NCBI RefSeq assembly: GCF_022201045.2
Contig: NC_068561.1
Location: forward strand, 19,346,501 to 19,410,500
From: Citrus sinensis
Taxonomy: Eukaryota > Streptophyta > Magnoliopsida > Sapindales > Rutaceae
Reading direction: 5' to 3'
DNA: 64,000 bases
Shown here: positions 1 to 64,000 of the stretch, one piece after another
How positions within the stretch are numbered: position 1 is the stretch's first letter
How the letters are laid out: each line of letters opens with the position of its first letter
Position numbers and translations under genes: made by a program
The notes under the pieces: generated by a model
What the model was told of the DNA's origin: nothing
Database searches by the model: none
What the model saw: the letters and a program-made list of their open reading frames with translations, nothing else

Positions 1-392
1 CTTAACTTCTAACTTACACGTTACTTGTCCAATCAAAATACTAAGCCAATTAAAAAGGGCATTGTCGTCATATCAGCATCTCCCCGTGAACGTGATACAC
101 TCCGAGATATTTTAGCAACCAAAAGTCGAATTTCCACTGGTGGTTGTCTTTAAAAAGAAAAGATGCCGTGTATGGACGGACAGAATGAAAGGGTAATTCG
201 GTCAAATAACTGAGGACACGAACACTTTTCTTGGGAGGCCACGCACACTTATTTGGGTCCGTCCACGTAAAGAAATGGTATCGGACCAGTCCTGTGTGTA
301 TGGAAAAAAAACCCAAACGACGCGTATCAAGTGGGGCCCACTCTAGGAGGGAAAGATCAGCTTAAATACGGAGCTCTCGGGCTTTCAGTTGA
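1..392 (+). promoter_or_regulatory. Upstream region of FAD2
   Basis: This non-coding stretch lies before the inferred FAD2 leader exon. A weak TATA-like string, TTAAATA, sits at about 362-368, which would place the transcription start near 390-400. No gene is supported here; the short reading frames look like chance. The start site is inferred from the TATA-like string and the leader exon's splice donor, not from transcript data. Confidence 0.4.
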
Positions 393-510
393 AGAGAGCC
401 GAACGTTTACAACTCACAACGCGGCCGGCGAAGGCGAGAAAGAGAGAGGGAGAGAAAGTGAGGTCTCTCATTTTCTTCTTCTTTGCAGTCCAAGTGCTTC
501 GCTTCTTCAG
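393..510 (+). other. FAD2: FAD2 5' leader exon (non-coding), start approximate
   Basis: This purine-rich leader ends in CTTCTTCAG followed by a GTACTT splice donor at 511. The matching acceptor is TGGCCAG ending at 5337, eleven bases before the FAD2 ATG. Most plant FAD2 genes have one intron in the leader immediately before the start codon, and this layout fits. The 5' limit is a guess. Confidence 0.6.
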
Positions 511-3095
511 GTACTTATTATTATTAATTTATTTTGCTTTATTTTAAATTCTTAAATTTCCATATTTATTCGTTCGCATTTTCTAATTCCTCTGTTTCTG
601 TTTGAGTAAATATAAGATGAAAAAATGTGTACTTAAATTCAATGGCGAAACATTTAGGCTAGATCTAGCTCCATTTTTCATCGATTATGAGATCTTGTTA
701 GCTTCTGATTTTGCGCTGTCATGCGCAGATTTTTAGCTCGTCTAAAATCTGGATCGATATTCGATTGAGATTTGAATATAATGCAGCTGAGATATTGTGG
801 AATTTTGAGTTTCTTTTTTCGTTTTAATGTTCAATGCGCCGGATCTGAGCCTCATTTCTGGAAATCGTCTGTGCTTTTCTGGATTTTCATTTTTTTTTCC
901 GATTATGTGCGTGATATTTGGAAGTCCTGGATCCCTTGCCTGCAGATTCCTTTTGTTTTTGTTTTCAGAAAACAAATTATGCTCCCATGTGAATTTGATT
1001 TATTAATTTAAACATTTTTTTTTATGAATCACGAAGTGCATTTGTCCGTCTTCGCCGAGAGCATTCCATTACTTTTGAAATCTATTTGTCAGTTTTCATA
1101 CTTTTTATTATTATTTATGTTGAGCTCTGACGGGCGGCGGCCAGTCTTTAATGTCAATTTTTATGATGGTATTTTAAAAGAATTATTCGTATTTTATTTT
1201 ATTAAATATTATTATTATAGTCTTCGTTTGTTATAAAATCGGTCTGTATAGTATTAAATTTCAGGAATCATGTACATGCACCCACTACTCACTAGGATGT
1301 AGAAGCGACTCTTGTCACTCCTCGGTGTTTGCAAAGAATCCCATCTTGTTGTCTGTCCTGTTTCGTCTTCTCATAAGCACTTCAAAAAGAATTAATAATA
1401 ATCAAATAAATAAATAATTTCAACTCTTTTCCTCATGATACTTTTATAATAAAAAATTAGAAGCAAGTTGCAACTCCAAGTAGGCCAAACATGTTAAAAA
1501 GCAAGTTGTTCTTTTATTCCACAAAAATATCTGGTCCAAGTCTGTGGCATGCTTTTGAATTGTATGCTTAATTTTTTTCCATCATGAATTTGTTAATTTA
1601 AAGTTTTGGTTATAATTGTTCAAACTTTATGTCAATTATAAGTTAGTTGTATCTTACCTATTATTACTTAGTAAGTCTGAAAACAGAGAATTTCTTCAGG
1701 TAGTAATTATAGTTTAGCTTGCTAGGAACGAGTGACTTTAATCGTCACAAAATTACAATTTTTTGAGTTGCTTGATACCTTTTTCCTTTATTTAGGTCTG
1801 AGTCCCTTCAAAATCGTGTGAAAATAATAACAATAATAATTGTCAAAATTTTGGACTTTGAATTTGATTAAGAGGTATTAATTAGGCTAATATCATATAA
1901 TACTGGTATTTATGCTCTAATTCCACGTTATCGGCTGATGTAGACTCTGTTTGATCACTTGATAAACCTATACGTTTATAATTTGAGACGGCTTCTTTTG
2001 AGTCTTCGTCTAAAGTTGCATTCAGAGTAGACCTTGTTTTTCCAATAAATCGGCACTAATTAAATACGATGGCCCAGAGTTTTTGTGGAAGCTGGCTTGG
2101 TTCATTGCACGATTATATCTTCTGCATAGTTATACACGAATTTTCAGCGTTATGTTTAATAATTAAGTATGACTTTTTGAAATGTGTTCGGAAGAGTTTC
2201 CTTTTCATTTTGACTCTTATTGTAGAGTTTAGGTCGCGTAAGAATTTGATAAAAACTTGTGATCAAGAAGAACAAGATTCATCAAAATAAATAAACGAAG
2301 AACAAGAAGATTTCTTATGGTTATTGTAAGGTAGGCTTTCATTTCGTTAATAGGATCCCTTGATGGCTATTGGGCTTAGTTGTCAAATGGTGAACTCACA
2401 CCCTCCCCTAATAGGATTCGATTTCTCTCATGGGGAAATTTTGGATGTAAAGTATCATTACCCTAATATTTATGGAAGCAAATTTTTTAAGTTAGTAGTC
2501 AGTTTTTTAAAATGTACTGCAAATATTTGATTTTAGACTTCTAATAAAATCTGACTAATAGAATTTGTTGTGTACTTTATAAATGTATATATTTTTAACT
2601 TAAACAGTACAATTCCGATTAATAAGCTCCATTGAATGTGCTGATATTTTTTTTTTATTGCACATCGTTTTCCAAAAGCTCGGCTGACCGACCATAAAGG
2701 GCAAGGATGATGATATAAAAGCTACCACACGAATGGTATGAGTGCGCTTTACGCGTATACACCATTTTTTGGACATCACTGATCAGTCTCACCTGATGCT
2801 GAGTGATTTCAGTGGCTAGTGGCTACTTATAATTATATAATACAATAGCTGTCATTAGCAGATGGTGGCATGGTGGGGCCGTGGCAATTTCAGTGTCAAC
2901 TACTTGTTTTCTAATCTTTGCTAAACTTCTATGGGTCACGTGATTACATGTCTTTGGTCAGCCTTGGTTTTCACAACTTATTGATATCATTTTTATTAGC
3001 TTTAAACAGTTAGCACTTTTTTGGTTTATGAAAGTGATGGACCGTGTCATACTGTCATGTGAACTGACAACTCGGAAAGGAAAAATATAAAATAT

Positions 3096-3827
3096 TAAAG
3101 GTGTTTAGATTCCAATTCGATCCGATTTGTTCAATTGGTTTGATTTGTAAAAATCTGATTCGTAAATTAGATTGAATTTGATTGAAATTTTAAAAATTTA
3201 CAGTAGATATGTAAAAATCTGCGAATCTGTAGATATAATTAAAAAACTTAAAACTTCTAAATATGGCATCAGAACTTACTAATAAATAAATGGTTAGAAT
3301 ATAGTTACATTAATACCATATTATAGAATATAGTTACATTAATACCACATTATATCTTATTCGATAATAATATAAAATAAAAATAATTAAATAAACAAAT
3401 ATAACTTCCTAAGCAGTTAATTTTCATATACTGATTTAAATAAATGAGATATTTTTCTTTTTGATGTGTTATATTTTAAACTTTAAATGTATTTTCTAGT
3501 TATATTTAAGTAACTAATTTATTTAAATCTTATTTAATCTTGAATTTGATCGGTAGGAAAATTATTTTTATATTAATTTTTTTATTTAGTTAGTTTGTGG
3601 ATAGTATGGAAGTAAAAAATTTTAGCCTGCAAACCAATTCACAAAATAGTGGATTGGATATAAATTAGGTCAAATCCACATCTAATCCATAGATGTATGG
3701 ATTGAATTTGAAGTTAATTTCACCAATCCGTAGATTAGATTAGATTAAAAAATTTATAATCCGTAAAATAGTGAATCAGATATGAATTAATATGCAAACT
3801 ACAAAATTTGATCTGCGAACATTCCTA
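3096..3827. mobile_element. Non-autonomous hAT-type element inside the FAD2 leader intron
   Basis: The ends are imperfect inverted repeats, TAAAGGTGTT at the left and AACATTCCTA at the right. They are flanked by the same 8-bp direct repeat, TAAAATAT, at 3088-3095 and 3828-3835. An 8-bp target duplication is the mark of hAT transposons. The subterminal parts carry repeated GATTNGATT-like motifs in both orientations; the middle is AT-rich without a transposase frame. Two flanking elements of similar size in the window (12522-13498, 30999-31980) have the same design but different ends. Confidence 0.75.
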
Positions 3828-4564
3828 TAAAATATAATTGTAGGTCAATGTGGGTCTTCGGTTTGTCTAATCTGATCTTGAAGTGGGCCGCTGAATTAAC
3901 TTCAAATCTCTGTTTTTGAAGCCTTGTAGTGAGTCTCTAGTCTAATCACTACAAGTGTTTTGACGTCTTTACATTATAATTGAGGAATAATCATAAATTT
4001 ATTTGTAAATAATTATGCATCTTTACTTGTCCATAATTTGAAATTTCATTGCTTTGTTGTAACTGTCCACGTGTGGAAATTGCATCATTAGATGTTGATT
4101 AAAAAGAAAAAAGAAAAATTCAAGCGTGGCCCCCTTTTCATCGTCAAGTTATTATAATTCCTATTACAGAATGCATCTCTTATTGTAATTTAATTATTTT
4201 ATTGTAAATAATAAGTAATAAGTATTAGTTGTGAAATTTTGATGCATGCTTTAAAAAATATTCAATGGAAAATTGCTAAACAATAAATTAAGTGGCTCCA
4301 AAATTGGAGATTTGAACCCTGGATCTGTGTCCCAATAAGGAATTAGGATCCTGTCTTAATTTTATTCTCGCTTAGTCTCTTTTAAGTTTTTTAAATTTAG
4401 TGAAAAAAACTGACTTGATTATCAACACCAAAATTAAAAACTCAATTTTAGCCACTCATTAAACTAAGAGAGCTATGAGGAGAATAAAAAAAAAAAGAAC
4501 TAGGAGAGGATCTCTATCCCCCAACGAAATTCACAATAATTTGTCTTTCGAAAAAGTCTTTGTT

Positions 4565-4728
4565 GGTGTCATCACTCTTATGTCCCCATACTACCACCCA
4601 ATGATGTTTTGCCATACATATGCATAATGTATTTATTAACTTATTTATAATAAATATATCATTAGTGCATTGTGTATGTGTGACAAAATTTTATTGGGTG
4701 GTGGTGTGATAATACAATTGTGACTACC
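4565..4728. mobile_element. MITE-like inverted repeat in the FAD2 leader intron
   Basis: The sequence from about 4565 folds back on the sequence ending at about 4728. The arms share the block CTACCACCCAAT on the left and ATTGGGTGGTGG on the right, plus flanking similarity of about 70 bp each, with a short AT-rich centre near 4640. It has the size and shape of a MITE. I could not fix a target-site duplication, so the superfamily is open. Confidence 0.55.
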
Positions 4729-5348
4729 ATTTTAAGCTTCCAAGATATTTTTGTTAAGCTTATCTTGCATACCAAACGAGTTCTAATAGTTAACGCTAAT
4801 CAATTAAAGTATGGTCGTTTTCCTCATGGGAAATTTGCTATGGGATCATTTATTTGACAATTAACTTGTCACCATTGTGGATGATAGAGTAATACCAGTG
4901 ACTAACATTTGGAATTACTAGCTTTATAATACAGTAGTAGATTGTATCTTGGGTACTAGCAATTTCAACAAAGCATTTGTTGCTTTACAGTTCTATGCTT
5001 CTCATAATTACTTTTGTTCAGTTTTTTTTTTTTTAAATCCTCTCTCTTTATTAGTCATATAAATAATTTCCCTTACCTTTTTTTTCTGTAAGAAATTTGG
5101 CACCTTTTAATTTATGAAAGTAGTCTCAGTTGGACTCAGAATTTGATGACAAATTAGAAAGGAAAAATAATTAAATTAATATTAAGGTTATTTTTTAGTT
5201 GAACTAGGCCTTTGGTTGGCCATAATCTGGTCTTTAAAGTGGGCGCCTTAATTTCTGCTTTTGATTTTTTCTGTGTAGCGTTATTTACAAACAGCTGTTT
5301 GCTTGAAGTTGATTGTATACTTGTATACTGTGGCCAGGTTGACGAACA

Positions 5349-6500
5349 ATGGGTGCAGGTGGACGAATGGCTGTACCTTCAACGCCCATGAAGGTGGATT
5401 CTGATCCCTTGAAGCGAGTTCCATGCTCAAAGCCACCATTCACACTCAGCCAAGTAAAGAAAGCTATCCCACCTCACTGTTTTGAGCGGTCTGTTCTCCG
5501 TTCATTCTCCTACGTTGTTCATGACCTCACCATTGCCTTTGTCTTTTACTACATTGCCGACACTTACATTCACCAACTTCCTCACCCTCTCTCTTATCTG
5601 GCCTGGCCAGTTTACTGGGCTCTTCAAGGCTGCATTTTAACTGGAGTTTGGGTTGTAGCTCATGAATGTGGCCACCATGCCTTCAGTGACTATCAATGGC
5701 TTGACGACACTGTTGGCCTTATCCTCCACTCTTGCCTCCTTGTCCCCTACTTCTCTTGGAAGTATAGCCATCGCCGCCATCACTCCAATACAGGATCCCT
5801 TGATCGTGATGAAGTATTTGTCCCCAAGCAAAAAACCGCCATTGGTTGGTATGCCAAGTACCTTAACAACCCACTTGGCCGAGTCATAACACTTACTGTC
5901 ACCCTCACCCTTGGCTGGCCTTTGTACCTGGCATTCAATGTATCCGGTAGGCCTTATGATAGATTTGCTTGCCACTTTGATCCTTATGGCCCCATCTACT
6001 CAGACCGCGAGAGGCTCCAAATTTTCATTTCTGATGCTGGAATTTTAGCTATGATTTACAGTCTCTACTGTCTTGTAGCAGCAAAAGGACTTGTGTACGT
6101 GTTCTGCATCTATGGAGGACCTTTGCTGGTAGTGAACGGATTTCTCGTTTTGATCACATTGTTGCAGCACACTCACCCTTCACTGCCACATTACCATTCT
6201 TCAGAATGGGACTGGTTCCGAGGAGCCCTAGCAACTGTTGATAGAGACTATGGGATCTTGAACAAGGTCTTCCATAACATTACTGATACTCATGTAGCTC
6301 ACCATTTGTTTTCAACAATGCCACATTATCATGCAATGGAGGCTACGAAGGCAATAAAGCCAATTTTGGGAGAATATTATCAGTTCGATGGGACTCCATT
6401 TTATAAGGCAATGTGGAGGGAAGCAAAGGAGTGTCTTTACGTTGAACCGGACGAAGGTGACCAGAACAAAGGTGTCTTCTGGTACAGAAATAAGATTTGA
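5349..6500 (+). CDS. FAD2: Delta-12 oleate desaturase, endoplasmic reticulum (FAD2)
   Basis: This enzyme converts oleate to linoleate on phosphatidylcholine in the ER membrane, taking electrons from cytochrome b5. The 383-residue product has the three histidine boxes that hold the di-iron centre: HECGHH at 105-110, HRRHH at 141-145 and HVAHH at 315-319. Hydrophobic segments lie around 55-105, 120-135 and 175-270. The tail ends FWYRNKI, an aromatic-rich ER retrieval signal as in other FAD2 proteins. The coding region is one uninterrupted exon, the normal FAD2 state, and 383 residues is the usual length. The start MGAGGRM is the conserved FAD2 N-terminus and lies eleven bases after the leader-intron acceptor. 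No inactivating change is visible. A divergent hydroxylase or epoxygenase is unlikely because the residues beside the boxes are desaturase-like. Confidence 0.97.
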
Positions 6501-7027
6501 ATTTGAGGAAAAGTTGTAGCAAAAATGCCATATGGGAAGTTTTGTGTTTCTTGTCCGGTAATTTGGCTTCCCTTTTGTGGTGATTGAGGTTGTTCTGTTA
6601 CTTTTAATTGAACTTTAATTATAGACTTTTAGTTATGTTTCCTCCAATAATTTCGTTATGTTAAAAAATTAATTATCTAGCTTGCAAGAGACTCAAAAGC
6701 TTGCCCCATGCTTGAGTCTTTGGCTACATTATAATCAGATGGTACGGCACTATCGTGTCTTTGAAGCTTCAACATCATCAGGTAACCCCCTATCAAAAAA
6801 AAAATTGTCATTAGGTAACGCAAAAAGAAAAAAGTCAGAAACGATCATGCACAGCAATACGAAAGCTTTTGTATTGTGAAAGAACTCGAAGGACACCCCT
6901 TTGTTTATAAACACTTTGTGTTGGTAATTCTTTGACTTTTGGGTCCACTGGGTTGTCTTGCTACTCAATCTCTTATGTAACATAGGTGAGCTTGAAATCG
7001 ATACACTAATAGAGCGAAGATATTCTG
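6501..7027 (+). other. FAD2 3' flank
   Basis: The first 150 bases or so are likely the FAD2 3' untranslated region, with AT-rich poly(A)-signal-like strings near 6600-6660. The rest has short frames only. I see no gene. Confidence 0.4.
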
Positions 7028-7992
7028 TAAGAGTGGAGTTTTAACACCCCTAAAATTCTTATTACACTCTTTTTGAATTTTATTTTCTAAAATATTCCTA
7101 GTTTAATTTAAAAAAATAAACCCACGTATTAATTTAACCATCTTGCCACATAAAACTTCACCCTCAAAGAGCATTTCCTTTAAGTTTTATTTATAAAATA
7201 AGTAAAAATCCTAAAATAATAAAAATTTTATCTTTATTATATAGTTTCTATCTTCATTATTCTAAATTCTTATAATTCTCTCAAAAAAATATTTTAAATT
7301 AAAATCATAATATATATTATGAAATAAGGTGGTGTAAAAAGTTTTTTAAAAGAATAATATTATTTATGTGTTCAATTGAATTTTAATTCAAAATAAGAAA
7401 TGAATTAATTTGACTTCAGTTATTTAGGTAATTTTAATTAAAAAGAGGTCATAAAAGAAATTTTGATGCGTGTCAAAAGGTACACTCATTCCGTAATCCT
7501 ATATGAGCAGAGTTGTTAGCACCCCTCCATAATCCTTATAAATTATAACAAACTTTTTATTTCCTTAAATACTCAAGTTTAATTTATAGAATAGAAATCC
7601 ATATATTAAAATTAACCATCTCCCTAAAAATATGACTCTAGAAAAAGTATTTATTTTAAGTTTTTATTATAAAATACACAAAAATTCTAAAATCTTAAAT
7701 TGTTTTTTTCTTTGCTACATAAATCTCTAAAACTCTAAACCCTTACAATTTTCTCAAAAGATAACTATTTTTCAACTAAATTATAAATATAAATATAAAT
7801 ATGAATTATGAAATGGGTCAAGTGTAAATTTTTTTTAGAAGAATAATCAATTTAAGAGTTTAATTGAATTTTTATAAAAAGAAAAAGAAAATTATTTTTG
7901 GTTACTTGAGTAACTTTAATTAAAAAGAGTTTTATGCGGAATTTTGAGGGGGGGTCAAAAGGTGCGGACTCAAACTCTGTCTATATAATCCA
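7028..7992. repeat. Two diverged tandem copies of a ~480-bp AT-rich unit
   Basis: Copy A (about 7028-7497) and copy B (about 7508-7992) align along their whole length in the same orientation. Shared landmarks come in the same order: an ACACCCCT or GCACCCCT start, AACCATCT, TTTAAGTTTT, ATGAAAT, TTCAATTGAATTTT or TTAATTGAATTTT, TTAATTAAAAAGAG, and a GTCAAAAGGT end. Divergence is high with many small indels, so the duplication is old. No terminal repeats or coding frames identify it as a known element. Confidence 0.6.
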
Positions 7993-8259
7993 AAATTTCT
8001 TCAGGCGGTGCTTATATTAGAAAGGAATTAAGCCTGTAGCCAGAAAAGGAAAAAGAAAAAAAAAACAGAAAAATGATGTGCGATGCGCACGTTAGTAAAA
8101 GATAACTGGATCCAGCTAAGATACGAGTCATGCAGAGCAACTGCCGCAACTTAGAATCACATCGACGGGTGGTCCCCACCACACGAAATTCAGTTAAAGA
8201 GTTTGGTTGGCTGGCTCCCGCCAAGGGAACTCATGATCGCGGGTGCAGTGGGGTGTTCA

Positions 8260-8470
8260 CACAAGAAAATCCTGCCACGTGGCATTCACGTCAGGCACTC
8301 ACGATGGCTGATCATTGACACGTGTCAGTCATGTTATGTACTTATTTAGGGCCGGCCCAACCAAGCCGGCAGGCACGACACGAGACTCGTGCTCCGCCGC
8401 TGACGTTAACACGATTACCAAATCCTTGTATCCGTGTGATCAAATCTCTCAGTTCAGTTCACGTGCACAT
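8260..8470. promoter_or_regulatory. Isolated cluster of ACGT-core (G-box/ABRE-like) motifs
   Basis: Within about 210 bases of unusually GC-rich sequence there are two perfect palindromic G-boxes, GCCACGTGGC at 8274-8283 and TGACACGTGTCA at 8316-8327. A third CACGTG lies at 8460-8465, with CACGTCA near 8287 and TGACGTTA near 8401. A 10-bp palindrome, GGGCCGGCCC, lies at 8349-8358. G-boxes bind bZIP and bHLH factors. The nearest downstream + strand gene starts 3.3 kb away, so the target is unclear; a distal element or an unannotated non-coding transcript are both possible. Confidence 0.45.
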
Positions 8471-8599
8471 CATGCGGTTATTATTCTGTTTCAGCAGTGA
8501 TTTCACTGGCCGCAAGGCTGTATCGTACGCGTTTATGCCTCTGTGCTGCCGGCTATCATGCTCTCCACCCATACAATTCCCTTTTTTTATTTAATAATA

Positions 8600-11500
8600 A
8601 TTAATTTTCACGCATAAATTTAATACTATTTTCAAATTGTTTTCTTTTCCCTCTTTTTTTCCGAAATCCATTTACTAATCAATATTATTTTTGAATGCTT
8701 GCAAAAATATTTTTAATATAATACAACTGTCACATTGTCGCATAGGAATGAATCTCAATTATATTTAAAAATATCAAACACACGTTAAAATATCCCCCCA
8801 TACCAAAAAGAAAATTATAATTTCACATATTCAAAAGTAAATCACAAGTTTCAAATTTCGGGCAAAAAAAGAAAAAAAAAAAACTGACACTCCAATGCAT
8901 TGGTCTGTCCTACTAAACTCTGATCACGCGTAGCTCTCAATCATTAAAATAAATTTACTATGTAAACAAAATTATATCTCTTTCTAGTAATTAAAATCAT
9001 TTTACATATTTGTATATAAAAAAAGATTTAGGACTAATGAATCTTTATTATATTACGCCAATTAAGTCAACTCGGAATGATGATTTATCAAGGAATGATG
9101 TTTCTTTTGGTATATGTGAATTGTGAAATCAATCAATCAATCAATATTCTTTATGCACCATTTGAACTAGGAGTAGAATATGATAATGGAGTATTTTCCC
9201 TTACTTTTATCATTTTATGGACTAGAGTTACACATAAAATGCAACACTATATATAAAACACCTTATATATATAATGTCACTATTTATGGGGAAAAAAAAA
9301 ACCAATCAAACCGTGCTTGATATCTGAATTAAAGGAAAATTAATATTTTGGCATTAATATATGCTCAAGCCGGTTTATTGAAAACTCTTGTCCTTGTTTG
9401 AATGTGACAATATGAACAAATTTGAGTGAAAATGATGAGCTGTGGAATTGTAATATCAGGTTAATTCTTATTTCAAAAGACCAAAAAAAAAAAATGCTAG
9501 GTTTCTGAAACATCCTGGAACTTGTTTTGTAAAAAAATTATTTTTAATGTTTTGCCAAATTGTTTGGAGATTATGATTGTTGGGTTTTTTTTTTAAATCG
9601 AAAGCTCCATTAATAAATAATGACAGAGTCATTTAAACAAACGGCAAATACAATTTAACTTTTATTTTTAAATGTAGTTAATTAATTACCTAATTAAATG
9701 TGCTAATTAGCAGCAGGCAATGGTGCTACAAGATGAAAGCTCAAAGACAAATGAACACATTCAAGTACACCATAGATAGAGCCAGTGAGATTCCATAATA
9801 TTAATTTATACTTTCGGCTAAAATAATTTTTTATTTTTTTATTTTTTCAATTTGGAATGTATAAGTTCGAGAGATTGTACAATCTGTACAACGGCCGTGT
9901 GAGTTGACAAAGTAAACAACATGCATCAAAACGCATCACTTTTTGCATCAACCATTTTGAGTTTCAGTTAGGGTTCAGAAAGTACTTTATTGGAACACTA
10001 GTTTATTTTGAAAGCATTTTACTGTCTTATCAGTACATAAAATAATTTTGATTATTTGGAATCACCCATCAATTATTTTATTAAAGGGCCCTAATTTGCT
10101 CATATATATATATATATACATAGTTAATAAAAATGTTTTAGTCATTCGCTTATGTAATGGAAATATAAACAACCATACTGGAGAATGACTTTTATGAATT
10201 AAGTATTATTTAATAGTTGCTAAAATATGAGGGGATCCACATAGTAAAAAAAAAAAGGGGGTAAAAGTCATGAATTGGTAAAAAAGTAAAACAAATAAGT
10301 GAAAATGAATAATTTACTTCTCAATTTATGGTGAAACATTGTTGATTCATGGATGGTGCAAAAACGAAAGCAAATCACAAATTAAAAAAATATAAAAAAA
10401 TATGCGTATATATAACCTAACTAAATATGTACGGAATGTGTAACGACAAAAAACATGCCAGCACACAGTCAATTAATTTGGCTTATCTAATCCATGCTAA
10501 CAATTTTCCAAGATAATTAATTGATTTGTTCGAGATCTTTTATCTTTGTTAATCAAATCAAGTTACACATGTAAGTAGCTGCTTAATTATGACGTAATTA
10601 TAACATAAGCATGACGAAAATATTTATAGAAGCAGATTTTGGGGGGGGGGGGGGGGGGGAAGAAAGAAAGAAAATTTTCCTCATTCTCTCTGAATTCGGA
10701 ATAGGGTTAATGCAAGCCATGGCATTGATTTTCTTCCAACTCTACGCGGCTTCGCATAATAATAATAGGTAATGGAATCTCATAGCAAAAATAGGTTTTT
10801 GTGCTAATGACCAAACTACCCTTGTTCTGTCATCACAATTCACAGCTACCTAATTAGTAGACAAAGTGATCTTTAAGAATATGGCAATGAACTCATTTGA
10901 CTTATTGTAATCCTTTTTTCTAAGAATTTGCTAATCCGCTCACTATTTTGCTGCTATCTCACGAGGAAATGTTACTTCGTTTCATTTCAATTACTATATT
11001 ATATCGATGAAAAGCAATTGCATTACTTAGCGGTCGTGTTTTGTGTAAAGTAATGTTTCCATTAAAAGGGTATTTCTTGGGAGAAAAAAGAAAAAAATTT
11101 ATATATGAATGTTCATAATTTCAATTTTATTTACTAAAATAAATTAATCAAGTAAACTTACACTATTAAAAAAAGAAAAAAAAAAGACGACCCACTTAAG
11201 TGAATGATATTCAAATTTCATATCTCATGATAATTATCATTTTTTTTTCTCATTTTCCTATTAAATAAAACTAAAACAAAGCATGGACCATGAAAAAAGG
11301 TATAATATATATGCAAGTAGCGTGTGGCCAATGCAAGTGAACCAATGTATAATATACATAATTAGCATAACTTAGTTTAAAGAACAATATGAGGGTTCTT
11401 CCAGTCATTTTCCAAGTGGGAAATATAAGAAATATTTATGTTCCAAATCCTCTCTCCCTCAATGTCTCAAATTGTATATGACATGTACACATACCATAAA

Positions 11501-11680
11501 ATATACAATAATTAAGCTAATCCAATTTGGGAATTAAGAGCGACCACTCAATTTTTATTATATAGTAATTAATTGACTCCTTGCATTTTAATTAGCAGAC
11601 AACGATTTGTTTCATTCAATCTTTGTTCTCAATAGACAGCCTCTTTTATCCTTCCAAAATTTCTCCATTGTCACTTATTC
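8600..11680. other. Gene-poor AT-rich intergenic DNA
   Basis: I see no supported gene. The stretch holds an AATC tetranucleotide run near 9127-9145, a TA run near 10100-10120, a poly-G run at 10641-10659 and numerous A or T tracts. The last few hundred bases form the upstream region of the VQ gene. Confidence 0.5.
10641..10659 (+). repeat. Poly-G run of 19
   Basis: A run of nineteen G residues is followed by GAAA-type repeats. Long G mononucleotide runs are rare in plant DNA. It could form a G-quadruplex, or its length could be a sequencing or assembly artefact. Confidence 0.7.
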
Positions 11681-11686
11681 TTCTTG

Positions 11687-11696
11687 TATTTATAAG
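11687..11696 (+). promoter_or_regulatory. TATA box of the VQ gene
   Basis: TATTTATAAG lies about 91 bases before the VQ ATG. Transcription would start near 11720, giving a short leader of about 65 bases. The flanks are pyrimidine-rich, as is common in plant core promoters. Confidence 0.55.
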
Positions 11697-11786
11697 CAGC
11701 CCTCTCCCTCCTTTTCCTCTAAACAAATTCACCAACTCCTCAGATCATCATCCCTCTCTCTTTAGTTTCTCTCAGAAGCACTTTCC

Positions 11787-12299
11787 ATGGAGCGTATCAT
11801 CAAGAAACCGTCTTACATCTCACATTCAACACCATCACCACTAGCTATGCATAAGAATTCACACCCAATCTCCAAAACGAAGCCGAAGATCAGAATCATT
11901 CACATATTTGCACCAGAAATCATCAAGACCGATGTGGAAAACTTTAGAGAGCTTGTGCAAAGACTCACAGGAAAGCCAACTGAGCATGATCATCATCATC
12001 ATCATCAAAAGGTTGGCAAGAAGAGACCAAGAAACCCTACAAGAGAGGAAGAGCCAAGAAGCACTTCGGTACTGGAAAAGCCGGATTTGGTGGCCAAAAA
12101 TGTTGAACTCAGAAGCACTTTTTTTGGGTTTGAGACAAGAGAAAAGGTTAAAGAAGAAGAAGAACAAATCCTGTGGAATGGGGCAAATTCAGGTGGATTC
12201 TTACATGGTTTTGCGGATTTTGATGGTTTCATTCAAGAACTTGATGAATTTCCTTTGCTTCCAGTGGATACTTCTCATCATATGCTTGGTTTAATTTGA
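11787..12299 (+). CDS. VQ motif-containing protein (VQ17/VQ25 type)
   Basis: VQ proteins are small plant cofactors that bind group I and IIc WRKY transcription factors through the FxxxVQxLTG motif and tune stress and growth responses, usually in the nucleus. The 170-residue product has FRELVQRLTG at 53-62. It is preceded by the block IRIIHIFAPEIIKTD (35-49) that marks the VQ17/VQ25 subgroup. A histidine-rich stretch (67-73), a basic patch KKRPR (78-82) that could act in nuclear entry, and an acidic C-terminal half follow. It is intronless, as most VQ genes are. In Arabidopsis the neighbours At2g42130 (fibrillin) and At2g42140 (VQ17) are, as I recall, in the same order as here. The first ATG after the TATA box was chosen; a second in-frame ATG at codon 21 is possible. 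Confidence 0.9.
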   Translation: MERIIKKPSYISHSTPSPLAMHKNSHPISKTKPKIRIIHIFAPEIIKTDVENFRELVQRLTGKPTEHDHHHHHQKVGKKRPRNPTREEEPRSTSVLEKPDLVAKNVELRSTFFGFETREKVKEEEEQILWNGANSGGFLHGFADFDGFIQELDEFPLLPVDTSHHMLGLI

Positions 12300-12521
12300 A
12301 GAAACTCATTAATGCTTAACCCTTTTCTTTTCTTTTTTTGTGATCTTTCATTTTCTTGGTTAAATGTTTTGGTTATTAAGGGTATTATTATTATTATTTT
12401 TTAATTTTAGATGCTTAATTTAACTTAAATTATATTTATCTGCTTATGGCGTTAATTAATTTCTCTGTGTTGTAAATGGTACAAGCTATAACTTAACACT
12501 TTCAATAGCTAGTCTAATGAT

Positions 12522-13498
12522 TAGGGATGGCAATGGGGAGAGGAGGGGAGGGGACCAATCTCCCCGTATCCATCCCCGATATTTTGCGTATGTCCTCGTC
12601 CCCTTCCTATCCCCGTCAAAATTATTTAAGAGAATCTTCATCCTCTCCCCGAATAATAACAAGGGATCCCCGAGGGTCTCTGATCCCCGAATAACTAATA
12701 TATATTTTTTTGTTTTCGATTTTGAGTTAATCATATTAAAATAAAAAATTCAAATAAAAGTAAAGTTCGAAATATATCTTACATTAATATCCATTACAAA
12801 AGTCACATACATTAAATTAGTAAATAACGCAGCATGCAAGGGATACAAACTATCATGAATAAATTAATAGCCTAATACAAAATTGTTACAAATAAAATCA
12901 AATTTAGATTCAAAATTAACTTTTCAATGGTGGCGTGGACACTTTATAAATGTGGAATATTCCCTTTATAACACAATAGTTAAGTCAAAGCAAATCAAGA
13001 GTAAATATTAGATTAGATTAGATATTAAAATTGTGATTTGCCGTGGGCAATTATAACATCTAAAAATAAATAAAAAATAGATTTAAGATAAATAAAAAAT
13101 AGATTTAAGTTTAAAATATTTAATGAATATTAAAATTAAAACAAAAGTTTTGGGCTAATAGAATCTGTCCGGTCTTTTTAATGTCATAAATAAAAATTTA
13201 GGACTTTAATTAGTTAATTAGGCCTAAAAGTTTAATAATATAAATATTTTGATATTTTTAATTTTTACCAATACTTATAATTTTATAATTCAAATTTTAT
13301 TATTTATTTACTAGTAATTTTAAAAAATAAAAATTAAATTAAAAATTAAAATGGGAAAATGGGTAGGGGATGGGGATTCCACCTCATCCCCGTCCCCTCC
13401 CCGAGTAAGAAATTGGGTATGAAATTATTTGCATACCCTCCCCGAATGGAGAAAATCCCCGAGGATACCCGTCCTCGTGGAGATTTTTGCCATCCCTA
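12522..13498. mobile_element. Non-autonomous hAT element, 977 bp, just 3' of the VQ gene
   Basis: Perfect 12-bp terminal inverted repeats, TAGGGATGGCAA and TTGCCATCCCTA, end the element. An identical 8-bp target duplication, CTAATGAT, lies at 12514-12521 and 13499-13506. Both are hAT marks. The first and last 120 bases are GC-rich with many CCCCG and CGGGG blocks in opposite orientation; the interior is AT-rich and has no transposase frame. It begins about 220 bases after the VQ stop codon, so it may lie in or right after the VQ 3' untranslated region. Intact ends and duplication suggest it is not very old. Confidence 0.92.
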
Positions 13499-13506
13499 CT
13501 AATGAT

Positions 13507-14600
13507 TCTGCAGAGAATATTGAAATTAATTACTTGTTCTTATTACTTGTGTATTCTCCAATTGGATGTAAATCCATTAGTTGAGATTAATTATTATATT
13601 TATTCATTTTTTTTCCTTATATAGTTTTGGTTTAATTATGGATCAATTTTTGTCCATTTCCCATTGGATGTGAGCAGTGACCCTTGTCTTAATTATATAT
13701 ATATATATATATATATATCTTTTAATTAATGTATTCGACGATCTCTTACAGAAGAATATTGTTTGGCAAACCAAACATGAACGTGCAAATTGCAAAACTA
13801 CATTACTGTATATTAATTATTTTAAAATTGCATTTCTTTTCTTGCAAGACTTATTATATATTTACAAGAAAATAATCTTTTTTCATTACACCAAGTCGTC
13901 CCCCACTAACACTAATCTTAATACCTAGAGCAAACATTTTGATTGGCTTCTCAAATTTCATACAAATAGAATCTTCTTATGCTATTATGCCCCTGGTCTA
14001 AAAAACTAAACATTTTTTTTAAATACATTAAAAGCATAACTTTGTCTCCCATAATATTAACATTAAGAAATAATGATAAATATATCATCTAAGATATGTA
14101 AAAAAAAAAAAAATCGAAATGGACCATCGTATAATTTTTTATCCGTATTCATAGATCGATCCAAGCTTAGTAAACTCAAATTAAGAAAACATATTTTTTT
14201 ACTCAAAATATATGATTTGTAAGAGCTAATATTTTTTTTTCATTTTAGTAATACATGGATAATAATTTTGGGTATTTTAAAAAGTTACTTAAAAGTGATT
14301 CACTAGAATGTGTCGCCGAGATCCTTACTAATTTTTATGGAGACTCATCTCCATTAACATTATATGGGTTTGCTTCGTGTGCTTGATACACAGAGAAAAC
14401 ATGGTTGTAGTGACATATTTGATGCCGACAGATAAAATTAAAAATAGCAAACTATTTTATAAAGTAATGATTTAGAAGATATTTTTCATTAACAGTTCTA
14501 ATTGTGTTTCTCGTTTGCTTAAGAAAACCAAGTTTAGAGATAAGGGTTTACTATAAATATTGACTTAAAGGCATAGCAGGCTCAAGTCAACATTTTTGGT
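13507..14600. other. Intergenic DNA with an AT microsatellite
   Basis: An (AT)n run lies at 13694-13718. Otherwise there are AT-rich single-copy-looking bases and no supported gene. Confidence 0.5.
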
Positions 14601-14609
14601 AAAGTTTAT

Positions 14610-14790
14610 TTGCAAATTGTAAAATAATTTACTTGGACGGTAAGCACAGCTGTTTAAATACACATTACAAAATTAAAGTGTGATCAAATGATAGAAGAAC
14701 TTGAACCAACCACCGTCGAATTCTGATGTATTTTGCTTGCGTAAGGTGAGTACAGTACTTCAGGAGGTCACAACTTGGCTACGAGTGTCC

Positions 14791-14827
<37 letters not shown>

Positions 14828-16780
14828 TATTTTGAAATTTATGACGAGACGAATTGAACCTAGAATTAATTATGTTGTTATGTCCTATGGTCAAACCAGA
14901 AATTTCATTTCTTTCTTAATTGTTTAGCAGTTTTAGGTTATTTTTCTATTTTTCTTATTACTTTCAAGATTTTTATCTTTTATTTTTAGATATCAAATTT
15001 GGGTGGCATTTGTTTTGTTTTCCTTATTTAGATTAGGTGAATTTTATTATAAATAATATTTCAGATTTACCTACTTTAACAAATTTGCTATACTTAAGGT
15101 TGGTGTTAAAGGGCCCTAAAACTCTAATTTTATTCATTCAGATATTGCAATAATATTCTTATTATTCAGAAACTTAGCTTCTCTTAAATATTGATCTTTT
15201 AATTTTTCGGCATCATAAGATTCTTACGTTGTTTTGTGGAAAATTCGAGCTTATGTTAGAAGAATTAATTCACTAGGGTTTTGTTATAGTAAAATTCTCA
15301 CTAAAGTCAGCTGTTACAAATCTAAAATTTAAGAAGATGATGTTGATATATTTTAACAATATGTCTACTGAATAAAATCATACCACATATGTTTTAATTT
15401 TCTTTTAAAATTTCTCTCTTCATCTCCATCCGTGATTAGTTAATTTCAAATAAACAAATGTCTCTAGTAATCCAAAGAGAATATGTGGTATGCTTTTGTT
15501 ATTTTTATCTAAACTCTTAATAAACATGAATGTCATTTGATTGACATCTAAAAGTTTAAATGTGAATATGTTTGTGCCTCTAAGGGCATGACAAAGTAGT
15601 TTTCAAATAAATTTAGTTAGCTATCTACTCGAGTTTGAATCTTGGAGTGGAAAAGGGTTAAAAATAAATTTGGGATTTGCTCACTACCTTAATTTTTTAA
15701 AAAAGAAATATGAATGCGTTTTTTTTTTTTTAAATTTTAAGTATAGAAATATAAGATTTTAATAAGATAAAAATAAATAGGATTCACTGTGAAAATAAAT
15801 TATATGTATTCATTTTTAGTGAAAAAGGAAAAAACCACTCTAGATTTATCAAGTTTTCAATGTTAAGCTTGAAAAATAATCCCATTTAAAGCAAAGAAAC
15901 CTTAAACACTCCCTCCTCAAAGTCAACATGAATCCTAACAAATGAATGGAAAAAAAGAAAAGACTACTTAATGTCACAAACAAATTGTAATATAATCTAC
16001 TTGGACGGTGGTACAACTGATCCAATACACATTACAAATTGAAAGTATGATCAGGATGATAGAAGACTTTGAAACCACCATCGTGGGATTCTTATGTTGG
16101 TTTGTGGAAAATTAGAGCTCGTGTTAGAAGAATTAATTCACTAGGTTTTTTGATATATTAAAATTCTTGCTAAAGTTATTCAATATGCTTTTTTTAATTA
16201 AACCCTACCCCGTGTTTGAAACTTTCCCTCTTCATCTCCTTCCATGATTAGTTAATTAAAAAAAAAAATGTCTCTATTAATCTAGAGAGGAATATGTGGT
16301 AAGCTTTCATTATTTTTTATCTAGGCTCTTAATAAATATGAATGTCATTTGATTCACATTCAGTTTTGAATATCTTTGTGCCCTAAAGGCATGACTGAGT
16401 GATTTTCAAACAACTTTATTTAATTAATATTGAATTTAAGCTTTGCTCACCACCATATCTTTTGGGGAAAAAAAATCTGAATATGTTTGTTTTTAAATTT
16501 TTGGTATAGAAATGTAAGGTTTTAATAAGATAAAAATAAATATGGTCTGCTATGAAAATAAATTATATGCATTCATATTAAGTGAAAAAAAGAAAAAAAA
16601 AAACCACTATAAATTTATTAAGACATACTAATTACCAAGTTTTCAATGTTAAGTTTGAAAAACAAATCCATTTCAAGCAAACAAACATTAAAGACCCCTT
16701 CCTCAAGGTCAATATGAATCCTAACAAACAAATGGAAAAAAAATACAAATAAAAGACTATTTAATGTCACAGAAGAATGT
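14610..16780. repeat. Diverged tandem duplication of a ~0.8 kb unit
   Basis: Two stretches recur in the same order. The block beginning ACTTGGACGGT (14631 and 16001) continues with AATACACATTACAAA and GATAGAAGA. A longer block begins near GTGGAAAAT (15236 and 16105) and includes TTAGAAGAATTAATTCACTAGG, the phrase GAATGTCATTTGATT, and an end near ACTACTTAATGTCACA (about 15963) or CTATTTAATGTCACA (about 16757). In the first copy the two blocks are separated by about 490 extra bases (14726-15215) that include a TA run at 14795-14826. Copies differ by many substitutions. The shared GGCATGAC segment may itself derive from a tRNA-like repeat. The unit is non-coding. Confidence 0.6.
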
Positions 16781-17301
16781 TCTAAATACAGAGCTCAGGA
16801 AAGATATCTCAATACACAGTATCTGCTTCTGCGGACAAAACTTAATCAACATGACAGCCAGGCAACAACAATAGTGTTTGCGACAAGTCAAAAATGTTCA
16901 CATTTCACACCAAATTGTAATTAATTATTGTTTCCTATTGACATTTCAGCACAAGCCTTGATAATCTACAAGTAAAATTTACCTAATAGCAATCTTTCTA
17001 AAGAATAAAGTTTAGAAAATATTGCAAATTGTAAAACTAAATCACTGTGTGACCAAGATGGTCAAAACAATGCCCACACGACTTGAACACAAGCCTAGAG
17101 ACATAATCTCCAGTCAATTCATTTAAGAGAAAACAGAGAACAAAAAAAGTTTAATGCTTCTGTGGGGATGAAGGATTTCTTCTAATCACTGGTCATTTGA
17201 ATACAATAAAGGACAATGAACTAAACATCCAAATGGAATAAAACAAAACACATCTGAGGGAATGAGACGAAATGAATACTCAGCTATGCATAGGAGCATC
17301 T

Positions 17302-20300
17302 TTAACTCTCATACTCGGTGATAGGTTCTTCTATGGGAGATGAGGGTGGATCCAATCTTGTAAGAACTTCGGGTATTCCAGATGCATCCCTTATTATCTG
17401 TGTCAAAACCCGTAAAAGATTTTAGTACGTGATATCTGTTACTGGCATTAGATAGACCGGTCTTAGAGAAAGCTCATAGTTCTGCATGCTAGCTAGTCAC
17501 TTAACCTACATTAGATTTCACATGAATGCACTGGTTCAACTCTTATCAAATACTCAAAAAGTTTAAGGCTGATTAACAAATTTATTTAGATATAGATGAA
17601 TAATAGAGGAATGAAAAACTTGGTTAGAGGATGGTAGGTGACAGTCTATACGGAACTATTGTACATCTATCAAAATCTTTTCTTCATTGCAATATGAGAA
17701 TTAACCAGGCAACTGGCGGGGTCTAATTTGTCTTTGCTATTGCAACTAGGCAAGTACAAGGCATAGAAAAGTAAAAAGAGTTATGGAATTACAACAGCGG
17801 TAGAAAGACAAAAGATAATAGAATATACATGGCAGTTGATAGGTGAAAAGTCACAATAAGACTCACCTGCGTAACAGATGGTAAAAATACTGAAAAATTA
17901 GTCATTAATTATACATTAAGAGACATCAATCCACTTCATTTGGACAGCAATCCAGTTTATGGATGACTTAGTACATAAAATAGGTGAAAAATGAATGGGA
18001 TAATTTCAAATTTAGGTGGTATCCATGTTGATCTCAAATGGTCATCTAACACCTCTGATCCTGTACCAGCTCAGGTTGCATTTATAGCCATCAAAACAAA
18101 GAATTCAATTGTCCATACATTTTATGGCATTATCTACTTCTAACAAGATACCATCAAGATAATACTTTGAAGCTATGAACATGAGATTATAGAGTCGAAC
18201 TTACAAGTATCTCTTCATCAAGATAAGAAATCATGAACAGCCTCTGGAAAGTTCCACCTGAAGGAGAAAAAGAGTAGAACTCAGAGTAGAAAAAGAGTAG
18301 TACTCAGCGTAGATACATAAATCAAGGCTGAAGATACATATTGAAAGAAATACATGTGACAAGTTAAATTTTCTCCAGCTTTTTTTTTTCTTTTTTTGAA
18401 AAAAAAGAAAAAAGAAAAAATTAACACTGATAACCTAACATGGTGCACTTTCAAATAGTTGCAGCAAGTGTACAATGATTAAATGACAACGTGGAGTTTA
18501 TCATGAACCATCAGAGAGAGCAATGGCTCTATACATGATTGTCGGTTTGTAATGTATATCGTACTATCTGTATGTGCTAATCAATTATAAAATCTGAGCA
18601 AGAAAAAGTTGTCTTAGAACAGCAACAATGACAACATCTTTGATGAATGAAGGGAACTCTTTGGAAACAAGACCACCACAGATATAAAGGAAGAGAAAGG
18701 TATGTAGGGGCGGAGAATCCATATATTTTCAAAGACCTTAATGTCAAAGGGTATTCAGATAATCAAATATCACATCCATGAGAAACACGATAGCACCCAC
18801 AAAAATGATTTAGGCAGGGAATTAGAATTCTAAAACATAAATTTTTCTCAAAAAAATCAGTTGAACTGGATTCCAGTGCAGTAATCTCTGCTACTGATTT
18901 TAATAGCAAGTGATTTTAATTACAACTAACTATCTAGCACTCCTCTGGGCATGTTTATCCGAAGGGTGGACAAGTCAACTGATTTGTCCTCGATCAAGAG
19001 AGGAAAGGTAAATTAAAGATGATGAAACACTTCCTGAGAGGAATTCTCAAACCAACTATCTAGCACTCCTCTGGGCAAGTTCATCCGAAGGGTAGACAAG
19101 TCAATAGATTTGTCCTCAATCAAAAGAGGAAAGGTAAATTAAAGATGATGAAACACTTACTGAGAGGAATTCTCAAACCACCGGAAATTGCATCCCTAAT
19201 AGGAGCAGGAAGCTGCTGCACAGTAGTAACTGCCTGATTAAATGCTCCTTTTAGCTGCTCAGGAATTGTTTCTTCAATAACTGTTGGCGATTCAAGAATT
19301 CCTTCTATATATTCTTCTTTCAATCTAAGTGGTCCCTCAACAAGGAGTTTGGTGGAGAAACTAAATTTGCTTTCTATCTGCATTGACCTCTCATCATTAC
19401 AGATAAACAAGCTATCAGTAAATATCTCATCTTCAGACAATAGATTGGGAGCAGAAATTGAAATATAAGTATGAAACTGGATGACGGCCATTCGATATGG
19501 GGACCACTTACAAGCTAATCAAAACTAACTTTTAAAGGATCTTAGACACATGAATTGGATGACCATCTGAGTAAAATCTTAAGCTAATGTGTAATGAACT
19601 AACTCCTCTTATATTACTGCTTCACTTCTTTTATTCACCAGTAAACCCAAAATCTTAAACCAATGGTCATGACTCATAAGCACTCCTTGTATACAAATTC
19701 ATTTTTTTCAATATACATATCCAGCAATCTCACCCTCATGTAGCTCTAATAACACTTATTAGTGGCACAAGTAGTTGGGAAAGCAATACATCAGGTCCCT
19801 ACTCCCAAAAGCTTAAACCATGGGTCATAGGCCAACTCCAAAAGTACATAGTCAACTACTAATCTTACTTTTTTATGAAGTGGGATTTACTTGATATCCT
19901 TACACATGCATTTCTAACAGATCTTAGTAATGCTGCATAACATGCAAAATAGCAAATGCAATGGACATTTGTCAGATCATCCACATTGTGAGCATATAAA
20001 ATTCATCCAGAGAAAGTACCAAGTTCAATAGTTTGAAATTGGCTGTAATATTTGCTTTTCCATCCTTAATCACCACATCCATATTTGACAAATTTGCCAA
20101 TGTTGGGGGGAATCTCCTACAGGAAAGTGATTGCAACAGCAAACGGTAGAAGTTAGCCCATTCAGTCAAACTCTAAATATAGACAAAAACAAATGGTAAG
20201 TTTATGGTAAGTATAAAATTGATTCAAAAACATTTAATGGTAGATAGTACCAAATTACTCACTCAAAGATGAATCTAGCAACAAAAAATCCAGGGCTTCC

Positions 20301-21185
20301 AGATCCGAACCACTCGAAGTTCCATCGACCTTCAAGAAATGGAGACCTGGAAAGCTAAATGACAAAATAAAAGTCTCATCCCAAAGCAAGTGCATAAAAA
20401 ATGCTAGGTTTTGATTAAGCACCGACGTTGTTGGCCTTGGGGTTGGATTGAGCCGCTCAAGACCAGTTATCCTCTCATTCACATCAATCTGCTGCATATT
20501 CGTTGTCTTTCCAGCGACCAAGGCCTCAAAGCCCCCAGCATCCTTAAACTAAAACAAGAAGCAAAGAGTTAGCTCAAAGATTTGCAAAACCCAATATCAA
20601 TGTGCTTGCCTTCGGCATCATCAAAAGCATTTAGCATTTTTGCGTCATTCTAGTAAAATAGTTCAAATGCATTCTCAAGCAGCACTTGATAAGTGATTTT
20701 CCAGAAACTGCTTTTACGGAAAGCAGTTTTCCTAGAAGTCATTCTCGCTAACTATTTGATAATTGCTAAAATAATTTCTTTATTATCGTTTAATAAATCT
20801 CACAATATGCTGCATTCTCTTAAATGCAGCATCAGAAATGTAGTTTCCAAAGTGAAAAGAAATTAATAAAATTAAAAAATAATTCCTTCAGAGATTGATT
20901 TCAACTAAACAAAAATAGAGAATTGGCAATAGAAAAACAAAAACTCACGGCGAGAAGAAGAGATTCTTTGGCGGAGAGTCTCTCCATCTCCTTGGCGTAA
21001 GCGGCGGGAGCTCCTTGCACGGCCTGCTGAACCATCGCTTTGCACCACAGTCTCCGGCGAATTCTCCGATCATTCGCCGGCGAGCTAGTGAGAGTAACGA
21101 TTGAAGCTGAATTGATCGACGAAGAATCTGGGAAGCTGGACCAAATCGCCGAAATTGAAGGCAGTGAAGCCTGTAACGAAGCCAT
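17302..21185 (-). CDS. PAP13: Plastid lipid-associated protein / fibrillin (FBN9, PAP13 type)
   Basis: Fibrillins are plastid proteins of plastoglobules and thylakoids that bind lipids or quinones. Seven exons, read on the minus strand, join in frame: 20949-21185, 20427-20548, 20263-20346, 20020-20116, 19161-19377, 18205-18257, 17302-17397. They give 301 residues. The N-terminus (MASLQASLPSISAIW) is Ser- and Ala-rich like a chloroplast transit peptide. The PAP/fibrillin domain follows: NERITGLERLNPTPRPTTS, then EGRWNFEWFGSGSPGF, then NMDVVIKDGKANITANFKLL, then SGTFQRLFMISYLDEEILI. The last residues (EEPITEYES) end at a TAA at 17302. All junctions are GT-AG, including one GTCGGT donor. I chose the ATG at 21185 because an upstream in-frame candidate is not an ATG. 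The order VQ-fibrillin-POLD2 matches At2g42140-At2g42130-At2g42120 as I recall. The subgroup rests on that synteny; the family call is firm. Confidence 0.9.
18928..19179. repeat. 126-bp tandem duplication spanning a fibrillin splice donor
   Basis: Two near-identical 126-bp units (about 18928-19053 and 19054-19179) lie head to tail. The unit covers the last 19 or so bases of fibrillin exon 5, its splice donor and the first 100 bases of the intron. In the upstream (functional) copy the donor reads CTCA|GTAAGTG. In the downstream intronic copy the same place reads CTCAGGAAGTG, so the GT is gone. The units differ at only a few bases, so the duplication is recent. Confidence 0.9.
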
Positions 21186-22840
21186 TGAATAAAGAAGCAA
21201 GAAGAATTTTTTTTTTTTTTTTTTTGGCTATAAGAAGCAAGAAGAATTAGGTGGAAAGAGAAGAGAGTATTTGTGTGAGCTGCTCGTTGCTTTTTTTTTT
21301 TTTTTTAATCGGTGCTTTAAAAAAAAAATAAACCCGGTTTTATTTTGAAACGTTTTCCTTTTTTTTTTTTTTTTGTGTGTGCGTTTTCATAGGCACATTT
21401 CGCTTTTAACCTTTTTCCCTATATTTAGAAACTAGAATCGTTTTCACGTTTTACCCCCTTTTTTTGGCCTTTAATGAATAATATTATTTTAATATAGTTA
21501 TTTATTTTCCCTTATAGATTAGAATTTAGAAACCGTGTGTGTTCACGGGCTCACGCAAGAAAGGATATTAGAAAAACAATTATGCATGTACTTGAAAAAA
21601 GCGATAATTTTTTTTACATTCTATTTATGATTAACACAATAAAACGTCAATAATAACACATCTTATGATGCATTATTAATATATTAGATGAAAGATGGAT
21701 AGAGATTAGAAGTTGATTGTCATTTCACCATAATATTAAAAGAAAATCATAAATAAATAAATATATATATATAGTAGTGTTACATATTCTAAATTTTTTA
21801 TCTCAAAATTTTATTTTAAATAATGTGACATCCATCAAATGATTAGTAAGATAGTATAATTAATTTACTTGGATCTTATAAAATATTACCTACTACATCA
21901 TTTGGAATGAAATTTAAAATATCTATCATAACTTATTAAGTCTTTTAGTTTTTTAAGATTCCATTTCTAATAAAAAAAATTACTTTTAAAACATAAGAGG
22001 AAATGAGAAATCCTATCAAATAATACAATCATTATAAAGAATAAAGTTAATGATTAATAAAAATGTTTGTAACACTATTAAATTCTTGTCGTGAAAGGTG
22101 TGCGAATATTAAAAATTGATCCTCATAAATTTTTAGCTCCGTTTGATACAACTTTTTAAGTAGAACTTACATAAGTAGAGCTTTTATAAATAGAGTTTTT
22201 ACTCAAAAAAAATTTTGTTGTTTAGTTGTCAATAAGAGTTTTTATTAAAATTTTATGAAATTACTTTAATAGTCAAACTTTTTAAAGTTATGCTATGGAA
22301 AGAATAAAATAAAATAATTAAATAAATAGATGATATTTTAGATATTTTAACATTTAAAAATAACTTTTCAACATCTACTCCTAAAAACTCAAAATTTGAG
22401 CTTTTGCCGATAGAAGCAAAATAGCTTATTTAAGCTTCAAAAGTTTTATAAGAAAACCAACTAAACAATAACAAAAATTATAATAAGAACTTATGAGATT
22501 AAATAAATATTTATACACATTAAATAGTCCCTACCAAACAAACACTTTGTCTGTTACTAATTCTTATCTTTCTTAAGTCAGATATTCAATAACTGATTTA
22601 TTTCGAAGTTACTCAGGACTACAAAAATCAAACCATTGAATTTATGAACGAATTCTTAATTTTCTTGTAATGATTTGGCAGCCGCGTGCAGGTTTCAGGG
22701 AAAAAAAGAACAAACTGTTTTTCTTGTAATTCTTTTAAAATGTAGGGATCTAAATGTTATTATTCAACGCATAAACATATGGAAGCTCCCTCTCGTTATA
22801 AGCTAAGCGAAAAAAATTTTATCATTATTTTTTAAGATCT
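21186..22840. promoter_or_regulatory. Shared upstream region between fibrillin and POLD2
   Basis: This 1.65 kb spacer separates two divergently transcribed genes. Poly-T tracts near 21209-21225 and 21290-21306 follow the fibrillin start region. A block at about 22130-22550 begins AGCTCCGTTTGAT and ends ACCAAACAAACAC, a look common in plant MITEs, but no target duplication was found. No coding sequence is seen. Confidence 0.45.
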
Positions 22841-22850
22841 TTTTCCCGCC
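22841..22850 (+). promoter_or_regulatory. E2F-type site before POLD2
   Basis: TTTTCCCGCC matches the E2F consensus TTTSSCGC and ends seven bases before the POLD2 ATG. Replication genes of plants and animals are classic E2F/DP targets at the G1-S transition, and POLD2 is such a gene. The site is therefore likely to give S-phase expression. Confidence 0.6.
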
Positions 22851-22857
22851 AGAAACC

Positions 22858-25800
22858 ATGGAAATCGACGGGAAAGAAGCTCGTCTTCAGAGAAAGCAAG
22901 CCACCTATATCTCCTTGGTAACTTATTCTCTTTTCTTTTCTTCACTCAATTTTTCGTTCATGTATTTGTAATTTAACAAAATTTGATTTTTTTTTTCTCT
23001 TACAAAGTTGAATTTGTAAATTTTATTATTATTATTGCTGCAGGACGAGCCTTTTGAAATACAAAAGGAGACATACAGGGGTCAACAATACAGCCAAATT
23101 TATTTTGCTCGTCTTCACTTGATGCGAACTCTGCTTTATTCTCTTGTTCCCAATTGGAAACCCCATTTGCCAAGTACTGATTATTTCTTTCTTTTCATAT
23201 TCTTAAAGATTATATTATAAATTATCAATAATCGTTAATTTTTTGCCACTTCTTGTTTGTACATTTTATGGGGTATTTATCTTCAATTGTTCTACTTTAG
23301 CTGTTTATTTAGGGTTTAAGTTTTTTGCATAATGAGGTTGTATGAGCCATTTTAATATAACACCGAGTTAATTTGGGCAATTTATAATTTTAAATAAAAA
23401 TAAGGGTACAAGCTCGTACACAAATCCTTCTCACACAAACTGGTATGGTGTGAAAATAGGGGATGGGTGAAAGTGAAAAATTAAATGAAGTTGGTTTAAT
23501 GAGTTGATGTGGAGTAATGTACTGATGACATGGTAGTTTATAAGTAGTATTACTATATTTCTTAACGGGAAAATGCGATCACAGGAATTCCTGAAAGCAG
23601 CATGGCATATTTACCCGAATGTACTTTGAATAAGTTAAAGTTTTGATAGAAGTTTCCTTGAATTGATGGAAACTGATGCTAGTTGCTAGAGTTAGACTAG
23701 TGTTTAGGCTTGCCATTGGTAGTTTTTTTCTTGATTTTAAGGGTATTTTAATATTTCATGGATCTGCTTTCAAGAGGTTTAGCAATCTTACTGTTAAACT
23801 GATAAAATGTATGTAAAATTTTGACCTCTGGAGTAATATGATAAGGCTTTACCATGGACAGTTTAATTCCTTACCATGGTTACTTGTGTTTCAGTTTGTA
23901 CGGTATTGGAACTGGAAGAAGGCAGGGAATGCATCATCATTGGGACCCTGTACAAGCACATGAAACTCAAGCCTTCAATTCTTGATGAGTATTCCAAGGA
24001 GGTACCACAATCATTAGTAAATTGGTTTTGTCACTGTTGGTTTCTTTCATTGTTTTGTTTGTTGGAATTGAGATTGAAGTTCTGGGTTTTGAGATCTTTG
24101 ATTTTGCAATTTACAGAGATCTACAACCCCACTTGTAAAGCCTCACAACTTTATGCATCCAGATGATCATTTAGTTCTGGAAGATGAGAGTGGAAGAGTT
24201 AAACTTGGTGGTGCTGAACTTTTGCCTTCAGCGTATGTAACAGGTCTGTGTACTGGGAAATTTGTCATAGTGATATATGAAAATCTTCGAATGAGGGGAT
24301 TGTAGTCTGTCTTTAGCTGTTTTGAGAGGGCTACCTTCAGTGTGGTGATGAACTTAGCGAGTCTATTGGCTAGTTTCAGAAAAGGAGGTTTAGTTACTGT
24401 TGGGAGGGTTTATGATGTAATCTAGTTATCATGTTTATGTTTTTGTTTCTCTCTTAAAATCCTAGTTTGATTGTCCTAAATTGCTATTTGTTGAAATTAA
24501 CTATAATTATCATCTGTACAAAGGATGGTGATGGTTTCACTGAGATGATACATTTGCAGGCATTGTTGTTGCTTTGCATGGTAAGGAAACTAGTGCTGGT
24601 GAGTTTTTGGTTCTGGATGTCTTAGATGCTGGCCTGGCACCACAGAAAGAGTTGCCACTTAACTCAGGTATGTCAGAAATTCAAATTCTCTCTCTTTTGT
24701 TTTTTCTCTCTGATGTTTGCACCTTGCAATAAACTAAATAATCAGGCGGTTATTAACATTCTTCCTACATGTTTCCATATTAGGCATTCATCAACCTTTG
24801 CATATTGTAACCACATAGAGTGACCTAAATTTTCAGTATAACATTCTTCTGGATGTGTGCTGTTTATGGAAATTCAAAGCAATCCTTAGTAGTTTCTTCT
24901 CCCATAGTCCCATTTCTTGGTCTCTATTTAGTTTGAAATGGTTCTTGGACCTTGCTATTTTAATCTTGATATTTTCCCTTTTGAAACTAGCTCCAAGTAT
25001 TTCTTTTGTTATGCATTTCGTGCTATCAAACTTTTGGGAATTAGGTCTGACTTTTAGTTTAGCACAGAACAAAATTAGGTGGAGTTTGGACCTTTCTTAT
25101 ATAGATATCCGTATTCAGTTTGGCTTGTGCATATATGATAGCCCTGGTGATATAGTTTATGTACTTAAATTGAATCTTTAAACCAGGCCAATCAGTACGT
25201 ACAAGTGTTGTCTCATAGTGTTTTGATATTGATTTATACAGGAGAAGACAAGTATGTTGTACTTGTGTCAGGGTTAAATGTTGGAAGTGGCACATCTAAC
25301 CCACTCCAGTTTCAGCTTCTTGTTGATCATATAACAGGACATCTGGGAGATGAAAAGGTTTTTGCAGATTTCCTCTCATTTGTGGCTTATTTGTGACATC
25401 ATCTTGCTAACTTGTGACATCTACTAAACATCTACTAAGTAGGAACAAGGTATTGCAGCGGAGATAGTTCATGTTGTTATTGCCGGAAACTCTATTGAAA
25501 TTCCCCGTGGACTGCTGAATGGACAGGTTGCTAATTTATTGATTCTCTTATGATCTCCTTTGTGAATAAGCAGCTACAGATATTTTTTTTCTATATTTTA
25601 TTTAATTGTGTCAAGAACTTGGTTAGTTTTGGTCTGTTAAAATTTCTTGTTAAATTTACTCGACTTGATTGAACTTGACGCCAATTAGAAGAAATTACTG
25701 ATTGAATGTATTGGTGCATGAAACCACTAGATAGTAAATGTGAGTGTTTGTATGGTTCCTTGAGATATCTACGGTCATAAGCTCAAAATTAAAGACCTCA

Positions 25801-28100
25801 TAGAGATCCATGTACTTCTCATTTTATGTATTTATTTTCCCTAGGCTGGGGATAGAATCTATATTTCTAAACTTTATCTGATGGTGTAGATTCAAAATAT
25901 TGTAGTGGTCAAACCACTCGACCAAAGAGCCACTGCCCTCACAATTGTGAGGGCAGCAGTTCGAGTCCCTACAAAGCATTATGGGGGTTTCAATCCCTTC
26001 CCAATTATGGATAATATTTGAGTGAAGACAGTTTTCTCCCTTTCGAAATGAGAGTGGAGTAGACGTCCTCGAATATTAGAGAGGGTTAAAGATCTGAGCA
26101 GTGCTATATAAGATTTCATGTAAGACTAGTCTCGGTAATTTTCTGAATGTAAATATATCAGTAATTGTCTCATGTAATATGAGTTGTAATCTGAGCATTA
26201 GTCTTATGTAATTCAATATATATATATAGCCGTCCTTAATCACAAAGGCTTTTCGTATTTGTACATCCTATTTTTATCAAGTCCTATATTTCTTTGCAGA
26301 ACTTGGCTTCAAAGGATCAATCAAGGCTTTTTGAGCCAATTAAAGAGTTAGATATCTTGTTGACCCAGGTTTTTATCATTAATTTGATGTCTTAATTTAA
26401 GTTGCCAGCTATATGTCCTCTCATCGTGATTGAGTTGATGTTTATTTACTTGTCTGTAGATTGCTGCAGGGGTACCTTTGGATATCATGCCTGGACCTAA
26501 TGATCCAGCAAACTTTTCTTTACCTCAGCAGGTTATTTAGTGCGTTGAATGCGTATATGTTCCTCTTAATTCCAAGGCGTAAAATTTAATTTGTTCTAGT
26601 GTCCTTTTTCTTTCAGCCATTGAACAGATGCCTTTTCCCTGGGTCTGCCACTTATAACACATTTAGATCTTGCACTAATCCCCATTGCTTTGAGCTTGAC
26701 AACGTTAGGTAAGATATTATTATATTAGTAGACTGTTATTACTTTCAAAATCCATACTGACTATGCCATCCTCTGGGTTTCCAGATTTCTTGGAACATCA
26801 GGTCAAACCATAGACGATCTTCAGAAATATTCAGAGGCAAACAATCAGCTTGAATTTATGGAAAGAACATTAAGGTGGAGGCATCTGGCACCAACAGCAC
26901 CCAATACTCTTGGTACATTTGATAGTTTGCGCCCCTTTGTTTTATAATTTGTCTGATTTTGTACTTGTATCACATCCCCACATGGACTTGGTAGCTTGTC
27001 TTAGAAAATATTTTATTCTAAACCAGCAGATCTGGGATAACGGAATGTGTTCATTACAAAAATAAGGAAAGTTGCTTGGTTAAAAGTATGATTTTCATTT
27101 AATGAGCTTGCTAATCATTATCGTCAGGATGTTACCCTTTCACCGATAGGGATCCTTTTCTGGTTGAGAGCTGTCCTCATGTTTACTTTGCCGGTAATCA
27201 ACAAAAATTTGAAACTCGCTTGCTCAAAGGTATATATTACATTTCAAGCAGAAAAGTTTCTGTTATTGGGTTCCTTTCCGGTAAGTTACAATTGTAACTT
27301 ATGTGTAGGATCAGACAGGCAGTTGGTTAGACTGGTTTGCATTCCTAAGTTCAGCGAGACTGGAGTTGCTGTAGTGGTAAGTTTATGTATCTTCTCAGGA
27401 ATGCTGAGAATCATCAAGGGTACTGGGTTGACTCAGAAATCTCAACATAACTTTCAAGTTTGTTTGTTTTTCATGCATCATACTCATTTCATTGTTGCTT
27501 GGGATAGAAATTGGGGAGGTCTTAAGTTTAGATCTTGCCTTGCTTTGCAATGCTTTTCAACCATGATTAATGGAGTCTTTCTCATGGTTAAACAGAAAAT
27601 AATCTGGTGGTCGATGCCAATCCTTTTAATTTTTAAAAGATAGAAATCTTTTTGGTCACTTTAAAAAAGTGAGAAATTCTAAGTAATATTTTACAAAATC
27701 TTAGGTTCTTTAACAAAGTCTATGGGGAAACAAAAGAAAGAAGTGATAGAAGTTACAATGTATAAGCTCTAGCATTTCAGTCCTATATCATTTCCTATAT
27801 TTAGCTTTAAAATTGAATTATGATTGTTAAGAAAACACAAGAATTTTGCTTACCTTTTCCCTAAACATGCTGCCATTGGTTCAGGAAAACTGCAAAAATG
27901 ATAAAGGAAAACAAAAACTAACAACTTGTTGCTTAAGGAAAGTTCTTGAATAATTGTTCTTAAGTTTCTGTTGTTTTCCTTTTTCCCCCCTCTTTTGGAC
28001 AACAGTCATCTTTTCTTGCTTAAATTTGTTTTCTTATCTGTAGGTTAACCTCAAAAATCTCGAGTGCCACACTCTCAGTTTTGGGACTCAATTCAGCTGA
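22858..28100 (+). CDS. POLD2: DNA polymerase delta small (B) subunit
   Basis: POLD2 is the regulatory B-subunit of DNA polymerase delta; it bridges the catalytic subunit to the other subunits in the replisome. Fourteen exons join in frame: 22858-22917, 23044-23173, 23895-24001, 24117-24243, 24560-24667, 25242-25357, 25443-25526, 26300-26368, 26460-26531, 26617-26708, 26785-26912, 27128-27229, 27309-27376, 28044-28100. They give 439 residues, close to the ~440 of the plant family. An OB-fold region (about 50-190) is followed by the inactive phosphoesterase domain of B-subunits. Recognisable parts are LEDESGRVKLGG, MPGPNDPANFSLPQQPLNR, TNPHCFELDNVRFLGTSGQ, and the tail LVCIPKFSETGVAVVVNLKNLECHTLSFGT. 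A further intron in the 3' untranslated region (28111-28799) is likely. The gene is divergent from the fibrillin gene, matching At2g42120-At2g42130 as I recall. Everything looks intact. Confidence 0.95.
25890..26110 (+). mobile_element. tRNA-derived SINE-like insert in POLD2 intron 7
   Basis: The sequence has the order of a tRNA-like pol III promoter. A box A candidate, TGGTCAAACCACTCG, lies near 25906. A perfect 24-bp palindrome at 25933-25956 sits where an anticodon arm would be. A strong box B, AGTTCGAGTCC, lies near 25958. About 140 bases of non-tRNA tail follow. No clear target duplication or A-tail was found, so the limits are approximate. Confidence 0.4.
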
Positions 28101-29725
28101 TGATGGCATGGTATGAAATTGAATATTTGACTTGATAAATTTTCACCGTTGTGTATTGCCCGGTGTACTAATTTGAGCAACAAGTTTAATTGGGAAATAA
28201 ATACAATGAAACCTGCATCAGAGAAAGATACAAGGCATTTTCAATTGATTACTCATAAGATTCACTCCATTGAAGTGCTCTACAGTATCGTCTTCCGTGC
28301 CACTATGTTTATGCATGTTTAACATCATTGCAAATTTGCAATGTGCATTTAAAAAATGTCACATGTTTAATTTAGGAGTGTCTTCTTGTGTATATTTTTA
28401 GAGAGCAACATAGAAGTATGTTGGCAAATTACTTGAGCACAACGTTGATTATCCATAGTTACTTATCAAATGACTAACTCTGCACGTAGACATAATTTGA
28501 AGGTTAGAGATGTAGACTGTTAGGTTCCTTGATGCATGAGCTTGCCTCCATGTGATTCTTGTATTGGTGAAAGGAACGTATGAGCCATATTCAAGACTTA
28601 ACTCAAAGCCCATTTCAGAAAGTTAACTAGATTGGCAGGTAGCATGAGTTCTTTTGAAATTTGCAAGGAATTAAGTTTTATGATTCATGGATAACCTGTG
28701 ACAAACTTCTTTATGTGACCTCGTTTCCTTTTAAAAGAAACATCGTTGAAATATACTGCTAAACTCTAATCCGAGTTCAAAACAATTTTTACTTGACAGG
28801 ATACCAGCAGCTACCTCAATGAACATTTCCTGCAGAAAAGTAGTAGTTTCGTGTGGGAGAATTTTGATGTGCCATAAATTCACAAGTTGACCGGAACCAG
28901 CATCATGCTCGGACCTTTAACCGGAACCTGAATCACAAATTCTGGCGACCTAACATTTGATTGTAGAATTTTTGCATTTGTGACACCTTTGTTCATTTAA
29001 CACCGATGTAACGTATGTTAACTTGTACCATTATAAACGTTTGATGTTAAATTTCAAGCTCTATTGATGGTAAAAGTATCAGCATGCTGCTTTATCAAAG
29101 GTGATTTTTCATTGTTACATCAGGGGGGGAAAATGAAAAGGAAAGTGCTTTCTAGAAAAAGGATTTATTAATAGACATGAAATTCACACTCAACTAGAAT
29201 TGTATTACTGAAATTTTCTGGTGGGCATTGGTATTTATCATCGTAGCATCGTTTGATTCCATTTGAGCCAAAAAGCAAGGATAGGCAAAATTTTCAAATG
29301 TGATTATGTTGAGTGAGTGGGTTACAGGAGCTTGAAGAGAAAAAAGAGTGCTGCTAGGCATAACTCTTACAAATCCCATAGAATCTAGATAGCAATAATC
29401 ACTTTTTCGCCCGCCCAAATTGCTTATTGCTTCTAACAAAAACGAGGTCCCATTTTTCTGCCAACACAAACTTCCAATTCATCAGTCAATTATTCTCTTG
29501 TGCACTGACTCACATGCCCAAACTTACATACCCCTAACGGCTACATTCATAAATCTCTCCTTTAAAAAAAAAAAAAAAAAAATTGAGTTATTTATGTAAA
29601 ATATCCTTCCAACGGTCCATTTCTCACACAACAAAACAAAATGGCGCCTCATATAAAATTGTCTCTTACGACATTTCGTTGCTCTCTCTCCCTCTTAACA
29701 ATCAATCTGCTTCTTCTTCCCCCTA
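28101..29725 (+). other. POLD2 3' region and spacer
   Basis: The inferred 3' untranslated exon resumes at 28800 after a GTATGA...ACAG intron (28111-28799) and probably ends near 29040-29070. The remainder is spacer leading to the next gene. A poly-A tract of about 19 lies at 29563-29581. Nothing else is supported. Confidence 0.45.
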
Positions 29726-30329
29726 ATGGATTCTGAAAATTCAAATGCTAAAATTCAACATGTGAACAAGAAATCTTCGGATGAATTGCTGAGAAAATTT
29801 GCCGAACTGGGTGATGAAAAAAAAGAAGCAAGAAAGGAGCTTAGGCTTGCGAAAAGGCGAAAAAGGATGATGTCGAGCAGTGGAAGAAGAGGAGGTGAGT
29901 ATTGTGAGAGCCCTTTGAATAATAACGGCAGTGGAAGCTTCGTAGAGAGGAAATGGCTTCTTCCTCCGGCCGCGGCGGCGAGGCGGCCGCCATTGCTCCG
30001 GCAACTTGGGATTGGGAGGTCTCAGCCGAGAGCTAGGGACATCAGAAATAAATCACTTTTTGGCACCATTGAAAAGGTTACATTTTATTATGTCGGTTCT
30101 TTTTGGGGATACATTTTTTTTTTTTAAATTAACATTATAAAGTCACCAAAATTTTCTTTGCATTTTTAATATGTTCTGAAATTTAATGAATTCTTTTTTT
30201 AATTATTTGCATATATTTATTTTTTGGAGGTTCGTGCAGACATGGCGTAAGACTGTAGAAGGGGCATCGAGAGTTTTCATGGAGAAGCATTACAACAGGC
30301 ACAAGCGTTTGATAAACGATGTCGTTTAG
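29726..30329 (+). CDS. Small basic plant protein of unknown function
   Basis: Two exons (29726-30076 and 30240-30329) join in frame to give 146 residues. I do not recognise a domain. The N-terminal third (about 14-50) is rich in Lys, Glu and Arg with Leu spacing (SSDELLRKFAELGDEKKEAR, then KRRKR) and is likely helical, possibly coiled-coil with a nuclear signal. The middle is Gly, Ser and Asn rich; then comes a Pro/Ala/Arg segment LLPPAAAARRPPLLRQLGIG. The tail, encoded by exon 2, reads TWRKTVEGASRVFMEKHYNRHKRL and is the part most likely to be conserved. As I recall, Arabidopsis At2g42110, an unknown protein, sits next to POLD2 in the same place. The start is the first ATG after a pyrimidine-rich leader. 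No function is proposed. Confidence 0.75.
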
Positions 30330-30998
30330 CTCTCATGGTTGTTTTTCTAGGATTTTGAAGAGAGTTCATAGTTTTGTATATTTTTAACATAATTTTCCCT
30401 TTTTTTTTTCCTTCTATAATGATTATAGAATTGTTTGCTCTATTGCAAGGAATAAATCAAAGTTCAATTCTTCATGGTTCCTCTTTCTCTGCACAATCTC
30501 GTGTGGGTATGTATTTTGCATTATATACCGAAAATTTTTAACATTTAAATTATTATGATGTACAATAATAAAATATTAAGAAAATGATGTACAATAAAAT
30601 AATATTGTCTTATATTAAAAACTAACTTAAGTCCACATTTTACATAATGGGACGGTGAAGACCATAAATATTAGAGTATTCTAATTTAAATTCAAACAAA
30701 TATGTCATTTATTAATTAGATGGAGGTTAATTAATTTTAAAAGTTATGAAATTTATTATCTTATAGATAAGTGACGCATGCTATTGGGATTCAAGTTCAA
30801 ATGTTGAGATCCCTAATATTATTATAAATGTTCATACAATATGAACTGGTAACAAAAATAAAACAATATTAGTAGATGTTTTAAAACCATAAATTGTGAT
30901 ATAATATTACAAATAGATAGTTGGTGTTGTAAATTTTAAGCCTATCATCTATGGTAGTGTGGTTAAATTGAAAAAAAAAAAAAAATCCTTCGTTACAA

Positions 30999-31980
30999 TA
31001 GGGGCGGCTCTCCCTTTAGGCAACTTAGGCAGTTGCTTAAAGTCTCACTATATATGAAGGTCCCAAATTTTCTCCAATATTATAGCTATTAAATTATTTA
31101 TTTATTATTATTATTATTATTCTATAATCTATAATAATCTTTACTTAAATAAATTATCAAATTCCTACAAAATCTCTATTTAATGCTATTTTATTTAAAA
31201 CTCTATAAAAGTCACACATTTGTTAACTTGTTATCCATTATTATTTTTATCAATTAAAAGAAAAAGGCACTACGCATTCAATGCTTTAGTGCATAAGGGG
31301 GAAAAAAGCTTTCTTTAATTTTTGCTTAAGAAAAAAAAATCAACTATTTCCATTGATCATTGTTGTTTAAAATTTCAATCCATCAAAGTTAAAGTTTCAA
31401 ATATTCAGGTTTTTTGTTTTCCTATTCACTTCTTAATTAGTTGTGTTATTCAATTGTTGTTGTTTCTTTTTTAAATAGTATAGTTGTTTTCTTTTAATTA
31501 TCTAGCATAACTGTTTGCTTGTTTACTCTTCTTTCACCAAAAAAGAAAAAATTTCTAATAGAAAATGTGCATAAAGATACAAAAAAAACTTGGAAAAAAA
31601 AGAGAAGAATAAAAAATTAGTTTGATCTAAAAAATGAGCTCTTGATAAGTTTGTCAAAAGTAATAAAAAGGATGTAAATTAGAGTGAAAAATTAGTAATT
31701 GACGAAATTTCTAAAATTAAAATTGATAAAAACTTATTTAAGATCAACTAAGTCAAAAGAAAAACTAAATGATTTAGTTATATTAAGAAAAATATATTAG
31801 CGAAATTAGAATATAAAAATTTGATCAATAATTTTGCACCTAAGAAAGTTAGAAAAATTGATTTTAAATAAATGATTTTTTAATAAAACTAATAGATATA
31901 TTTAATTTAAATATTTTTAAAATACCTAATTAAAATAATTTGTCTAAAATTCTAAAATTAGTTGAGTTGAGCCGCCCCTA
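30999..31980. mobile_element. hAT element remnant, 982 bp
   Basis: Perfect 12-bp terminal inverted repeats, TAGGGGCGGCTC and GAGCCGCCCCTA, are flanked by an identical 8-bp target duplication, CGTTACAA, at 30991-30998 and 31981-31988. The first 80 bases (CTTTAGGCAACTTAGGCAG) resemble the common GGGGCGGCTC-type plant hAT family. The interior near 31620-31680 can encode a string like SLDKFVKSNKKD, reminiscent of the N-terminus of TTF-zinc-finger hAT transposases, but only a small piece is left. It is a non-autonomous deletion derivative. Confidence 0.9.
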
Positions 31981-31988
31981 CGTTACAA

Positions 31989-33240
31989 GGTAAATTGCAA
32001 ATGATTTTAAACTTGATAGACTTTGTTACGAGAAAGTGTCAACATGTACTGTTCAAACAATTAGTTTTTAGGTATTTGCTTCATGTTCTTGTGCCAAGAA
32101 CTTCATTAACAAAATCAAATTAGGCCGTTTGAACGATTTCATAGAAATACAATTGGGAAAATATGTAAATCCAAACAGAGTTCATAAAAAAGCATGCGCT
32201 GAACAATAAAGCTTTCATAAAAAGCCTGCAGAAAACCCCAATCTATTGGAAGTACTTTTGGATGAACATGAGACACACACACAGGAAGCACTTGTCCGAT
32301 TGGACTTTGATGGCGACCCTACCAATATATCACAAACGTTTGATGAATATTTGGTAGGGTCGTGGCTTGGAAGCTGGCACCTTTATCTTTATTGCAACTG
32401 CCTTACGATTACATCAAAATTAATTTCGGGGCTGATGAAATTGACAAAAAAAATAAGGGTGAAAAATCGGTGAAGACACGAAGTAATACGGGCGATAGAC
32501 TTGTGATACAAAAGACAGATTCACATGTCACGGTATCACATGTATTATAAGCACTTTTAGATTTGGAAAACAACAGGCTTCTACAATCTACCAACTGGTA
32601 ATTGCTGAAGCTTATAGCTACAAGCCACCTACTCCATCAGAGAAGCACTTTTATTGGATTGCAGAAGCAGGGCATCTCTGCTTTTCTGGTTGGTGGTTTT
32701 GAAAGTTTGTGAGTGAATTTGTTTCCTGGTTCAGATTACTTTTTACACCATTTCCATTCATTTTGACAGATGTGATCCAGGGTTTAATTGCACATCTTTT
32801 TCTCACTCTCGCATTTTCTTTCTTTTTATTTTTTATTTTTATTGATTCTCTCTCTCTCCCTCTCTTTATGTCAAAACTTTGTTTAGATAACTCCAATATG
32901 TCACGACTTTAAGATCTCAACGATAGTTTTTTTTAAATATTTTTAGTTTCTCATTAATTTAACGGACTAGTAGGATTCAGATGAAATTTTATCAATTTCA
33001 TACGCAAAATGTTTAAATCATTCAAATTAACAATCTATTATTTAGAAGTTTCCAAGTTGGCACAAAACTTCTGGCTTTGGTCCCAATCCCATGAAACTCT
33101 TGGGTCATTTCTCATCTCATCTATAATTTAGCGGCATGGGGTCAAGCTGTAATTTACATTCATTTAAAAATTAATCTTAATAATCTAAGAACATTTGATG
33201 ACTAAATCATGTTATTATACAACTTAACAATATCCCCAAA
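31989..33240. other. Intergenic DNA with a 47-bp imperfect palindrome
   Basis: No gene is supported. An imperfect palindrome at 32315-32361 starts GACCCTACCAA, ends TTGGTAGGGTC and is centred on AACGTT. The short open frames around it have no recognisable product. Confidence 0.45.
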
Positions 33241-33901
33241 TCATTAATTAATTAATACATTTCACACACATCCAGCTTTTCATTTTTTCACTCTAATTTC
33301 CACTCCATTTCTTCTTCTCTACTTCTCTCTCTCACTTCAAAAATTGACCACTTTCTTTCACAAACTCTAAAAATACGTTTCCCAAAAACACTTTCTTTGT
33401 TTCTTCTTTTTCTCTTCTCTTTCTCCCTCAGCCATTTTCGTCCTCTTTGCCTTTCTTTCAACCAACCAACAAAAAAAAAGAAATTGAAGTCTTCAAGTTT
33501 CACACCAACACACTCTCTCTCTCCACTTTGATCCATTAATTTCTTCCCACCTTTTTCCTTTTTCCCCTTCTTTTTTCTTGAATCAGAATCTTGAACTCAA
33601 CAATTAAAAGAAAAAGAAAGAATAAAAACTTTGATCCAACTCTTTCATTCTTTCAATCAATTTCTCTCTGTACTGCTTGCTACTTCACTTTGATCGGGTC
33701 ACTCACTTCCTTTCATTCACCTTCATATAAAAAATTCAATCTTTCTGCTTCCTCTGCTCTAAATTTGTGATCTTTATTTTGCTTTCTCACTAAATTTTGA
33801 ATTTTTTTTTTGTTCTTTTAACTTGAAAATAAAAACCAATTTGAGAAATTCAAGAATTAGTGGTTTGAATCAAAAGGGTATTGCTGTAAGGGAAATGAGG
33901 G
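33241..33901 (+). promoter_or_regulatory. Pyrimidine-rich promoter and leader of the PP2C gene
   Basis: From about 33280 to 33760 the + strand is dominated by C and T (CTCTCTCTC, TTCTTCTTC runs), typical of plant core promoters and leaders. No clear TATA box was found. The end of the region holds the upstream start codon listed separately. Confidence 0.45.
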
Positions 33902-33978
33902 ATGCTTTCTTGGTTGGCAAGGATAACAATGGCTTGTTGGAGATCAGTGAGGCGATATGCGCGTATGAACAAGGATAA
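33895..33978 (+). other. Upstream open reading frame overlapping the PP2C start
   Basis: An ATG seven bases before the PP2C start codon opens a different frame of 27 codons that ends at a TAA inside PP2C exon 1. Its context (GGAAATGA) is about as good as that of the main start (GGGATGC). Ribosomes would have to scan past it or use a transcript that starts downstream. Confidence 0.55.
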
Positions 33979-36637
33979 TTTCAATTACAATGACATTGAT
34001 ATTAGTGATTCTGATTCTTCACATCAAGACTCACTTCTTTGGTGCAAAGACCTTGAGAAGCACTCTTATGGTGACTTCTCCTTTGCTGTTGTTCAAGCCA
34101 ATGAAGTTATTGAGGATCACAGCCAAGTTGAGACCGGCCGTGATGCTTTCTTTGTTGGTGTCTATGACGGCCATGGTGGCCCCGAGGCCTCTCGCTTTAT
34201 TCGTGACCATCTCTTTCGCCATTTGATGAGTTAGTATCTCTTCTTTCTTTTTTCTTTCTTTTTTTGGTGGATTTTGTGCATTGGTTTTGGTTTTTGTTTT
34301 TATTATATATTTTCTTGGAATTTTAATACCGGTTTAGGACAAAATTGGAATATTAAAATTAATGTTTTGTGCTCTTTGTTTGTCTGGATGCGATGCTTGA
34401 TTGCTTGTTCTATAGTGGACACAAATAGTCTGATGTCGTGCAGAATTCATTTTCATTTGGAGTTACTTGCGCATTTGGTTTGTGAACGGAAATTGAGTTT
34501 CTTATTATTATTATTATTATTTTAAGTTTATATCTAATTGTGAATTTGGAGTGTGTTAATGGAATTTATTGTGAATTTAAAGCGCTGCTAATTGTTGATT
34601 TGGAAATTGAGAATTTGGTTCCACGTCAAGCTTGGGATTCTTTTTAAGAAAACATGGTATAAGCTGTTGTCTGGTTCCTGGATCCTGTTTCGTTTCGTCA
34701 TCTCTATTAGAGAATGAAACAAATTCTCTCATGTGTGAAGGATAAAAAGTATTTGAATTACTGTAGTTTTCAAGAGGACATAATTGGAGAGACGAAAAAA
34801 CGGTTTTCTATATTGAAGGCCCAATTTTGTGTGATAATAGTAGAGATGTATGTTTGACATATCCACAGTGATGCAGTCACTGATCTGTCCTCATTGGATG
34901 CTTCTAGAGCAAGGAGAATTTTCTTTTTAATTTGATATGTTTGATTTTGTTTTTTTTTCTTTTTGTTAAAGACTCTAGGTATTTTATTGGGCATCACCAA
35001 GTAGTGCCTTGTTATTCTACAGGGTTTGCTCGAGAAGGTGGAACCATTTCAGAAGATATTCTTAAAAGTGCTTTTTCTGCAACTGAGGATGGATTCCTTA
35101 CTCTTGTACGTAGGACATGTGGAATAAAACCAGTAATCGCAGCAATTGGGTCCTGTTGCCTGGTTGGAGTTATCTGGAAGGGAACATTATATGTTGCCAA
35201 TGTGGGTGATTCTCGAGCTGTAATTGGTTCTTTAGGTAAATCGGGTAAGATAGTTGCCGAGCAATTGACTATGGATCACAATGCTTGCATGGAGGAGGTT
35301 AGACAAGAACTCAGGTCCTTGCATCCAGATGATTCACATATTGTAGTGATGAAGCAAGGAGTATGGCGTATCAAAGGCCTTATTCAGGTTTGCTTATCTT
35401 TTATCTGATGTTACTGCAATTTTCAATTTCATGTTCAAGTGCACATGCTTATCGTTGCATGTATGGACCAACATTTGGGCATAAATTGATGATGCAAGGA
35501 AGTTTAATTGGCTATTTTGACTCATTGACACGAGCAATTCTTTATCATATGAAATATGGAAGAGAAAAAGACATTCTGGAACATAATATGTTTGTATTAC
35601 TTGTCATTCACTTACCTTTGCTTATTAATTGACATTGTTTTAAATTTATACTGATCATTGTTTAGGGTAAGATAAGAACTTCTCTATGCCATGGTCCTAT
35701 ATATTACTACATATTTGTAACTTGGAGTTGCTTTGTCTCAATAATTATCAATCACAAGTTATTTCAATGGATTTTCTGGCCAGAAATATTCATATGAACG
35801 TCAAAATAAGATGAAATAAGAGTTGTTTGTTTCTTTTTGTTTTGTTAGGCATGAATTATATCAAACTTAACCTTGTATATGTTGCATGCTTCTCTGTATT
35901 GAAATTGACTCTCATTTTCAATCTCAGTTTAATACTTGCTGCATCACGAGATTCACAATATGCGATTTCCTTGAATTGGATGTCAATTAGGATTTCCTTA
36001 CTTCAAACAGTTGCTTTGGTTTTGGTCTTTACGCTGTCTTCCTTTGTGTATCTTCATCAGGTATCCAGATCTATTGGTGATGCATACCTGAAGCGACCTG
36101 AATTTTCCCTCGATCCTTCATTTCCACGATTCCACCTCCCCGAGCCAATCCGTCGGCCTGTGCTAACAGCAGAACCATCCATATGCACGAGAGCTTTGCA
36201 ACCCAATGACAAATTTCTCATTTTTGCATCTGATGGGCTGTGGGAACACTTGACAAATCAAGAGGCAGTTGATATTGTTTATAATTGCCCACGAGCTGTA
36301 TGTATTATCTTTAAATGCATCTGGTTTATGTTTTGTCTTTTCTCTTCATTGTACTCACTTGTTTTTGACATTTTTTTTTTCTTTTAAATGTCAGGGAGTT
36401 GCCAGACGGCTTCTTAAAACAGCTTTAAATGCGGCAGCTAAGAAAAGGCAGATGGGTTATGATGAGCTTAAGAAGATTGATAAGGGGGATAGGCGGTTTT
36501 ATCATGATGATATTACTGTGGTTGTCATCTTTATAGACCATGCGTTGCTGGGGAACAAGATCTCTGTACCAGAGCTATCTGTTCGAGGGTTTGTCGATAC
36601 TGTTGGACCGTCAAACTTTAACATTCTACAAAATTGA
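33902..36637 (+). CDS. Protein phosphatase 2C, clade D
   Basis: Clade D PP2Cs remove phosphate from the penultimate threonine of plasma-membrane H+-ATPases and are held in check by SAUR proteins in auxin-driven growth. Four exons join in frame: 33902-34229, 35023-35387, 36061-36297, 36395-36637, giving 390 residues. The start MLSWLAR and the basic stretch VRRYAR (17-22) are clade D features. Metal-binding motifs are present: VYDGHGG (Asp89), [18 protein letters not shown] (Asp289) and [12 protein letters not shown] (Asp348/349). [19 protein letters not shown] and DHSQVETG are also typical. The C-terminus [16 protein letters not shown] recalls Arabidopsis At5g06750 (393 residues), whose genomic neighbour At5g06740 is a lectin kinase like the one at the end of this window. 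The gene is convergent with actin (842 bp between stops). Translation of the substrate role to this species is inference. Confidence 0.93.
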
Positions 36638-37478
36638 TGCATAACTTGAGCCAGTATCTGAAATACCGCCCGTTCACCTGAAATGGTCAGTTGGGTCGTG
36701 AAGATTGGCTTCAAGAAGTTTCTACTTCTACGATGTTTTTGCAGCACTTGATTGTTGTTTCTATCGGTTTCTCTTTTTCCTAATCTCCTCCTACCCAGCC
36801 ATCTTTAACCCAAAAACTATTGTCCCTCGATTGCTTAATTATTTTGATATGCCCTTTGGTGATAATGCATACAAAGAGGTTAAAGATTTACCTCTTTTGT
36901 GCAGTTCCACATGTGAGGCCTACGTGCACTCAAAAGTCGTGTATTTTATTCACTGTATGTCAATAATAATATTGTACTTGATTTTACAGTTTCGGTAACC
37001 TCTATTCTGCAATGACTTTGAAACTTGCTTCAGATTCCGCAAATGGCAAATGCAAGATGTCGACCGGGTTCCCCGAAAATTTCATTATTTGGTCTTATTT
37101 GTCTGTAAATAATCAGCTGGCTCTTTGCTCACTCAGAAGACTATATATATATTACTCATGAAAGGAATACAATTGTTTGGCACTAAATTATAATGAGCTC
37201 TTGGAAGAAGAATTGGGAAAAGAATCTTTAATTCAACCCAAACCAAATCAGTAACAATCCAATACTCTTCTACTAACAAATAATAATGTAAAGAATTGAA
37301 TCCCCCCATATTCATTGTTCAGACATCAAAGGACGAAAACACGAAAAAGAAACAAGAACGAAAAGGATGAGAAAAAAGGAGAAAAAAGAAACTTCGAACA
37401 ACCGCTTGATTGGAAGAAGCCTTTCCTTAATACAAAATGTCTGGTATATGTTTCCTCATAGCATTTCTCTTTCCACGA

Positions 37479-39669
<2,191 letters not shown>

Positions 39670-40170
39670 TTTCTAACTGCAAAAACACAAAAAAATCATT
39701 TTTTATTGCACCAATCAAACACATTTACAGCATTTGCCCAATGCCAACGGATCACCAAAATTCAAACTTTTGACAGAAACCGGAAAAAAAAAACAAAACA
39801 GAATCCCACTGCCTATTCGAAGCATAAAGATTCAATTTTGGAAAGCAAAAAAAAAAAACCCATATCAAAATCAAAACAATCCATATAAATAAAAAAAGCA
39901 GCCAATAATCTGAAAATGTCGATGCATTGTAATTCATTAAAACCGAATCTCAATCAATGAGCTTAATGAATCTAATAATTAAGATCACACTGTTAAACAA
40001 ACAAGATCTAAGAACAAGAATTCAATCAAAGCAAGCAAAATTAGAAGCTCATATTGAAAGAACTACCTTCGAATTTCTAAAAAAAAATAATTTTTTTTTC
40101 TTCCTTTTGTTTCTGTTCTGATTCTCTCTCTCACTAACGGACTTTGCGCTGTGCGTTAAGCTACCCGCCC
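39670..40170 (-). other. Actin 5' leader with its intron
   Basis: Nearly all plant actin genes have one leader intron just before the ATG. Here the acceptor TTTTGCAG ends at 39677 and leaves a seven-base leader piece. The donor (AAG|GTAGTT, minus strand) is at 40066, so the intron is 39677-40066, 390 bp. The first leader exon runs from 40067 to roughly 40170. Leader introns of actins are known to raise expression. Confidence 0.7.
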
Positions 40171-42600
40171 TCTTGTTTTAAAAAAAGAGAAGCTCGTTCA
40201 AATGAAATCAAATTCCACTTAAATTAACCTCAAATTCTGTTTGTTTAAATCCTGGCCGTTCTTTTCCTACATCATCACATCTACGGACTATCTCTCCGAT
40301 CACCCCATTCGTGGCTACAGCTGGCTCGCTTTAGGTCTGTTTCGGACACAATGACTATTATACCCTTTACTTTTATTAAGATACCTCAACTACTTCTGTC
40401 ACCGTTTTTTTTAACCATATTCCTAATATAGTGATTTTGATTTTTTTATTAAGAAATATTACTTTGATTTAAGGTAAAATTGCAATCAATCCAAACGTTT
40501 TATTTTATGTTTGAGTAATGATATAATTACAAACTTTTTTATAAATTTATCTTGTACAAATTGATGTAGCATGATAAAATTTGTTAAATTAAATATCGCT
40601 TGGTTCACATGATTTATTTTCATTAGTTTGTATTTTCATTCAACCAATGAATTGATGCCACATCAGTTTGTACAAAATAAATTTGTACAAGAGTTTGTGG
40701 TTGTATCATCGTGTCTTGATGTCAACGAAATTCAAATTTGAAATCTTAAATCGCTTTATACAGTCACAAATTATATAAGATATTTTTATTTAAATTTACA
40801 CTCATGGCACGATTATATAAATTACAATTAAGATATTTTTTTAAAGAATTTATGTGTTATATCAATTGTTTTAAATTGAATAAGTTGTTTGATAATTACA
40901 ATGACACAATTAGCATGACAAGTATACAATATGAATATAATAATATATTTTTTGTATATGCAATGAGACATAATATTATAAGGGAATCTATATGATAATA
41001 TTGCAGTTAACGTAATTACAAATTTATCTTAGAATGATTAATTTGACCGCATTCATTCTCAATTCCACAAATACCCTTCTTTTAGTAGAAAATTACCCTT
41101 CGGGATACGATGGTCAATTGTTAAATATAATAGGGGCAATTTAGTCTTAAATAGTGGCCCCGCCATAAAAGGGAGAAAATCTAATTTAGAATGCCTTTTT
41201 TTTTTCCTCTTTTTTTAAAATAACTTTATGGTGGGGGTTGGGTGCATGTAATTATTCAAAGGATGATGGAAAAAGCTCGATTGCCAACTCAGCAATCTGT
41301 TTCCAACTGTCAGGAGATCACGCTGGCTTGTGTTGTTCGGCTGCGGTCAGTTCTATTGACACCTGTATTCCTCAGCTTCATTATCGTCCGGTGGGCTCGG
41401 TCAGAGTTGACCGTTTAAAACTGTCAATGCCAAAATATATCAACGGTGATTTGATCCGTTATAAACTGTAGGATCCGCTTACGTGCCATGCATGACCACC
41501 AACCTAGCACACAACGTGGTCATTGGTCGGTCACCCGAACACAAAGTTGAGGAGGGCCTATCTGATCTTGTTTTTTTAGTTATTTATTTTTATATTGAAA
41601 ATTGAAAAATCTGATTGTTAGTCGCCATAAATGTAATTTAGAAAAGTGTTAGAGTTGAGTCAGTCAAATTTATAAATTCTTAATTTTCTTTTTCTTTTTT
41701 TAAAAAAACAACTATTTTTAGGAATGTAATGCCAAAAAAAAAAAAAAAGGCATAACAATTTACAATATTTCTTAATCAAGCATTGCAAATGGAAGATTTT
41801 TTTTTTTTAAAGTTTGTGGAATTTGTCAACTTTTTTTTTGGCAGTTTTTAATTATATAAATGCCTTAAAAATTCCATTTTTTTAAAACAATAAATGAACC
41901 CATATTTAATTGACCCAAATTAGCATGTCAAAATGGATTCTAATTCTCTATGAATTATGATTCCCGCCCAATATTGTTTGATGGGAAAGCAACAAAACTG
42001 CAGTTTACTTTAATCATATGCAATAAACAGGAAACAATCATCATCATCATCATCATCAAGCGAGCTAGTTAAATTTGATTTTCACACAACTTTATTCATG
42101 TGAAGAACCAAAGACCTTCTTTAAGATCGCTATCATTTCAAATATGGCCCCGCACGTACGCTAAAGTAAGCTTTTCTTCTGAGCAAGGTCTCCTCCTGTG
42201 ATCCAGCTATATGTAGCAAGAAGAGAAGAGAAGCCTTTGTTGCCTAAAGTTAACGACAGCAGAATGTGTTGGGCATATGGGTTGGTGGTGTTCAAAAGTG
42301 CTTTTTAATTAATTAATTTCCACAATCTTTCTTTTTATTTATTCCCATTCTTTTTTGCCACGGAGTCTTGCATAGCTAACTAACCAAAAAGCCATACAAA
42401 TTTTTTAATTTAATTTAGATGATTAGAAACAATTGCATTTTAATTGGGTTTGGAAATTTTTGGTGTAAATTTCGCTCTAACTATAAGATAATTATTGACC
42501 TTGACCTTGAGGTGGTTAATTTTAAATGTATTAGCAAATTTTTTTAAAAAGAAAATCACTTAATCAACTCATATTTAGAAGCCTGATACTGCGCCTCAAA
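40171..42600. other. Actin upstream region and intergenic DNA
   Basis: The actin promoter lies in the first kilobase or so (minus strand). A MITE-like fold-back is at 40513-40715. A more GC-rich patch at 41221-41560 includes ACGTG strings but no recognisable gene. A CAT trinucleotide run lies near 42039-42059. Confidence 0.45.
40513..40715. mobile_element. MITE-like fold-back element upstream of actin
   Basis: About 60 bases at the left (GAGTAATGATATAATTACAA, then ATCTTGTACAAATTGATGT) are the inverted complement of about 60 bases at the right (ACATCAGTTTGTACAAAATA, then TTGTGGTTGTATCATCGTGTC). The centre is about 80 bases of AT-rich DNA. The size of about 203 bp and the structure fit a MITE; the target duplication was not resolved. 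Confidence 0.55.
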
Positions 42601-42937
42601 AGATCTGGAGTATTGGATTTAGCCCAACCTCAATCTCCGGCCCAAAGTTTTCTAAATTTCTTTTGGGCTTTGGGTCCAACCAGATCAACCCAAATTAGTC
42701 TGAAAGCACAAAGCCGAAGACAGACTCAGCTGGGACGAATTTTCCGGTCACGGCCCAAGCAAAAGTTGCACCATGTTCCATCATGTAAGCCACCAGCGAA
42801 GCGGGTCGCCTCTCCGTCGACTCGCCCATGGTTCTCTTCCCTAATTCATTTTTTCAGCTACCAGTTTAGCGGAGAAGCTTTACACAAACACTCTGTTTCT
42901 CCCAAATTTCTGGATCACTTTGCAAAATTTTTGGAAA

Positions 42938-45900
42938 ATGAATATTGCTGTAAAAGCAGCCATTTTTAACCCACAAAACCACTTTATTAATCTGCGGGCA
43001 GCTCTCTTCCATTCCACTCCTGTCCTTGAACGTAAAAGGCGCAGTCATTGGCATACACCCGTTAGTCTCGTTATCATTTTCTCTGTACTTCCTATGTGGG
43101 TTTTGTGTATTTTGTTTATGTCTCCATAGTTTGATTGGCATTGGTTCGTGGGAGGAAAAAAAGATTTTTTTTTTCAAATCTTTCAAGTTATTTCGTATTG
43201 AATTTTATTTTTACGTTTCTAGGATATTAATGTAACGTGAGGTGGGAAAAAATTAATTATTTTTTTGGTGTGAATCTGAAAGGGTAATGGGAAATTGTAT
43301 ATGAGTCCTTCGACTTTAATTTTTGGGGATTTATTCTCAAGGGTAGAGTTTTACCAATTATTGTTTAATTCTTCTGCTTGTTATGAGAATTATGTAAACA
43401 ATCTCAAACAGTTCTGGGTTCTTGATTAGAAGATTTTGTGTTATGAATGGAAAGAGTGTTTAATGAAGGTTGTGATTATTTAGTTTATTCACGCTTAAAG
43501 AGGTCAATTGTAGCGTGAATGGTCAACAAATTCTACTTTAGGAGTTTTGAGAGACAGCATGATAGACATAGCGCAAGATGCAATTCCAAATAGAGAAAAA
43601 TTGTAGAACATGATTGGTGTCGATGATTAGTTAAGGATTAGGTTGTTAAACTTGAATTTAGCAGTATGTGACGAAGATGGGCATGATTACCATGTGAATC
43701 ACATTCTCTTAGAGGATTGTAGACTATCTTCGGTTTTGCTGTCATAATGGCCTATCTTTTGGTTGTAAATTTAACCAAGGTAGCTGGTTTTGCCCTTGCA
43801 CGAAATGTTATGTAGTTTTGATTTTAAAGCATTGGCTTTATTCTTAAGCTTGTTTAATGGTTCAATTGGTCTTTCAGACTGTAAGCAACTCTTTCTATTA
43901 ATTATGCTGTTGTTTTTGTTTAGTTTTCTATTAAATCAAACAGATATCTCTGCCTAATTAGCTCTGATGTCAAATGCGAATTTATGTGGTGCTTAAATTG
44001 ATTACACGCAGAGATCCCATCATAATTTCAACTCTTATTCCAAAAGGTTCAGAAGGGTACAATCAAAGAAATCATTATTGCGTAATATTAGTGCATTTGC
44101 AGACCACCTGTTTCAGGTTAGTTTGCAGGTCGCTAATTTTTTTATAATATTTATAGTGATAATTGGTTGTGCTACTATTATCTTTTCGTCTCCTTATGTT
44201 TCTCATAGTTACTTATTCCTCCATTCCTCGTTGAATTATATCCCCTAGTTTTTAAACTCGAGTTCCTGATCATGTTCGTTTTGCTTGCGGTTGTTAGACT
44301 TTATAATTGATTTGTTTAAATAATTAATTTCTTTTTGGGAATCCAAACGGTTTCTAGCAGGATTATGGAATTTTCCTCTTATTTTTTTAATTACTTTATT
44401 TTATTAATTGTTTCCCATCAGGATCTGAAGTTTCTGTTTTTAATCTTAGGCACTTCTTTTTTTATTACTAGACAGGTGCATAGCTATAGCTAGCTTGAGA
44501 AGGCCCCTGCTTTGACACAGGGCTTACTTATAAGGTAATGTAAAGTAAACAGGGAATATTAAGTATGATCCATTTACACTACCAATGTTTTTCTCATTAG
44601 AATTAAACATTTATCAAATCTAGCAATCTGGGGAGTTTTGGCAAGGCTGGCGCACATGTGAGGCCCTTGATAACGTGTTCAAGACCAATTCGGGAAATCC
44701 TTAAGCCATGTATCAGCCTCTCAATTTCCTCAAATTCGCTAATATGGAACTCAACACTCTGAGTTGATTCTCCACGAATCTATATATCTGTGTGCTTGCT
44801 ATTAAATATGGAATTGTTTACACCCTAGCTCCATTTTGTCCCTTGAAAATGATGAGGATGCTTATTTCATGGACATCAAGTATGGTTATAATCATTACAA
44901 TGAAACAACTCTGAGTGTTTCTTATGATGAAATAGAGAGTTTCTGCTTGCCTTCCTATCTGGCTTTGGAAGTTGGGGGATCAGAATCAGTGAAACAGCTC
45001 TTACTAGTCTTGCATAGAGAAGTAGTAATCAAAGTCTTGGTAGGTTTATGTTCATTGTGGCAGTCCAGAAATCCCCTATTGAATCCTAAGGTAACTTGTA
45101 TAATATAATGTTCTAGGTAGGCAGCTCCAAGGTTGTCTCAAGCTCAAACAGTCCATTCTCTTGATTGGAAAACAGATGTCACACCATCCAAACTGCCACT
45201 TGGAATAGACTCATCTGAGTCTAACTGTGTGCCTTATGTCTGCAGATAGTTTGTGCATATAGTACTGCCTTTAGTATCTTAGGGACTATTTTGGGCTATT
45301 GATGATTTTGTCATGCTGCAAAGGTTATCATTGGGATACTGGTCCAGTCCCGGAGAGGATATGTGTGCTTAAGTTTCCTTGTTTTGATTGATGTGATCTA
45401 CATAAAGGGGTTTGCTTCAAGTTTGGCAGGATTATTAGAGTTGATATGGCACTGCTACTCTGTATAGTCATCACTTCAGATTTGTGTGTTGCCTTGTTTT
45501 ATTATGCTTAACTGATAGAAAGTTAGAGATGATTGAGGTGGTGAGGCATTGAAACTATTGCAGATATGCAGAATTAGGGCATGGGTTAAAGATGGAAAAT
45601 AGTTCCCTGTTTAACTGTTGATTCAAAACATCATGAATTTTTAAAGATCTGAATTGCGCCACTGATTACCTTATGACCTTGTGAAAATTCTCTATTCAGG
45701 ATCATAATTTGGTCAATTTATTTGTTTGCCAATATTGCATCCATCTTTATAATGAGTGAGATGGTGCAAACCCGTAAAAAGAAAAATGACCATACAGAAT
45801 GTATGTCTGAAGAAAGATAAATTTATTTTGATTATTATGAGTTGTTTCCTATTGGTGTCATGTAAATTTTGTAGTTGCGCATGACCCTATTGTGTTGGTC

Positions 45901-47156
45901 TTGGTCTATCCAATAGTCCATGGAGCTGTAATTATGAAATCTCTTGGTGTAGCATTACTCTCATGGAATTTGACACAAGCTGAACTGTTGATTTTTATTA
46001 TAGTAGTAAGGCTTTTCGTTATAAAGGGATCTTGTGACATATGAAAGTTGTTTTTGTGTGTTTCAGCACTGGCAGGAGGATATAAATGATGATGATCCAT
46101 CGTCAAGCAGAGGCACATCGTGGTTTAAAAAGGACTATGGGAGATCCAAACAGACCCGATATCAGGGACACCACGGTGGGGGTAGAAGTAAGAACACCTC
46201 AAGGACTTGAATCTGATATAATATAAAATTTCTATCCTGTAAGCTTAAATATATGAATGGCTCACTAACTTTTGGATGTTTTATGTATTTTGAACACTTG
46301 ATTAGGAGGTGCCTGGATTAATGAAGAGCTAGATGAAGATGAAGGCTTTGTTGACATAGAGCATGTCTTTGAATCTCTATTTGGCAGGAGACAACGCTCT
46401 CATTGGTCCTTCACTTACGAAGATAATACTGGACGGAGGAGCTCATATAGTTATGGTTATAATTATTGGGATCATCAGAACTGGAGATCTCGGGATCGTC
46501 AGAACTGGAGATTCCGAGTGGAAGAGGATTATGAGTTTGAAGAGGAGTCAGAGGGTTCAGAGTCAGATATGGCTTCAGACAGGCAGGCTCTTGGACTACG
46601 TGCTTCTGGTCCTCTAAAACTTGAGGATGTTAAACTTGCGTAAGTTCTTGATAGATTATTTATGTCACTGCTCAGTTGCTCTTGAAGATTATCCAGTTTT
46701 TCCCAAGCATCGCTATTGCCAACTGGAAAATTTTTCCTCATTTGTCTGATCTTCATCTTGCTTCTCCAATTACAGATATCGAGCCTGTGCACTTAAATGG
46801 CATCCTGATCGTCATCAAGGGTCTTCAAAGGTATTTTCCCCATCAATCAGGAATTCCAGTTTATCGAACTTTTCGAATAGAAAACAGTGATATAAGAGCA
46901 TCTTAATGCACGGTCCACATTTCACTATGAATAAACTGCTTTCCTAATTAAACAATCTCTTTTAGCCATTTTCATGGGAATGTTTGATTGCATCAGCTGT
47001 CATAGTCTTAACTCTTAGGCATACTATTCAAAGCAAATTTATTTGTTCTAAGGCTGAAAACCATTGACATAATTTGTACAGGCTGTTGCAGAGGAAAAAT
47101 TCAAGCTTTGCAGTGCAGCATATCAATCTTTGTGCGATAAGCTGGCTGTGGATTAA
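42938..47156 (+). CDS. Protein with C-terminal J domain (DnaJ-like)
   Basis: J domains recruit and stimulate Hsp70 chaperones. Six exons join in frame: 42938-43060, 44012-44116, 46067-46187, 46306-46639, 46776-46830, 47082-47156, giving 270 residues. The J domain is at the very C-terminus (about 212-270): LKLEDVKLAYRACALKWHPDRHQG carries the HPD motif at 237-239. The N-terminus (MNIAVKAAIFNPQNHF, Arg-rich, few acids) looks like an organelle targeting signal, perhaps mitochondrial. The middle is rich in Trp, Tyr, Arg and acidic runs (NYWDHQNWRSRDRQNWR, then EEDYEFEEESEGSESD) and likely disordered. Arabidopsis At2g42080, next to NUDX23 (At2g42070), is as I recall a J protein of similar size; here too NUDX23 follows. 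Exon 1 is supported by frame and junction only, so the start is less sure than the rest. Confidence 0.82.
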
Positions 47157-47820
47157 GGGTTCCATCAAACTGACTGAAGTTCTGTGGGCAGTCCAGTACA
47201 TGTATCATGCTTATTTATCAAATCGAGATTGAAAATTTTCGTAGTTTATAGAGTTTTCAGGCAATGGTGCTTGAATGCGTAGAATAGGTTCTCTAAACCT
47301 TGTAATAGGCCATGATAATCCAATTATAGCAATGGCATGTGATTTTACAAGGCCAGATTTATCAAATCATAGCTATAGTTTATATGTTTACTGTGTATTC
47401 TTTCTTTATGTTTTAAATTTGAGTTGTACCATAAATATATTATTTTTGGAATAAATAAACAATATGAATGACATGGAATTTCCAAATTTCCTGTTATCAT
47501 CTTGGAATGTATTGTTTATTGTTGTTTTTTCAATAATCAAATTTGCGGCAAGTGTTTATAATGGGATGGTGATAAATCACTTGCAAAATAGGTCAATTTC
47601 AAGTGACCCCTCATTTTTGGACAAATATCAACTTGTCACAAGTTTTCAGAAATTCTATCGGCGCGGGTTCTCGCTGGCTGGCATTTGCCTTGACCGAACT
47701 GATCCAATCATCATTCATCACAGAAACAAGAAAACGCTCAGTTTCTTTGGCTTCAGCTAACTCCCTCTTTTAATCTTTTCCTTGTAAAATTTTCAAACAT
47801 TCACGATACAGTCGTGAAAT

Positions 47821-50279
47821 ATGCTAAAATCTGTACAGATTCTGGGTTCTTCATCTGGGTTTCTTTCACTTATATTAAAAAAATCACATAATAGCTGTTA
47901 CGGCCTTTCATTTGTCGCAGTTTCAACAAACCCATTACCGTATTCTACTGCAAGAAGACATGAAATTGTATCAAAGACAGATTCTTTGGTCTCGCCGGCG
48001 TTTTTGACTCGGAGAACCCGCTGTTTTAGAGCGAGTCGAGTGTGTGCAACTAGGTCTGAGTCAAACCAAGATGCCACTTCTTCTCATCCTTCATCAGCTG
48101 CAGTTCATTCAGCTGTGAGTTTTTTCTGGTAGTTTATGTCCTTAACTTAAATGGGTTCCATTTGAATTATGTAAAAATCTTGAATTCGGTGTAATTTTGA
48201 GAGCGAGTTTATTAAATAAGCTCAAATCGGGTAATTACTTATATGAGGAGATAGGAGCTCTTTATTCTCACTTCTTGTAGTTTAACTTGTATGTATGTTT
48301 TGTTAGGGCAATGTTCGCAAGATCAGTTTTTGTCAGTGGTGTGGAGGTCAAACCAAGCATGAGGTACCCAATGGAGAAGAGAAAATGAGGGCCATTTGCA
48401 CAGTTTGTGGGAAAATTGCTTATCAAAATCCGAAAATGGTATGGTCTATCGTTGATTGTTCCAATTGGTGTTGCTTTCTGTCAGTTATTGCAGTTGCATG
48501 GCATTTATTACTCGGAATGTAGTTAAAGATTTGAGTTTTCAGATCAGCATTGAGTAAATGACCTTTTTATTTTTAGTTTTCACTTGGGTGTTTTTTGGAA
48601 ATCTTATGGGAAGGAGAATTATTATTATGCTTTGATTGAAATTGTTCTGGATGGTGCAAAGTTAAGTATATTTATAGTGGTTTCTTGTAAGTTCACTGAA
48701 GAACTATTTCATCTAGCTTCTCAGTTCACGATGTGAATAAAACTATGCATTCAAAGATTGCATTGATTGCAATATGAGCATTGGCAGGATATCAATCACA
48801 GGATTTATTTGTATCATCATGTGCCAAATAATTTAATGAGTGGCAGAGTATGTTCTAAACTAAATTTTGGGTTGATCAAATTATCATTCTTTTGGGACAC
48901 GGTATCACAACATTTGTGAATTATTATTATATTCCATACCGGTGTCACTACGGTGGGCTATTGAGATGTATGATAATACATTGGAAAGTGTGGAGATATA
49001 ATTTGATTTATGATTTTTTTTTAACTTTTTCTATTGTATTTTAAAAGAAGTCTGGAGATACTGCCGTAATTTGCTGTAAATTAGAGTGAGTAAATATGCA
49101 AAATAAGGAAACATAATGTTGAATAACGTGAATAGTTGCCTGTGGGTATTAATGTCATGCAAGATTTGTTAACATTTGTTCAAAATTGATTGCTATAGGT
49201 TGTAGGCTGCCTCATTGAGCATGATAAGAAGATCCTACTTTGCAAGCGAAAAATTGAACCATCTTATGGTCTTTGGTACGTACACTGGAGTTTTGATCAC
49301 GAATAGAATCCACCTGTGTGTTCCTTCTCTTCACCAACTCCCTCTAAAGAATAAAGAATCAGGGGCATTAACAATCTGAGATGTTAATGGTGATTTTTTC
49401 TTCATTTTATCATTGATGCTCACTGGATATTTTTTTCCCGTAACTGCATGCTGTTAACATAGGACTCTTCCTGCTGGTTACATGGAAATTGGCGAGTCGG
49501 CTGCAGAAGGGGCAATCAGGGAAACCTGGGAAGAGGCACGTGCAGATGTGGAAGTGCAGTCACCTTTTGCTCAACTGGACATTCCTCGTATAGGCCAAGT
49601 ATGGAAGAACCCTCCTATTATCTTAATTTATCTCCTTTGCAGGTGCTTAATTTTTTCATTTATTTGTCCAATCCCTGGTTGAAGCAGATTTACATAATAT
49701 TCTTAGCCAAGCTAAAAAGGCCTCACTTCTCTCCTGGTCCAGAATCATCAGAGTGCCGGCTTTTTGCACTTGATGAGATACCTTTTGATTCTCTGGCATT
49801 TTCATCAATCTCTGTTACCTTACAATTGGTGAGATTCTACTTTGAACATATGACATTAATATGTCTCTCTAATTAGTATCTTGCATTACTCATATTATCT
49901 TATGCTGTTTTATTGTATATCTCGTGCTGCAGTACATTGATGATATTAGAATGGGAAAACTTAATTTTCACTATGGTACCATAAATAAAAGGTAATTTAC
50001 TTTGTATGTGGGCAATATTTCCATTTAGATTTTTTTTTTTTTTTACTAACGTCATGTTAACTTTCTTAGAGCTTTCAATGTAAAATCCTGAATCAATAAG
50101 TTCAATTTACTCTGTTCTAGAATTCAATCTTTCGTAAGTAAAATGAAACTAGTTCATTTGTTCATTCTTTATGAATTTTTTCTCAAAGTTAATTTTCTTT
50201 CTTGACACTCATTTGCAGGCCCGGATCAAGTCCTTCTGATATGCGTGCCTTTTCTCTTGATTATCATTTGCAATCCTGA
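47821..50279 (+). CDS. NUDX23: Nudix hydrolase 23-type, chloroplast FAD pyrophosphatase
   Basis: NUDX23 in Arabidopsis splits FAD to FMN and AMP in the chloroplast and so adjusts flavin pools. Seven exons join in frame: 47821-48114, 48307-48438, 49199-49275, 49463-49598, 49688-49828, 49933-49991, 50219-50279, giving 299 residues. The first 90 or so residues are Ser- and Arg-rich like a transit peptide. A zinc-ribbon follows (Cys107, 110, 129, 132: FCQWCGG and CTVCGK). The Nudix box runs from Gly173 to about 195: [21 protein letters not shown], with Glu179, Arg187, Glu188, Glu191 and Glu192. The remainder [20 protein letters not shown] is family-like. It follows the J protein gene in the same orientation by 665 bases, the order I recall at At2g42070-At2g42080. 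A 3' untranslated intron after about 50317 is possible. The gene looks intact. Confidence 0.93.
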
Positions 50280-51788
50280 CATGTGATTCTGTATCTCGCG
50301 GAATGAATCACCATACGTAAGTGAATGCTGGCATATATATTGTTATTGTGGCTCCGTCTAATGTTTGAGGGTATCTAGTGCTGAGGCTTTCTGTTTTTCA
50401 TAAAATACACAGAATACCTAGACGAGGCCTTAAATTGTTTTTGTTCTTATATATATATATATAGAGGTTTATATCCTATCTGCTGAAATCTATGATGACA
50501 TGTATATATATATTATTGTGTATTTATTTCTTTTCCAATTGCAATTCATATAATCTTTTACAACCAAAGAATTTGGTTTCATTTCTTTTGTTTTGCCGGT
50601 TTCAGAGCTCATTTAGCGATAGAAGCCTGAAAGTTGGAAAGCATACTTATCAAGTGACACTCTGGTTTTCCACAGGACATTAAAACTCAACTCTCTCTTT
50701 TCCAGCATTTGCACCACTGTACCTTTTGGATATCAGCCTAATGTTATTTTGATCAATCATCAAGGCTCTTTGATGAATGAAGTCCCCATAATAATGAAGT
50801 GTATGGCATCGGAATAGGCGACTGCTTCGTTAATTTTCAGTAGAGCAAGAGCTTTTAACCTAGAGAAATTGGGAAGTTTTTGCAGCAAATTCGGAGCTTT
50901 TCTGTACATAGGAGGGGTTACGTCCAACCTTAAGGTTAGTTCGTGTGGATTAACATTTGAATCATTTTGGTTAAGCATGTTGTTGGAACTTGCAAATAAC
51001 AATTTTCAGTTTTTTTTCTTCAGTCTGGATCTTATGAAAAACAGAAGTCATTTTTATTTTAAATAACAGAAATCAATTTTCATTGACTGTTGCTATAACA
51101 CGGCCTGAGAAATATGCACCTACAGTTGGGTGATATGTGCTCCCAAGTTTGGAGAGACTGAGCCACCAACCACCTGATTAAGCAGTTTGTTATTTTTATT
51201 TTGTCGACAGTACTCAAATCAAATTTTTGCTCCTTAACCTCACCTATGACTCAAACTGGAGTGAATAGTTAAAGAAAACGGCTTCAAAATTATTCGTTCA
51301 ACCCCTTGAGGCTAAGGGGTGTGTTGTTTCTTTAACAAAATTGAAATTAATCGGGTATTGAGAATAAAAACTATAAAGATTATAATATAAGTATACGATA
51401 TTAATTTGGAGATTTGTCATACAAATTGACATGGCATAAATTAATTAATGAAGTGAGTCCCTGCAATTTTTCCCAAGGTGAAAGTAGTTTTCTCCCTATA
51501 CAATGGGGGCAGTAATTTCGACGTATCATAATAGAAATAACGTAAGATTGGTCCCAATAAATCTTATTATAAAATATTAGTAGTACTGTAGTTGTATTTA
51601 AAAAAGATAATTAAAGTTTAAAAAATAATGCCCAACAAATTTTGCTGGGCTAACCCAAAATGTTTGGTACTCGCTTGCCCGTTTTGCGTTCAAACTCATC
51701 CAAGATGCGAAGCCCATTCTAGGAAGTAGAGGTAAATAGCAATTTTACCCCAGCCTTTTTAAAAAAGTAACAAATGAATCCACATTTG
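50280..51788. other. NUDX23 3' region and intergenic DNA
   Basis: A likely 3' untranslated intron starts at a GTAAGTG near 50318 and may end at TTTCAG near 50606. The rest, up to the inverted exon copy, has no supported gene. A short TA run lies at 50451-50462. Confidence 0.4.
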
Positions 51789-51965
51789 CACTCAATCCTA
51801 ATTTGTATTCTTGAGTGTAGTTACTGTAGTACTTGAATAATTTGGTTTTCTCCATTGCTTTTTCGAAGAAATTGGAATCGAAAATTGAATAATAATGATA
51901 ACAATTTGAGAAAATTATGAATTTTATAAAAGGTAAACACAGACAAAAGGGGAAGAAACACAATA
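51789..51965 (-). pseudogene. Inverted copy of the MTP5 leader and first-exon start
   Basis: On the minus strand this stretch repeats the MTP5 leader end and start codon region: CGATTCCAATTTCTTC, then ATGGAGAAAACCAAA (ATG at 51855-51853), then TCAAGTAC and TTAGGATTGAGT. It would encode MEKTKLFKYY and LGLSAN against MEKTKSFKYH and LGLSIT in the gene. Similarity also reaches about 100 bases into the leader. It then stops, so only the first 25 or so codons were copied. The arm lies 0.9-1.0 kb upstream of the gene and faces away from it. Confidence 0.85.
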
Positions 51966-52833
51966 AATTATAGTACAAAAAAAGAATTGTTATATTAAGT
52001 ATACACATACAATTTAAAAAAAAAAAAAGAACTGCTATGTTAAGTATACACGTTCTTTCTTCCCTACCATTCAATTTAGTAAAACAAAAATGACTCAGGA
52101 CAATATTGTCATTTTAAAATATTGAGGGCTTTTTTTATTTATATATAATAAAATAATTTTCACTTTGCATAAATATGACAACATTTTCTTAATATAATGT
52201 ATATGATATTTTGGTGGTATTTTATCTAAAATACCCCTCTCATCAAGAATAATCTCTCTCTTTACAAAAGTTTATGAATCTCTTTACTTAATTTCACATA
52301 AAATTCAATACTTTTCAATAGACATATCCCAAAGTAGTTTAAAAATCACATTCATGTTTAACAAGCTGCATTTTTCTTCCACATTTATCATAAGATTGGT
52401 TTTCTAAGTTTAAGTTTTTGTTTTGTTTTGTTTAATTAGTGTTGAATTTGTAAGTTTTGGGTAAATAGCCGTATCGGTGCAAATTCCTCATGAACTAATT
52501 GCCAGAAGTTCATGGATCTATTTGTCACTTTTGCAAACCATATGAACGAATTGGATAAATGCCAAGAAACTTCGTATAACTGAGTTTACTCGCTTCGTTT
52601 ACTTCAGACTCAAGTGTACAAGTCGAAGTCGTCTTCGTCGCCTTCTTCCATTTCGCCTTTCCTTTCTTCTTCTGAAGGAGAGCTTTGATTTCATCGTCTT
52701 TCCGTTTCTTTTCATTTTTTTTCTGTATTTACTGTTTACTTTTTCTTTTTTTAAAAAAAGAAAAAATTCATAAATTTTTATTTGTTATTATTGATATTAT
52801 TATATTTTCGATTCCAATTTCTTCAAAAAAGCA

Positions 52834-55800
52834 ATGGAGAAAACCAAATCATTCAAGTACCACACACAAGAATCCAATTTAGGATTGAGTATAACCGATC
52901 GCAGATTAGCGTACGTGCGGCAGGCTTCGTACAACCAGTCACAGCTACAAGAGCCGCCACACACGCCAATCTCAATATTCCCAGACGAATCAGCAAAGCC
53001 CTTTCTTTCTCGTTCAATTTCAAACATAGATACAATTTCTCACCACGACAAGTACTTCGATAAATTCTCAATTTTTCGCGCCTTAAGGTCCGGGAATCGG
53101 CAGATGAAGCGATTGTTTCTGTTGATTTCGCTTAATGTTGCTTATTCTACAGCTGAATTGGCTATTGGACTCTTCACCGGCCGCGTTGGTATGAATTTAG
53201 AATTTTTTTCTTTTTTCTTTTTTTTTAAATTTATCTATATTTTTACTAATTTTTGCTTTATGCGGTTTAGGTTTGGTGTCTGATGCATTTCATTTGACGT
53301 TCGGCTGTGGATTGTTGACGTTTTCGATGTTTGCCATGGCTGCTTCGAGACAAAAGCCTGATTTTGCTTATACTTACGGGTAATGGTTATACAAGTTGTT
53401 AGTTCACATTTTGTTAAAATTCCCATTAGAAACATAGAATTGCTGATAGACAAATATTTGCTCAGCTCTGTGCCTCTGTCTACATGGAGTTGTATAAAGA
53501 GTTGCATAGTCAATGCGTTAGAGCTTTCATGGTTTGAATTTTAATAATATACGGAAGTCACTTGACAATATATGTGTTTCACTCTTGCTGAAACTTTTGC
53601 ATATGAATGTAAATGATTAGCTTGTAACTATTGTGCTTATTTTCAATACTTAGGTACAAAAGGCTTGAAGTTTTGTCCGCTTTTACCAATGCTGTAAGTA
53701 TATTACATTTCTTTCATTTTTAATGTTCTTATATATTGTTTTCTGTACAACCTGCTAGCATTAAACTGTAGTTGGCATGATTTTCCTTTCGGTTTCTCTC
53801 TTAAGTAACAAGTATAACGTAATGAACTTGAGAAAATTTTGAAGGATGAGACAATGATTGTTTAAAAATTACAATTTGTGTTTGAAAGCACCTGTATTCC
53901 ACTGTAAGCTCTTTCATTATGAATGAATTTTAATACTAGAATTATCAGCTCTTAAAAATTGACAAAACTTGGTTCTTCATTTGAAGATAATTTTCACGAA
54001 CGTTGATCCCAACGAAAGCAATAATTGCCATATATGCTAAAACTCTCGTGAACCTAAAAGAATTGATCAAAATTTGGTGTGAGTGGGATTTGATTCTGAT
54101 ACTTCTTTTTTTCCAGTCCCTCTTTATTTTGCATATCCAAAGGTTTTCCATATGTCACATGTTCTTTTTCTTATTTTTCTTTTCTGTGAAATTTTTGGAC
54201 TGGCCTCCATTTTGATGTTTTGTCAGTTTGCTACTTGTTTAGACAGCTGTTTCTTTTGTTCATGTCATTCTCCTTGGCTGTCGAAGCACTTCATGCATTC
54301 ATACAAGACGAATCTGAGCACAAGTAAGTTTCTTGGTTCAATCTTAGCTTTTTTAGCGATGCTATAACAAACTTGGTAAATCTAGAGAAGTGGATGCATT
54401 GATCTTTATGAAGTCTGTTGACTCTTGTATTTCTATTTCGCTTTTTTAGGATTTCTTTTGGTTTATTGAATTTCTTTCAGTAGTGGCTGATCAATCTGAT
54501 TGCTTGCAGGCATTATTTGATTGTTTCAGCAGTAACAAACTTATTGGTAAATCTTATAGGGGTTTGGTTCTTCAGGAATTATGCTCGCATTAATCTTTGT
54601 AAGTGTGGTGGCACTGTTATATATGCTTAAGTGATCATCTTGATTTGTGTTAGATGGGACTGCTACAAGTTTTTTTAAATTCATCTAATGACCTGACTGA
54701 TTTTTTGATATCTTGATTTGAGTTTTTCAGTTTCTGTATGATGTATTAATGACGTGATGAGTTACCCAGCATGGTTTTGATAAACCGTGCGGTCAGACAG
54801 TTGAAAAAGCAAACTATAAACTATTTAATTGTTCTATATCCCAATCAGTCTAATTAGGAGATTCTTTGGGGTATTCCCAATAGGGATAGAGACTCTAAAA
54901 GTCAAGAGTAGTTTCTAGATAAGAAGTGGGGGTAAACATAGAACACAAAGTCTTAAGTAAATTAACCTCCTTAAAACTTCACATAAATAGGGAACCCATG
55001 TTTATGCCTTCCACTCAGGGTTTAATGAAGAATTCAAGGCTTTGATAAAATGAAGAATTTGGATGGGTTCTTCTATGCGGATAACCAGCACCAGGCAGTG
55101 AAGAACTCTCTGGAAGAGCTTCTTCATCTGGCATTGGTGCTTAGTTTGTAAATTATTAAAGAGTCTTGAATATAAGGGCATTGTCATTGGGAGATTGTAG
55201 CTGCTTCTTGCCAGAAGATTAGAGCTCTCAAGCGGGAAGGATGAACGAAGAAATCTCAGAGTTAGTATCCTTCTCGAGAATCTTTCGGGGTTCGTACTTG
55301 GACTGGTGGACGCGTTCAGCAGACTCTTTAAATTCACCATGCCAACAGACCCACATTTTTATTGACCGGGATCTCTGTTTTATATATTGAATAGCAGCTT
55401 TGATTATGGCATATAGGGAACATTATTTTCTCTAGGTTGAGGACTGAGTCAATGACACAGTCTTTGTTCCTTAACTCTTCTGATTATTCATCTGATATGC
55501 ATATTTTGTCACAGTTTACCGGAGCCCAGAAGACATGAATTACCACTCAGTTTGCTTGCATGTTCTTGCAGATTCTATTCGCAGGTGTAATACTCTCTCT
55601 CTCTCTTTCTCTTTCTCTTGCTCTTGCTCTTTCTCAAGCTTCATTTCAGATTATTCTCCACATCGATCTTAAGCTGGATTACAATTATTATTTGCAGTGC
55701 AGGTTTGATATTGGCATCTTGGTTTTTGTCCCTTGGGTAAGTCTCTGTTCATTTTGTTTTTAAATTTAAAGTGGGCGGTGGGTAAGCACCATCTCACAAG

Positions 55801-56488
55801 TGTTGTTCATGTATGGACAGAGAGATATTTTCTCCTTGCAGGGTTGATTGCAGGCTTCAATTTAATTATTGGATTCTGATTTCCTTTCCCTGCAGGGTCC
55901 AGAATGCTGAAGTTTTGTGTTTGGGGATAGTTTCAGTTGCAGTCTTCATGCTTGTCATGCCACTTTTCAAAGTGACTGGTGGTATCTTGCTTCAGATGGC
56001 ACCTCCTAGCATTCCGTCTTCAGCATTGAGTAAATGTTGGAGACAGGTGATTCTTTTCTTTCCTTTTTTATTTGAAAGTATAAGTTTCCATCAGACTATT
56101 TCTTTCTTGTTTAGTTCGTAGTATCTTATTTGAAATTCTACTTTGGACAGATTGTTTCTCGGGAAGATGTTACAGAAGTTTCCCAAGCCCGTTTTTGGGA
56201 GCTAGTGCCTGGCCATGTTGTTGGTTCTCTCTCACTTCAGGTATGCTGCCAAAATTTTGTTTTATGTGTATTCAAGACGATGCAGCAAGTTATTAGCCAT
56301 TTGGGTATCTAAAATATCTTTAACTTTGGCCATATGTCATGAAAATTTGTAATTTAGTGATTTCCCTTGGTGGATGATGCAAACAGGTTAATAAGGGAGT
56401 GGATGACCGCCCAATACTTCAATTTGTGCATGGTTTATACCACGATTTAGGAGTACAAGATTTGACAGTGCAAATTGATTATGATTGA
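52834..56488 (+). CDS. MTP5: Cation diffusion facilitator, MTP5 (MTPC2) type
   Basis: CDF proteins export zinc from the cytosol; Arabidopsis MTP5 works with MTP12 as a Golgi heteromer. Ten exons join in frame: 52834-53188, 53271-53379, 53654-53693, 54247-54323, 54510-54598, 55515-55584, 55698-55736, 55896-56046, 56151-56240, 56387-56488, giving 373 residues. The first 85 residues are polar and cytosolic. Six membrane segments run from about 90 to 300. The membrane helix V motif is intact, HVLAD at 239-243. The helix II motif reads H126-L-T-F-G130, so the usual Asp is Gly. YGYKRLEVLSAFTNALFLLF and PPSIPSSALSKC are strong family marks, and the tail VQDLTVQIDYD closes the cytosolic domain. In Arabidopsis MTP5 (At3g12100) is beside ACT11 and FAD2, also in this window. 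The ATG is supported by the copied start region upstream. Confidence 0.93.
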
Positions 56489-56499
56489 GCTTTTCTCAT

Positions 56500-57243
56500 T
56501 TGTCTTTCAGTATTTCTTACAATTGACTGTTAAAGAATAGCTTTAGATTGAAGCCATTATCACTTGTAGCTGCTGTTCGTCCCTCAAGCACTTGTGTTAG
56601 TAGTAGCAAGATTTTGAATCAATTTCTATGTAGTTAAAGTTCATTTTCAGTAATACACATACTGTAATTTATTCATTCATTCTTTGCAGAAACAAATTCA
56701 GTTGGCATCTTTTCATATTAACTTCATATTTGGCCGCCTTGTGCTCATTACTTGTTTAATGACGAACAACTGTATGGCCTTAGCGCAATATTTTTTTCAA
56801 ATCTGATTGAGGTGTCATGTCATAAGAGGCAAAACAGCCTTCGCACAGATATATCAGCAAGTCAATTTTATACAATTAACTACATGCAAAAGGGCAAAAC
56901 TTCCAGCCGTTAGATTCAGCTACAGTTGTTGCCGTAAGCTGGATCCAACGGCTGGAAGCAAGTGTGGTATGGCACCACAGTTGCACTATAGCTGAACCCC
57001 ATGTAAACTTTGACATTCCTATCAAAGAATTCAATTTTTGACACCATTTCTGAAAAGGTAATTCAAAATTTGACTAAATAACTACTGTCGTTGCGTAAAA
57101 TACAGTGGCTATGTAAATATTAAAAACAAGCTTCTTGAGGATATAAAAATTATCGCTACTGCTACGCATTTTGTCTGTCTCCCTGCGATTTACAAAAATT
57201 GTGAAAGTTGGCTTCCTGCTTAATTGAAAGGCGGTCTTTCATG
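56500..57243. repeat. Duplicated 3'-end block, copy 1 (next to MTP5)
   Basis: This block aligns in the same orientation with about 62650-63320. Shared landmarks in order are AAAGAATAGCTTTAGATTGAAG, AATACACATACTGTAA, TCAGTTGGCA, GTGTCATGTCA, TTTCTGAAAAGGTAAT, AAAACAAGCTTC and GTTGGCTTCCTG. Copy 1 begins in the MTP5 3' untranslated region. Copy 2 ends inside the lectin kinase coding region. The original unit therefore joined the 3' ends of two convergent genes. Confidence 0.8.
57190..57243 (-). pseudogene. Relic of the 3' end of a second lectin receptor kinase
   Basis: Read on the minus strand, CAGGAAGCCAACTT matches the bases that encode GSQL near the end of the kinase at 63222-64000. The match GGTCTTTC lies just upstream of it after a gap. 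Frame and stop are lost. Only a few dozen coding bases remain, with the former 3' flank beside them. It is a fossil of a tandem kinase copy. Confidence 0.6.
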
Positions 57244-57562
57244 TTAAAATAATTTTAATATTTAAAAAAATATTTTTATATTTTAAAATCTGTTAGAACT
57301 ATTTTATTATATTAAATTAATAAATAGAAACATAATCTTAAAATAAATAAATTAAAATTATTTTGAATATTAGGTAAAAAATATTTTAATATTATTAATA
57401 GGTAGATATTTTGTTAATTATAAAATCTATTTAGCTCAAAAATTTATTTAAAATCTTTATAATAAATACGAATATATTATTAAAATAAATATAATAACTT
57501 AAAATTTTAATATTATTTTAAATGTTAAAAATAATTTAATTTTATTAGTCCACTAGATAGAT
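57240..57562. repeat. AT-rich inverted repeat, left arm
   Basis: This arm is the diverged inverted complement of 60411-60735. Shared strings are AATAGAAACATAAT, ATATTTAAAAAAAT and, at the inner ends, TTAGTNACTAGA. The arms flank about 2.8 kb that includes the palindromic Mutator-like element. No terminal motif or target duplication was found for the arm itself. Confidence 0.6.
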
Positions 57563-58237
57563 TATATTATTTATATTAAATTCTTATTAATTGAAAAACT
57601 TTAAAGTCAATTTTCTAATTACTATATTTAAAGGTTATTGTAGTAAAAAATAGGTATTAGTATCCCTTTTTGAAAACTTGGTGGTCTTGATGACCATTTC
57701 GCCATATTTTGGGGGTTTACGTGTCATTTTCCCTAAGAAAATAAAGCAAGTGACAAGTTAGACAAATATATATATTTCAATATATTATAAGATAAAATAT
57801 ATTGTATTAAAGTGTATACTATCTTTTAACGTATCTCCTTACTCTAAAAATAAGGGATAAATTATTATAAAATTACTTATTTGAACAAATTCTAATTCTT
57901 CTATGAAAGGTTGGAGTTGAATTCCCGTATTCTGATCTCATGACTTGCAGATATACTAAATTTTACAACTTGATTTTTGGAAGTTATTGACCTCTACATG
58001 GTATAATGCTTATACAAACTCTTACGCACATTTTCCTCGCACAAACTAATGTTGACTAGTAATCGATGGACCTTGTTATGAGTTATGACAAGTATCACCT
58101 CCGCCTCTATAATTTTGTTTGATCGCTTGCTTTTCCTCGGAACTTCCAACGAAACTTGGACTCATACAGACATCCACTTTTGTTGACTTTGCCTACATGT
58201 TCGTTAATTAGTTACTTCACTTTAGAGTTTACTAAAA

Positions 58238-59463
58238 GGGTAATTTTTAAAAACTTCCCCTGAGGTTTGGGCTTGTTGCAAATAGATGACGAGAATTGAT
58301 TTATTGGGTAATTTTTAAAAACCTCCCCTGAGGTTTGGGCTTGTTGCAAGTAGATGACGAGAATTGATTTATTTATAAAAAACCCCCTACCGTCAGTTAA
58401 GTTTAACATTGACCGTTAGTTGACCGTGCAAAGACAATATTACCCTTAACAATAGTTTGTAAACAAAAATAACTAAAAAAAAACCAAAATTATTGGTGCA
58501 AAAAGCACAAACCCTATTTTTTGACAATTTTATCCTTGTCAATTCTAAAAATTTACAATATCATAGGTAAAGATTATGACTATTTCATTTTTAAATTTTT
58601 AATTTTATCTTTCTTGTAGGAATTTTAAGGAAATATCAATAATTTAAAGAGAATTTTTTAATTTTTTATAAGAACTTTAAGAAAATATTAATAATTTAAA
58701 AAGTGTAAAATAGCTAATAATTTTGGTTTTTTTTTTAGTTATTTTCGTTTATAAACTATTGTTAAGGGTAATATTGTCTTTGCACGGTCAACTAACGGTC
58801 AATGTTAAACTTAACTGACGGTAGGGGGTTTTTTACAAATAAATCAATTCTCGCCATCTACTTGCAACAAGCCCAAACCTCAGGGGAGGTTTTTAAAAAT
58901 TACCCTTGATTTATTTGTAAAAAATCCCCTACCGTCAGTTAAGTTTAACATTGACCGTTAGTTGACCGTGCAAAGACAATATTACCCTTAACAATAGTTT
59001 ATAAACGAAAATAACTAAAAAAAAACCAAAATTATTAGCTATTTTACACTTTTTAAATTATTGATATTTTCTTAAAGTTCCTATAAAAAAGTTAAAATTA
59101 AAAAAATTAAAAAATCCTCTTTAAATTATTGATATTTCCTTAAAATTCCTACAAGAAAGATAAAATTAAAAATTTAAAAATGAAATAGTCATAATCTTTA
59201 CCTATGATATTGTAAATTTTTAGAATTGACAAGGATAAAATTGTCAAAAAATAGGGTTTGTGCTTTTTGCACCAATAATTTTGGTTTTTTTTTTAGTTAT
59301 TTTCATTTACAAACTATTGTTAAGGGTAATATTATCTTTGCATGGTCAACTAACGGTCAATGTTAAACTTAACTGACGGTAGGAGGTTTTTTACAAATAA
59401 ATCAATTCTCGCCATCTACTTGCAACAAGCCCAAACCTCAGGGGAGGTTTTTAAAAATTACCC
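58238..59463. mobile_element. Palindromic Mutator-like MITE composite, 1226 bp
   Basis: The whole block is flanked by an identical 10-bp direct repeat, TTTACTAAAA, at 58228-58237 and 59464-59473, and ends in GGGTAATTTTTAAAAAC and its complement. Inside are two head-to-head copies of one element: unit A at 58306-58905 (600 bp) with long terminal inverted repeats of about 190 bp, and unit B at 58906-59463, which is the near-exact inverted complement of A but lacks its outermost 60 or so bases. An extra copy of that outer end (68 bp, 58238-58305) precedes unit A. Target duplications of 9-11 bp and long inverted repeats point to Mutator-like elements. It has no coding frame. A transcript through it would fold into a hairpin with arms of more than 550 bp. 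Confidence 0.88.
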
Positions 59464-59522
59464 TTTACTAAAAACGAAAGGGAAGAAAAGATAAATCTAC
59501 TGAAAATGAACCAAATTTCATT

Positions 59523-59523
<1 letters not shown>

Positions 59524-59554
<31 letters not shown>
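59524..59554. repeat. TA microsatellite
   Basis: An uninterrupted run of about 15 TA dinucleotides lies 50 bases after the Mutator-like composite. Confidence 0.8.
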
Positions 59555-59559
<5 letters not shown>

Positions 59560-59826
59560 AAAAAAAAGAACCCCATGAACTCACCGTAGGATTAATTGTT
59601 ATCTTCGAACTAAAATGATCATGTTTGTTCGTTCAATGAGTCAAATGGTTCGGTTATGGTAACATAGTAATGATACAGTGGGTGACATTGTTTTATGTTA
59701 TGATAATTAAGTTAAGTTAAGTTGTCACATAATTATATATGATGTCTAGTTAATGATCAATTATTTATGAGAGAGATGCTATCATACTCATGGGTGAAGT
59801 TGCTCAATAAAATATTTATGTACGGT

Positions 59827-59988
59827 CAGTGGCGAAGCTAACACTATATTTTGGGGTAGGCTATTATATTTATTTTTATATTTTTATAAGTATTAATGAA
59901 GATAAATTCATAAATTATAATTATTTTTTTTTTCAAAAAGCTAACCCCGGCTGCAGCCCGGGTTAGCCTACTCTTAGCTTCGCCACTG
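59827..59988. mobile_element. Short hAT-like MITE, 162 bp
   Basis: The ends CAGTGGCGAAGCTAA and TTAGCTTCGCCACTG are perfect 15-bp inverted repeats. The inner right part (CAGCCCGGGTTAGCC) is typical of the CAGTGGCGGAGC group of plant hAT MITEs. The expected 8-bp duplication is not flush: TACGGT is present on both sides, but four bases separate it from the right end. The flank has therefore changed or the end has been altered. Confidence 0.6.
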
Positions 59989-60410
59989 TTAATACGGTAA
60001 CAATTTAACCCGAAAGACTTGCTTTCAAAATTGATTAATTCATCGGTGCAAGTTGCATTCTGCAAGAAGTTAACAAAGGTGCAAGAGGACAACAGTCTCA
60101 TCAAATCATTCATTGCACCAAGCCGCCAACGCATATAATTTTGACCGGAGGCTAAGTGATTTTTGTTCCTCATAATATTTCCACGTAGTAGGGGACAGAT
60201 GCAGTATCATTGTTTGAATTTTCTTATGACCGACGACTTTTGACCCTCTTTTTTAATTTTTTTTTAATGCAATATTCATCTTAATTTCACTAGCAAAATT
60301 TTATTAAGTTATAAAAGGAAATCTTTAATGATATTTTAATAGAATACGTATAAAGATTTTTAAAATTCTATGATAAGATTATTTGTCTAGTAACTAATAT
60401 TTAAGCGGTT

Positions 60411-60735
60411 TAATTTGTCTAGTAACTAATAATATAAAAGTTTTTAAACTATAAAATAATTTTTAAAATGTAAATTACTATATTTATTATAGTAACATAT
60501 TTGTCTTTGTTATAAAATTTAAAATAAATCGTGGGTTAAATAGATTTTGAAATTAATAAAATATATCTCATGTGTTAATAATATCAAAACTATTTTATAT
60601 AATATTGAAAATAATCTAATTTTTTATATATTTATTTTAACATTATGTTTCTATTTAATAAAATTTAGTTTCATATAATATAAGATTATAAAGTATTTAA
60701 ATTTTTTTAAATATTGAAATTATTTTCAAATGCAT
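60411..60735. repeat. AT-rich inverted repeat, right arm
   Basis: This is the partner of 57240-57562 in opposite orientation. A small direct repeat, TTTGTCTAGTAACTAAT, occurs twice at its left edge (about 60380 and 60413). Confidence 0.6.
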
Positions 60736-60739
60736 ATAT

Positions 60740-62640
60740 TGTTATATTTATTTTAATATTATATTTCTATTTATTATAAAACATTGGAGTAAATTTGTTG
60801 AGTTAATAAAGTCAAATGCTATTATAATCAAGAGAGGGCCTTAGCGTTTTGGTGTCCTTTATTAAAAACTTAGGAGTATATATATGATCATCTTCTCAAA
60901 TCTTGGAGGTGCAAGTGTCTTTTTTTTTTTTCTTTTTATTTGAATGAGGTTTCAATGAAATTTAATCTAAGGAAAATGAATGATTTTAATATTTTTGTTT
61001 TTCTTTAAGGATGTATTCAATAGTCAAATAATGTACCTTTTAATCTGGTTCAAGAATCCTATCCAACAGTTCAAAGAATAAGCGAGTTAGTGATAAGAAG
61101 AAGAACGTCATTGTCCTTCCATTCTGTAGTAGGGCTCTGAGAAGAAACCATCAATAAGATGAATATTGACGTGAAGGCATCTGACCTTGATTGTGTAGGC
61201 AATAAGCAAGGCTCCTGAAATAATTTAATCACATCATCTCATGAACCTCAATCTTAGATAATCATGCTCATTAATTTTTGCCAGGCAATTAAGACATTGG
61301 ATTGTACAACTATTTATTTATTAATGGTCTATATCAATTGGAATCGGTCCTACGCAAATTTAACTTCATAAAATGACATGCTGTTAGTATTGACAATTTG
61401 TAAAACCCGAAACCTACATTTTCTGGGTAAAAAACAACTTTAGTTGAGTTTAATAGTTGTCTTAATTAACCCTAGACAGCTAGGTAAATTTAGGTGATTG
61501 TTTGGTTTATTAAATTAATGGGGCCTATGTAATTATTTAAGCAAACCTTATGGTGTATTTACCTTTATTTCTTTTATTTAATAATTATATTTATTCCTTT
61601 CACAACATTACGTAGAAAAAAAAATTGTATATTAAAATAATTTTTTAATTTTTTAATAAAATTTTCATTAACAATCTAATAATTATTTTTCTAAAGCTCC
61701 ATTGCAGAACCTCCATTAGTAAAAAAATTACTTAAAAAAAGGAAAAGTTATGTTAGGTATTCCAAAACTTATCCTAAAATATTTATTTCAAATGTGGCGG
61801 CTCCCATCATGTGCCTAAAGACAATTACAATAAATTATTTTAAAATTTATTAAAAAAATCATTCACCAATTGATGATAATGTCTAATGACTTTTCCGGTC
61901 CTTAACTTTAAGTCTTTTTTTTCTAATTAATTAAAAAAATGATAAACTTAATCTTTATCATTTTTATATCCTCATTCTTTTTACTTTTTGACTTTTTTTT
62001 GCTCGACTAATTTATTAGGTGAAAGAATTTATCTTATTTATAAGTCCAAGTAATTTTTTTTACTAGTCAATGTAGAATATAATTCAACAATTTCTCTTTG
62101 AACACAATTATTGTTAGACCAGGAGTTGGACCTAGAATTTTTGTATATCTTAACTCAAAAGACTAACTTATTAGTAAAATGGACCTATCCATCATATAAG
62201 TTAAGTGACTACTTTTAGGGGTAAATATGAGTCACAACTCAACATCTTTTTAACTTCGTCATATTTTTGGCAGCTGCTGAGTTACATGATCTATAACTTA
62301 TAGGCTTATAGCTGACCCGAAATCAATTTCCTATAACCTCTCAATTTTTTGAAAAGCAACAATTGAGTTATATAAAAAAATAAATTAATTATATATGGTT
62401 GATGTAAGTTTAAGATGATGTAACTCAACAAGAACCTATATTCTTATATTTGCTAAAATGAAAGCTGATAATTCTTAATTGATAGGAAGGTTGCGGGTAA
62501 AAAAAGGCTGATGGTTAATGGTGCTAGACTGGTTCAATGATGGGCTACAATCATAGAAACTCAACAACCAATCAGAATTTCAGATTTTGTCCCATCCAAT
62601 ACATAATTAATTTCTACTACTTACATTTTTTTTCCCCCAT
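60740..62640. other. Intergenic AT-rich DNA
   Basis: No gene, clear transposon end or RNA was found. It separates the repeat cluster from the 3' flank of the lectin kinase. Confidence 0.4.
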
Positions 62641-62649
62641 GATCTTCAT

Positions 62650-63320
62650 CTTCATTTTTCAGGATTTCTTATACTTGACGCTTAAAGAATAGCTTTAGAT
62701 TGAAGTTCATCATTACCTTCAGCTGTTATTGTCTACAATAAATCAATTTCTTCTGTAATTAAACATCATTCTCAGCAATACACATACTGTAAGTAATTCA
62801 TTCTTCTTTGCTGAAAAAATGTCAGTTGGCAACGTTCTCAGCATCTTTTTCTGTTATTTGGCTGCTGCCTTATGCCCATTATTACTTCGTTAATTGCCAA
62901 CAACTTTGCGGCTTTAATAGTTTAGTACAATATTTCTGAGTCTGATTGATGTGTCATGTCACAATAAGCAAAACAACAATCGCACATAGATATTGGCAAG
63001 TTAAATTTTATACGATGAACTCACGAAAAATTGACATTTCCAAAAGAGAATCCAAGTTTGGACAACATTTCTGAAAAGGTAATCCAAAATCTGACAACGG
63101 AAATACTATTGTTGAATAATATACAGTTGCTATATACAACACGCTAATAACACACCAGGAAATACCAAAAACAAGCTTCCTTAGAATGTAAAAGTCATTG
63201 CAATTGTCACACACTTTCTGTCTATCGCCCTGTGAGATCTGAAAATGGATCAAGTTGGCTTCCTGTATGAGTGTAATCCGACTCAACGAAAGATGGAGGC
63301 ATGGCCGGCCACACGAAAGA
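62650..63320. repeat. Duplicated 3'-end block, copy 2 (next to the lectin kinase)
   Basis: This is the partner of 56500-57243, about 6.1 kb away in direct orientation. It includes a fossil of the MTP5 3' untranslated region (62660-62710), the kinase 3' flank and the last coding bases of the kinase. The copies differ by many substitutions and indels. Confidence 0.8.
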
Positions 63321-64000
63321 GGGTCTTTCAGCTGGCAGCACCGGCGGATTTGCCTCCCCGGAAAGAACCTGCAAAACCGTCTTCATCGATGGCCTCAGGT
63401 GCGGGTTCGGGTGGCAACATGCCAAACCCAGAATGAGAACACACTCCATTTCTTTCTCTGAAAACTCTCCTCCCAATCTTGAATCAGCCGCATCAAGAAT
63501 TCTTCCCTTCCTACGAAGTTCCCACAGCCAGTGCACAATGCTATTGTTATAACTGTTCTGCTCACTTTGATTTCCAGGCTTCCTCCCACAAGCAACTTCC
63601 AGGATCAGAACTCCGAACGCGTAAATATCAGTTTCAATGGTGGCCCTGCCCACCAGAAAGCTCTCCGGAGCCATGTAACCAGGAGTTCCAGCTATCTCTT
63701 TCGTAGAGTGATGAGTCTTCAAATTTTCTTGGATGGTTCTCGCCAATCCAAAATCTCCCAACCTTGCATTGAACTCCGAATCCAGCATGATATTGCTCGA
63801 TTTTATGTCCCGATGAAGAACTCTCTTTTCGCTCCCGTTATGCAGATAATCCAGCGCCTGAGATGTCCCATGTATTACGCTCAGCCTCTTTTCCCAGTTC
63901 AGTGTCACTTCCCCGGGGCCACTGTTCGTCTCATCGTAGAATATGAACTTGTCCAGGCTACCGTTAGGCATGTACTCATACACAAGAAGAAAATCATGCC
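63222..64000 (-). CDS. L-type lectin receptor kinase, S.5-like, 3' part only
   Basis: L-type lectin kinases have an extracellular legume-lectin domain, one membrane pass and a cytosolic Ser/Thr kinase. Only the C-terminal ~259 residues are in the window; the frame is open at the right edge, so the N-terminal half lies beyond 64000. Kinase parts in order are LLVYEYMPNGSLDKFIF (hinge), YLHNG, VLHRDIKSSNIML (catalytic loop), RLGDFGLAR (DFG), KEIAGTPGYMAPES (activation segment and APE), ETDIYAFGVLILEVACGRKP, and LGLACCHPNPHLRPSMK. The HRD Arg is present, so it should be active. The end FVWPAMPPSF...HTGSQLDPFSDLTGR closely recalls Arabidopsis LecRK-S.5 (At5g06740). It is convergent with MTP5. A relic of a second copy lies at 57190-57243. 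Confidence 0.92.
   Translation of the reverse strand, partial: HDFLLVYEYMPNGSLDKFIFYDETNSGPGEVTLNWEKRLSVIHGTSQALDYLHNGSEKRVLHRDIKSSNIMLDSEFNARLGDFGLARTIQENLKTHHSTKEIAGTPGYMAPESFLVGRATIETDIYAFGVLILEVACGRKPGNQSEQNSYNNSIVHWLWELRRKGRILDAADSRLGGEFSEKEMECVLILGLACCHPNPHLRPSMKTVLQVLSGEANPPVLPAERPSFVWPAMPPSFVESDYTHTGSQLDPFSDLTGR

Follow-up and report, generated by a model that had tools for sequence, protein, structure and literature searches.

The window analysed here is a 64,000-nucleotide stretch of the Citrus sinensis genome. Positions 58238-59463 of this window form a long palindrome, which raises the question of how two facing copies of one element came to stand at a single site. By sequence reading and inverted-repeat self-comparison, this inverted-repeat block is composed of two oppositely oriented copies of one short element with the ends GGGTAATTTTTAAAAAC...GTTTTTAAAAATTACCC. 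Its inverted arms include one of 193 nucleotides at 99% and one of 184 nucleotides at 97%, so that the palindrome, its boundaries, and its arms are as the original prediction placed them. The preferred reading, with a probability of roughly 0.96, is a nested self-insertion, in which one Mutator-like MITE lies inside the terminal repeat of a copy of the same family.

Structure of the inverted-repeat block

Two different target duplications are present at the locus. The outer duplication, TTTACTAAAA, belongs to the host element (B) and is found at 58228-58237 and, with the same letters, at 59464-59473. The inner duplication, TTGATTTATT, was made by the insertion of the second element (A) and is found at 58296-58305 and, again with identical letters, at 58906-58915. 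The block had been described as bracketed as a whole by one duplication. The outer duplication is indeed exact, but a second perfect 10-bp repeat brackets A alone. At the local base composition, two specified 10-bp sites would agree exactly by chance with a probability of about 7e-6.

Element A (58306-58905, plus strand) is a Mutator-like MITE of 600 bp with 184-bp terminal inverted repeats that are 97% complementary. An imperfect internal direct repeat (49 nucleotides, 80%) is located within it at 58603-58703.

Element B (minus strand) is divided into two parts. The left part (58238-58305), the outermost 68 bp of a terminal repeat, includes the left copy of TTGATTTATT. Positions 58235-58305 are 96% complementary to 59396-59466, which is the other end of B. 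The remaining 548 bp (58916-59463) are matched over nearly their full length, at 96-98%, by 40 other copies among the best candidates scored. When A and one copy of TTGATTTATT are left out, 58238-58305 and 58916-59463 join to give an element of 616 bp, within the range of 599-616 bp of the family copies measured. Because this omission yields a full-length B, the 68-bp segment is B's own end. That segment had been taken for an extra outer end preceding the first unit; the end exists, but it is the outer part of B cut off by A. The limits proposed for unit A hold, while those proposed for unit B (58906-59463) are replaced by the two parts given above.

The guest is thus flanked by duplicated host sequence, and the host is contiguous, at 616 bp, without it. 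The inner duplication TTGATTTATT corresponds to positions 59-68 of the family terminal repeat, counted from the outer edge. The empty site of the inner insertion, represented by 50 bp of the flanks joined across A, is present with five or fewer mismatches on 76 of the 80 strands of 40 family loci (L013-L052). The remaining four strands have 6 mismatches (two strands), 9 (one), and 12 (one). For the outer insertion, the 300-bp left flank gave no second full-length match and only a 50-bp piece at 90%. Nothing found contradicts the nesting reading.

The locus would have formed in two steps. The 616-bp non-autonomous Mutator-like MITE B would have inserted on the minus strand at TTTACTAAAA. Later, the same-family element A would have inserted on the plus strand at TTGATTTATT in the terminal repeat of B, duplicating 10 bp. 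This order is what the nesting itself dictates. Both insertions were presumably cut-and-paste events that relied on a MULE transposase provided in trans. The inverted repeat of 1.2 kb would result because A landed opposite to B. Of the suggestion that the structure was formed at the site, what remains correct is that a second insertion took place there independently.

The MITE family in the genome

The genome searched is 299.7 Mb in 11 contigs. A genome-wide pattern search with the outer 31 bp of the element, allowing up to three mismatches, found 514 forward and 519 reverse ends, for a total of 1033, which corresponds to roughly 500 family copies. The reversed control gave none, as did the reversed-pattern controls of all end, junction, and spacing pattern searches. 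No further family sequence was found within the window besides the block.

Target duplications were counted in 40 loci (L013-L052) and one additional locus (L095). Of the 40, 39 came from the best matches to A and one (L052) from the junction search. These loci provided 42 elements with both ends readable, with two elements each from L019 and L095 and none from L047. In L047 the outer terminal repeat is broken by a run of G near position 980, and the end was not recognised. An exact 10-bp duplication flanks 33 of the 42 elements, and an exact 9-bp duplication flanks five. The other four have no exact duplication of 8-12 bp; each shows a single mismatch over 10 or 11 bp. Seven copies left out of this count (L085-L091) comprise five with exact 10-bp duplications and two with 9-bp duplications, judged by eye. 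A+T makes up 84% of the 33 exact 10-bp duplications.

Two family loci on one contig, L032 (C3:33341862) and L049 (C3:33407652), lie about 66 kb apart and have the same target duplication, GTCAATTATA. This suggests a segmental duplication after insertion, with one insertion probably copied.

The family can be sorted into two length forms, of about 600 and about 615 bp, which arise through interior gaps between copies. Divergence from the majority sequence has a median of 1.1% in 43 rows, which were picked for likeness to A.

The structure of the family is that of a Mutator-like MITE, as had been predicted. Target duplications are of the expected 9-11 bp, being exactly 10 bp for both window elements, and the terminal inverted repeats are long, as described for A. 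The elements are short (600 and 616 bp, below 800 bp) and have many copies (1033 ends). They are also non-coding, with no stop-to-stop frame of at least 80 amino acids overlapping 58238-59463. In the search for an autonomous, transposase-encoding partner, the family terminal repeat was absent, at E 0.01, from all 30 loci examined with a PF10551 match (3285 bp each; a scope of about 1.5 kb), and no transposase source for the family was found among them. These 30 were drawn from the 150 matches listed of 899 candidates.

If 516-900 copies, each of 600 bp, were placed uniformly over the 299.7 Mb, between 0.27 and 0.81 self-nested insertions would be expected by chance. A palindrome of this kind needs no special mechanism, and the opposite orientation of guest and host is an even bet.

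Close pairs of family members are also found outside the window. A genome-wide search for exact back-to-back ends gave two places in the range of 6-66 bp, both with a separation of 24 bp, and none in the range of 68-128 bp. The two places are L019 (C2:20012109-20013361) and L095 (C9:19371448-19372701). Each is a tandem pair in the same orientation with the identical 24-bp spacing. Every element of these pairs has its own target duplication of 9 or 10 bp, and the spacer between the two duplications is about 4-5 bp and includes ACC. The L095 pair is about 89% identical to A and is an older-looking relative. If the 1033 ends were placed uniformly, about 0.05 such pairs would be expected, with P of about 0.001 for two or more, in a test that was chosen after the first pair had been seen and with a pattern that needs exact 16-mers.

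The scan of the flanks of the 40 loci reached about 1 kb in both directions, except for one flank of L052, where it covered 0.45 kb. Another family sequence is nearby in two of the 40 loci, at 24 bp in L019 and at 11 bp in L041, and nothing was found further out within the scanned flanks. In L041 (1001-1769; C6:17144251-17145019), 11 bp separate the end of the copy from the beginning of a diverged relative, whose first 143 bp show about 78-80% identity. In very small numbers, the close pairs hint that the family may insert into its own ends or right next to them.

Relationship between the two copies

A was aligned with the reverse complement of B. The two are identical in 585 of 599 ungapped columns (97.7%) and differ by 14 substitutions and 18 gap columns. 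The gap columns are composed of one 16-bp internal gap and two 1-bp gaps.

A comparison of 43 rows was made with A, B, and 41 other copies; the set was chosen for resemblance to A and carries that bias. The copies closest to A in this sample are L013 and L014, at 99.2% identity. B ranks 38 of 42 from the side of A, a rank that carries the bias of the A-like choice, and A ranks 13 of 42 from the side of B on ungapped identity. The 16-bp gap of A is common to four of the 41 other copies.

Because the 43-row set had been chosen with A as the query, a further search was run with the 548 bp of B. In this search 40 other copies scored above A among the best candidates scored, and A was the last of 42 near-full-length same-strand rows. 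Much of this low score is due to the gap of A, given its ungapped rank of 13.

In the tree, A and B fall in different groups. Neither group has starred support, no fork separating A from B reaches that level, and the bootstrap had not settled. Relative to the majority sequence, B has 12 substitutions and A has five. In this biased sample, the difference agrees with B being the older host.

An origin by local inverted duplication of one element, through a fold-back or a replication template switch as for Mu killer-type derivatives, is the least probable of the alternatives. The opposite orientation, the adjacency, and the 97.7% identity of the arms are what such an event would leave. The substitutions and gaps that separate A from B speak against it, and an inner 10-bp duplication at the exact element ends is not expected from it. 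It was rejected on the closer relatives that A and B each have elsewhere. Judged by their sequence relationships, the two are independent copies and not one duplicated element.

An assembly artefact, in which the assembler had duplicated or inverted one of the arms, would suit the known difficulty of assembling long inverted repeats. It is very improbable, however, for arms that are not identical, that have closer relatives elsewhere, and that are joined by exact target duplications.

The original prediction also allowed that the composite had moved as a unit, that is, that a dimer of 1226 bp transposed in a single event and made only the outer duplication. Both edges of the block do have the family ends and a perfect 10-bp duplication, and the composite could in principle move henceforth. 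Against this origin, a perfect 10-bp duplication of host sequence flanks A within B. In addition, 90-base queries across the left and right junctions were matched in full only at the window locus, among the best 40 of 794 and 878 candidates. A search for further copies of the same dimer thus returned the window locus only, among the scored matches. Transposition as a composite was rejected on A's own duplication and the absence of the junctions elsewhere among these matches, and it is highly improbable.

The spacing of ends gave a similar picture. Exact same-facing (start-start) end pairs 27-87 bp apart occur once in the genome, at the window locus, where 0.11 are expected (P 0.10). There are none 89-149 bp apart. 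These scans cover the two spacing ranges named and need exact 16-mers, so that diverged copies are missed. Repeated self-nesting at a hot spot was considered and rejected on these counts, one pair in the shorter range and none in the longer, both with exact 16-mers.

A 24-base pattern of the left junction, with two mismatches allowed, has 27 matches, of which only the one in the window is exact. The other 26 are read, from their sequence, as AT-rich flanks resembling the inner duplication. L052 (C9:13685318), which has one mismatch to the junction pattern, is without other family sequence in its flanks. Since the junctions and the end spacing are single-copy as far as searched, there is no sign of the block moving as a unit.

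Hairpin potential and related systems

The potential for a long hairpin RNA, which had also been predicted, is borne out by folding computation. The block folded as RNA has a predicted energy of -820 kcal/mol, compared with -208 to -227 kcal/mol for five mononucleotide shuffles. The single elements have predicted values of -341 (A) and -308 kcal/mol (B), and A alone is predicted to fold far beyond chance (z -34.7 in a test on A).

Neighbouring genes bear on whether the block might be transcribed. A minus-strand frame at 63225-63998 matches the Pfam protein kinase. Its reading frame stops at 63222, some 3.8 kb from the block, towards which its 3' side is turned. On the plus strand, open frames in the window at 52795-56118 presumably resemble exons of a metal-tolerance/cation-efflux protein, and the frames at 52795-53280 and 55786-56118 have no Pfam match at 0.001. 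If this gene is real, the block lies about 2 kb downstream of it, in the direction of its transcription.

Such a transcript bears on the proposal that the block is a natural hairpin trigger, producing 21-24 nt small RNAs that silence the family and resembling Muk in effect though not in origin. A transcript across the block would fold at the energy given above, well beyond the shuffles and the single elements, and the possible upstream exons point towards the block. A review describes 24-nt siRNAs in Arabidopsis from inverted repeats near genes, many of which derive from MuDR-type MITEs (PMC12595863). On the other side, the block has no frame of at least 80 amino acids, so that a hairpin RNA could target only the terminal repeats and interior. 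The single elements A and B are also already strong hairpins, and a special role of this locus is therefore not evident. The proposal is considered improbable, and any small-RNA role of the block would be incidental. Similarly doubtful is a wider version, in which self-insertion, in place of internal duplication, would create a dominant hairpin locus with small RNAs damping the whole young MITE family, as with Muk; a related idea is a transposase that may favour the inside or vicinity of its own ends, which would produce loci of this type again and again.

Muk itself is described as a MuDR element duplicated in part and in inverted orientation; it carries mudrA sequence, and a hairpin RNA was proposed for it. 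According to the same source, silencing by Muk is linked with short antisense transcripts and not with the proposed read-through hairpin, although a hairpin may contribute (PMC3440606). The likeness of the present locus to Muk, as described there, is one of inverted Mutator-type sequence and of hairpin shape alone. It differs in being the product of two separate insertions with no coding frame found. The inverted duplication of transposase coding sequence that characterises Muk is absent, with no frame of at least 80 amino acids in the block.

The nested self-insertion preferred here can instead be compared with other nested elements. Jiang and Wessler (2001, Plant Cell 13:2553) reportedly drew on nested elements for MITE insertion preference, mainly with Tourist- and Stowaway-type MITEs. 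The present case differs in being Mutator-like and in having host and guest from the same family.

MULEs are also reported as hosts of nested insertions in maize and rice, where 36% and 41%, respectively, of the candidate coding-MULEs carry one (PMC3903597). The hosts described there are coding, and the guests are RNA and DNA elements generally, whereas both elements here are non-coding and belong to one family. The MuTAnT elements of Medicago truncatula are, like the present family, short non-autonomous MITE-like MULEs, and twenty copies are reported with nested insertions or rearrangements (PMC4486113). Compared by description, MuTAnT differs in having mostly TA microsatellite targets and 9-nt duplications.

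In Citrus, 82 Mutator MITE families (DTM1-n) are reported. One of these, DTM63, for which the search was based on duplications of 9-10 bp, is regarded as recently active (PMC6466647). Its average length of about 150 bp, by description, is well below the approximately 615 bp of the present family. SaTar arrays, the occurrence of which in citrus is reported, are clusters of short non-autonomous MULEs, and 11 of 15 guayule families have members with 10-bp duplications (PMC5907723). By description, the arrays are without nesting throughout and target microsatellites. The window locus is nested, while the tandem pairs at L019 and L095 look more like SaTar.

The locus is thus ordinary, an instance of the already known kind of nested MULE/MITE insertion. 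Only if small-RNA data made it the main source of the RNAs that silence the family would it gain greater importance. Its present value is as a clear illustration of two ordinary insertions building a long palindrome, and as a caution: where a palindrome shows one outer duplication, another may lie concealed inside.
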